Source of the DNA: Candidatus Gastranaerophilales bacterium
Lineage (GTDB): Bacteria > Cyanobacteriota > Vampirovibrionia > Gastranaerophilales > Gastranaerophilaceae
DNA: 40,932 nt
NCBI GenBank assembly: GCA_944324375.1
Contig: CALUWB010000012.1
Span: forward strand, 1 to 40,932
Direction of reading: 5' to 3'
Below are positions 1 to 40,932 of the stretch, piece after piece. Below the pieces are notes generated by a model. That model saw only the letters and a list, made by a program, of their open reading frames with translations, ran no database searches and had not been told where the DNA came from. Each line of letters starts with the position of its first letter. The first letter of the stretch is position 1. The translations under genes and the position numbers were made by a program.

Positions 1-5
1 TGCCA
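1..5 (-). CDS. Start codon of a gene running off the left edge
   Basis: On the minus strand an ATG-GCA pair begins at position 5 and continues off the window. It is preceded by a good Shine-Dalgarno sequence, GAGGAGA, about 8 bases upstream (positions 13-20 on the plus strand). Only the first codons are visible, so the product cannot be named. Confidence 0.4.
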
Positions 6-138
6 TAATCTGCTCTCCTCGGGACTTTTTCTTATTTGAAGTTATTTGATTTAACTTACATATATATAAAGTATATAACTTTCAAAAACTTGCTTTTTTT
101 ATAACACAAATTTTTTATTCTGTTACATTTGTTTACAA

Positions 139-356
139 TTATTGTTTCGAATAATCTCGGAATAATGATTTAGGGTGAATTTTAAAGACATTACATATAA
201 TACATAATGTTGAAAGAGTAATTTTATGCTTGCCATCTTCTATTTTTTTATTTTGTATAATGTTAAACTACTTTTTATGGCTAATTCTTTCTGAGTCATA
301 CTAGTCTTTTCTCTTAAATGTTTAATTTTTCTACCTATGTATTTATAAATATCCAT
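139..356 (-). pseudogene. Frameshifted XRE-family HTH regulator
   Basis: Read leftward from ATG at 354-356, the frame gives 38 residues of a Cro/CI-type helix-turn-helix (RKIKHLREKTSMTQKELAIK) and then hits TAG at 240-242. In another frame the natural continuation KIEDGKHKITLSTLCIICNV runs on to a stop at 139-141. The break lies in a run of seven A (243-249 on the plus strand, as T). Eight A would restore one protein of about 71 residues with the usual xxKIExGK helix boundary. I see the frameshift directly. Whether it is a real mutation, phase variation at the homopolymer or a sequencing error cannot be told. It is divergent from the HTH gene at 471. Confidence 0.6.
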
Positions 357-390
357 GTTTCCTCTCTAAAAATTTAAATTATATTACAAA

Positions 391-414
391 ATTACTATTC
401 TATAGAATAGTAAT
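391..414. promoter_or_regulatory. Perfect 24-bp palindrome, probable operator
   Basis: The 24 bases are exactly self-complementary: each 12-base half reads ATTACTATTCTA from its own 5' end. It lies between the leftward frameshifted XRE gene (start 356) and the rightward HTH gene (start 471). A dimeric HTH repressor site is the natural reading. There is no T-run, so a terminator is unlikely. Confidence 0.6.
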
Positions 415-470
415 ACTATATTATAAAATATTAAATGTCAACTCTAAAATAAAAATGTTATTATCATAAT

Positions 471-674
471 ATGATTAATAACAAATTATCCGAAATATTA
501 GGCAGAAAAAGAATTAAAATGTCAGAACTACAAAGAATGACTGGATTAAGTCAAACTGCAGTTATAAATCTGTATTATAATAAAACTAAAAGTATTAGTT
601 TTGATACAATTAACAAATTATGTAATGCTTTAGAATGTAATATCCAAGAATTATTTGAATTTATTCCCGATTAA
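471..674 (+). CDS. Small XRE/HTH_26-like transcriptional regulator
   Basis: This 67-residue protein is essentially one helix-turn-helix domain. It has an N-terminal helix, the scaffold LQRMTGLSQTAVINLYYNKT with the recognition helix, then SFDTINKLCNALECNIQELFEF. That end matches the small Cro/CI-type regulators (HTH_26) whose C-terminus reads 'L..LCkaLdcqpgDLfey'. There is no sensor domain, so it is probably a simple repressor or activator. No Shine-Dalgarno sequence is visible. Possible -10 elements (TGTTAT 456-461, TATCAT 462-467) sit immediately before the ATG, so the message may be leaderless. The 24-bp palindrome at 391-414 lies upstream. The frameshifted XRE gene on the other side suggests the two were a regulatory pair. 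Confidence 0.85.
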   Translation: MINNKLSEILGRKRIKMSELQRMTGLSQTAVINLYYNKTKSISFDTINKLCNALECNIQELFEFIPD

Positions 675-675
675 A

Positions 676-1491
676 TTAAGAAGAACGTCCAGTCGCATCA
701 ATGCGTTTTAGTCTTTGTTCGATGCGTCTATACCATGCTAGTTTTTGTTGGAATAATGTTTGATACCCTTTGAATTGTGCATTAGATAATTCTAGCATTT
801 GCTTATCACATAATTTTTCTAAAGTTTTTGCAAGATATTCTGTATATTCTTTTCTATCAATATTTGGGTTGTCCAAGTGAATTTCTTCACCAAATTCAAC
901 CCATACTTCAGGTCTATTATCACGCATAAATAAGTAATTAACAGCGATAGGAACAAGATTAACTTTTCCATATTTTTTAGCTGCTTTTTGCGCAATATAT
1001 GTTAAACCTGTTTGGAATTCTATTGGTCTGAAATTTGGTGGCTTAATAATACCTTGAGGGAAAATGTACAATATATTTTTAGGATTTGACAAAACATTAA
1101 CAGAATATTTTAAAGCAGCCATAGATGCTTGTGCTGATTTTTTGTTAACATTAAAAGCTCCACCACGGCGAAGAAGAGGAAATCTGTTTAGTTCTTCAAC
1201 CATCAATCGAATTTCTTTTTTCATAATACGGTTGCAAATATTATAACCTACAATTCCATCCCACCAATTTGAATGAGGAGCGAAAAATATTGTAGGAATT
1301 TCTCCGATAGATTTAACATTTTCTACGCCTTTATATCGCATTGCATAGAATCTATTTTCTAGCATATTGTAGAAAAATCTATCAGCTACCCATAACCAGA
1401 ATTTTGATGTTCTCGCCGGTCTAAAGTTTTCGTCTTTATCTCTGAGTTTCGTAGGCGGAACTTCAGAATACATATCCTCTAAGTTTTCCAT
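676..1491 (-). CDS. PlsC-like lysophospholipid acyltransferase
   Basis: This is probably a membrane-associated acyltransferase that adds an acyl chain to a lysophospholipid or related acceptor. The 271-residue protein has the family's catalytic HX4D motif as HSNWWD (about residue 73), in the context FFAPHSNWWDGIVG. The later block IFPQGIIKP corresponds to the FPEG substrate-binding block, with Q in place of E. The length fits the PlsC/LPLAT group. It lies downstream of ispE on the same strand with a 48-bp gap, so it may be the last gene of a ksgA-ispE-acyltransferase unit. The Shine-Dalgarno sequence is weak. The exact acceptor cannot be told from sequence. Confidence 0.8.
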   Translation of the reverse strand: MENLEDMYSEVPPTKLRDKDENFRPARTSKFWLWVADRFFYNMLENRFYAMRYKGVENVKSIGEIPTIFFAPHSNWWDGIVGYNICNRIMKKEIRLMVEELNRFPLLRRGGAFNVNKKSAQASMAALKYSVNVLSNPKNILYIFPQGIIKPPNFRPIEFQTGLTYIAQKAAKKYGKVNLVPIAVNYLFMRDNRPEVWVEFGEEIHLDNPNIDRKEYTEYLAKTLEKLCDKQMLELSNAQFKGYQTLFQQKLAWYRRIEQRLKRIDATGRSS

Positions 1492-1539
1492 AGAGTTATT
1501 CTATCATCGACATATATATTTTGTTAATACCCTTTGTGG

Positions 1540-2391
1540 CTATTTTAATAAAAGTTCATATTCTTCAACCCCTGATGGGATAAATTTTAGGTTATTCTTT
1601 ACCCAGTAACCTTCTACTTGTGGGATTTGCGTGTTAATTGCAAAATATGTTGAACCTGATCCTGACATTATAGAATTTGGAATAAGTGATTTAATTTTTT
1701 GTAATTCTTCATAATCATCAAAAACAGCTACTTCTAAATCGTTATGAAGGAATTGTCTTACATCCGTTCCGATTTTTATTGAATCAATCATTTTGAATGT
1801 CATATCTAAATCAGGTTTTTTCTCTAGTTGAGAGAATTTTGTATAAGCTTCTTTTGCGCTTATACCAAGATTTAGAGGTTTAATTAGTGATACTTGATTT
1901 TCTCTAAATGGAAGTTTTTCTATTTTTTCACCACGACCTGTTGCTAAAAGACAACCTCCTTCTAAACAAACGTTCAAATCAGAACCAAGTTGAGAACATA
2001 AGTTGTGTAATTCTTCTTTAGACAATTTATTGAATAATTTATTCAATCCATATAAAGTTCCTGCAGCATTTGTACTTCCACCTGCAAGTCCTGCTGAAAT
2101 TGGAATATTCTTTTCGATAAATATTTTTATTTGTTTATTTTCTATCCCTGTATTATCTAAATATAATTTTGCAGCTTTATAAACTAAATTTCTTTCATCA
2201 TAAGGGATTTCATCACTTGTTCCAGAAAGAATAATTTCATTATTTTCGGCTTCTTCTATATTTAGAGTCAAATAATCATACAAATTAATCATCTGCATAA
2301 TGCTTTGAATATTATGAAACCCATCAGGTCGTTTATTTAAAACTTCTAATGTAAGATTAATTTTTGCAGGAGTTTTAACTTTTATTTGCAT
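1540..2391 (-). CDS. ispE: 4-diphosphocytidyl-2-C-methyl-D-erythritol kinase
   Basis: IspE is the GHMP-family kinase that phosphorylates CDP-methylerythritol in the MEP isoprenoid pathway. The 283-residue length is normal. GHMP motif 1 is seen near the start (KINLTLEVLNKRPDGFHNI). The ATP-binding motif is IPISAGLAGGSTNAAG (around residues 90-105). The C-terminal GHMP motif is SIMSGSGSTYFAI. Its first 17 bases overlap the end of ksgA (2375-2391), so the two are translationally linked. The ksgA-ispE order is common in bacteria. With ispH at 22926 it shows that this organism uses the MEP route. Confidence 0.95.
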   Translation of the reverse strand: MQIKVKTPAKINLTLEVLNKRPDGFHNIQSIMQMINLYDYLTLNIEEAENNEIILSGTSDEIPYDERNLVYKAAKLYLDNTGIENKQIKIFIEKNIPISAGLAGGSTNAAGTLYGLNKLFNKLSKEELHNLCSQLGSDLNVCLEGGCLLATGRGEKIEKLPFRENQVSLIKPLNLGISAKEAYTKFSQLEKKPDLDMTFKMIDSIKIGTDVRQFLHNDLEVAVFDDYEELQKIKSLIPNSIMSGSGSTYFAINTQIPQVEGYWVKNNLKFIPSGVEEYELLLK

Positions 2392-3226
2392 TTTTTAATC
2401 CTTCTGATAATTCCCCAAACTTCTCAATTGAGATATTTTCAGCTCTTGTATTTGTATCAATATTTAATTTTTCAAGAACCGAATTGACAACATCTTTATC
2501 AAAACCACCATTAACAAGACAGTTTTTTATATTCTTACGTCTTTGAGCAAAACCGGCTTTGATTGTCCTTCTAAAATGAGAATAATCACTTAATTCTAGT
2601 CTTGGTTTTTCATTAATTTTTAACCCAATTAATGCTGAATTAACTTTTGGAGATGGATAGAATGAACGACGTCCTACCAGCCTTAAAATTTCACAATCTG
2701 CCCAGAACTGAGCGAGAATTGTTAAAAGCCCATATTCTTTAGAAGGACTTGTTTCATCTGCAACAACTCTTCTTGCAACTTCTTCTTGAACCATAAGAAT
2801 AATATCTTTGATAGAGTTTCTATTTTTATTATCTAAATCATCGACTTCTCCTAAAAGATGAGCAATAATTGGTGCTGTAATATAGTATGGAATATTCGCA
2901 ACAACTTTTACTTTTTCACCTTCAGGTACAAGTTCCCAGATGTTAGTTTTCAAAATATCTTGGTGAATAATTTCTAAGTTATCACATTCTATTTTTTCTA
3001 ATTCTTTTATAGCTTCTTCATCAAGCTCTATTGCAATAACTTTTTTTGCGTATTTAACTAATTGTTCGGTCACAAAACCAACACCAGGGCCAATTTCCAA
3101 AACAATATCATCTGGTGAAATATCTGCAAAATCCAATATATCAGATATTACATCAGGATTGACAAGGAAATTTTGTCCTAGTCGTTTTTTAGTTCTAAAA
3201 AATTTTGCTCTTTTTACGTAATCCAT
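2375..3226 (-). CDS. rsmA: 16S rRNA dimethyladenosine transferase
   Basis: RsmA (KsgA) dimethylates two adjacent adenines near the 3' end of 16S rRNA during small-subunit assembly. The 283-residue protein has the N-terminal LGQNFL block, the SAM-binding motif VLEIGPGVGFVTEQL (about residues 42-56) and the catalytic NIPYYITAPII. The C-terminal block SFYPSPKVNSALIGL is also present. It is the first gene of the leftward ksgA-ispE-acyltransferase unit. Its start faces the glutamate-cysteine ligase across a 129-bp divergent promoter region. Confidence 0.95.
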   Translation of the reverse strand: MDYVKRAKFFRTKKRLGQNFLVNPDVISDILDFADISPDDIVLEIGPGVGFVTEQLVKYAKKVIAIELDEEAIKELEKIECDNLEIIHQDILKTNIWELVPEGEKVKVVANIPYYITAPIIAHLLGEVDDLDNKNRNSIKDIILMVQEEVARRVVADETSPSKEYGLLTILAQFWADCEILRLVGRRSFYPSPKVNSALIGLKINEKPRLELSDYSHFRRTIKAGFAQRRKNIKNCLVNGGFDKDVVNSVLEKLNIDTNTRAENISIEKFGELSEGLKNANKS

Positions 3227-3300
3227 CTTACTATTAATAATAATACAAACAGGTAAATGTTTTTATATTTTCATTTGATAATTTTATATTATGATTAAAT

Positions 3301-3340
3301 GATACAAAACATTTCAAATAAATGTTTGTATCCTTTTTAG
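3301..3340 (+). promoter_or_regulatory. Leader hairpin with T-run upstream of gshA
   Basis: GATACAAAACATTT pairs with AAATGTTTGTATC (one bulged A) around a short loop. It is followed by CCTTTTT and then, after a few bases, by the gshA Shine-Dalgarno sequence AAAGGAG. A possible -10 (TATATT or TATGAT, 3285-3295) would place the transcript start at the base of the hairpin. The neighbouring upstream gene is divergent, so this is not that gene's terminator. It could be an attenuator or a 5'-stabilising hairpin. Confidence 0.5.
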
Positions 3341-3355
3341 GGAAAAGGAGTTTTT

Positions 3356-4609
3356 ATGTATTATTGCAAACAAAAATTAAGTTACGAAGATATTTTGAAA
3401 GAATATCAAAATGGCTGTAAAGATTCAGAGACTATTGGCATGGAATATGAACGTTTGCCGATAGATAAGGACTCACATCAAGCAACACCTTATTATGGAT
3501 TGTTTGGGATATGTGAGTTATTAAAAGAGTTTGCAGAAATTGATAATTGGGATTATATTTTAGATGATAATAATATAATAGGATTGAAAAAACTTCATGA
3601 CACAATTACCCTTGAACCTGGTGCACAAATAGAATATAGTATAGAACCTGAGAAATCAGTTAAAGAATTAAAAAACAAAATAGAATCAATAGATAGTGTT
3701 TTAAACATACTTTTAGATAAATATGGAATTCAACTTGTTAATTATGGAGTATCACCATTATCAACATACAAAAATATACAACTAATACCAAAACGTAGAT
3801 ACAAATATATGGCAAATTATCTTTGGGGAATTTTATCAGATGTAATGATGCGAGAAACAGCAGGTATTCAGGTTGGTATTGACTATAGCTCAGAAGAAGA
3901 TGCAATGAATAAATTGTACGTTGCAAGTATTATGTCCCCTTTTATGACTGCAATGTTTGCTAATTCATCAATAAGAGGTGGAGTAAACACAGGTTATAAA
4001 TCCTTTAGAGGTCTTGCTTGGCTCAATACTGATAATGAACGTTGTGGATTCGGAACAGATTTAGGTCAAGATAATGATTTTACTAACTATATTAATAATG
4101 TAATTGAATCTCCAATGATATTTATTATGAGAAACAATAAAATTATCAATATTGACGGGAAAATAACATTTAAACAATTCCTAAAATATGGATATCAAGG
4201 TTTTGAAGCAGGAATAGAAGATTATAAATTACATTCAAATTTATATTTTCCTGACATTAGACTTAGAAAATTTATAGAAATAAGAAACCACGATTGTGTC
4301 GGAAATGGACTACAATATTCAATTCCTACGATATACAAAGGTATTTTATATAACAACGATGCAATGGATGAAATAAAATATTTGCTGAAAGATTTATCTT
4401 CAGAAGATATCGAAGAATTTCGTTTTCTTGTCCCTAGAAATGCACTAAATACAAAGATTAAGAACACATTAGCAAAAGATGCTGCAATAGAAATCCTAAA
4501 CATTGCATATCAATCATTAGATTCAAAAAATGATGATGACTCCGAATTTATTCTTCCAATTATGGATCTAACAAAAAAGGGACTTACTCCCTGTGATTTA
4601 AATAATTAA
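3356..4609 (+). CDS. gshA: Glutamate-cysteine ligase, plant/cyanobacterial GCS2 type
   Basis: This enzyme probably makes gamma-glutamylcysteine from glutamate, cysteine and ATP, the first step of glutathione-type thiol synthesis. The 417-residue protein has GMEYERLPI near the start (the glutamate-binding IGxExE-like block) and LEPGAQIEYSIEP (about residues 83-95). It also has MRETAGIQVGIDYSSEEDA followed by MTAMFANSSIRGG, and a YKSFRGLAWLNTD block. These match plant and cyanobacterial glutamate-cysteine ligases rather than the E. coli GshA fold. The start is fixed by AAAGGAG seven bases upstream. EgtA of the ergothioneine pathway is a related alternative. No glutathione synthetase gene is seen in this window. 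Confidence 0.85.
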   Translation: MYYCKQKLSYEDILKEYQNGCKDSETIGMEYERLPIDKDSHQATPYYGLFGICELLKEFAEIDNWDYILDDNNIIGLKKLHDTITLEPGAQIEYSIEPEKSVKELKNKIESIDSVLNILLDKYGIQLVNYGVSPLSTYKNIQLIPKRRYKYMANYLWGILSDVMMRETAGIQVGIDYSSEEDAMNKLYVASIMSPFMTAMFANSSIRGGVNTGYKSFRGLAWLNTDNERCGFGTDLGQDNDFTNYINNVIESPMIFIMRNNKIINIDGKITFKQFLKYGYQGFEAGIEDYKLHSNLYFPDIRLRKFIEIRNHDCVGNGLQYSIPTIYKGILYNNDAMDEIKYLLKDLSSEDIEEFRFLVPRNALNTKIKNTLAKDAAIEILNIAYQSLDSKNDDDSEFILPIMDLTKKGLTPCDLNN

Positions 4610-4701
4610 ATGTATATATGTAACAATTAACGATATTACTAACAAAAAATAATTTTAGCCTTTTTCATGTTTGTAGAATTAATAAACAAAAGATTGGTTA
4701 T

Positions 4702-5067
4702 ATGGAAATATCTATAAATACACAAAACAATAATAATACTTACCCAAAATCAAATCTAAACAAAACTTCAGGTATAATTGCAGGTACAGGGTTCTCTACA
4801 TATCATGTTATTAAAAGTGTTAATAGAATGAAATCTTTTAGAGGCAGAAGATTATACATTAATACGTACAATAATTTCAAAGAAAAGTACCCTGATTTTG
4901 TAGAGAAAATGCCACTTAAACAATTTGTTAAAAATTCTAAAAAGGCAACTTTTGGAATATTAGGATTAATTACTGTAACTACTATTGGACTTGGTTATAC
5001 TATTGGTAAAAATATCGATAAATATATTGATAAAAAACATCAAGAAAAAATAGCTAATAATAAATAA
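4702..5067 (+). CDS. Small membrane protein of unknown function
   Basis: I do not recognise this 121-residue protein. It has a polar Asn-rich N-terminus, a basic middle (RMKSFRGRRLY) and one clear membrane segment at about residues 83-103 (TFGILGLITVTTIGLGYTIG). A charged Lys-rich tail follows. A weaker hydrophobic patch is at 24-38 (GIIAGTGFSTYHVI). It lies 92 bp after gshA on the same strand and is followed by a strong terminator. It may therefore be co-transcribed with gshA or have its own promoter. No Shine-Dalgarno sequence is evident. Confidence 0.7.
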   Translation: MEISINTQNNNNTYPKSNLNKTSGIIAGTGFSTYHVIKSVNRMKSFRGRRLYINTYNNFKEKYPDFVEKMPLKQFVKNSKKATFGILGLITVTTIGLGYTIGKNIDKYIDKKHQEKIANNK

Positions 5068-5090
5068 AGGGTAAAGAATAAATAACATAC

Positions 5091-5124
5091 AAAAAGGATA
5101 AAAGAAAAACTTTTATCCTTTTTT
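5091..5124. terminator. Bidirectional intrinsic terminator
   Basis: AAAAAGGATAAAAG (5091-5104) pairs perfectly with CTTTTATCCTTTTT (5110-5123) across a five-base loop, and the stem ends in T on one side and A on the other. It ends the rightward gshA and membrane-protein transcript. It can also serve the leftward helicase gene that ends at 5244. Confidence 0.9.
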
Positions 5125-5191
5125 AAATACATTTATTTACCACTCCCTAATATTTCTATATGGTTCGCATAACAAATTCTGACTCACCTGC

Positions 5192-5227
5192 CTCTACTTC
5201 GAATGATACTCAATCATTCTTGTAGAG
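5192..5227. repeat. Two-tier hairpin downstream of the helicase gene
   Basis: An outer stem CTCTAC/GTAGAG (5192-5197 with 5222-5227) encloses an inner stem GAATGA/TCATTC (5201-5206 with 5214-5219). It lies 17 bp beyond the helicase stop codon, and an ATTTACCCC motif lies between them. There is no T-run, so it is more likely an RNA 3'-end or REP-like hairpin than a terminator. Confidence 0.45.
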
Positions 5228-5243
5228 TTATTCTATTTACCCC

Positions 5244-7544
5244 CTAATCTAAATCAATAGGCTCTCTTTGGATACTATCTATTGCATCTCTTGCAGTATA
5301 AACCAAAGAATCTGGGACATTATCTATTGTCGTAAGCTGTCTTAAAACATCAACAACTCGTTTGAAACATCTTACGATATCACCTTCGCCCATTTCTACT
5401 TGGTCAACAATATCATCCCATTCTGCACCATTTGCCCACATTTCAATCAATGCACAATAGAATGAATTTATATACATATCATCATCGATATTATTATCGT
5501 TTTGAGCTCTATCGAGTTTGCGTCTTATGTCTTTAATTTTATTCAAAGTTTTGCGAACTTTTTGACATAATGGGAGCTCTGAATACATATCAGCTCGCAT
5601 ATCCTCAGTTGTTATTGCACAAATTACGCTTGCTAATTCTGCAGGAGTTAAATCATTCAAAACATCTGAGAAAATTATCTCTGCTAAGAACAATTCATTT
5701 TCTGACCGAATTTGCGAAACTGTTTTACCTTTATCTGTTGGAAAATCTTTTTCTATATAACCAAATTGTTCTAAAACTTTTTTGTGTGAAATAAATTTGT
5801 TCCAGAAAATATCTCTTTGTAAATCAATTTCTTTTGAAATTTGCGCTTCTTTAAGTAGATATCTACGTAATAATTCAATTGCTTTGATATGCTTTTTATA
5901 AACCTTACAAGTATCACATTGGTAGCTTTGCATTTTATGTAACTGTGATTTTACAGTTTTTTCAAAGTCTAATGCTTCTTGTGGGAATGGTCTTTTCTTA
6001 CCTTTTTCTTGGCGTCTTATTGTTTTACATATACGTCTGTTTTGAACATACATATCTTTGATTTTGTTATACTCTAACAAATCATCATTAGTTAATTTAC
6101 ACCAACATTTAAATTCTGAATTTTCTTGTATTTTCGCTTTAATATCTTCTAATTGCATATTAAGACCAGAAAGTCTTGAATTAGAAGAATAATACCCAAA
6201 ACTTTTTAAGATTAATTCTTTTGCTTCATCTACAGTAAATCTTTGAAGAAGGTTTGCAACCATTGAATAACTTGGAGAGAATCTACTTTCTAAAGGATTA
6301 GCATCACTTAAAACCAATTCTGCAACTTCTTCAGGAGATTGGAATTGAGAGCCAACAATGGTTACATATCCAACCTCATCCATTCCACGCCTGCCTGCAC
6401 GACCTGACATTTGCAAGAATTCACTTGCTGTTAGCATTCTATGCCCTTCATCAGTTCTTTTGCTTACTGAACTGATTACAGTTGAACGAGCCGGCATGTT
6501 GATTCCGGCAGCCAATGTTTCTGTTGCAAAAACTACTTTTATCAATCCTTTTTGGAAAAGTTTTTCAACCAAAACCTTCCAACTTGGTAGTAATCCGGCA
6601 TGATGAGATGCCACACCTTGCAACAAATATTCTATATGTTTATTCTTATAAAGATATGGATTTTCTGCGATATAATCATCTATTATTTGCTTAATTTCTG
6701 CTTGCTCTTTTGGAGTTACAAGACATAGGTCTGCACATTTTTCCATTTGCTCATCACATTTTTTCCTTGAAAAAGTGAAATAAATGGCAGGCAACATATC
6801 TTTATCGTGTAAATTTCGAACAACATCCTTTACAACACTTTTTTGAATAATCTTTCCGCCACGGCCTCTTTTGAAACTCTTTTTCTCAGGTCTGATTTTT
6901 TTATTCAAAGTTCCACCAGGAGCCAAAAGTGGCAAAATTGTATTAGGTTGAGAACTGTCAAAATAATAAAATCTCAACGGAACAGGTCGAAAATCTGTAT
7001 TAATAAGTTTTGTTCTTGAATGAACTGTATTAATCCATTCAGTAAGTTTATCAGCATTAGCAACAGTTGCTGAAAGAGCTATAATCTGAACGTTTGTAGG
7101 ACAATAAATTATACTTTCTTCCCAAACAGTACCACGTTCTTCATCGTTCATATAATGAACTTCATCTAATACAACGTATTTAACCTTTTGCATGTTATCT
7201 GTAATTGAGCCAAAATTAGTACAATATAACATATTTCTAAAAACTTCAGTTGTCATAACAACAATCTGAGCATCACGATTAAATGAAGAATCCCCTGTTA
7301 ATAGCCCAACTTTATCAGCACCATATTTTTGAGAAAAATCGCTAAACTTTTGGTTAGATAATGCCTTTAAAGGTGTTGTATAAAAAACTCTATCGCCTGT
7401 TTTTAAAGCACAATGAATAGCGTGTTCTGCAATAACTGTTTTCCCAGCACCTGTTGGAGCGCATACAACAACGCTTTCACCGTTGGAAATACATTCACAA
7501 GCCTCTTTTTGAAAATCATCTAACTCAAACGGAAAATCAAACAT
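5244..7544 (-). CDS. Ski2/Mtr4-like DExH-box RNA helicase
   Basis: This is an ATP-dependent superfamily 2 helicase that probably unwinds RNA. The 766-residue protein has Walker A APTGAGKT (residues 29-36), DEVH (127-130) and motif III LSATVANAD. Later motifs are ATETLAAGINMPARS and motif VI QMSGRAGRRGMDE. The Q-like N-terminus (FELDDFQKEACECI) and the GRAGRRG context are those of the Ski2/Mtr4 group. Cyanobacterial and plant-type homologues share this arrangement. The C-terminal 300 residues contain a Cys pair (CDTC, YQCDTCKVYKKH) and a helical DSHCT-like end (ALIEMWANGAEWDDIV). It is transcribed alone. The gene could serve RNA turnover or ribosome assembly. Confidence 0.9.
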   Translation of the reverse strand: MFDFPFELDDFQKEACECISNGESVVVCAPTGAGKTVIAEHAIHCALKTGDRVFYTTPLKALSNQKFSDFSQKYGADKVGLLTGDSSFNRDAQIVVMTTEVFRNMLYCTNFGSITDNMQKVKYVVLDEVHYMNDEERGTVWEESIIYCPTNVQIIALSATVANADKLTEWINTVHSRTKLINTDFRPVPLRFYYFDSSQPNTILPLLAPGGTLNKKIRPEKKSFKRGRGGKIIQKSVVKDVVRNLHDKDMLPAIYFTFSRKKCDEQMEKCADLCLVTPKEQAEIKQIIDDYIAENPYLYKNKHIEYLLQGVASHHAGLLPSWKVLVEKLFQKGLIKVVFATETLAAGINMPARSTVISSVSKRTDEGHRMLTASEFLQMSGRAGRRGMDEVGYVTIVGSQFQSPEEVAELVLSDANPLESRFSPSYSMVANLLQRFTVDEAKELILKSFGYYSSNSRLSGLNMQLEDIKAKIQENSEFKCWCKLTNDDLLEYNKIKDMYVQNRRICKTIRRQEKGKKRPFPQEALDFEKTVKSQLHKMQSYQCDTCKVYKKHIKAIELLRRYLLKEAQISKEIDLQRDIFWNKFISHKKVLEQFGYIEKDFPTDKGKTVSQIRSENELFLAEIIFSDVLNDLTPAELASVICAITTEDMRADMYSELPLCQKVRKTLNKIKDIRRKLDRAQNDNNIDDDMYINSFYCALIEMWANGAEWDDIVDQVEMGEGDIVRCFKRVVDVLRQLTTIDNVPDSLVYTARDAIDSIQREPIDLD

Positions 7545-7629
7545 TTTTAATCCAAATCTTTCTCAATACTATGGGGTGTCCTTACACTCTTATTATGTCA
7601 TATTACCCACTTTTTATCAAGGGGAGTAT

Positions 7630-8478
7630 CTAATTCAAAATTAAAATTACAGACCCAATAACCATAATAACAGAGCCTAAAAGTTTTTTATAAAAATGTT
7701 CCTCTTTAAAAAATTTGTACCCGAATATTACATTAACAATGGAAGACAACTGAAACAACGCCAAAGCATAAGATACATTCATATTGTTAAATAAATAATT
7801 TGTCGTAATCTGCATTAAACCAAACATTAAAATTAAACCCACAAATTGCAATGATGATATTTTATCAGGAATTTTGAATCTGTCTTTTTTCAATAATGCA
7901 AAAAGAATTGAAAATAAAAACCCAAAGAATGACCAAAAAATAAATGAAACAACAATATCAGATAATAATATAACCTTTTTTATCATCAAGGCTTCTAAGG
8001 CTGTAAAAAACAAAGCCAAAAATCTATAAATTATATCTTTTCTTTTAAATAATTTTAGAGAAAATTTTTCCTCAACAGTATCAAAAACAAAATAACTCCC
8101 CCATATAATTAAGGCAATCGCAAACAAACCTATAAGAGATGGAATTTCTTTTAATAAGAAAATTCCAAAAATCATTGCAACAACTGATTTATAAGAATTT
8201 ATAGGCCCTAAAACAGACAAATCACCTAAAGATAAAGCTTTTACTAAAAAAGCATTCCCTAAAGCACCAAATAACCCACCAACAATTGCGTATTTCCATA
8301 CCTCTTGAGGTAAGTTTATAAAATTAGTATGAAAAATTACAGGTAATAATAAAAAACATAACCCACCATATGTAATAGAATTTACTACAAATGATGTAAA
8401 ACTTTGGGTAAGTTTTTTTTGAAAAACATTAGCCAGTGGGTTTGACAGTATTCTAAGTATTAGAGATATTAAAATCAT
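7630..8478 (-). CDS. EamA/DMT-superfamily permease
   Basis: This is a predicted inner-membrane transporter. The sequence is almost entirely hydrophobic helices, about ten, in two related halves, as in EamA (drug/metabolite transporter) proteins. A family hallmark in the first half is VLGPINSYKSVVAMIFGIFLLKEIPS, shown here by GPINSYKS and LLKEIP. The second half repeats it as FQLSSIVNVIFGYKFFKEE. I place the start at ATG 8478 (MILISLILRIL, 282 residues). The open frame extends to a TTG at 8502, but neither has a clear ribosome site. It follows the XRE gene closely on the same strand, so it is probably under that regulator. The substrate is unknown. Confidence 0.8.
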   Translation of the reverse strand: MILISLILRILSNPLANVFQKKLTQSFTSFVVNSITYGGLCFLLLPVIFHTNFINLPQEVWKYAIVGGLFGALGNAFLVKALSLGDLSVLGPINSYKSVVAMIFGIFLLKEIPSLIGLFAIALIIWGSYFVFDTVEEKFSLKLFKRKDIIYRFLALFFTALEALMIKKVILLSDIVVSFIFWSFFGFLFSILFALLKKDRFKIPDKISSLQFVGLILMFGLMQITTNYLFNNMNVSYALALFQLSSIVNVIFGYKFFKEEHFYKKLLGSVIMVIGSVILILN

Positions 8479-8502
8479 TCTTTTATTATAATTAAAGAAC
8501 AA

Positions 8503-8817
8503 TTAACTAATCAATGCTTTCAATATTTTATAGAAATCTCTAATTTTATCGGGATTTTCTTTTAAAAGAGTATTAATTTCATCTAATAAAACATCATTAT
8601 TTTGATAATGTTCAATTGTAAATAAATCTTGTGGTGAAACATTTAAAACTTTTATAATTCTTTCTAAATTTTCAGCTGTTGGATAATATTTTCCATTTTC
8701 AATATTACTAATACTCGTAGATTCAATTCCTATTTGTTCAGCAACATATTCTTGCGTAAAACCTTTACTTTTACGAAATTCTTTTATCCTTTTACCTAAT
8801 AATTTCTTTATATTCAT
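8503..8817 (-). CDS. XRE-family HTH regulator
   Basis: This is a DNA-binding regulator with an N-terminal Cro/CI helix-turn-helix. KRIKEFRKSKGFTQEYVAEQ leads into IESTSISNIENGKYYPTAENLERI, and a short helical tail of about 40 residues follows. The start is placed at ATG 8817 (MNIKKLLGKRIKEF, 104 residues) because TGAGG lies five bases upstream. An ATG at 8832 in the same frame has no such site. The gene is the head of a two-gene unit with the EamA permease. It is divergent from the secreted TRL-like pair. An inverted repeat over the TRL promoter (8900-8925) is a good candidate for its binding site. Confidence 0.9.
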   Translation of the reverse strand: MNIKKLLGKRIKEFRKSKGFTQEYVAEQIGIESTSISNIENGKYYPTAENLERIIKVLNVSPQDLFTIEHYQNNDVLLDEINTLLKENPDKIRDFYKILKALIS

Positions 8818-8885
8818 ATATGCCTCAGACATTATTATCTAAGAATTTATATATAAATTTAATGATGTAAAACTATAAAAAAGTA

Positions 8886-8925
8886 TTGACTAAATATAGT
8901 TATACAAATATAATATTTTGTATAA
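8886..8925 (+). promoter_or_regulatory. Promoter with inverted repeat flanking the -10
   Basis: TTGACT (8886-8891) and TATAAT (8909-8914) are 17 bp apart, a near-consensus sigma-70 promoter for the TRL-like genes. TTATACAAA (8900-8908) and TTTGTATAA (8917-8925) are exact inverted arms of nine bases that bracket the -10. A protein bound there would block RNA polymerase, which suggests an operator, plausibly for the divergent XRE protein. Confidence 0.7.
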
Positions 8926-8970
8926 TTTAATTTTATTTTAAATTTATAAAGTTTTACAAAGGAATTAAGT

Positions 8971-9336
8971 ATGATTATTAGATTTATTATTATTTTAAGT
9001 TTAATTTTATTTTCCAACAAAGCTTATGCAGAAGGGTATGGATATAAATACTTAGATGGAGGAGGAATATACACGAATATTACTCTACCAAATTGTATTT
9101 ATAAAGATAGCCAAGACCATTATATTGATATAAATAAATTAAAAAAAGGCAAATCAACAACAACAAATATTTTAGGTTTAGTTCAAACAGGAAATGCAGG
9201 AATATTAGCAGCAGCTAAAGAGGCAGGAATAACTAAGATATATTTTGTTGAATGGAAAAAAACAAAAGTGTATGTTCCATTAGGATTTATACCAATTTAT
9301 GTTGCTGGAATTGAAACAATTGTATACGGAGAATAG
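8971..9336 (+). CDS. Secreted TRL-like family protein 1
   Basis: This 121-residue protein has an N-terminal signal peptide (hydrophobic IIRFIIILSLILFSNKAYA, cleavage likely after AYA at residue 20). The mature part has the pattern of TRL-like proteins: GGIYTNITLP near the start, then KGKSTTTNILGLVQTGNAGI, AAKEAGITKIYFVEW, and ETIVYGE at the end. The function of that family is not established. It is exported, probably to the periplasm. The start is supported by AAAGGAATTAAGT upstream. It is the first gene of a pair with 9345. The promoter and possible operator are at 8886-8925. Confidence 0.75.
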   Translation: MIIRFIIILSLILFSNKAYAEGYGYKYLDGGGIYTNITLPNCIYKDSQDHYIDINKLKKGKSTTTNILGLVQTGNAGILAAAKEAGITKIYFVEWKKTKVYVPLGFIPIYVAGIETIVYGE

Positions 9337-9344
9337 GAGCGAAT

Positions 9345-9668
9345 ATGAAAAGATTTATTTTAGGTATTTTGATGATTGTGTGTTTAACTTTATTTTCATT
9401 AGGAAATAAAGCAAATGCAATGGGCTTGTTTTATACAAATGCAAGTTATCCACTAACTGCAACAGGGACAAAAATAACTAATTTATCAAATTTAAAATCA
9501 GGGAAATCAGATTGTTTAAATGTACTATGGTTTGTAGAAGTTGGAGATGCTGGGATTGAAAAAGCAATGAAAGATGGACAAATAAAAAAAGTAAGTTTTA
9601 TTGATATTAATGAAAAAACAGTATTTATATTTTTTAGAAAAATAACAACAACTGTTTATGGAGAATAA
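9345..9668 (+). CDS. Secreted TRL-like family protein 2
   Basis: This 107-residue paralogue of the preceding gene begins 8 bp after it, with a GGAGCG ribosome site. It has a signal peptide (MKRFILGILMIVCLTLFSLGNKANA) and the same landmarks: GLFYTNASYP, LKSGKSDCLNVLWFVEVGDAGI, DGQIKKVSFIDI and TTTVYGE. The two mature proteins align end to end, so this is a tandem duplication with substantial divergence. The second lacks the extra GYGYKYLDGG segment after the signal peptide. Both end in the same VYGE. The role is unknown. Confidence 0.75.
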   Translation: MKRFILGILMIVCLTLFSLGNKANAMGLFYTNASYPLTATGTKITNLSNLKSGKSDCLNVLWFVEVGDAGIEKAMKDGQIKKVSFIDINEKTVFIFFRKITTTVYGE

Positions 9669-9695
9669 TTTTATTATACAAACTAAAATTTGACA

Positions 9696-9730
9696 AAAAA
9701 TATATAGACCAAATGGTCTATATATTTTTT
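9696..9730. terminator. Intrinsic terminator after the TRL pair
   Basis: A 16-base stem, AAAAATATATAGACCA with TGGTCTATATATTTTT (9696-9711 with 9714-9729), surrounds a tiny loop and ends in a T-run. It separates the TRL-like pair from the flagellar operon. Confidence 0.85.
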
Positions 9731-9808
9731 TCAAACTTCAACCCTATGATTGATGAACCTTTCCTCCAAATAGTTTAAATTTATAATGTAGACTTGGTAA
9801 GTATAGTA

Positions 9809-9814
9809 TATAAT
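9809..9814 (+). promoter_or_regulatory. Probable -10 element of the flagellar operon
   Basis: A perfect TATAAT sits 35 bases before the transglycosylase start codon and after the terminator at 9696. No good -35 is visible at 17 bp, and I see no sigma-54 (TGGCAC-N5-TTGC) or sigma-28 consensus, so this is a tentative housekeeping-type promoter. Confidence 0.4.
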
Positions 9815-9848
9815 CGTGCAAAATTGCATGGGGAGAGAGGGAAAGAAA

Positions 9849-10427
9849 GTGGAACTTTCTGGACTAGAGCTAACATTAAGACGTATAAGCGCCATTGAAA
9901 ATCAGTTTCAATCAATAATGAGCTTTGGAAATGATTATCAAACAAATAGCGACTTTCAACAAATACTTGATTCAACTTATGAAAAAGAATACGGTTCAAA
10001 ATCAAGTATTCCTTCAAGTGGAACAAATGTTAGCCATGGGGATATTGACAAATTAATAGACAAATATGCATCAGCAAATAATCTTGATCCAGATTTTGTA
10101 AAAGCAGTTGTTAAACAAGAATCCGGATTTAATCCAAAAGCAAAATCACCTTGTGGAGCTATGGGTTTGATGCAATTAATGCCATCAACAGCACAAGGCT
10201 TAGGAGTAACAAATGCTTTTGATGCAGAACAAAATATTTACGGTGGAACAAAATACCTAAAAGGATTAATGGACAGATTTGATAATAATAAAGAACTTGC
10301 ACTTGCAGCATATAATGCCGGCCCTAATGCCGTGAAGAAATACAATGGTATTCCACCGTATAAAGAAACACAAAATTATGTAAAAAATGTAATGGCAAGT
10401 TATGGAAGATTTAAGGACGCAAGCTAA
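9849..10427 (+). CDS. SLT-family lytic transglycosylase heading the flagellar operon
   Basis: This is a peptidoglycan-cleaving enzyme with a C-terminal SLT (soluble lytic transglycosylase) domain. VVKQESGFNPKA carries the catalytic Glu, followed by GAMGLMQLMPSTAQGLGV and LALAAYNAGPNAVKKY. About 60 N-terminal residues are polar. No signal peptide is present. GTG at 9849 is chosen as start because GAGAGAGGGAAAG lies just upstream; the upstream GTG (9816) and ATG (9828) lack a ribosome site. This gives 192 residues. The stop overlaps the flgF start by one base. It probably opens the cell wall for rod growth and is exported by the flagellar apparatus, replacing the muramidase domain that the FlgJ here lacks. 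Confidence 0.85.
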   Translation: MELSGLELTLRRISAIENQFQSIMSFGNDYQTNSDFQQILDSTYEKEYGSKSSIPSSGTNVSHGDIDKLIDKYASANNLDPDFVKAVVKQESGFNPKAKSPCGAMGLMQLMPSTAQGLGVTNAFDAEQNIYGGTKYLKGLMDRFDNNKELALAAYNAGPNAVKKYNGIPPYKETQNYVKNVMASYGRFKDAS

Positions 10428-11257
10428 TGATACTAAGAGGATTTGAATCAGCATCAAATGGAATGTTGTCCTTAATGGACAACTTAGATAACACAGCAAA
10501 TAACCTTGCAAACGTTAATACAGCAGGTTATAAAAAAAGTGCGTTAACCTTTAAAAATACAATGGATTCATCTGTATATCAAAAAAATGGAGAATTAATA
10601 AAAGGGCAAAGCACAGGGAATAACCGATATTTAGGTGAATTGAGTATGGGTAGTGAAACAATGAAAATCACATATGATTTTACTCAAGGTGGATTATCTC
10701 AAACAAGTGTTCCTTATGATTTTGCTATTCAAGGTGACGGATTATTCAAATTAATGGATCGAGATGGAAATATTTCATACACCAGAAATGGTTCTTTCTG
10801 TAAAAATAGTGCACAATTTTTAACAACAAAAGAAGGTGATTACGTTTTAGACAATCAAAATAGACCTATTAGGTTGTACAACGAAGATATGGCAGATAGA
10901 GCTGATGCATTTCAAATATTAGTAACCGAACAAGGAAGTATTGAAGCATTTGATGGAAGAAACAGAACGGCATTAGGAAGTATTGGAATATTTAATTTTA
11001 GTAACAAAGAAGATTTACTTTCAGTTGGATATTCAAGATTTAGACCAAGATCAGCAGACAACCAAGAGCTTATTACACCTCCAGCAAAATACACAATCCA
11101 TCAAGGAATGCTTGAAATGTCAAATTCAAATGTAATAAGAGAAATGTTAAATACAATAAATACAAATAGAAATTATGAATCATTAAGTAGAGTAGTAACA
11201 ACAAACAGTGATTTACTAGATTCGGCGATATCGGTTGGTCGTATAAGAAGTAACTAG
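10427..11257 (+). CDS. flgF: Flagellar rod protein FlgF-like
   Basis: This is an axial protein of the flagellar rod. The 276-residue protein has the N-terminal rod signature LMDNLDNTANNLANVNTAGYKKS. A central FlgG-like block follows (PYDFAIQGDGLFKLMDRDGN). The C-terminal heptad region is QGMLEMSNSNVIREMLNTIN and beyond. It precedes flgG, which is the usual flgF-flgG order, and it is less similar to canonical FlgG than the next gene. It is translationally coupled to the transglycosylase (one-base overlap). It is secreted by the flagellar type III system without a cleaved signal. Confidence 0.85.
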   Translation: MILRGFESASNGMLSLMDNLDNTANNLANVNTAGYKKSALTFKNTMDSSVYQKNGELIKGQSTGNNRYLGELSMGSETMKITYDFTQGGLSQTSVPYDFAIQGDGLFKLMDRDGNISYTRNGSFCKNSAQFLTTKEGDYVLDNQNRPIRLYNEDMADRADAFQILVTEQGSIEAFDGRNRTALGSIGIFNFSNKEDLLSVGYSRFRPRSADNQELITPPAKYTIHQGMLEMSNSNVIREMLNTINTNRNYESLSRVVTTNSDLLDSAISVGRIRSN

Positions 11258-11293
11258 AATAAAAAATTAAAACAGGGCGAGGAAAAATAAAAG

Positions 11294-12082
11294 ATGTTAA
11301 AATCATTAACAACAGCAGCGACAGGTATGATAGCACAACAAAATAACTTAGATGTTATTGCTAACAACGTTGCAAACGTAAATACCACAGGATTCAAGCA
11401 TTCAAGAGCTGAATTTCAAGACTTGTTATCTCAAGCTATCAGAACCCCAGGGGCAATGATGAACCAAGGTACATTCCAACCGGTAGGTTTAGAAATTGGA
11501 TTAGGTGTAAAAACTGTTGCAACAACAAGAGTATTTACACAAGGTGTAACAATGTCAACAGGAAGAGAACTTGATGTTGAAATTGAAGGTGATGGTTTCT
11601 TCCAAGTTATGCAACAAGATGGTACATTAGCATATACTCGTGATGGTTGTTTCCAATTAGATTCATTAGGTCAGTTAGTAACTAATGATGGTTTAATTAT
11701 TCAACCAGCAATAACAATCCCTCGAGATGCAACAGAAATTACAATTACACAAGATGGTAACATCTCTGTTACACTTCCAGGACAAACTCAACAAGCAATT
11801 GTTGGTACACTACAACTTGTTAAATTCCAAAACCCATCTGGTTTGTTATCAATAGGACACAATTTATACACTGAAACTCAAGCATCAGGAACTCCTATTC
11901 AAGATACACCGGGTCAAAACGGATTAGGAAAACTTCAACAAGGTATGTTAGAAGGATCTAATGTTCAAATCGTTGATGAACTTATAGGACTAATTAAAGC
12001 AGAAAGAGCTTTTGAATCTAATTCAAAAATCGTTAACAGTTCAAATAATATTCTTCAAGAAACAAACAATTTAGTTAGATAG
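11294..12082 (+). CDS. flgG: Flagellar distal rod protein FlgG
   Basis: FlgG forms the distal rod that passes through the P and L rings. The 262-residue length is exactly typical. It starts MLKSLTTAATGMIAQQNNLD and continues with the rod motif VIANNVANVNTTGFKHSR. GRELDVEIEGDGFFQV lies in the middle. The conserved end is QGMLEGSNVQIVDELIGLIK and RAFESNSKIV. It starts 36 bp after flgF with a weak GGGCGAGGA ribosome site. Confidence 0.95.
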   Translation: MLKSLTTAATGMIAQQNNLDVIANNVANVNTTGFKHSRAEFQDLLSQAIRTPGAMMNQGTFQPVGLEIGLGVKTVATTRVFTQGVTMSTGRELDVEIEGDGFFQVMQQDGTLAYTRDGCFQLDSLGQLVTNDGLIIQPAITIPRDATEITITQDGNISVTLPGQTQQAIVGTLQLVKFQNPSGLLSIGHNLYTETQASGTPIQDTPGQNGLGKLQQGMLEGSNVQIVDELIGLIKAERAFESNSKIVNSSNNILQETNNLVR

Positions 12083-12101
12083 TAATTAGAAGGTAATTTT
12101 A

Positions 12102-12812
12102 ATGAAAAAATTTCTCAGCACAATTTTAACAATAATGATTTTTGCAGGAGTAGTATCTGCACAAACTATTAGTGCTGACTCTTTAAAAAAAGATATTCTA
12201 AAACTTATTGTTGAAGATTATTCGACTAAAACATCAGCAGAATTAGACATTAAAATTTCAATGTTACCTTTCCAGTGTTTAAATATTCCTGATGGAAAAG
12301 TTAACTATGAACTCGTAAACAACGATACAGATTTTAAACTAACATCAAGAGCAGTAAAAAGAATTAATATATACTTAAATGACAAACTGAATAGAACAAT
12401 AAATGTTCCAATAGAAATAAAAGCATACGAAGAAGTTCCTATTGCAATAGATACAATAGAAAGAGAACAACCTATTACATTGTCAAAAGTAAGATTTAAA
12501 AAGATAAATATAGCAGATAAAAGTGATTTCATAGTAACAAAAGAGTCCTTAAAAAAAGAAATAATAGCTAAAAAAGAGTTTAAAGAAGGAGAATTTATTG
12601 ATAGGCGTTTCGTAAAAGAAAGACCAGATGTAACAATGAACTCTGAAGTAAGAATTATTTTAAACTCAGATAACGGATTTCAAATAGCTATCGATGGCAT
12701 CGCCAAAAAAGATGGTGTAATTGGAGAGTATGTAACAGTTGAAAATAGGATGTATAACAAAGTTTATAACGCAAAAGTTATAGGTGAAAATAGAGTATTA
12801 GTAAACATTTAA
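12102..12812 (+). CDS. flgA: Flagellar P-ring assembly chaperone FlgA
   Basis: FlgA is the periplasmic chaperone for P-ring polymerisation by FlgI. The 236-residue protein has a signal peptide (MKKFLSTILTIMIFAGVVSA). An N-terminal beta-rich part is followed by the SAF-like region with REQPITLSKVRFKKINI and the C-terminal FlgA block. Markers of the C-terminal block are GEFIDRRFVKERPDV, FQIAIDGIAKKDGVIGEYV and NRVLVNI. The identification also rests on position between flgG and flgH-flgI. Overall similarity to model FlgA is modest, but the 'A.a..dG..Ge.i.V.N' pattern is clear. Confidence 0.85.
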   Translation: MKKFLSTILTIMIFAGVVSAQTISADSLKKDILKLIVEDYSTKTSAELDIKISMLPFQCLNIPDGKVNYELVNNDTDFKLTSRAVKRINIYLNDKLNRTINVPIEIKAYEEVPIAIDTIEREQPITLSKVRFKKINIADKSDFIVTKESLKKEIIAKKEFKEGEFIDRRFVKERPDVTMNSEVRIILNSDNGFQIAIDGIAKKDGVIGEYVTVENRMYNKVYNAKVIGENRVLVNI

Positions 12813-12830
12813 TAAACTTGGGTAAGAGAA

Positions 12831-13457
12831 ATGATAAAAAAAGTATTAGTTTCAATAGCACTTATATTAATGGTAACAATAACAACATGTACAAATGCAA
12901 ATGCAGAATCATTATTTGTACTAGGCGCAAATGCCAATTATGGAGGATGCCCTAAATCTTTATTTAGTGGCGTTCAAGCAAGACAAATCGGTGATTTAAT
13001 CTCGATTATTATGAGTGAAGACATTTCAATAAATGATAACCTAAACTATACAACATCAAAAACAAGTACAACTGTTGACACCTTTACATCATTCTTAAAA
13101 GACTGGTTTAGTCTCGGATTCTTAAAAGGAACTGATGGCTATGGTGGAAGCAATGAAGTAGAATCAAATGCTCAAGGTAATAGAACATTTTCATATGGTG
13201 ATACAATAGCTGTTCAAGTTGTTCAACAAATGCCTAATGGGAATTTATCAGTTCAAGGGAAAAAAACTCTTGTTAATGGCAATGAAAGAATGGATGTAAT
13301 AATAACAGGATTAGTTGATCCAAGATGGATTGACCAAAATGGACAAGTTTATTCATATAATGTAGCAAATCTACAATTTGCAATGTCAGGTAGAGGAACA
13401 ATCTCTAGAAGTCAAAATGAAGGTATATTCAACAGACTTATCAAATACTTATTCTAG
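12831..13457 (+). CDS. flgH: Flagellar L-ring protein FlgH
   Basis: FlgH forms the outer-membrane L ring, so its presence argues for a diderm cell. The 208-residue protein contains the family blocks ARQIGDLISIIMSEDISI, NGNLSVQGKKTLVNGNERM and ISRSQNEGIFNRLIKYLF, the last being the characteristic C-terminus. The N-terminal hydrophobic segment ends ITTCTNANAES. Most FlgH proteins are lipoproteins, but here the Cys (residue 20) is preceded by T-T rather than by G, A or S at -1. Signal peptidase I cleavage after NANA is as likely as lipidation. The gene precedes flgI. Confidence 0.92.
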   Translation: MIKKVLVSIALILMVTITTCTNANAESLFVLGANANYGGCPKSLFSGVQARQIGDLISIIMSEDISINDNLNYTTSKTSTTVDTFTSFLKDWFSLGFLKGTDGYGGSNEVESNAQGNRTFSYGDTIAVQVVQQMPNGNLSVQGKKTLVNGNERMDVIITGLVDPRWIDQNGQVYSYNVANLQFAMSGRGTISRSQNEGIFNRLIKYLF

Positions 13458-13476
13458 GGATAGAGGTAAATATAAT

Positions 13477-14580
13477 ATGATGAAAAAAATAGTTACAATA
13501 ACATTAATATTACTAAGTTGGGTTATAACACCAATATCAACAATATCAGCACCAGTTAGAATAGGGAATCTAACCCACGTAAAAGGTGTTCGAGAAAACC
13601 AAATTGTAGGCTATGGTGTAGTAGTTGGTCTACCAGGAACAGGTGATAACTCTCGTTCAACTCAGATTACTAACAAAATGTTAATAAGAAACTTAGGAAC
13701 AGTTATCGATCAAGAAAACTACATCCAAAAAGGTTCATCAGCAGCAGTTATTGTAACAGCAACAGTTCCAGCCTTTTCTAAAAACGGTGATAAAATTGAT
13801 TGTACAGTATCAACAATAGCCGATGCAAAAAGTTTAGAAGGAGGTGTATTAGTACAAACAATATTAAAAGCTCCAAATGGTGAAGCTGTAGCAGTAGCAC
13901 AAGGTCCTGTATCAGTAGGTGGTATTAATAAAATTGCAGGTTCAGCATCAAAACGAACAGCAATAACATCAACTGGTAGAATCCCTGGGGGAGCAATTAT
14001 GGAACGTGACATTGATACACAAATAGGTGATGAAGGAACTATTACTATATCAATGGATAAATCAGATTACACAATGGCTTCAAGAATAGCACAAACTATT
14101 TCTAACACAATCGCACCTGCTAAAGCTATTGACGGTAGCTCAGTTTTAATCAACATTCCTTCAAAATTCCAAAATGATAGAGTTAGATTTTTATCAATAA
14201 TCGAAAATATTGAAGTAACACCAACTGTTGAAACAGCAAGAGTTGTTGTAAACGAAAGAACTGGAACCGTTGTTATTGGAAGTGACGTAAAACTACTTCC
14301 TGCTGCAGTTGCTCACGGAAACATTACAGTAACAGTAACTCCAAATAACGAAGTTTCACAACCGAATGCTTTTTCAGCAGGAGCTACAGTTGGTTTTGCA
14401 AATCCGACAGTTGATGTACAAAAATCAAATGCAAGTTTAGTAAACATGCCAGCAAACAGCAACCTTAATGATTTAGTAAAAGCATTAAATGCAATTGGCG
14501 TTGCACCAATTGATTTGATTTCAATATTACAAGCATTAAAAAAAGCAGGAAGTTTACAAGCAGATTTAGTAGTAATATAG
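13477..14580 (+). CDS. flgI: Flagellar P-ring protein FlgI
   Basis: FlgI forms the periplasmic P ring that acts as rod bushing. The hallmark N-terminus is VRIGNLTHVKGVRENQIVGY, then GVVVGLPGTGDN. GGVLVQTILKAPNGEAVA and a C-terminal DLVKALNAIGVAPIDLISIL also match. I place the start at ATG 13477 (MMKKIVTITL, about 367 residues). That gives a normal signal peptide ending near STISA and has AGAGG upstream. The open frame continues upstream into flgH but that part is not coding-like. Confidence 0.95.
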   Translation: MMKKIVTITLILLSWVITPISTISAPVRIGNLTHVKGVRENQIVGYGVVVGLPGTGDNSRSTQITNKMLIRNLGTVIDQENYIQKGSSAAVIVTATVPAFSKNGDKIDCTVSTIADAKSLEGGVLVQTILKAPNGEAVAVAQGPVSVGGINKIAGSASKRTAITSTGRIPGGAIMERDIDTQIGDEGTITISMDKSDYTMASRIAQTISNTIAPAKAIDGSSVLINIPSKFQNDRVRFLSIIENIEVTPTVETARVVVNERTGTVVIGSDVKLLPAAVAHGNITVTVTPNNEVSQPNAFSAGATVGFANPTVDVQKSNASLVNMPANSNLNDLVKALNAIGVAPIDLISILQALKKAGSLQADLVVI

Positions 14581-14589
14581 GGTGAACTA

Positions 14590-14943
14590 ATGGATATAAC
14601 ATCAGGCATGGTAAGTAATATAACAGCAAACGCATTGAATTCAAGTGCAATTAGTGCTGATCAAGCAACATATAACCAAATTAAAAATGCTGGAGATAAC
14701 AAAGAACAGTTAATGAAAGCAGCGCAAGAATTTGAATCAATATTCATCACCAAAATACTATCTTCAATGGAAGAAACAGTTGATAAAACAGGCAGTTTAT
14801 TTGAAGAAAAATCTGGAGGATATTTAGATTCATTTAGACCTTATATGTATCAACAAATTGGTCATGATTTAGCAAGTAATCCTAATACTTCATTTGGATT
14901 TGCAAAACAAATATACAACCAAATGGAAAAATACGTTAAATAG
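14590..14943 (+). CDS. flgJ: FlgJ N-terminal rod-cap domain protein
   Basis: This 117-residue protein matches only the rod-binding/capping domain of FlgJ. AAQEFESIFITKILSSMEET is followed by GGYLDSFRPYMYQQIGHDLA and the FAKQIYNQ end. Enterobacterial FlgJ has a second glucosaminidase domain of about 150 residues, which is absent here. The separate SLT enzyme at the head of the operon probably supplies that activity. It starts 9 bp after flgI with a GGTGA site. Confidence 0.88.
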   Translation: MDITSGMVSNITANALNSSAISADQATYNQIKNAGDNKEQLMKAAQEFESIFITKILSSMEETVDKTGSLFEEKSGGYLDSFRPYMYQQIGHDLASNPNTSFGFAKQIYNQMEKYVK

Positions 14944-14974
14944 AGTTAGTCAAAGATAAGGGAAAAAACATACA

Positions 14975-15250
14975 ATGATTTCATCAATAAATGGAAATAG
15001 TTCATTACAAATGATAAATGCTCTGAATGCATTTGGAGCAAATCGTAGAATTGAACAACAAAATAATACAGTAGATTATGATACATCAAATGGAATTAAC
15101 TTATCAGATAATGACAATTTACTTAACAATATAGATACTAAAGATGTAAGAAACTTTGCACAGAAACTTGGAGAAATTAACCTAACAGATGAAGATATCA
15201 AATATGGTTTAACATATGGTAGAAGTGTAATAGCAGATTACATAGCATAA
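14975..15250 (+). CDS. Small protein in the FlgM position
   Basis: This 91-residue soluble protein lies between flgJ and flgN, where flgM (anti-sigma-28) is commonly found. The N-terminus is polar and Asn-rich. GINLSDNDN resembles the 'v.lSd' start of FlgM. The C-terminal helix-rich part (DVRNFAQKLGEINLTDEDIK, then YGRSVIADYIA) loosely resembles the FlgM end in which a Tyr-containing stretch leads to 'iA..il'. The similarity is weak, so function rests on position. If it is FlgM, it would be exported when the hook is complete. No sigma-28 gene is seen here. Confidence 0.75.
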   Translation: MISSINGNSSLQMINALNAFGANRRIEQQNNTVDYDTSNGINLSDNDNLLNNIDTKDVRNFAQKLGEINLTDEDIKYGLTYGRSVIADYIA

Positions 15251-15262
15251 GGGGTGGAGAAT

Positions 15263-15763
15263 ATGCAAGAAGAAATTTTTAAAAATTTAACAAGTATATT
15301 AGATAAAGAAATCAACTTGTATACAGAAATGAGAAATCTATATACCGAAAAGAAAGAAATTTTAATTAAAAACAACATATTAGAATTGACTAAAATAGAT
15401 ACAAAAATCATCGAGAATTATGAAAAAATCAAAAAAATAGATATCTTAAGATTAGATGCAATAAAAATGATAGGTGAAGATATTCATAGTATGAGTTCAT
15501 TAATTGAAATTGCAGAAGAAAGATGTCCAAAATTTGTCATAAAATTAAAAGAACAACAAGCAAAATTAAATAATTTATCAAGTTCAATATCAATTTTAAA
15601 TTTAACAAATATGAAATTAATTAAACACGGAATGATATTAACAGATAAAAAATTGAATATTATTGTCGAAGCATGTGCTCCTAAAGGAACAAGTTACAAT
15701 GGCAAAGGTCAAGAAAACGATAATAATAATCTAGAAATGAGTACAATCATAAAAGATGTATAA
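15263..15763 (+). CDS. flgN: FlgN-like export chaperone
   Basis: FlgN is the cytoplasmic chaperone for FlgK and FlgL, the two genes that follow. The protein is 166 residues long and almost entirely alpha-helical with heptad spacing. It begins with the FlgN-like pattern in which LTSILDKEINLYTEMRNLYT leads to EKKEILIKNNILELTKID. The start is ATG 15263 because GGGGTGGAG is directly upstream. A GTG at 15254 lies inside that ribosome site. It has a short disordered Asn-rich tail (NGKGQENDNNNLEMS). Position immediately before flgK-flgL supports the call. Confidence 0.8.
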   Translation: MQEEIFKNLTSILDKEINLYTEMRNLYTEKKEILIKNNILELTKIDTKIIENYEKIKKIDILRLDAIKMIGEDIHSMSSLIEIAEERCPKFVIKLKEQQAKLNNLSSSISILNLTNMKLIKHGMILTDKKLNIIVEACAPKGTSYNGKGQENDNNNLEMSTIIKDV

Positions 15764-15780
15764 CGGAGAGAAAAAATAAA

Positions 15781-17391
15781 ATGGGTGGATTGTTATCAAC
15801 AATAGGCTTATCATCATCAGCACTAGGAGTAAATCAAACAGCTATTAGTGTAGTTTCAAATAATATTGCGAATATGAATACTGAAGGCTATTCTAAGCAA
15901 AAAGTGAATCTAGGTGCATTATTTTTAGATTTACCTATAGGTAATAATGCAGCAAATCAAGCAAAAACAAATTGTGGAGTAGAAATAATCAATATTCAAA
16001 GATACACAACCACATTTATAGGTTCTTATTATCGAGATCAATTATCAGAACAATCATATTTAAACAAACAAGAAGAAGCAATAACAAACATAGCAAATAT
16101 GTTTGATGAATTAAAAGGACAAGGTTTAGATACTGCAATAGAAGATTTTTATGCAGCATTAGACAATTTAAACCAATATCCAACAGATATGAGTGCAAGA
16201 ATAAACTTTTTAGATGCAGCATCAACTTTAACAACATCAATGAATAAAACATCTGCCAATCTAACATATTTACAAACATTAAGTGTAGGAGATGGTGTAT
16301 CATTTGAATCTTTAGAGAACTCAGAAATATATACTTCAATAAAAGCAATAAATCAAGGACTTGAAGATTTAGCAAATGTTAATAATATGATACTTCGTTC
16401 ACAAACTGGTACATTAGAAAATAATAGTTTACTTGATAAACGTGACCAAATATTAAATGAATTATCAAAATATGCTAACTTTAAAACAGATATTTTAGAT
16501 AATGGTACAGTAAACTTATCTTTAGGTGGTACAAGATTAGTTGGAGGTACAAAGGTACTTGCAACCTTTGATGCACAAACAGCAACACAATACGATGAAT
16601 ACTGTCAGAGAAATGGTATCGATAATACTAATGAATCAAATGCTGTAATAATGTTAAAAAAAGATAACGGAACCATCCTACAAAATATAAATAATAGAAT
16701 GACATCAGGAAGCGTAGGAGGGATATTAAATTCATATTCAACAGAAGATGGAGTAAATGTTAATACAGTATTAAAAAATTTAGATACACTAGCACAAACA
16801 ATAGCAGATGTATTTAATGAGCTTCAAACAAGAGAAGGAGCATTTTATATAGATACAACTGGAGGAACACCTCAACTTTCAAATGCTAATTTAGAAAATT
16901 ATGAAATATTCGTAACTAATGATGGTACAACAGAGATAACAGCTGCAAATATAAGTATTAATGGATTATTAACAGCAGATGGTGGATATAATTTTATAGC
17001 AACTGCTTATTTTGAAAATTATGATCCACTTGATCCAGATTCTGTAGACTTAAATGCAGTAGGAAATGCTGATAACATTATTGCAATGATTAATACAAAA
17101 ACAGATAATACTTCAGCAGCATTTAATAATATCGGAAATATTTCATTAAGTGACTATTATAGTGGCATTATAGGTAAAGTTACCTCAGCTGTAACAGCCA
17201 AAACAAATGAATCAGATGCACAAGATGCAATAGTAACATCATTAGATACACAAACAAAAGAACAAACTGGAGTTGATTTAAACGAAGAATTAACCGATTT
17301 AGTTAAATTCCAAACAGCATATTCAGCTTCAGCTAGAGTATTTACTACTTGTAACACTCTATTAGATACACTTGTAAATTTAGGATTATAA
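15781..17391 (+). CDS. flgK: Hook-filament junction protein FlgK
   Basis: FlgK joins hook and filament. The 536-residue protein has the conserved N-terminus STIGLSSSALGVNQTAISVV and SNNIANMNTEGYSKQ. The FYAALDNLNQYPTDMSAR block is at about residue 123. The C-terminus is VDLNEELTDLVKFQTAYSAS, then ARVFTTCNTLLDTLVNLGL. The variable middle is where family members differ. It is the penultimate gene of the operon and is served by the FlgN-like chaperone just upstream. Confidence 0.95.
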   Translation: MGGLLSTIGLSSSALGVNQTAISVVSNNIANMNTEGYSKQKVNLGALFLDLPIGNNAANQAKTNCGVEIINIQRYTTTFIGSYYRDQLSEQSYLNKQEEAITNIANMFDELKGQGLDTAIEDFYAALDNLNQYPTDMSARINFLDAASTLTTSMNKTSANLTYLQTLSVGDGVSFESLENSEIYTSIKAINQGLEDLANVNNMILRSQTGTLENNSLLDKRDQILNELSKYANFKTDILDNGTVNLSLGGTRLVGGTKVLATFDAQTATQYDEYCQRNGIDNTNESNAVIMLKKDNGTILQNINNRMTSGSVGGILNSYSTEDGVNVNTVLKNLDTLAQTIADVFNELQTREGAFYIDTTGGTPQLSNANLENYEIFVTNDGTTEITAANISINGLLTADGGYNFIATAYFENYDPLDPDSVDLNAVGNADNIIAMINTKTDNTSAAFNNIGNISLSDYYSGIIGKVTSAVTAKTNESDAQDAIVTSLDTQTKEQTGVDLNEELTDLVKFQTAYSASARVFTTCNTLLDTLVNLGL

Positions 17392-17402
17392 AGGATAAAT
17401 AA

Positions 17403-18506
17403 ATGATTGGAAGAGTTTCATCATCAGCAATAAATTCAGCATTAGTAGGTCATATACAAAATAACTACCTTGACTATGCAAAATTAACAGAACAATTATC
17501 AACAGGTAAAAAAATTAATTCAATATTAGATGATACCCTACAATCCGTTAATATCATTAACTCAAACAGACAATTAGGTAAAATTGACTTATGGTCAGCG
17601 AATATTGGATCCTTAACAAATGAAATTACTCAATCTTCCGAAACCATAGATTTAATTATGGAAAAAGGTCAAAGAGCAAAAGATCTTGCAACTTCAGCTG
17701 CAAACGGAACATCAACAAAAGACAATCTTAAAGCAACTCTTTCTGAATTAGATAAAATAATTGAAAGTGTTGTAGATATGGCAAATACAAATTATAATGG
17801 CAGTTATATATATAGTGGAACAAATACCAAAACTCCACCATATAGTATTCAATATGGTATTGATGCTGATGGAAACCCGACTGATGAAATTATTGGAATA
17901 AAATATAACGGTACTGCTATTGATGGCGATTGGAAAAGACAATTAGAAATATCTGATGGAGTGTTTGAAACTGCAAATGTAACAGGAATGGAAGCATTTG
18001 GAGAATGTGATGTTGAGCCTGTTTATCAAGCAGATGGAGTAACTCCGGTATTGGATGCTGATGGTAATCCTACTTATACTGAAAATTCAAATAGTGGCAT
18101 AATGGGCGATTTAATAGACTTTCGAAATGCACTTTCAGATACAATAAAAAAACTGGAAGAACAAGAAAATTTACCAGATAATGCAACTCAAGCAGAAAAA
18201 GAGGCAATAGGAGCTGAAATAAAAGCTTGTTATGATTCTATTAATGGATTATTAGATGGTTTTGATGATTCTATTAGCAAAATGACAGTCGTTAATTCTG
18301 AATTTGGTACAGAAGTAAACAAACTAGAAATGTCAACAGAATCTCTTACAACAAGCAAAAATAATTTAAAAGAATACATTTCAGGAATACAAGACTTAGA
18401 TATAACAGAAGCTGTTAGTCAATGGTATTCTACTCAATATGCATATCAAGCAAGCATGCAAACAGCAACTTCAATTATGTCAATGTCTTTATTGAATTAT
18501 ATGTAA
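17403..18506 (+). CDS. flgL: Hook-filament junction protein FlgL
   Basis: This is the second hook-filament junction protein, of the flagellin fold. The 367-residue protein starts MIGRVSSSAINSALVGHIQN and has the flagellin-like LTEQLSTGKKINSILDD block. The motif NYNGSYIYSGTNTKTPPYSI is characteristic of FlgL. The C-terminal helix ends in QASMQTATSIMSMSLLNYM. A central insertion with Asp/Gly-rich repeats (ADGNPTDE, ADGVTPVLDADGNPTYTE) is surface-like. It is the last gene of the operon, followed by a strong terminator. Confidence 0.93.
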   Translation: MIGRVSSSAINSALVGHIQNNYLDYAKLTEQLSTGKKINSILDDTLQSVNIINSNRQLGKIDLWSANIGSLTNEITQSSETIDLIMEKGQRAKDLATSAANGTSTKDNLKATLSELDKIIESVVDMANTNYNGSYIYSGTNTKTPPYSIQYGIDADGNPTDEIIGIKYNGTAIDGDWKRQLEISDGVFETANVTGMEAFGECDVEPVYQADGVTPVLDADGNPTYTENSNSGIMGDLIDFRNALSDTIKKLEEQENLPDNATQAEKEAIGAEIKACYDSINGLLDGFDDSISKMTVVNSEFGTEVNKLEMSTESLTTSKNNLKEYISGIQDLDITEAVSQWYSTQYAYQASMQTATSIMSMSLLNYM

Positions 18507-18551
18507 TTTCTGGAAATAAAAGACTACAATAAATAATACTTACCATTTATT

Positions 18552-18576
18552 AAGGACAAAATTGTCCTTTTTTTTT
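18552..18576 (+). terminator. Terminator of the flagellar operon
   Basis: AAGGACA (18552-18558) pairs with TGTCCTT (18563-18569) around AAAT, followed by a run of nine T. It lies 46 bp after the flgL stop. Confidence 0.9.
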
Positions 18577-18709
18577 GGGGGTAAATTAGGAATAAAAATA
18601 ATAATTTAAATCATTAATTTTAGTTCTATTTATTAATACCAATAATATTGAATTTAATTGTAATTAATTAGTATTAAAATGTCAATATTAATTAAGAGGT
18701 ACTAATAAA

Positions 18710-18772
18710 ATGAATATAGTTAAACAAATTGCAAATAGAATTGTAGAATTAAGAAAAGCAAAAAGTAATTAA
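18710..18772 (+). pseudogene. 20-residue head of an XRE-type domain
   Basis: An ATG with an AAGAGGT ribosome site nine bases upstream opens a frame of 20 codons, MNIVKQIANRIVELRKAKSN, and then stops. This looks like the first helix of a Cro/CI-type domain ('I..rI.elRk.kg') with the rest missing. It could be a gene remnant or a genuine micropeptide. The 830-bp stretch around it has no full gene. Confidence 0.4.
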
Positions 18773-18802
18773 AATAATTTATGCTAATTTCTAAACAGAC
18801 AT

Positions 18803-18863
18803 AATGAGTAAGTACAATATTACTCATATATATTTTCCCCTCGGACTCACATCCGATTGGGGT
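18803..18863 (+). other. Hairpin pair ending in a terminator-like stem
   Basis: ATGAGTAA and TTACTCAT (18803-18826) form one hairpin. CCCCTCGGA and TCCGATTGGGG (about 18836-18860) form a second, GC-rich one followed by TTTT. The order hairpin-then-terminator would fit a small RNA or the 3' end of a transcript starting near 18690. No open reading frame covers it. Confidence 0.35.
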
Positions 18864-19019
18864 TTTCGAAAATTTTTGCAAAAAACAAATTTTGTTAAAA
18901 ATTTTTCTCTTTTCCCCATTGTAACAAATTATGTCGTTTTAAAGCTTTTAGGATTGAAAAAATATGATACATAGTAAATAATAATTATATACATTTACAG
19001 AGTAGACTTGGCTTAATTT

Positions 19020-19235
19020 TCAGATTAAATCAACAGTAGTTAATCCGCAAGATTACGGGCTCAAAACGTCCATCAGCTACATGTTCGTATTTAGTATGGG
19101 GAAGCAGTCAGTCACAGATGTTACCTATCAGCTGGACAGAAACTCTAACCATCGGTTATACCATTTCTACCGGCGAGGACGGGAGCGGAACTCTAAGACC
19201 CACAATTATTAAAGTATTCAGCTAGAAAGCTACCG
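19020..19235 (+). pseudogene. GC-richer island, possible broken phage-type gene
   Basis: This stretch of about 210 bp is clearly richer in G and C than its surroundings. One frame, open only after a TAG near 19037, reads TGSKRPSATCSYLVWGSSQ and then LPISWTETLTIGYTISTGED before stopping at 19227-19229. The WGS...LPISWT pattern resembles C-terminal domains of phage tail-fibre proteins. A second frame is also open for about 65 codons. No start codon or ribosome site goes with either. I read it as a decayed fragment of a transferred gene, but a structured RNA is not excluded. The rest of 18864-19340 is AT-rich with nothing recognisable. Confidence 0.3.
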
Positions 19236-19340
19236 TACAACGGCTGTCACTTGGGATATTTGGAGTACAAATATCAAAGGCTATATGCTTTTAAAACAGG
19301 TTTCAGCACTTTGCGGGGCTTTTTAGCATGTATACCTTTT

Positions 19341-20120
19341 TTATAATTTTATTTTTTCTCCATCTTCAGGAACTAATATTTTTTGAATATTATTTATCAT
19401 AATAAATTCTTTTAAATCTTTTCTAGTCACTGTTAGATGACTTACTGTATCCATATGACTTGCAATAACAGTAGTATCTGGATAAGTTTGAATAAACTCT
19501 TTTAAATCTTGTTTATTCATAATAAGTTTTTCACCATTTATTACAGATGCACCACACAAATTTAGAACTACAATGTTAGGTAAAAACTTATCCATTGTAT
19601 CCTTAACTTCATCACAATAAATTGTATCTCCTGCTACATATAAAGTTTTTTCATTACTATTTTTAAATATTACTCCCATCGCATCATATGGCATACCAAT
19701 TTTGTCACATATCGGTTTTATAATTTCTCTTTTACCATGTTGGCAAGATGTCTTATATAATGTAATATCTTTATACTTAAATCCATCATATGATAAAATT
19801 TTAACGTTATTAAATCCATTAGAAACTAAATAATGTTTATCAAATTCAGATTGAACAAATATTAATTTATCTTTATCAATAGCTTCTTCTGCATAAATAT
19901 CCCAATGGTCAGGATGAATATGAGTTAATATTACAGCATCAACATCAACAATTTCATTGATACTCATTGGTAATTCAACTCTTGGTTGCCTGATTTCAGG
20001 GTTTATTCCAGTATCAAACCCTGACATATAACCTTTTGGACCAAGCCAAGGATCTATTAAAAATTTAACATTATTATATTCTACAATTATTGTTGCATTT
20101 CTTATTTGAGTAATTTCCAT
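19341..20120 (-). CDS. MBL-fold metal-dependent hydrolase (UlaG-like)
   Basis: This is a metallo-beta-lactamase-fold enzyme. The 259-residue protein has the metal-binding motif THIHPDHWD (HxHxDH, about residues 66-74). NATIIVEYNNVKFLIDPWLG near the start and LYVAGDTIYCDE (metal-bridging Asp) are also typical, as is the final ASHMDTVSH. The arrangement is that of the UlaG-like/YtnP-type MBL group that acts on small molecules. The true substrate is unknown. The start has a perfect AAGGAGGT site. It is divergent from the HxlR regulator gene, which probably controls it through the shared promoter repeats. Confidence 0.88.
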   Translation of the reverse strand: MEITQIRNATIIVEYNNVKFLIDPWLGPKGYMSGFDTGINPEIRQPRVELPMSINEIVDVDAVILTHIHPDHWDIYAEEAIDKDKLIFVQSEFDKHYLVSNGFNNVKILSYDGFKYKDITLYKTSCQHGKREIIKPICDKIGMPYDAMGVIFKNSNEKTLYVAGDTIYCDEVKDTMDKFLPNIVVLNLCGASVINGEKLIMNKQDLKEFIQTYPDTTVIASHMDTVSHLTVTRKDLKEFIMINNIQKILVPEDGEKIKL

Positions 20121-20183
20121 TATGATTACCTCCTTAATAAAGTTATTACATTTTAAATGCTTATTTTTTTTTTATCAAGAATG

Positions 20184-20219
20184 TACTTTTTTGTATAATA
20201 CTTACTTTTTTGTATAATA
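20184..20219. promoter_or_regulatory. Tandem 17-bp operator-like repeat between MBL and HxlR genes
   Basis: TACTTTTTTGTATAATA occurs twice exactly (20184-20200 and 20203-20219), 19 bp apart. Each copy contains a TAC-N6-GTA half-palindrome and a TATAAT. The spacing of about two helical turns and the overlap with -10 elements suggest a repressor site for the HxlR protein. Confidence 0.65.
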
Positions 20220-20248
20220 GTATTAATAAAGTAACTTAAGGAGATTAT

Positions 20249-20623
20249 ATGGCAAAAGATACAAAAAAAGGATATCAATGTCCATTAGAAGCAACCATGA
20301 ATATTATTGGAGGGAAATATAAAGGAATTATTATAGGACATTTAATTAACAAAACTCTAAGATATAATGAGTTACAAAAATTAATTCCACAAGCAACCCC
20401 TAAAATGCTTATACAACAACTTAAAGAATTAGAAGCTAATGGAATTATTAACAGAAAACTTTACCCTGTAGTACCTCCTAAAACAGAATATTCTTTATCA
20501 AAAAGAGGAGAAACTTTAATACCTATAATAATAGAACTAAATAAATGGGGAATTAATTATTTAAAAGAAGAAGATATTCCTTGCAAATATATTGATGAAA
20601 TCAATAAAAATAAGAATGACTGA
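20249..20623 (+). CDS. HxlR-family winged-helix regulator
   Basis: This is a DNA-binding regulator of the HxlR family. The 124-residue protein has the hallmark N-terminal CPLEATMNIIGGKYKGIIIG. The winged helix follows with LRYNELQKLIPQATPKMLIQ and the wing IINRKLYPVVPPKTEYSLS. The conserved Cys (residue 11) is the one used for thiol or electrophile sensing in YodB/HypR-type members, so redox sensing is possible here. A second Cys is near the C-terminus (IPCKYID). It has a clear AAGGAG site and lies divergent from the MBL hydrolase. Confidence 0.92.
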   Translation: MAKDTKKGYQCPLEATMNIIGGKYKGIIIGHLINKTLRYNELQKLIPQATPKMLIQQLKELEANGIINRKLYPVVPPKTEYSLSKRGETLIPIIIELNKWGINYLKEEDIPCKYIDEINKNKND

Positions 20624-20649
20624 ATTTTAACTTAATAAGTTATTTACCC

Positions 20650-22746
20650 TTATGCTTCAGGTTCTTTTAAAACATTTTCCCAATGTTTCATACTATCAAT
20701 TATAGGATCAGCTTCAGAATAAGCATCATCTCTTGTTTTAATATTCTTAGCAACTTCCATGCCAGCTTTTGCGCTAACAGCTAATCTAATTAATTCTGGC
20801 ATATTCATTACAGGTTCTTTTTCAGAAACAAGATTTTTATGATATCTATCTTCATAATCCTCAGTTAATCTTGGTCTCCAAGTATCAGGACTATTATCTC
20901 TAGGATTATATGTTTTATCAATAGCAAACCAGTCTGAGAAAGTTAATTGAATATTTTGAGTTCCACGCATTAATTCTGTATATTTTGCTTTCAATCTTGT
21001 TCTTGGATTCTTTCTAATATTATCAATAAATCTTTCTCTTTCATTAGATTTTTCAGGATCAGAACAAAGATAACCACCTAAATATTCTGGCAACCAACCT
21101 GTACTTCCAGGATCATTAGGATCATCAATCCATTTTTGATTCAAATATTGAGCAGTTGGAAGGTTGTCGTGAGAACCAATTAAACTCCAATCAGGTTTAG
21201 GTACTGTTTTTTCCCAAATTTCATCACCTTTATTATTTTTTCTAATTTCACCATCTTTATTTCTTACAGGAGCCCAATCAAAACACATATCTTGAGTCCT
21301 TACACCTGTTGTAGTAATAATTCCTGGCAACTTTTCTTCATGTTCAAAAACCCATTTAAAAGTATTTGATTGTTCTCCAAGATTTTCCCAAACAGCTTCT
21401 TTAGGATTAATCCCATTTTCTTCAAGTGCAGGAATAATAATATTATGTAAAACTTTTCTATAATTTCCATTAGGATCAACTTCTTTTATATTTGAGAGAT
21501 TTCCTCCCCATAATTGACTTCTATCTGCAACATTATATGTTTTTCCTTGATTAAAATCTACAACCATACGAACAGTATCTGCTTTATAGACATAAGGGTC
21601 AACCAATCCCATAACATTATCAACTCTTATATTTTCAACATTTTCAGTTGCACGTTTAACTTTTTTATAAAGAAGTTGCCCAGATAGACCTAAAGAACCA
21701 TCTTCATTAAATAATTTTTTAGGATCAGGAAGTGGATTATTCCAAATTTGAGGAGAATTACAAGGGCCACCAAATTCAGCACCTATTTTCCAACCTGAAG
21801 CAAAAGCATCTTCATTTGCCCATTCATCAGCATAAGAGAAACCAACAAGTAAATCACCAATATATTTAATTCCATCTTTTTCACGTTCAGCTTTGTCTTC
21901 TTTTTCTTGTTTATCAACAATAAATTGAGCAAATTTATATTCATTAATCTCTTTTTCTGAACGATCTGTTATTATATCATATCTTTCAGATGCATCTGCA
22001 TTTCCTTGATTTCTAAGACTAATTAAATGCTTATCAACAGGATTATCCCATTTGTGGAAATTATCTGTTTCATGAATATCAGATAACACATGAAATACTG
22101 CATAATTATCCAACCAATCATCATTATCTTTTTTGAAATTATTAAATTCAGCATTTAACTTTTTAGCTTTAATATCACCATTGTCTAATTTAGTTTGAAA
22201 ATTTTCATAAGCCTTACTCATTAAAATACGATTAACTTCTTTAGCTTCATCAAAATCAGACATTTCATAAGATTTGCCTGATTTTTCTGGTTTAATATTA
22301 ATCTCTTGAATATCTTTTTCTGAAATTATATTAGCATATCTATCAGTTGTTAATTCACCATAATTTATAAAAATAGGATTTTTAGCACATATAGATGCAC
22401 GATATGGAGAATTGTCCCCTTTACAAAGTTCACCATTAGGACCTAATTGAATGCAATTAAAGCCATGCATTTTAGCCATTTTATTGAATTTTCTTTGATT
22501 ATAAGGTGAACCAACATAATGATTTCTTGAAATAAGTTCTTTAGTATAAAAATTCTTTGCTCCATCTTTAGAATCTGGATAAACAGAACCATGTATAATT
22601 AGAGCACGATTTTTAATACCCAAATAATCAAAAGCCTTATTTATATCAGCTTCCATTTTAGGTTTTTCTTCCTCTTTAAGCTTACGCTTAAAATTAACAT
22701 TTGAAGAACACACACGATTTTGATAACTAAAAATTCCTAATTCCAT
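20650..22746 (-). CDS. malQ: Divergent GH77 4-alpha-glucanotransferase
   Basis: This is a probable amylomaltase (disproportionating enzyme) acting on alpha-1,4-glucans. The 698-residue protein shows the GH77 landmarks in order. GPNGELCKGDNSPYRA is at about 102-117 and IGDLLVGFSYADEWA at 296-310. IRVDNVMGLVDP carries the likely nucleophile Asp376. WENLGEQSN has the acid/base candidate Glu454. GSHDNLPT has Asp527. Standard MalQ reads D-H-F-R-G and A-E-D-L-G at the second and third of these, so the protein is a divergent branch. An unusual N-terminal extension contains the motif NVNFK (16-20), shared with the GNAT-like protein at 32370. It is transcribed alone, divergent from ispH. Confidence 0.8.
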   Translation of the reverse strand: MELGIFSYQNRVCSSNVNFKRKLKEEEKPKMEADINKAFDYLGIKNRALIIHGSVYPDSKDGAKNFYTKELISRNHYVGSPYNQRKFNKMAKMHGFNCIQLGPNGELCKGDNSPYRASICAKNPIFINYGELTTDRYANIISEKDIQEINIKPEKSGKSYEMSDFDEAKEVNRILMSKAYENFQTKLDNGDIKAKKLNAEFNNFKKDNDDWLDNYAVFHVLSDIHETDNFHKWDNPVDKHLISLRNQGNADASERYDIITDRSEKEINEYKFAQFIVDKQEKEDKAEREKDGIKYIGDLLVGFSYADEWANEDAFASGWKIGAEFGGPCNSPQIWNNPLPDPKKLFNEDGSLGLSGQLLYKKVKRATENVENIRVDNVMGLVDPYVYKADTVRMVVDFNQGKTYNVADRSQLWGGNLSNIKEVDPNGNYRKVLHNIIIPALEENGINPKEAVWENLGEQSNTFKWVFEHEEKLPGIITTTGVRTQDMCFDWAPVRNKDGEIRKNNKGDEIWEKTVPKPDWSLIGSHDNLPTAQYLNQKWIDDPNDPGSTGWLPEYLGGYLCSDPEKSNERERFIDNIRKNPRTRLKAKYTELMRGTQNIQLTFSDWFAIDKTYNPRDNSPDTWRPRLTEDYEDRYHKNLVSEKEPVMNMPELIRLAVSAKAGMEVAKNIKTRDDAYSEADPIIDSMKHWENVLKEPEA

Positions 22747-22925
22747 ATTATAACAATACTAATACATATATTTTTTTGCTATTTTATGAAGTTTTTTTAC
22801 AAAAGTATTAAATAATTATAAAATAAAATATAGAATAAACCTCTTGATTTGGGATAATGTTTAATGTTAAATATAATTACTGAGAAAATTATTTCTCTAG
22901 TCTTTAAGAAAGTAGATTCAATTTA

Positions 22926-23798
22926 TTGAATAGTCGAAATATAAAATTAGCTAAATTTGCAGGGTTCTGTTACGGAGTAAAACGAGCAGTAGAAACTGTT
23001 AAGAAGTTAAAAGCAGATAACCCAAATAAAAATATTTGTATTTTAGGAGAACTTATTCACAATACACAAGTTATCCAAGAACTTGATGCTATGGGGATAA
23101 AAACTATTGATGAACTTCCAGAAAAAGGAGAAGGAATTTGTGTAATAAGAAGCCATGGAGCATCTCCTAAAGTATTTGAAGATGTAAAAAATGTGGGATT
23201 TGAAATAGTTGATTTAACTTGTTTGGACGTTAAAAAAGTTCAACAACAAGCAATAGAACTTGCAAAAGATGGATATTTTCTAATAATTGTAGGGAAATCC
23301 GAACACCCAGAAGTTGTTGCAATCAAAGCTAATGCAGAACTTTGGAGTGATAATGTAGTTGTTGCAAGTAGCCCTGAGCAATTAGAAGAATATAAAGAAA
23401 GTATCAAAAAACACAAAAAAGTTGGAGTTGTTGTTCAAACAACCCAAAGAGTAGATAATTTAAAATCAATAGTTGATTATCTTTTACCTATATCAAAAGA
23501 ATTGCATATTGCAAATACAATCTGCTCAAGTACATCAATGCGCCAAAAAGAAGCAAAAGAACTTGCTCAAGAAAGTGATTTAATGATTGTTGTAGGTTCA
23601 AAGAAAAGTGCAAATACAACTCACTTAGCAGAGATTTTGAAAGATATATGCAAAACAATTCACATTGAAAAAGATACTGAACTAAATGATTATAAGGAAC
23701 TGATTGAAAACGCAAAAGAAATAGCAATCACTGCAGGAGCATCAACTCCTCAATCAGTTATAGAAAAAGTTGTAAACCAAATAAAAGGAGGAATATAA
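22926..23798 (+). CDS. ispH: 4-hydroxy-3-methylbut-2-enyl diphosphate reductase
   Basis: IspH is the last enzyme of the MEP pathway, an Fe-S protein that makes IPP and DMAPP. The 290-residue protein has AKFAGFCYGVKRAVETV with the first cluster Cys. CVIRSHGASP follows, then the second Cys in VDLTCLDVKKVQ and the third in NTICSSTSMRQKEA. SKKSANTTHLAEI and TAGASTPQSVIE also match. The start is TTG at 22926, because a stop codon lies seven codons upstream and no ATG is available before the conserved region. The ribosome site is weak. It directly precedes rpsA, as in many Firmicutes and other bacteria. Confidence 0.95.
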   Translation: MNSRNIKLAKFAGFCYGVKRAVETVKKLKADNPNKNICILGELIHNTQVIQELDAMGIKTIDELPEKGEGICVIRSHGASPKVFEDVKNVGFEIVDLTCLDVKKVQQQAIELAKDGYFLIIVGKSEHPEVVAIKANAELWSDNVVVASSPEQLEEYKESIKKHKKVGVVVQTTQRVDNLKSIVDYLLPISKELHIANTICSSTSMRQKEAKELAQESDLMIVVGSKKSANTTHLAEILKDICKTIHIEKDTELNDYKELIENAKEIAITAGASTPQSVIEKVVNQIKGGI

Positions 23799-23799
23799 A

Positions 23800-24861
23800 A
23801 TGACAGCAACATTAGAAAGAACGTTAGATGAATTTGAAACTTTATTAGAAGAATCATTTTCAAAATCTTACGCAGTAGCAGATATCGTAGAAGGTACTGT
23901 TATAAAAAAAGAATCAGAAGGATATTTAGTAAGTGTTAAAGGTGCAAAAATGGAAGCATTTTTATCAAATAAAGAACTATCTTCTGAAGAACCAACATTA
24001 GAAGTTGGCGATATTAAAGAATTCTATGTATTAAAAGAAGAAAACGATGAAGATGCAATGTTATTATCATTAAAGAGAATTGCATTTGCTCAAGCTTGGG
24101 CTCAATTAAACGATGCAAAAATCCAAGGTGATACAATCCTTGCAAAAGTTGTTTCAACTGTTAAAGGTGGGGTATTAGTAGACGTTGCAGACCTTAAAGG
24201 ATTCATTCCATCTTCTCAATTAAGAACAGGTACTCCATTTGATGGTTTAATTGACCAAAAAATCGAAGTTAAAGTTCTTGAAGCAGATCCTAAGAAAAAC
24301 AAACTTATCTTATCACAACGTCAAGCAGTTGCTGAACAAAGAGATCAAGTTGTTGATAACGTTTTAGCTTCATTAGAAGAAGAATCAATTGTTAAAGGTA
24401 CTGTTGTAAGAATAACTGATTTTGGTGCATTCGTTGACATCAACGGCATTGATGGTTTATTACCAATCTCAGAAATTTCTTGGCAAAGAATTAAACATCC
24501 TTCAGATGTTATTACTTTAGGCGACGAAATCGAAGTTAAAATCATTAAAATCGATACAGAATTAAAGAGAATTTCTTTAAGCTTAAAGAGAATGGGTGAA
24601 AATCCTTGGCAACAAATCGAAGGTCAATTCGAAGAAGGTCAAGTAGTTAAAGGAACTGTTAATAAAATCACTACATTTGGCGCATTCATCAACATATTCC
24701 CAGGTGTTGAAGCTTTATTACCAGTATCTGAAATGAGCAATGAAAATGTTAATCCATTCAACATGTTCAAAGTTGGTGATGAAATCGAAGTTCTTATCAA
24801 GAGATTCACACCAAAAGAACACAGAATTGCTCTTAGCACAAAAGATATTCCTAACGCATAG
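23800..24861 (+). CDS. rpsA: 30S ribosomal protein S1 (four S1 repeats)
   Basis: This is an RNA-binding S1 protein that brings mRNA to the 30S subunit. The 353-residue protein has four S1 domains. The first two are divergent. The third (IVKGTVVRITDFGAFVDING) and fourth (VVKGTVNKITTFGAFINIFP) are canonical. Four repeats rather than six is the shorter form found outside Proteobacteria. It starts one base after the ispH stop, with GGAGGA inside the ispH end. Codon use is strongly biased, fitting high expression. A strong terminator follows. Confidence 0.92.
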   Translation: MTATLERTLDEFETLLEESFSKSYAVADIVEGTVIKKESEGYLVSVKGAKMEAFLSNKELSSEEPTLEVGDIKEFYVLKEENDEDAMLLSLKRIAFAQAWAQLNDAKIQGDTILAKVVSTVKGGVLVDVADLKGFIPSSQLRTGTPFDGLIDQKIEVKVLEADPKKNKLILSQRQAVAEQRDQVVDNVLASLEEESIVKGTVVRITDFGAFVDINGIDGLLPISEISWQRIKHPSDVITLGDEIEVKIIKIDTELKRISLSLKRMGENPWQQIEGQFEEGQVVKGTVNKITTFGAFINIFPGVEALLPVSEMSNENVNPFNMFKVGDEIEVLIKRFTPKEHRIALSTKDIPNA

Positions 24862-24875
24862 GATTATTTAAACAT

Positions 24876-24912
24876 AAAAAATAACCATTCTTATAATAAG
24901 AATGGTTATTTT
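24876..24912. terminator. Bidirectional terminator between rpsA and the 24912 gene
   Basis: AAAAATAACCATTCTTA pairs with TAAGAATGGTTATTTTT in a long perfect stem around a three-base loop, with T-rich DNA on the right. It ends the ispH-rpsA message and, read leftward, that of the gene at 24912-25163. Confidence 0.92.
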
Positions 24913-25163
24913 TATTTTTTATTATTTTCTCTATCCGAATCAGCCATTTCTCCATATGCATCGTATTCTAGAGCACTTTTCATCATTTCTAAATCAAAAT
25001 CCGTATCTTTATCATTTAACCCAACATAAGCGACTTCATCTCTAGTTCCTTCAGCGCCACGAGAAGCAGACATCTTAGCAGCTGAACCCTGCTGAGTAGA
25101 CAGAGCAGCATTATGCTGCTGACCTATTGAAAATCTTTGACGTATTGCTGATATAACTGACAA
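24912..25163 (-). CDS. Small acidic protein of unknown function
   Basis: I do not recognise this 83-residue protein. It is hydrophilic with an Ala/Ser/Gln-rich middle (QQHNAALSTQQGSAAKMSAS) and an acidic C-terminus (DKDTDFDLEMMKSALEYD). No membrane segment or signal is present. The start is TTG at 25163, with GAGGAA seven bases upstream. There is no ATG alternative before residue 31. Its stop lies at the terminator shared with rpsA. Real coding is supported by the ribosome site and low-complexity-free C-terminal half. Confidence 0.6.
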   Translation of the reverse strand: MSVISAIRQRFSIGQQHNAALSTQQGSAAKMSASRGAEGTRDEVAYVGLNDKDTDFDLEMMKSALEYDAYGEMADSDRENNKK

Positions 25164-25288
25164 CTTAATATTCCTCTTATTTTTAGATATTAAAGCTCAT
25201 GAGTATAAAGTATTTTTAAATAATGAAATTTCAGAAAATTAAAAAAATGAAACATTTGTTACAATTGGTTACGAAAGAAATAGTATGA

Positions 25289-25294
25289 TATAAT
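25289..25294 (+). promoter_or_regulatory. Extended -10 immediately before the 25302 start
   Basis: TGATATAAT (consensus TATAAT with upstream TG) ends eight bases before the ATG, so transcription should begin at or one base before the start codon. No Shine-Dalgarno sequence is possible in such a message. Confidence 0.6.
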
Positions 25295-25301
25295 CACTAT
25301 T

Positions 25302-26525
25302 ATGAAGAGAATAGCAAAATTTTTATTAATAGTTGTATTTTTAGCTTGTAATAGTGTATATGCAGCCGATTATAGAGTATTAGTTGTATCAGATAACCTT
25401 GCAAGTAAACCTTGTTTAGATGCTTTTGTATATGAAGAATCTGCAGAATTTTTTGCAAATCAAGTAATTAATAGGCTAAATTTATCCGGAACTGTTGAAG
25501 CTCCGACTATTTCTGAAGTTAGAGAAAAATTAAAACGTAATGAAAGATTATACTTAGAAACTAGAGAATCATTATTAAGATTTAAAAAAGAATATAATAT
25601 CAATTATGTAACAGTAGGCAAATTAGCTAAAATGTATGGAGTTAATAAAGTTTTATTATTAACAACTACAGCAGATGCGCAAAACTATTTTATTAGAAGA
25701 ACTTTTTGGGACTTTCTTAATATTCCAGGAGCAACTGTAATTGATCCTGCAATAAAATTATCAACTTATGCCGTATTAGTAGACACAGATAGAATGGTTA
25801 ATATATGGGAAGATACATTCTATAAGACAATAAGCTCCTGTGAAGCAAGAATGGTAACGACAAATTTGCAACCACAAACACAACAACTTGAAAAAGTTAG
25901 AGATTATTCAAGAATGTTAGGGCCACAAATTGCACACCACGTTCAAGCAAGTATTGTTCCTGCAGTTACATTAACACGTGAAAATGAAATAACATACGGA
26001 CCAAAAGATTTTGACAACGTATTTACAAAGAAATTTAGATGGTATAAACATGGCACTAAAGAAATTGCAAAAGAAACAGAAAACAAATATAATGATCACG
26101 TAGAAAACCAAAGAGCAAAAGGTGTTGAACCATTAGCTGATAAATTTAGACGTTGGAAATTAGAATTTAAACAAAGACAAGAGGCAAAAAAATTAGAAAA
26201 AGCTCGCCTAAGATTAGAAGAAGAGCAACAAAAACATATTCAAAATATAAATAATACAAAACAACAAGAGCCAAAAATAGAAGAAAAAGATTCAAATATT
26301 ATTGAAATAAAAGATGTTCAAAAAATAGAAGAAAAGAAAGAAAAAGTTGATACAAAACCAAAACAACAAAAACAAGAAGAACCCAAAATATTAAATATAA
26401 CAAAAGAAGAACACCTAACACCAGAGGTTGAAGAAGATAAGGTATATGAGAACCAAATCAAGTATTATCAACCAAAACAGCGTATAAGACCTGAGGCAAA
26501 AAATACAACTATTAACGATATTTAA
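25302..26525 (+). CDS. Exported protein with coiled-coil tail, unknown function
   Basis: This 407-residue protein is not one I recognise. It starts with a signal peptide (MKRIAKFLLIVVFLACNSVYA, cleavage likely after VYA at residue 21). A globular region of about 200 residues follows, with the hydrophobic beta pattern YRVLVVSDNL and INYVTVGKLAKMYGVNKVLL. This may be a Rossmann-like or 'curli/CsgG-like' lipoprotein-type sensor fold, but I cannot confirm that. The C-terminal 150 residues are highly charged, with a long coiled coil (KLEKARLRLEEEQQKHIQ) and a Lys/Glu/Gln-rich disordered end. Such tails often contact the cell wall. It is monocistronic with its own strong promoter. Confidence 0.75.
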   Translation: MKRIAKFLLIVVFLACNSVYAADYRVLVVSDNLASKPCLDAFVYEESAEFFANQVINRLNLSGTVEAPTISEVREKLKRNERLYLETRESLLRFKKEYNINYVTVGKLAKMYGVNKVLLLTTTADAQNYFIRRTFWDFLNIPGATVIDPAIKLSTYAVLVDTDRMVNIWEDTFYKTISSCEARMVTTNLQPQTQQLEKVRDYSRMLGPQIAHHVQASIVPAVTLTRENEITYGPKDFDNVFTKKFRWYKHGTKEIAKETENKYNDHVENQRAKGVEPLADKFRRWKLEFKQRQEAKKLEKARLRLEEEQQKHIQNINNTKQQEPKIEEKDSNIIEIKDVQKIEEKKEKVDTKPKQQKQEEPKILNITKEEHLTPEVEEDKVYENQIKYYQPKQRIRPEAKNTTINDI

Positions 26526-26533
26526 TAAAATAG

Positions 26534-26562
26534 TTGACGTAGAAACATGTTCTTGGTACACT
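26534..26562 (+). promoter_or_regulatory. Promoter upstream of the tRNA-Lys locus
   Basis: TTGACG (26534-26539) and TACACT (26557-26562) are 17 bp apart. Transcription would start near 26569 and run through the broken 5' tRNA piece into the intact tRNA-Lys. Confidence 0.55.
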
Positions 26563-26604
26563 TGATTTTGCTAGCAGAAATGAAAACTGAATAAAAAATA
26601 ATTT

Positions 26605-26674
26605 GCGCTTGTAGCTCAGCCCGCAGTGAGCAATCAGCGAACGGTAGTTAAAATATTCTACCTGATGAGCTACA
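26605..26674 (+). pseudogene. Fragment of tRNA-Lys 5' half with inverted D-arm copy
   Basis: GCGCTTGTAGCTCAGC (26605-26620) is identical to the first 16 bases of the tRNA-Lys at 26706. The next 45 bases are unrelated. TGAGCTACA at 26666-26674 is the exact reverse complement of TGTAGCTCA (26610-26618). The upstream flank (GAATAAAAA...AATTTGCGC) is also shared with the intact gene, so this is a local duplication. Confidence 0.75.
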
Positions 26675-26705
26675 GGAAATGACAATTGAATAAAAATTTT
26701 AATTT

Positions 26706-26778
26706 GCGCTTGTAGCTCAGCAGGTAGAGCACTCCCCTTTTAAGGGATAGGTCGCGCGTTCGAATCGCGCCAAGCGCA
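26706..26778 (+). tRNA. trnK: tRNA-Lys (anticodon TTT)
   Basis: The 73-base cloverleaf has acceptor stem GCGCTTG/CAAGCGC and discriminator A. It has the D arm GCTC/GAGC, anticodon loop CTTTTAA (anticodon TTT) and T arm GCGCG-TTCGAAT-CGCGC. CCA is not encoded. The anticodon stem CTCCC/GGGAT has one mismatch at its outer pair. Confidence 0.95.
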
Positions 26779-26795
26779 TTTTTTCATGCTTATTT

Positions 26796-26983
26796 TTACC
26801 TGCTGAGCTGCTCAGCTAGGTAGAGCTCCTCCATTTGCTTAGGTGTTGGTTGTTTATTTTATTTTTTATACTCTCAAAATGATAATTAATCATTTTGAGG
26901 AACGCAAACGGAGTCCTTCCTTTTAAGGGATAGGTCGCACAGATTTACCCCTTCGAATCGCGCCAAGCGCATTTTTTCATGCT
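26796..26983 (+). pseudogene. Second tRNA-Lys copy, disrupted by two insertions
   Basis: GCTCAGCTAGGTAGAGCTCCTCC (about 26810-26832) matches the D arm. CCTTTTAAGGGATAGGTCGC (26919-26938) is identical to the anticodon arm and variable loop. TTCGAATCGCGCCAAGCGCA from 26952 is identical to the 3' end and its flank. An insert of about 85 bp sits in the anticodon stem, bounded by CTCCATTTGC (26829-26838) and its near-perfect inverse GCAAACGGAG (26904-26913). A 13-base insert containing ATTTACCCC replaces part of the T arm. An inverted D-arm copy (ACCTGCTGAGCT) precedes it. It cannot fold as a tRNA as it stands. Confidence 0.7.
26873..26899. repeat. Perfect 11-bp inverted repeat inside the tRNA insert
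   Basis: CTCAAAATGAT (26873-26883) and ATCATTTTGAG (26889-26899) form a hairpin with loop AATTA. It lies at the centre-right of the insert that splits the second tRNA-Lys copy. Confidence 0.8.
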
Positions 26984-27026
26984 TTATTTTTGTTTTTGGT
27001 TGCTGCGCCTCGCGTTAAACGGCAAC

Positions 27027-27365
27027 GCTCGCAAGGACAGGGAATAAATATTATTACGTCATTACGAGGAACTTTTTGTTCCGAAGTAATCTAATAAACA
27101 ATAAAATTTTATTTTCTGATTTCTTAGTCACTACATCACTAAAAAATAGATTGCTTCGCTTTGCTCGCAAGGACAGGTGATAAATATTTTTGCGTCATTA
27201 CGAGGAACTTTTTGTTCCGAAGTAATCTAATAAACAATAAAATTTTATTTTCTGATTTCTTAGTCACTACATCACTAAAAAATAGATTGCTTCGCTTTGC
27301 TCGCAAGGACGGGTGATAAATATTTTTACGTCATTACGAGGAACATTTTTGTTCCGAAGTAATCT
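27027..27365. repeat. 136-bp tandem repeat, about 2.5 copies, MITE-like
   Basis: The period is exactly 136 bp: GCTCGCAAGGAC recurs at 27027, 27163 and 27299, and CGTCATTACGAGGAAC at 27057, 27193 and 27329. Each unit begins CGTCATTACGAGGAAC...GTTCCGAAGTAATCT and ends AGATTGCTTCGCTTTGCTCGCAAGGAC. The end is an imperfect inverse of the beginning, as in the 'GTCATTGCGAG...CTCGCAATGAC' repeats spread through many bacterial genomes. Each unit also holds a GGAAC/GTTCC hairpin. Copies are nearly identical, so the array is young. It has no coding potential that I can see. Confidence 0.9.
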
Positions 27366-27407
27366 TTTCATTATTTGCTAATCGGTGCAATAATTTGTAC
27401 CCTACTA

Positions 27408-27554
27408 CTATTCTGCTTTTTTAACTTTTAAAACTTTATTTTCTATTTCTAGTTCAACTTCATCATTTTCAGGGTCAATATCTAATAATTGTAAAATTGC
27501 CTTTTGAATTAATAATGCCCATGCATTCCCACTTTTGTATAACTTTTTCTTCAT
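27408..27554 (-). CDS. 48-residue AbrB/MazE-like DNA-binding protein
   Basis: The frame from ATG 27554 reads MKKKLYKSGNAWALLIQKAI, then LQLLDIDPENDEVELEIENK and a Lys-rich end. This is the swapped-hairpin AbrB/MazE pattern ('kvGnSwaltIPk..le.Lgi..gdeVele'). Gln17 stands where the family has Pro. GAGG lies nine bases upstream. Such proteins are usually antitoxins or regulators. No toxin gene lies next to it: downstream is the 136-bp repeat, upstream 289 bp of AT-rich intergenic DNA. Confidence 0.75.
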   Translation of the reverse strand: MKKKLYKSGNAWALLIQKAILQLLDIDPENDEVELEIENKVLKVKKAE

Positions 27555-27738
27555 AATATATTTCCTCAATTTTTATATATATTGAAATACAAAAGCATTA
27601 AAAATCAAAATTAATACTTTATTTAAAGTATCTATAAATGGTAATTAATCTTTTAATTCACTAAAAATTTGTTGTATGGGAGATTTTTTTAATTGCTTAA
27701 ACAAAATAATTAATCAAGAAAAATAAAATTTAAATCTT

Positions 27739-27768
27739 ATCATATTTACCCCCATCATATTTACCCCA
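27739..27768. repeat. 15-bp tandem duplication containing ATTTACCCC
   Basis: ATCATATTTACCCC(C/A) occurs twice head to tail (27739-27753 and 27754-27768) in the intergenic region between the AbrB-like gene and the gene at 27844. The rest of 27555-27843 is AT-rich; a TATAAT at 27816-27821 inside GTTATA...TATAAC is the likely promoter of 27844. Confidence 0.6.
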
Positions 27769-27843
27769 CCCCTAGCAAATTTATTTTTTACGTGTTTTAT
27801 AATTAATGTTTGAGTTATAATAGGCCTATAACTTGGGGATTAT

Positions 27844-28545
27844 ATGACAAGCGTACGTAAGTTCAATTCAAAGCAAAATGTATTTGAAAAAACGCCTCGA
27901 CTTCATCAATCAGAAATTGCAGTCGAAGCGAAAAGAAAACGTACGCTTATGGAATGCCGTTACAAAAGAGATGAGTTTGTATCATCAAGAGATAAAGGTA
28001 AAGCCTTAGCAGGTTCAGCATTAGGAACATTATTACCAATGTTATTTTTCTCAAAAATCCAAAAAAAGAATTTATGGAATTTGAAATATAAATTTAATGA
28101 AATTGTAACTATGTCTATTGGGGCCAATGTTGGAAGTATTGCAATAAGCTCAATTGGAAAAAGTAAGAAGGAAAAAGAAAAAAAATATAATGAAGGTGTA
28201 TTCCAAGTAATCAATTCTATCATGCCAATGGCAATGGTTGATGGAGGGATTAAACTTTGCGAAAAATCAAAGAAATTCAATAATACAAAAGCAAAAATTG
28301 CGACCTCAATTGCAGGTGTTGTTGCAGGAACTCAATTAGGAATAAGACTTGCAAATAAAATTACAGACCCTAAAAATATAATTCCAGACAGAAAATACAC
28401 AGCAAAAGATGCAATAGCTAACCTTGATGATGCAGTCGGAATACTTGTATTAGGAAAAGTTCCTTTTGCAGATAAAATACATATTGAAAAAGTTCTTCCT
28501 GCTATTTATACATATTCAGGATATCGTTCAGGAACAAGTAATTAA
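27844..28545 (+). CDS. Unknown protein with weakly hydrophobic segments
   Basis: I do not recognise this 233-residue protein. The N-terminus is basic and polar. Hydrophobic stretches follow at about 56-72 (LAGSALGTLLPMLFFSK), 92-106 (IVTMSIGANVGSIAISS) and 128-141 (INSIMPMAMVDGGI), and an Ala/Gly-rich one at about 154-170 (IATSIAGVVAGTQLGIR). Glycine-rich helices of this kind suggest membrane association or insertion, comparable to the small protein at 4702. GGGG lies seven bases upstream of the ATG. It stands alone and converges on the gene at 28623. Confidence 0.75.
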   Translation: MTSVRKFNSKQNVFEKTPRLHQSEIAVEAKRKRTLMECRYKRDEFVSSRDKGKALAGSALGTLLPMLFFSKIQKKNLWNLKYKFNEIVTMSIGANVGSIAISSIGKSKKEKEKKYNEGVFQVINSIMPMAMVDGGIKLCEKSKKFNNTKAKIATSIAGVVAGTQLGIRLANKITDPKNIIPDRKYTAKDAIANLDDAVGILVLGKVPFADKIHIEKVLPAIYTYSGYRSGTSN

Positions 28546-28553
28546 TAAAAAAA

Positions 28554-28572
28554 AGCCACAAATATTGTGGCT
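28554..28572 (-). terminator. Terminator for the leftward 28623 gene
   Basis: AGCCACAA (28554-28561) pairs with TTGTGGCT (28565-28572). Read leftward it is followed by eight T, a strong intrinsic terminator. Read rightward the T-run is poor, though it may still serve the 27844 gene. Confidence 0.85.
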
Positions 28573-28622
28573 AAAAATTTGTTTAGTAAGATTAGGTAAG
28601 TAAGTTTAAGTTATAAGCTTAT

Positions 28623-29060
28623 TTATCCGTTAAGTCCGTAATTATAATCTACTTTAACATTACTACTTAACATTTGTTTGAATGAATCAATATACGAATT
28701 AATTTCTGATAATTCTGTATTTATTGTTGTAATTTGATTATCTAATATAGTTTCCCAATTAGTTAAATCCTCAACTTTTGCTTCATAATAAGAATCAACA
28801 TAACTTATTTCATCTTGATATTCTGGGAGTTCTGAATAATCTACATAAGTATATTTTTCATTATCTTTATAAGTTGCAGTAAAAATATTTTTATATTCTG
28901 TTCTTAAAGCTGTGTATCTTGCATTTTTCCAAGCAGCTAAATCAGAAGTTTGAGCAGAAGACAAGGTTTTCTGATTACTATAATTTGTCAAATCCAAATT
29001 AATAGTATTGCGTCGCATAATATATGATTGAATTATTTCATTTAAATTTGCAACAGCCAT
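28623..29060 (-). CDS. Helical protein of unknown function
   Basis: This 145-residue protein is soluble, without signal or membrane segment. It is rich in Tyr, Asn, Ser and Thr, with long helices (IIQSYIMRRNTINLDLTNYS at the start and ITTINTELSEINSYIDSFKQ near the end). The middle is acidic and aromatic (YTYVDYSELPEYQDEISYVD). It resembles in general style the small helical export substrates of flagellar-type systems, but there is no specific match. ATG at 29060 follows a weak AAGGTAAGACGAG site. It is monocistronic and ends at a good terminator. Confidence 0.7.
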   Translation of the reverse strand: MAVANLNEIIQSYIMRRNTINLDLTNYSNQKTLSSAQTSDLAAWKNARYTALRTEYKNIFTATYKDNEKYTYVDYSELPEYQDEISYVDSYYEAKVEDLTNWETILDNQITTINTELSEINSYIDSFKQMLSSNVKVDYNYGLNG

Positions 29061-29226
29061 CTCGTCTTACCTTAAATTAATAAACTCTTACTTTTAAATC
29101 TCTTACTTATTTAACTTACATGTATATAAAAACATGCCAGAACCCTTGATTTCACATGCTTTTCAATTCTTTACAAATGTTAACATTTTCATTTTGAGAG
29201 ATTTTTTATTGTGTTATCCTTTAATT

Positions 29227-30348
29227 ATGAGTAAATTTGTTTTGAAAGAAATAAAAAATTCTGATTTAGTTAAAGAGCTTGAAAATATTGGCTTTGACAA
29301 ATGTTATAGAGAAAAAGGACAAGAGAAATATAAATATAAAAATCTAAAAATATTTAATTTAACAATCCCACAAGCAAATATTTTAAAACAAATCGCACTA
29401 ACAGTTGGAGCAGATTGCGCAGTCCATAGAGAAGTTATAACAGGAAAAGTTGAAACATCAGATGTAATATTGGGAGGAAGCTATTCTGAACTTCGTAAAA
29501 TCGCTGAGAAGTTAAAATTTCAACCATTTTCTTTGAAAAAACTTTCAGAAGAAATTATTAAACAACTAGAAAAAACTACCTCTAAAACAAAACTTGTTGG
29601 GATATTAAATGTAACAAATAATTCTTTTTCAGACGGAGGGAAATATTTAGATATAGATAGTGCTAAAATCCATTTTAATCAATTAATTCAAAATGGAGCA
29701 GACATAATTGATATTGGAGCAGAATCGACAAAGCCTAATGCCGAAGCTATTCCTGCCGAAATTCAATTAAAAAGAATTTTACCATTATTAGACAAAAACT
29801 ACACTATAAGTATTGATACGAGAAGCTCTATAGTTGCAGAAGAATGCTTAAAAAATGGAGCAAAAATTATTAATGATGTATCAGGTTTAAAATATGATCC
29901 TAAAATGGCAGAAGTTATCGCGAAATACGACGCAACAGTTGTAATACAGCATTCAATAAACAGGCAAAATCAAGGAAGTAATGTTGAACCATATCAAAAT
30001 GTAATAGATGAAGTTTATTTAGACTTATATAAACAAACAGAATATGCAAAATCAGAAGGAATTAAGAATATAATAATAGATGTTGGGATAGGATTTGATA
30101 AAACATTAGAAGATAATTTTAGATTATTTAATCGAATTAATGAATTCAAATCACTAGGTTATCCTATAATGCTAGGTATTTCAAGAAAAAGTCTTTTACA
30201 ACTTAATAATCATACAAATGAAGAAAAAGATATCTTTACATTAGCTTTAAATACAATAGCTATAGAACATAATATAGACTACATAAGAGTACATAATGTA
30301 AAATTGCATCATCAATTAATTGACATCTATAAAAAAGAAATCATATAA
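29227..30348 (+). CDS. folP: Dihydropteroate synthase with N-terminal extension
   Basis: This enzyme joins p-aminobenzoate to dihydropterin pyrophosphate in folate synthesis. The DHPS barrel begins at about residue 124 of the protein as annotated. It shows the pterin-site blocks GILNVTNNSFSDGGKY and NGADIIDIGAESTKP, then SIDTRSS, IINDVSGLKYDP and IIIDVGIGFDKTLEDN. The terminal MLGISRKSLL and DYIRVHNV also match. The first 120 residues form a separate alpha/beta region seen in the long DHPS forms of some anaerobes. I place the start at ATG 29227 (MSKFVLKEI, 373 residues). The upstream extension to 29134 has no ribosome site and lies over the promoter. Confidence 0.93.
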   Translation: MSKFVLKEIKNSDLVKELENIGFDKCYREKGQEKYKYKNLKIFNLTIPQANILKQIALTVGADCAVHREVITGKVETSDVILGGSYSELRKIAEKLKFQPFSLKKLSEEIIKQLEKTTSKTKLVGILNVTNNSFSDGGKYLDIDSAKIHFNQLIQNGADIIDIGAESTKPNAEAIPAEIQLKRILPLLDKNYTISIDTRSSIVAEECLKNGAKIINDVSGLKYDPKMAEVIAKYDATVVIQHSINRQNQGSNVEPYQNVIDEVYLDLYKQTEYAKSEGIKNIIIDVGIGFDKTLEDNFRLFNRINEFKSLGYPIMLGISRKSLLQLNNHTNEEKDIFTLALNTIAIEHNIDYIRVHNVKLHHQLIDIYKKEII

Positions 30349-30460
30349 TTATATTGTATCGTTAGTAAACTTTGTAAACATATCTTTACAATACAAAAAA
30401 TAAAAAGCAATTTTCCAATTCAAAATCACTTTATAAAAATATAGAGAATTTTGAAAAGGA

Positions 30461-30670
30461 ATGAAAATGAAAGAATCAGAATTAAACGCAATGATGTCAG
30501 TTGTAGCAGATCCAATTAATAATGTTTATAAAATTGAATCTCAAAAAGATATTGATGAGATTCAAAGAATTATTCGTATATTTGAAATCTCTAAAGCACA
30601 ACGCAATAAACATAAATTATTATCGATTAAAAACTTAGCAACATTAAGAATTGTGTTAAGTAATAACTAA
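30461..30670 (+). CDS. Small protein of unknown function
   Basis: This 69-residue protein is soluble, charged and mostly helical. MSVVADPINNVYKIESQKDI is followed by a basic stretch (SKAQRNKHKLLSIKNLATLR). AAAAGGAATGAAA precedes the start, and a second in-frame ATG lies two codons in. No family is recognised. It lies 112 bp after folP and is followed by a terminator. Confidence 0.6.
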   Translation: MKMKESELNAMMSVVADPINNVYKIESQKDIDEIQRIIRIFEISKAQRNKHKLLSIKNLATLRIVLSNN

Positions 30671-30704
30671 GAATAAATTATCATTAATAAAATAATTTAA
30701 ATAT

Positions 30705-30733
30705 AAGCCTGTTAATTATAACAGGCTTTTTAG
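30705..30733. terminator. Bidirectional intrinsic terminator
   Basis: AAGCCTGTTA (30705-30714) pairs perfectly with TAACAGGCTT (30719-30728) around ATTA and is followed by TTTT. It ends the rightward small gene and lies just past the ftsY stop codon on the other strand. Confidence 0.9.
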
Positions 30734-30737
30734 TTTA

Positions 30738-31652
30738 TTAATCAAATAAAGCTTCAATAAAATCAGAAGAATTAAATTCTTTCAAATCTTCCATTTTTTC
30801 ACCAACACCAATTAATTTAACAGGAAGGTTCATTTCCTTAGCAACAGCCAAAACTATTGCTCCTTTAGCAGAACCGTCCAATTTAGTTAGAGCAACAGAT
30901 GTTAGATTAACAGCATCTTTAAATACTTTAGCCTGTTGCAAGCCATTTTGTCCTGTATTTGCATCAAGAACAAGAATACATTCTCTCAAATTTTCAGGAG
31001 CATTTTTATCAATAACTGACTTAATTTTTGATAATTCTTCCATCAAATTATATTTATTTTGCAAACGTCCTGCTGTATCAACTAAAATAACATCATAATT
31101 TTCATTTTGCGCTTTTTGAATAGTTTCAAAAACAACAGAAGCAGGGTCAGCTTTATCACGCCTTATAATATCAGCGCCAGCTCTTTTAGACCAAATATCT
31201 AATTGTTCTTCAGCAGCAGCACGGAAAGTATCAGCAGCAGCAATCAAAACTCTTTTGCCTTCTTGCTTAAATTTGTATGCTAATTTACCAATTAGAGTTG
31301 TTTTTCCAACACCGTTTACACCTGCTATAAAATATATATTCAAAGAATTTTCGATATAATTTAATTGGTTTGAACCAGCAGAATTTAATGTTTGAGTGAA
31401 TTGTTCTCTTAAATAATTTTTTACTTCTGAAGGTTTGATTTTATCTTGAGAACGCAACTTATCAACTAACTCAGCAGCATAATTAACACCTAAATCAGCA
31501 CTAATAAGTAAATCTTCCATATCATCAAGAACAAATTCAGAAAATTCTTCTTCTTCAGCAACTGTATCTACAACATTCCCAATCAGAGCTTGGGCTGTTT
31601 TTGAAACAGTTTTTTTTAAATTTTCAATACTATTAGAAAAAAAACCAAACAT
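30738..31652 (-). CDS. ftsY: Signal recognition particle receptor FtsY
   Basis: FtsY is the GTPase that receives ribosome-SRP complexes at the membrane. The 304-residue protein has only the NG core: N domain helices (EEFSEFVLDDMEDLLISADL), then G1 GVNGVGKTTLIGKL (111-124). The SRP-GTPase insert follows (ILIAAADTFRAAAEEQL-like, here RVLIAAADTFRAAAEEQLD). G3 is DTAGRLQNKYNLM and G4 is TKLDGSAKGA. The long acidic A domain of E. coli FtsY is missing, as in many bacteria. Its ATG overlaps the nusB stop by one base, so the two are coupled. Confidence 0.95.
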   Translation of the reverse strand: MFGFFSNSIENLKKTVSKTAQALIGNVVDTVAEEEEFSEFVLDDMEDLLISADLGVNYAAELVDKLRSQDKIKPSEVKNYLREQFTQTLNSAGSNQLNYIENSLNIYFIAGVNGVGKTTLIGKLAYKFKQEGKRVLIAAADTFRAAAEEQLDIWSKRAGADIIRRDKADPASVVFETIQKAQNENYDVILVDTAGRLQNKYNLMEELSKIKSVIDKNAPENLRECILVLDANTGQNGLQQAKVFKDAVNLTSVALTKLDGSAKGAIVLAVAKEMNLPVKLIGVGEKMEDLKEFNSSDFIEALFD

Positions 31653-32311
31653 TATTTAAGCCCATTATCAACAACAACTTTTGCTAATACACCATTTACA
31701 AAAGATGAACTATCTTCTGTTGAATATTTTTTAGCTAATTCGACAGCTTCATCAACTACAACCTTCATTGGCGCACCTTTTGTATATAAAAGTTCGATTA
31801 TAGCGATACGCAAAATATCTTTGTCCATTTTAACAAGTCTTGAAATATCCCAACCAGTTGTATGTTTTTGGATTTCATCATCAATTTCTTTATGGTGAGC
31901 CTTGAATGCCTCAGCAATTTCAATAACATATTCTTGAACATCACTTTGAGCTTCCAATGTTGTAAATTCAGCAATTTCTAAAGCTAATAATGTTTTTTCT
32001 ACAACATCTAAAATTGTTTCTATATTTTGAGATAATTCAGCAGTTGTAGGAATTGCAACAGGTTTATCTTTAACACCTATAGGTCTTGATAAATTTGATT
32101 CATGTTCTGCTTCATAAGTATCAATATAATTTTTTATATCAATCAAAGATCCAACAGAAAGTTTTAATTCTTCAGAAGAATTATTTGAAAGAATTCTAAC
32201 AGATTTAAGCATAATGTCTTCAAAATCTTTTGAAGAATATGAAGTAATTTCTTTATCAAATTGTGAAAATAATATAAGCGCTAATTCACGAGCTGCTCGT
32301 CTTGCTTGCAT
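31652..32311 (-). CDS. nusB: Transcription antitermination factor NusB
   Basis: NusB is an RNA-binding factor of the rRNA antitermination complex. The 219-residue protein is longer than the usual 130-150. The N-terminus ARRAARELALILFSQFD is followed by an extended, less conserved helical section of about 110 residues. The classic C-terminal block is TTGWDISRLVKMDKDILRIA, then PMKVVVDEAVELAKKYSTED and SSSFVNGVLAKV. The N-terminal enlargement is seen in cyanobacterial-type NusB. It is coupled to ftsY by a one-base overlap. Confidence 0.92.
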   Translation of the reverse strand: MQARRAARELALILFSQFDKEITSYSSKDFEDIMLKSVRILSNNSSEELKLSVGSLIDIKNYIDTYEAEHESNLSRPIGVKDKPVAIPTTAELSQNIETILDVVEKTLLALEIAEFTTLEAQSDVQEYVIEIAEAFKAHHKEIDDEIQKHTTGWDISRLVKMDKDILRIAIIELLYTKGAPMKVVVDEAVELAKKYSTEDSSSFVNGVLAKVVVDNGLK

Positions 32312-32369
32312 AGATTGTCTCCTAATTAAAATACCTTTATGTTAGTTAAAATATAACATAAAAAAGAAA

Positions 32370-33176
32370 TTAATTCATTTTAAGAGAATCTAATGATACA
32401 GAAGTATTATTTAGTTTTTCTCTATTTAAAATTGTACCGATATATTTTTTAACTATTTTTATTTTTTCAGGAGTTGCAACCATTGGAATAATATCTTCAT
32501 CAGAAGCGTCAAAATTTCCAATCAAATAATTATTTGTAGAATTTTTGATAATACTCTCACGTCCACTTGGTAATTCTTCAAATCCCATTTTACTATAAAA
32601 CTCAGCAGCATAAGATAATTCAGGGATCTCAGAACGAACATATACATCTTTAAATCCATCTTGTTTCAAAGTATTATAAAACTCATTTGTTAAAACTTTT
32701 CCGGTATTTTTAACCTTTTTATCTGAAAAAGGATTCCAAGTTGCAAGCCAATCTAACTCTGTTTCTTTTCTAGCATGATTTTTACGACTAGAATAAGCAA
32801 GTTTTTTATCTTTTGAAGATTTTAAAACATTACCAATCAAAATACCACAAGGATTTGAATCTTTAGTTGCTAAAAATATTCTCGCCTTACCTTTAATATG
32901 TTTAGGCGAATTCAATATTTTTTCAGCAGCCAAAAAGGCTTCTTTCATCACTTCTTGCCTTGAATAATCATTAATTTGCTTATCTTTAAAATATTGACTT
33001 AAATTTTTAGAAAAATCCGACACAAAAGATAAATCTTTCTTTTCAAGTTGATAAACATTCAAGAAATCTTTTTTACCATATTTGTAACGAGCTAATTGTA
33101 TAGCTTTAAAATTTACATTTGGTCTAGATAAATTATAAGAAGAATAATTTTGAGTTTGAGTTTGATTTATATACAT
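32370..33176 (-). CDS. GNAT-like acetyltransferase with NVNFK leader
   Basis: This 268-residue protein has the layout of a GNAT N-acetyltransferase. A beta-strand region (GKARIFLATKDSNPCGILIG) is followed by ELDWLATWNP and the helix GKVLTNEFYNTLKQDGFKDV. YVRSEIPELSYAAEFYSKMGF is the typical 'N..A...Y.k.GF' end of the acetyl-CoA fold. The canonical R/Q-x-x-G-x-G/A loop is not obvious, so it may be degenerate. The polar N-terminus contains NVNFK (20-24), the same five-residue motif as in the GH77 protein. The substrate is unknown. It lies 58 bp upstream of nusB on the same strand. Confidence 0.65.
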   Translation of the reverse strand: MYINQTQTQNYSSYNLSRPNVNFKAIQLARYKYGKKDFLNVYQLEKKDLSFVSDFSKNLSQYFKDKQINDYSRQEVMKEAFLAAEKILNSPKHIKGKARIFLATKDSNPCGILIGNVLKSSKDKKLAYSSRKNHARKETELDWLATWNPFSDKKVKNTGKVLTNEFYNTLKQDGFKDVYVRSEIPELSYAAEFYSKMGFEELPSGRESIIKNSTNNYLIGNFDASDEDIIPMVATPEKIKIVKKYIGTILNREKLNNTSVSLDSLKMN

Positions 33177-33250
33177 AAATATTAACCTTCATTTATATAA
33201 AACAAATTAAATACTTTTTTTGTTAGATATTAAAAAATATTTACAAAATA

Positions 33251-33286
33251 AAAAACACCCTGAAAATTAATCCAGAGTGTTTTTTA
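33251..33286 (-). terminator. Terminator of the ferredoxin gene
   Basis: An imperfect stem (AAAAACACCCTGA with TCCAGAGTGTTTTT, two G-T pairs) is followed leftward by T-rich DNA. It ends the ferredoxin transcript 15 bp past its stop. Confidence 0.75.
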
Positions 33287-33301
33287 TTTTTTTAAATAAA
33301 A

Positions 33302-33478
33302 TTATTCAACAATGATAGCTGAAACTGGGCATGCATCAGCAGCTTCTTTTACAGCATCTTCGTTACCAGCAACTGCTGCTTCATTAACAACTGCTTTATC
33401 TTCAATACTGAATACTGCATCGCAAATTGATTCACATGCGCCACAAGCTATACAAGAATCTTCAACTGTTACTTTCAT
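33302..33478 (-). CDS. Single [4Fe-4S] ferredoxin
   Basis: This 58-residue electron carrier is too short for a 60-residue cut-off but is clearly coding. From ATG 33478 it reads MKVTVEDSCIACGACESICD and later AADACPVSAIIVE. Cys 9, 12 and 15 with Cys 50 (in the CP motif) make one [4Fe-4S] site. Cys19 remains from a lost second cluster or forms a disulfide with another residue. This is the Thermotoga/Desulfovibrio-type single-cluster fold. GGAG lies eight bases upstream. It is monocistronic, with a terminator behind it. Low-potential electron transfer fits an anaerobe and could feed the Fe-S enzyme IspH. Confidence 0.93.
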   Translation of the reverse strand: MKVTVEDSCIACGACESICDAVFSIEDKAVVNEAAVAGNEDAVKEAADACPVSAIIVE

Positions 33479-33556
33479 TTCTTTCTCCTTTTTAATCGTT
33501 AATTATAATAAATGTTAATTAAATAACAAGTTAATTATAACAAAAACATGGAAATA

Positions 33557-34738
33557 TTAAAATATCCATTTTTCTATTTCTTTAGAAATATTATCAAACC
33601 CTAAGGTTAATCCTAAATCCTTAGGTTCAATATTTTTATTATAATAAAGTACCGGAACATATTCTCTAGTATGGTCAGTACCAGGGACCGTAGGATCACA
33701 ACCATGATCAGCTGTAATTACAAGCAAATCATCATCATTCATTGCATTGATAATTTTTCCAACATATTCATCAACTTCTTCTACTGCACGACCATAACCA
33801 ACTGGATCATTTCTGTGTCCATACAACATATCTGTATCGACAAGGTTAGTAAAGATTAAAGATTTATTTGGAACGAAATCTTTAGGAGTTGATTCATATT
33901 TAATACTATTCAAATCAAGTTCATTTTTTATTGCTTTTAAAGTTAATTCTAGACCTTCTTTGTTAGAACCGGTATGTATTGCATGAGTAATACCTGCTTT
34001 AGAAAAGATATCTTCAATTTTACCAATAGCAACAACTTCTCCACCAGATTCTTTAATTCTATCCAAAATAGTTTCTCCTGTTGGCTCAACAGAATAATCA
34101 CGTCTATCCTTGCCTATTCTTGTAGGCTTTCCATCAATAACTTTGTATGGACGAGCAATAACCCTTGATACATGATACCCTCCATCATCAAGAAGTTTTC
34201 TTGCAATTCTACACCATTCATATAACGTTTCTAATGGGATCATATCTGTATCAACAGCGATTTGGAAAACACTATCAGCACTTGTATAAACAATAGGGAA
34301 TTTTGTCTGGTGATGTTCATCATTAAGTTTTTCAATAATAGCAGTACCACTTGCAGGACAATTAGCTAAAATTCCACCACATTTTGTTTCATTAATAAAA
34401 TCATTAACAAGTTTTTCAGGAAAACCATTTGGAAAAGTTGCAAAAGGTTTTTCAGAGACTAAATCAGCAATTTCCCAATGCCCTGTTGTTGTATCTTTTC
34501 CTTTAGATTTTTCTTGTAATGTTCCATATTGTCCAATAGGGTTAGCTTCTTTAGGAACACCTTCAAAATCTTGAATATTTCCTAGTCCTAATTTAGCCAT
34601 ATTCGGTAAATTTAACCCTTTATTATACTTACAAATATTAGCTAAAGTATTACATTCAGGTATATCATTAAATTCATTACAATCAGGCATAGCACCTATA
34701 CCCATTGAATCAATAACAACAACAATTGCTCTTTTCAT
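33557..34738 (-). CDS. deoB: Phosphopentomutase
   Basis: DeoB interconverts ribose-1-phosphate (or deoxyribose-1-phosphate) and the 5-phosphate in nucleoside salvage. It is an alkaline-phosphatase-superfamily metalloenzyme. The metal sites are in AIVVVIDSMGIGAMPD and VITADHGCDPTVPGTDHTRE. The phosphorylated Thr is in KDTTTGHWE. HRNDPVGYG and the full length of 393 residues also match. ATG 34738 is the start, since AAAGGA precedes it. The open frame reaches back only to a GTG inside the upp stop region. It is coupled to upp, the gene upstream. Confidence 0.95.
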   Translation of the reverse strand: MKRAIVVVIDSMGIGAMPDCNEFNDIPECNTLANICKYNKGLNLPNMAKLGLGNIQDFEGVPKEANPIGQYGTLQEKSKGKDTTTGHWEIADLVSEKPFATFPNGFPEKLVNDFINETKCGGILANCPASGTAIIEKLNDEHHQTKFPIVYTSADSVFQIAVDTDMIPLETLYEWCRIARKLLDDGGYHVSRVIARPYKVIDGKPTRIGKDRRDYSVEPTGETILDRIKESGGEVVAIGKIEDIFSKAGITHAIHTGSNKEGLELTLKAIKNELDLNSIKYESTPKDFVPNKSLIFTNLVDTDMLYGHRNDPVGYGRAVEEVDEYVGKIINAMNDDDLLVITADHGCDPTVPGTDHTREYVPVLYYNKNIEPKDLGLTLGFDNISKEIEKWIF

Positions 34739-34752
34739 ATTTTGTCCTTTCA

Positions 34753-35409
34753 CTATTCTACTGTATTAAAGATTCTGTCACCTGCATCACCCATACCAGG
34801 AACAATATAACCTTTTTCATTTAAACATTCATCTACTGCAGCAACAGTAATTTCTACATCAGGGAACTCATTATGAATAAGTTCAATTCCTTGAGGAGCA
34901 GCAAAAATACATATACATTTAATATTCTTTTGAGGAATTCCTTTTTCAGCATATAATCTTATTGCTTCCAACAATGAATTACCTGTTGCTAACATTGGAT
35001 CTGTGATATATACATAGAATTTTTTAGGATCAGGTGTAGCCATAGGCACTTTATTATAATACCAAACTGGTTTCAGAGTTTTTTCATCACGATACATACC
35101 AATATGTCTAATACAAGCATCTGGTAAAATATCAATAGCTTCATCAGTAAAAATTAATCCTGCTCTTAAAATCGGAGAAATAATGATTTTAATATCAGGA
35201 TCAATATCTTTAGCCATAAAAGTTTTAAGTGGTGTATGAACTTCTCTATCAACTAATGGAAGGTTTTTAGAAGCTTCATACAAAAGAGCTCTGGTAATTT
35301 TTCTAGCCGCGATTCTTACACTTTGAGAATCATTATCCTTATCTCTCATAGTACATAAACTTTGACAAATGACCGGATTTGTTATCAATTTTACATTTTC
35401 ATTCAGCAT
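34753..35409 (-). CDS. upp: Uracil phosphoribosyltransferase
   Basis: Upp makes UMP from uracil and PRPP in pyrimidine salvage. The 218-residue protein contains IIISPILRAGLIFTDEAI and the PRPP-binding region YITDPMLATGNSLLEAIRL. Near the C-terminus PGMGDAGDRIF contains the uracil-binding GDAGDR. It sits between mlaD (whose end it overlaps by 11 bases) and deoB, so nucleoside salvage genes are grouped. Deoxyribose phosphate and uracil would both come from nucleoside breakdown. Confidence 0.96.
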   Translation of the reverse strand: MLNENVKLITNPVICQSLCTMRDKDNDSQSVRIAARKITRALLYEASKNLPLVDREVHTPLKTFMAKDIDPDIKIIISPILRAGLIFTDEAIDILPDACIRHIGMYRDEKTLKPVWYYNKVPMATPDPKKFYVYITDPMLATGNSLLEAIRLYAEKGIPQKNIKCICIFAAPQGIELIHNEFPDVEITVAAVDECLNEKGYIVPGMGDAGDRIFNTVE

Positions 35410-36082
35410 AACTATTATCCTTATTTCCTTTCCTTATATTATCCATTTTATTTTTGTAATTATTAATATCTTTTTGTACATTATCAACCCAATTATTAGA
35501 AAATTCAAGAAAATTATTTACATCTTTTTGTGTTGCTTGAGTATCATCTTGCAAATCAGATTTTTTTAATTCTTCCCCAAAAGAAGAAATTTTATATGTA
35601 ATTGAACCAACTTTCCCAAACATTTGATATAATAAAGACCAACAATCTCTTAATCTATTAGTCCTAGCAACAATAATATAATCATCACCATCTAAGCCAT
35701 ATCGTTGAACATAATCAGTATTAGGAGGATAAAGTTCAATAGATTTAGACCCCCCAAGCCCAGTAAATTCAACATTAGCAATAGTTCCTTTAGGTAATTT
35801 TATAGATTTATCTCTAATAACAAATCTTACAAATATTTCATCATCATTAACTATTTTCAAAGTTTTTACATGACCTATAGGAACCCCCATTAAATTAACA
35901 GGCGAACCGACAATTAAACCATCAACATCAGCCATAAATATATTATATAACTGGTAAGTATTTTGAGATGATTTAAAAACAAAATAAGAAAAAACAAAAA
36001 ATGCTAGTATAATTAATAACCAGATAAGTAATTCAAATTCTCTAAAATACCGAGTTCTAGATTTTCTAGCATCTTTATCCAT
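35399..36082 (-). CDS. MlaD/MCE-domain membrane protein
   Basis: This is a component of a lipid-trafficking system between inner and outer membranes. The 227-residue protein has one N-terminal membrane helix (LLIWLLIILAFFVFSYFVF, about 18-36). A single MCE domain follows (DVDGLIVGSPVNLMGVPIGH, then GTIANVEFTGLGGSKSIELY). The C-terminal 70 residues are charged and coiled (VDNVQKDINNYKNKMDNIRK). No MlaE permease or MlaF ATPase gene is adjacent, so its partners must be elsewhere. It supports a diderm envelope. It is the first gene of a mlaD-upp-deoB unit with overlapping ends. Confidence 0.9.
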   Translation of the reverse strand: MDKDARKSRTRYFREFELLIWLLIILAFFVFSYFVFKSSQNTYQLYNIFMADVDGLIVGSPVNLMGVPIGHVKTLKIVNDDEIFVRFVIRDKSIKLPKGTIANVEFTGLGGSKSIELYPPNTDYVQRYGLDGDDYIIVARTNRLRDCWSLLYQMFGKVGSITYKISSFGEELKKSDLQDDTQATQKDVNNFLEFSNNWVDNVQKDINNYKNKMDNIRKGNKDNSYAE

Positions 36083-36200
36083 AGAATGATTATAACTAAA
36101 AATTCAAATTCTCACAATATATATAGTTATATTAATCCATTACGAGTATTGAGATTATTATAAAGTTATTGTATCTTTAAAATCAAAATAGGAGAGAAAT

Positions 36201-37397
36201 ATGAACGCAATAGAAAAAATTATAGGAATAAATGAAATTTTAAAAGACATATTTAAATTTGTTCAAGAAGATGAAGAAATAAAACCTGATTTTGAAGAAT
36301 ATTTATCAACAATGGGAGCGATGAATGCAACATCAACCCAGATGGAAAAATTATTTATTCCTTATGTTTTTGAGCGTTACATAGGTGAACCTGCTAAAAA
36401 TATAATTGAACTATATAATGAACGAGGAAATTCTAATAAAAAAGAAATTGCAGAAAGTTTTTTAAATGCACAATATTCAATATTTAAAATAAAAAGAATT
36501 TTAAAAAATGGATTCAAATTATATAACCTAACCAATGAAAAAGAATACGAAGTTCTATCTCTGACTAAAATGACAAATTTTAGAGGAATAGGAATGGGAG
36601 AATTTATCGTTGCAAGAATTTTCAAACTAGAAAACGAATACTATTTAATAGGAATAGATAATGTTTTATCATCATCAAGCGAAGAAGATGCAACAAGATA
36701 TGCTGTTGTAAGGATAGTACAAGCACCTTGGCTTGTATATCAAGACAATGAAGAAAAAGAAAATGAAATCAAAAATACAATAAAAGAAACTTATGACAAG
36801 TTTATTGATATATATAAAACAGATGAAATTATAACAACAAACAAATATGCTGATTCAATAATTGGTCAACTTAGCGAAGATGAAGCTCAAGACGATTTTA
36901 ATTTAGAAGAAGCGACCAAACCAATTGAAACATTCAAATTCTTTGAAATAAAAGAATTAAATAATGACTACAGCAACTTTATCGAAAATTCTCTTGGTGG
37001 ATTTTCATCTCATAAAGAAACATACGATGTTGGTATAATTATGGATAAAGAATTCGGAATTTATACAATACCATTTTATAAAACATTCTGTATGATTTTT
37101 GAAGATGGCGATAAAGTAGAAAACAAAAAAGAATGTATAAATTATTTCTTAAATAATGATTCAGTTTCAGGTAGCTTATTAAAACGCGTTGCATCAAAGT
37201 ATCCAAACTTTATGGATATAATTAATAAAGAACTAGAATCAAATTACACACTAGAAACATTAATCCAAAGATACAAAATGGACTTTTTAAGAAGAAAAAT
37301 ATACTCATCAACTTCTGTATTATTCCATTCACAAGTATTTTCAACATCATTAGGATTATTAGATAGTGTAGATGAATTTGTAGAAGCGAATAGTTAA
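36201..37397 (+). CDS. Unknown 398-residue soluble protein
   Basis: No family is recognised. The protein is acidic and without a signal peptide or membrane segments. It has an N-terminal helical part and a central beta-rich part (NGFKLYNLTNEKEYEVLSLT, then GEFIVARIFKLENEYYLIGI). An acidic linker (SEDEAQDDFNLEEATKPIE) and a helical C-terminus follow. The middle resembles generic beta-sheet nucleic-acid-binding folds, with no specific match. AGGAGAG lies four bases upstream of the start. It is divergent from mlaD and followed by another unknown gene. Confidence 0.75.
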   Translation: MNAIEKIIGINEILKDIFKFVQEDEEIKPDFEEYLSTMGAMNATSTQMEKLFIPYVFERYIGEPAKNIIELYNERGNSNKKEIAESFLNAQYSIFKIKRILKNGFKLYNLTNEKEYEVLSLTKMTNFRGIGMGEFIVARIFKLENEYYLIGIDNVLSSSSEEDATRYAVVRIVQAPWLVYQDNEEKENEIKNTIKETYDKFIDIYKTDEIITTNKYADSIIGQLSEDEAQDDFNLEEATKPIETFKFFEIKELNNDYSNFIENSLGGFSSHKETYDVGIIMDKEFGIYTIPFYKTFCMIFEDGDKVENKKECINYFLNNDSVSGSLLKRVASKYPNFMDIINKELESNYTLETLIQRYKMDFLRRKIYSSTSVLFHSQVFSTSLGLLDSVDEFVEANS

Positions 37398-37455
37398 TTG
37401 TTACAATCCTTTACAAACTTGTCAATTATATACTCCATATATACTTTATATAGAT

Positions 37456-38037
37456 ATGGATAGTTCAGCAGCAAATACATCTAATTTACAAAATACAGCT
37501 TATATTCCAAATACGAATATAGGCGAATCCACACAACCTGTTTCACAGCCAAAAGCTGAAAAAACAGTAGACATGACAGGTGGAGAACAACAAGTTGCTA
37601 CAACAACAGTAGAACCGAAAGAAACAACTGAAGCAAAAAAAGATTTTAATATTGAAGCAAACCAAATGAATGCAAGTTATGCAAAAAAATATATTGCACC
37701 TTGGTTTAACAAAGAAAAACTATATACATTTAATGAAAATGGAGATGGTTATAACTTAACTAATGTTCTTTCAAATACAAACGCAATAAAAGAAGCATTC
37801 ACAGGTCAAATTCGAAGAGATACAGCGTTTCAAAACAGTTTTAATGAAGCAAAAAATCTATTTGAAATTCAAGACACAACAAATTATAGATATATGCATC
37901 ATCCAATTTTAGGCAACATGCGAGTAGCAATCGATTCTGAAGGAAAAGACATTGGCTTACCAGAGCCAATAAATGAATCAGGATCTCCAGTTATATTAGA
38001 AGATCCAAATAATATTCATACACTATTGCCTAGCTAG
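37456..38037 (+). CDS. Unknown protein with disordered N-terminus
   Basis: This 193-residue protein begins with about 70 residues rich in Thr, Gln, Pro and Glu (QPVSQPKAEKTVDMTGGEQQ), which are probably unstructured. The folded part starts near MNASYAKKYIAPWFNKEKLY and includes NYRYMHHPILGNMRVAIDSE. No signal peptide, membrane segment or known domain is visible. A possible promoter TTGTCA (37419)-TATACT (37440) leads to an RNA start about four bases before the ATG. It precedes nadK by 24 bp, so they could share a transcript. Confidence 0.7.
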   Translation: MDSSAANTSNLQNTAYIPNTNIGESTQPVSQPKAEKTVDMTGGEQQVATTTVEPKETTEAKKDFNIEANQMNASYAKKYIAPWFNKEKLYTFNENGDGYNLTNVLSNTNAIKEAFTGQIRRDTAFQNSFNEAKNLFEIQDTTNYRYMHHPILGNMRVAIDSEGKDIGLPEPINESGSPVILEDPNNIHTLLPS

Positions 38038-38049
38038 TAATTATTTATA

Positions 38050-38055
38050 TATAAT
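38050..38055 (+). promoter_or_regulatory. -10 element directly before nadK
   Basis: TATAAT at 38050-38055 lies seven bases before the nadK ATG (38062), so RNA would start at or next to the start codon. No Shine-Dalgarno sequence exists in this gap. Confidence 0.5.
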
Positions 38056-38061
38056 ATAAAT

Positions 38062-38859
38062 ATGAAACTTGCATTAGTAATAAATCATAATGTATCGAAT
38101 ACAAAAAACGTTCTTTCAAAGTTCGAAGAAGAACTTCAAAAGAACGCTTTAGAGTATGAAGTTATCAATGTAGATAACTTGAAAGGAGGTTATGATTTTA
38201 TATGCGTAATAGGTGGTGATGGGACGATATTAAAAACAGCCCGTTATTACGCAAACTATGGGACACCCATATTAGGAATAAATTTAGGTCGTTTAGGTTT
38301 TCTATCCCAATCCGGAACAAATGATATTGAAAAAATAATTCAATGTATTAAGAATAAAACATACAAAGTTCAAGAACGATTAATGCTAAAATCTAATAAT
38401 TTTGTAGCCTTAAATGATTTTGTTGTAAAAGGTTGTTCAACAACAAGAACTTCAAAATTTTCATTAAAAATTAATGACAAATTTGTATGCGATTATATTG
38501 CAGATGGAATAATAATCTCAACACCAACAGGTTCAACTGCATATGGACTATCAGCAGGAGGCCCGATTCTATCACCAGATATTGATTGTTTAGTCATTGT
38601 TCCAATATGCCCACATACACTAACTGCAAGACCACTTGTTATTCCAGCAGATGAAAAAATAACAATCAGCTCAATGGATGAACTACTAAATGTTGCAATA
38701 GATGGTCAAGAATATAGCGATAAAATCAAAGAGTTTAATATTGAAGTATCAGATAAAAAAGCAAAATTAGCATTTTTAACCGATGATGATTTTTATTCAA
38801 TATTAAGAAACAAACTACATTGGGGTATATCACCATCAAATTTGGTTATGGACAAATAA
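38062..38859 (+). CDS. nadK: NAD kinase
   Basis: NadK phosphorylates NAD to NADP. The 265-residue protein has the signature GGDGTILKTARYY (about 51-63) and NLGRLGFLSQ. ADGIIISTPTGSTAYGLSAG contains the NAD-binding TGSTAY. VAIDGQEY near the C-terminus is also conserved. No ribosome site is present upstream. The stop adjoins the stop of the convergent tail-fibre-like gene with no gap. Confidence 0.96.
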   Translation: MKLALVINHNVSNTKNVLSKFEEELQKNALEYEVINVDNLKGGYDFICVIGGDGTILKTARYYANYGTPILGINLGRLGFLSQSGTNDIEKIIQCIKNKTYKVQERLMLKSNNFVALNDFVVKGCSTTRTSKFSLKINDKFVCDYIADGIIISTPTGSTAYGLSAGGPILSPDIDCLVIVPICPHTLTARPLVIPADEKITISSMDELLNVAIDGQEYSDKIKEFNIEVSDKKAKLAFLTDDDFYSILRNKLHWGISPSNLVMDK

Positions 38860-40347
38860 TTAATACCAACCTCCGTCCCAACCACCTTCGCCACCACCTT
38901 CACCACAATTGTGAACAACAGAAGTTTCAGTGATAAAAGTATCACAAGCAGTATTTATTGCATAACATTGAATTCCATCAAGTTTTTCAACATATTCAAT
39001 AGATTTTATTTGTTTGTAAGATAAATCTAACTGTAATATTTTTTGAGATGTATTAAGCTCTATAACATTTTCAACTTCATGACACGCTTTAGGTTCATAA
39101 GCTGCCCAACCTTCATTAGTTAAGATTGCGTGATCATTAGTTACTTCTATCTTTGAATCATCATCAAATGTTATAACAACAAGGTTGTCTCTTATTGGAG
39201 AATGAATATCAATAACTTCAGTTTGTTCAATTTGTTTTGTTTCCATATTATAAGCTGCAACCATATCACCAACATTTATTTCAGCAGGTTTTTTATAATG
39301 ACCTTCATTATCTACCAAAATATTTGCATAATAAGGAACACAAGTAGAAGAAGGGGCCTCTAATTCTATTTCTTTAATTTCACTAGATTGAGAAGTCCAA
39401 GTACCTTCTTTTGTAATATAATCTGGTGCAGATACAGAATAAGAAACTTCAGTACCTTTTATAACAGTTATACTATTACCATTTTGAGAAAAACCTTGAG
39501 CAGTTAATGTAACAGTAGCATCAGAAGGAGTTGGATTAATAGTTAAAGTAACATTCATAGTATTAATTTTATTTTCTAAAGCTACAATACGAGCAATTAA
39601 AGCAGAATCATCATATGTAGCACTTCCAGATATCACACCGTTTTGAATAGTAATAGTAGAGCCATCAACTTTCACTCCACCTAGAGTAGTTGTTGAAGCA
39701 GTAGGAAGAGTATAAGCTTGAGGGATATTGGGTTTATTAGACAAATCATTGTAACTTCCACTTGTTGCAACGGTTGATAAATCTGATGTGTTAGCTTTGG
39801 CAGACAATTCTGTTTTTGTAGCTAGATTTGAAACATCAGGGATTGTTGGTTTATCAGATAAATCATTGTAACTTCCACTTGTTGCAACTGTTGATAAATC
39901 TGATGTGTTCGCTTTGACAGATAATTCTGTTTTTGTAGCTAAATTTGAAACATCAGGAATTGTTGGTTTATCAGACAAATCATTGTAACTCCCACTTGTT
40001 GCAACTGTTGATAAATCAGAAGAATTAGCTTTCTCATTTAATTTTGTCTGCAAATCAGTTTGGTTAGAAATATCACCTGAAATATTTCCCCAAGAAGTAG
40101 ATAAACTATCTAACTCACCAATATTTTCTGCAACAGTTTTAATATCTTCAATATTTTGAGATACAGATACCAAATTTTCATCTTGTAAAAGTTCAGAAAT
40201 ATTTGATTCAGCAAGTTTAGCCGAATCAGCATAAATTTTAGCCTGATTAGCATAACCAAGCGCAGCATCAGAATAATATTTTGCTTGGTTGTTAGAAATA
40301 GTAACACGATTATTTTCTTTCGTGTTATTAGAAGACATGTTCACCAT
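38860..40347 (-). CDS. Tail-fibre-like repeat protein with intein-like Hint module
   Basis: This 495-residue protein combines several parts. Residues 1-75 are helical. Residues from about 110 to 225 hold tandem 39-residue repeats around the phage tail-fibre motif SGSYNDLSDKPTIP. Next comes the tail-fibre element LPTASTTTLGGVKVD, a coiled segment, and a beta-rich stretch (TLTINPTPSDATVTLTAQGF). Residues 336-480 are a Hint/intein module, annotated separately. The last 15 residues (CGEGGGEGGWDGGWY) are Gly/Trp-rich. AAAGGA precedes the start at 40347. There are no capsid, integrase or other phage genes nearby, so it may be a cell-surface protein built from tail-fibre parts. It is flanked by nadK and tRNA-Glu. 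Confidence 0.85.
   Translation of the reverse strand: MVNMSSNNTKENNRVTISNNQAKYYSDAALGYANQAKIYADSAKLAESNISELLQDENLVSVSQNIEDIKTVAENIGELDSLSTSWGNISGDISNQTDLQTKLNEKANSSDLSTVATSGSYNDLSDKPTIPDVSNLATKTELSVKANTSDLSTVATSGSYNDLSDKPTIPDVSNLATKTELSAKANTSDLSTVATSGSYNDLSNKPNIPQAYTLPTASTTTLGGVKVDGSTITIQNGVISGSATYDDSALIARIVALENKINTMNVTLTINPTPSDATVTLTAQGFSQNGNSITVIKGTEVSYSVSAPDYITKEGTWTSQSSEIKEIELEAPSSTCVPYYANILVDNEGHYKKPAEINVGDMVAAYNMETKQIEQTEVIDIHSPIRDNLVVITFDDDSKIEVTNDHAILTNEGWAAYEPKACHEVENVIELNTSQKILQLDLSYKQIKSIEYVEKLDGIQCYAINTACDTFITETSVVHNCGEGGGEGGWDGGWY
38908..39342 (-). other. Intein-like Hint domain (145 residues)
   Basis: Residues 336-480 of the tail-fibre-like protein carry the splicing blocks in order. 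Block A starts with Cys336 (CVPYYANILVDNEG) and PAEINVGDMVAAY follows. Block B is KIEVTNDHAILTNEGW, with the T-x-x-H. Block F-like is LDGIQCYAINTACDTFITE. Block G is VVHN followed by Cys481. All residues needed for standard protein splicing are present: Cys1, the block B His, the penultimate His, the terminal Asn and the +1 Cys. There is no homing endonuclease. The size is that of a minimal intein. Confidence 0.8.
39740..40040 (-). repeat. 117-bp coding tandem repeat
   Basis: GTAACTTCCACTTGTTGCAAC recurs at 39751 and 39868 and, with one change, at 39985: exactly 117 bp (39 codons) apart. Units encode SDLSTVATSGSYNDLSDKP and TIPDVSNLATKTELS(V/A)KANT. Near-identity at the DNA level shows recent duplication or ongoing homogenisation. 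Confidence 0.9.
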
Positions 40348-40373
40348 AAAAAGTTCCTTTCTATAAAATGTAA

Positions 40374-40400
40374 CAACAAAAAAGAGCCTATAAAGGCTCT
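40374..40400 (-). terminator. Terminator upstream of the tail-fibre-like gene
   Basis: AGAGCC (40383-40388) pairs with GGCTCT (40395-40400), followed leftward by TTTTTT. It ends any leftward transcript coming from the tRNA-Glu side before the 38860-40347 gene. Confidence 0.8.
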
Positions 40401-40440
40401 AAAAAATAAGTAAAAAAATTTATAATTAATTTTCGACAAT

Positions 40441-40470
40441 AAAAAAGAACACCCAGATGGTGTCTTAATT
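40441..40470 (-). repeat. Degenerate copy of the tRNA-Glu terminator
   Basis: The bases AGAACACCCAGATGGTGT are identical to the terminator core at 40588-40605, but here the right arm reads TCTTAATTTTTT and pairs less well. It is part of a duplicated block with the tRNA-Glu fragment at 40540. Between them, CCTCC-TTC-GGAGG (40482-40494) forms another small hairpin. Confidence 0.7.
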
Positions 40471-40539
40471 TTTTAATACTCCTCCTTCGGAGGATGCCTC
40501 TATTTTGAAAATACTTAATCTTAAAAACAGAGTTTTATT

Positions 40540-40562
40540 TACCCCTCCCCAAGCGAATTGTC
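40540..40562 (-). pseudogene. Fragment of the tRNA-Glu 3' end
   Basis: TACCCCTCCCCAAGCGAATT (about 40541-40560) corresponds to the tRNA-Glu 3' end TACCCCCAAGCGAATT at 40621-40636 with a short insertion. ATTTACCCC lies at its edge. It cannot be a tRNA by itself. Confidence 0.6.
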
Positions 40563-40577
40563 ACTTGGTTGTTTTAC

Positions 40578-40618
40578 ATATAAAAAAAGAACACCCAGAT
40601 GGTGTTCTTTTTTTATAT
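40578..40618. terminator. Strong terminator behind tRNA-Glu
   Basis: An 18-bp perfect stem (40578-40595 with 40601-40618), core AGAACACC/GGTGTTCT with loop CAGAT, has long A and T runs on its flanks. It ends the leftward tRNA-Glu transcript three bases past the mature 3' end. Confidence 0.93.
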
Positions 40619-40620
40619 GG

Positions 40621-40693
40621 TACCCCCAAGCGAATTCGAATCGCTGTCTACACCGTGAAAGGGTGTTGTCCTAGGCCTCTAGACGATGGGGGC
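40621..40693 (-). tRNA. tRNA-Glu (anticodon TTC)
   Basis: The 73-base tRNA reads from 40693 leftward. It has acceptor stem GCCCCCA/TGGGGGT (with one G-T pair) and discriminator A. The anticodon arm is ACACC-CTTTCAC-GGTGT (anticodon TTC), and the T arm is AGCGA-TTCGAAT-TCGCT. CCA is not encoded. Confidence 0.95.
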
Positions 40694-40708
40694 TCGTGAC
40701 ATAAGTAT

Positions 40709-40736
40709 ATAGTAACAAAACAAGATTTAATGTCAA
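40709..40736 (-). promoter_or_regulatory. Promoter of tRNA-Glu
   Basis: Read leftward, TTGACA (40736-40731) and TACTAT (40714-40709) are 16 bp apart. The predicted RNA start is near 40702, about nine bases before the tRNA. Confidence 0.8.
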
Positions 40737-40822
40737 GCAATTTTGTAAAAAAAGTTTATCTTATTTCTTAACTATTGTCTTAACTTATATCTGCCATATA
40801 AAAATAACGGAAAATATATAGA

Positions 40823-40850
40823 TTGACATTTATAAAACTAAGTGTAAAAT
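40823..40850 (+). promoter_or_regulatory. Consensus promoter of the gene at the right edge
   Basis: TTGACA (40823-40828) and TAAAAT (40845-40850) are 16 bp apart. The expected RNA start, six to seven bases further on, coincides with the ATG at 40857. Confidence 0.7.
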
Positions 40851-40856
40851 TAAGTT

Positions 40857-40932
40857 ATGAACAAACTTATTTCGTTTTATAAATCTCAAAGACAAAAATT
40901 TTGGACGCATATTCTATTACCGTTTACGTTCG
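40857..40932 (+). CDS. Partial gene running off the right edge
   Basis: An ATG at 40857 opens a frame that continues to the window end: MNKLISFYKSQRQKFWTHIL and a few more hydrophobic residues. The basic start followed by a hydrophobic stretch suggests a membrane protein. The strong promoter at 40823-40850 leaves essentially no 5' leader. The product cannot be named. Confidence 0.55.
   Translation, partial: MNKLISFYKSQRQKFWTHILLPFTF

Follow-up and report, generated by a model that had tools for sequence, protein, structure and literature searches.

A conserved mini-intein-like Hint domain in a phage-type tail fiber protein of Candidatus Gastranaerophilales

The fiber gene and its surroundings

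The DNA analyzed here (the window; 40,932 nucleotides) corresponds to contig C12 in a genome of 2.03 Mb, a metagenome-assembled genome (MAG) of the gut bacterium Candidatus Gastranaerophilales. It carries a tail-fiber-like gene (Table 1) whose conserved convergent neighbor at 38062..38859 (+) we take, from its sequence, to be nadK (NAD kinase). Each of the eight genomes of the genus has a fiber-like gene adjoining nadK, and tRNA-Glu lies on the far side of that gene wherever the contig extends to there; the order tRNA-Glu, fiber, nadK is shared by all genomes in which the fiber carries the Hint domain described below. All further genes that were identified within the window belong to the chromosome, among them those for the flagellar proteins FlgI and FlgK, a pterin-binding enzyme, and a member of the metalloenzyme superfamily. 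Because of these neighbors, and of a locus fixed in the genus (8/8 genomes), a prophage gene was ruled out and the fiber gene is regarded as an orphan, phage-derived gene of the chromosome.

Several smaller features were seen at this locus. Between the fiber gene and the tRNA (40440-40620, +) the hairpin-like sequence aaaaaagaacacccagatggtgt is found twice, about 145 bases apart, and its second copy is followed by a T run in terminator-like fashion. The right end of the window, from 40858, holds the start of a copy of a gene for a 120-residue membrane-protein-like product (MNKLISFYKSQRQKFWTH...); in genome G007 two identical ORFs of this kind (L039 27-389 and 1998-2360, both on the minus strand) flank a lipase-like ORF beside tRNA-Glu. 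An extra small gene lies between the fiber gene and nadK in G004 (MIHSKRFLFVNN...; L034 4987-5403, minus strand) and in G001 (MIYSKRFLFVNN...; L019 73-444, minus strand), the former also possessing a Gly-rich tail and matching no Pfam or PADLOC family. In G006 the gene adjoining nadK (L020 371-1609, plus strand) has a different front part, possibly lectin-like (LamG) by eye, followed by a PEGA domain, and a separate fiber-repeat ORF is located immediately upstream of it.

Table 1. Features of the fiber locus, with window coordinates and the evidence for each
Feature	Position	Strand	Evidence
Tail-fiber-like orphan gene, 495 aa, convergent with nadK	38860..40347	-	ORF list; phage/head-fiber family matches; locus same in 8 congeners
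Residues 1-100, N-terminus of phage-tail-fiber type (AKYYSDAALGYANQAKIYADSAK)	40048..40347	-	Congener conservation; related N-termini in phage structural genes
Three ATSGSYNDLS(D/N)KPxIP repeats, residues 116-210 approx.	39718..40002	-	Direct reading; PHROG matches 101-229
PEGA-like/Head_fiber_dimeric beta domain, residues 266-335, N-extein side, ending ...SST335	39343..39552	-	PF25641; G006 homologue; phage protein
Hint/mini-intein domain, residues 336-480, 145 aa	38908..39342	-	Pfam, NCBIfam, PDB and hhalign matches
Cys336 = Cys1, predicted N-S acyl shift nucleophile	39340..39342	-	Invariant
TNDH 403-406 = block B TxxH	39130..39141	-	Invariant
His479-Asn480 = block G penultimate His and cyclizing Asn	38908..38913	-	Invariant
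Cys481 = +1 nucleophile	38905..38907	-	Invariant
15-residue C-extein CGEGGGEGGWDGGWY, Gly/Trp-rich fiber tail	38863..38907	-	Equivalent Gly-rich tails in Hint-free congeners
tRNA, tRNA-Glu by synteny, conserved upstream neighbor	40621..40693	-	Rfam; tRNA-Glu(ttc) in same place in G004, G005, G007

The fiber protein

An initial annotation, made from the sequence alone, described the protein as repeat-built and tail-fiber-like. This is borne out by a match of residues 266-324 to the dimeric head-fiber family PF25641 (E 8e-11, over the Pfam cut-off) and by the PHROG matches of the repeats, which together place the protein among the phage-type fibers. PF11133 was matched in congener fibers, under the Pfam cut-off. 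The G006 homologue of the PEGA-like domain clears the Pfam PEGA cut-off, and a phage protein is 57% identical to this domain. Relatives of the PEGA-like and N-terminal parts are present in phage tail gene clusters, from which a phage origin of the gene appears most likely. No signal peptide was recognized by eye, and PADLOC assigned the fiber to no defense family. The 495 residues include five cysteines, all of them within 336-481 (336, 422, 461, 468, and 481).

The Hint domain and its relatives

Residues 336-480 were initially read as a complete mini-intein devoid of an endonuclease and followed by a tiny Gly/Trp-rich C-extein beginning with Cys. The catalytic residues characteristic of class 1 inteins are indeed present (Cys1, block B TxxH, terminal HN, and Cys at +1), the congener matches to the intein profile reach its end, and a domain of 145 residues leaves no space to accommodate an endonuclease. 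The coordinates given for the domain were exact; the block G histidine, listed as His475-479, is His479. Block F is less typical in that Asp at F:4 and His at F:13, which are usual and not obligatory in class 1, are represented by Ala and Asp in QCYAINTACDTF, the numbering being by alignment to PMC4031507 and not by structure; F:4 is most commonly Asp and F:13 usually His (PMC4031507). A class 3 intein (no Cys/Ser1; F:4 Cys, WCT motif) was ruled out by the presence of Cys1 and of Ala at F:4.

A search against Hint and intein profiles, which had been suggested as a check, revealed similarity by several routes. Pfam Intein_splicing (PF14890) matched the 495-residue protein with an E value of 7e-4 and the congener proteins with values of 3e-5 to 1e-4, the latter extending to the final profile position (155/155); all these matches are under the Pfam gathering score. 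The Pfam Hog Hint module was matched weakly (E 0.0012), the NCBIfam intein N-terminal model at 0.0084, and the solved PolII mini-intein in PDB at 7e-4, across the domain up to its HNC end. When the alignment of the four Hint sequences was compared using hhalign with five inteins (the G212 and ME3 terminase mini-inteins and three helicase inteins from which the endonuclease/insert region had been cut out beforehand), the score was 90.5, with a probability of 98.5 over 134 columns and with C1 registered on C1 and HN-C on HN-C; column-shuffled decoys (n=200) gave a mean of 12.4 (sd 2.4) and a maximum of 22.3. By these sequence comparisons the Hint identity is not a chance similarity. Among single sequences, the ME3 terminase mini-intein is the nearest complete relative that was found, with 30% identity over the domain.

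The AlphaFold models were both poor, with a pLDDT of 39.8 from the four sequences and of 47.9 after viral inteins had been added. Foldseek analysis of the latter model placed Hint folds at the top, none with E<=0.001 and at a TM of about 0.25, the input alignment having itself contained inteins, and VIA-align reached a Z of at most 3.4, for residues 1-54; together these matches lend the Hint fold weak support. The A1 profile fared worse against PDB than the single sequence, with unrelated proteins in its first ranks.

Besides the query, the domain is found in G002, G003, and G007 with 85-88% identity, and its occurrence in four separate MAGs rules out an assembly artefact. Cys1, TNDH, HN, and the +1 Cys do not vary among the four species, and each has a domain of 145 residues; conservation of Cys336, the block G histidine, and Asn480 in homologues, on which the initial annotation had staked its reading, therefore holds in three congeners. 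The C-extein ranges from 13 to 18 residues among the carriers, its remaining residues varying around the fixed +1 Cys, and host and junction differ among congeners. By the Nei-Gojobori method, dN/dS comes to 0.10-0.17 in the Hint domain, compared with 0.17-0.40 in the PEGA-like domain next to it and 0.04-0.09 in nadK. The synonymous divergence is about 0.46-0.64 (roughly 0.5) for Hint and 0.52-0.81 for nadK. These values fit mainly vertical descent under constraint, without signs of decay; a ratio lower than that of the neighboring domain argues against a decaying relic.

Comparison with alleles lacking the insert, also proposed at the outset, was made possible by four congeners (G001, G004, G005, and G006) with a Hint-free fiber at the same place. 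The fibers of G005, G004, and G001 possess another C-terminal domain and then GGLSGGDGGYGGGRGDRE, AGGGAGGWPG, and GGSSGGGIDW, respectively. In G006 the PEGA-like domain runs directly into the Gly-rich tail GGREPGSGAGGGTITDPEF with no Hint between them; since the protein is otherwise quite different, this is an empty site at the level of domains and not a strict allele. These Gly-rich ends indicate that the Hint C-extein is the usual Gly-rich end of the fiber, and that Hint sits at the exact junction of domain and tail. The relatives show a domain that is real, conserved, and optional. The nadK tree groups G005 with the Hint carriers, though with weak support (66-70; backbone 40), and a loss of Hint by cassette exchange is possible, not established.

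In a search of 383 genomes of the order, Hint matches were confined to the four carriers in this genus. IMG/VR yielded no relative of the domain, and the phage and plasmid searches gave nothing beyond distant inteins and other weak similarities. At the level of the phylum (386 genomes) the other matches were weak and partial, and the two that were read are true helicase inteins. Weak Pfam Intein_splicing matches elsewhere in Gastranaerophilales were dismissed as chance-like with the exception of one in G212, a member of another genus. Here contig C42 (L040 1138-2949, minus strand) encodes a prophage-type terminase with an ordinary mini-intein (CLTGD...TPDH...VHN|C), the only other intein in the order by Pfam search.

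Splicing and its alternatives

The sequence tilts toward splicing of residues 336-480, which would probably join Thr335 to Cys481. Cys336 would take the carbonyl of Thr335 as a thioester, aided by Thr403 and His406; the N-extein would then be captured by Cys481, and cyclization of Asn480, aided by His479, would allow the Hint domain to depart. The predicted product is a fiber of 350 residues with Thr335 joined to Cys481, a single Cys preceding the Gly/Trp tail, and the junction peptide ...APSSTCGEGGGEGGWDGGWY. We infer here both that the domain reacts at all and that splicing exceeds cleavage. What favors splicing over mainly cleavage is the invariant +1 Cys in a variable tail together with the empty-site junction, since splicing would recreate the PEGA/Gly-rich-tail junction of the G006 type. 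What counts against it is the Ala at F:4, the Asp at F:13, and a host that, as for cleaving bacterial intein-like (BIL) domains, is variable and sometimes Hint-free. In the Mtu RecA and gp41-1 inteins the F:4 Asp restrains premature C-cleavage and an Asp-to-Gly change promotes it (PMC9033041, PMC12245125); with Ala in this position, some of the product may undergo C-cleavage and free a Cys-Gly-rich peptide.

The same residue, along with the variable host protein (PMC2814812, PMC7765530) and a length inside the 130-155 aa BIL range (PMC9185962), would suit a BIL-like Hint which mainly cuts at Asn480 and/or Cys336 without ligation and frees a Cys-Gly/Trp peptide or a tailless fiber. Such cleavage is a serious alternative though the less likely outcome, as a +1 Cys invariant in four of four species amid varying residues would be unexpected were ligation irrelevant, and the tail stays attached to the PEGA domain in Hint-free G006. 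It is very improbable that the fiber is passed from Cys336 to a lipid, sugar, peptidoglycan, or other protein in the manner of Hedgehog. Cys1 and TxxH would suffice for the thioester, and the weak Hog Hint match points in this direction, but HN and the +1 Cys are intact and invariant though unnecessary for such a role, and the Hint is followed not by an acceptor-recognition domain but by a C-extein of just 13-18 residues. As this C-extein is, judging from the Hint-free alleles, the ordinary fiber tail, splicing or tail release is favored over a Hedgehog-like role. The non-canonical block F could also be expected of an inactive relic or a purely structural domain, a reading rendered quite unlikely by the low dN/dS, the invariant catalytic residues, and the constant length in four species. 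A polymorphic-toxin HINT was ruled out, no toxin domain being found downstream.

Comparison with known systems

In a survey of intein hosts, inteins were found in conserved sites and the lone exception was a BIL (PMC2814812). BILs are found in variable proteins, where the +1 nucleophile is dispensable (PMC7664689, PMC9185962, PMC7765530), and mostly cleave (PMC7664689). The contrast between the two which the initial annotation had drawn agrees with this literature (PMC2814812, PMC7664689, PMC7765530). With the class 1 mini-inteins, such as those of the Acinetobacter phage ME3 terminase and P. horikoshii PolII, the Gastranaerophilales domain shares Cys1, TxxH, HN, and the +1 nucleophile; all are endonuclease-free and about 134-170 aa in length, and the profile match to inteins is end to end. 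Whereas known inteins occupy conserved enzyme sites (PMC2814812), this domain is situated near the C-terminus of a variable fiber, with a 15-residue C-extein and Ala at F:4. The G212 prophage terminase intein, likewise a mini-intein with Cys1, TPDH, HN, and +1 Cys, has an ordinary intein host and site, and is not a close relative of the fiber Hint.

BIL type A domains, defined as Hint domains of 130-155 aa with a C-terminal HN in variable bacterial proteins (PMC9185962, PMC7765530), are similar in size, C-terminus, and non-conserved host, but differ in having no conserved +1 nucleophile, whereas this Cys is invariant here (4/4). The presence of HNC sets the domain apart from type B, in which the HN-nucleophile C-terminal motif is absent, and the 13-18 residues remaining after the Hint set it apart from Hedgehog Hog-Hint proteins, in which a sterol-recognition region follows. 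Since it combines the catalytic residues of an intein with the setting of a BIL, we file it as a mini-intein-like variant of the Hint superfamily and a canonical member of neither group, a placement made by residues and published descriptions.

Self-processing modules at the C-terminal end of fibers are known from S74, a chaperone of phage tail fibers and spikes and of the Bdellovibrio MAT fibers (PMC10769870). These are likewise phage-like mosaic fibers, and the MAT fibers share a chromosomal location with the Gastranaerophilales fiber (PMC10769870). The S74 module is autoproteolytic, whereas Hint could ligate the tip back. The existence of such modules makes a role in fiber maturation a reasonable idea. 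By analogy with the S74 intramolecular chaperone, and speculatively, the fiber might have domesticated the Hint domain for its maturation, as a module that is present during folding or trimerization, then removes itself by splicing and ligates the Gly/Trp-rich tip, with the extra invariant cysteines possibly serving redox control; we regard this as unlikely.

Purifying selection alone is no proof of usefulness because an unspliced insert could harm the fiber, so that a passive intein would also stay intact. Use is likelier here than usual, since the fiber is variable and imprecise deletion at the junction should be tolerable. The main residue set of an intein, endonuclease-free and strongly constrained, is found outside the usual intein sites, within a fiber that is variable and sometimes Hint-free. 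This provides a natural test of whether an intein can be retained because it is useful and not as a parasite, and also a test of what divides inteins from BILs. If active, the domain would be a compact mini-intein which tolerates a Gly-rich C-extein and acts without the F:4 Asp.
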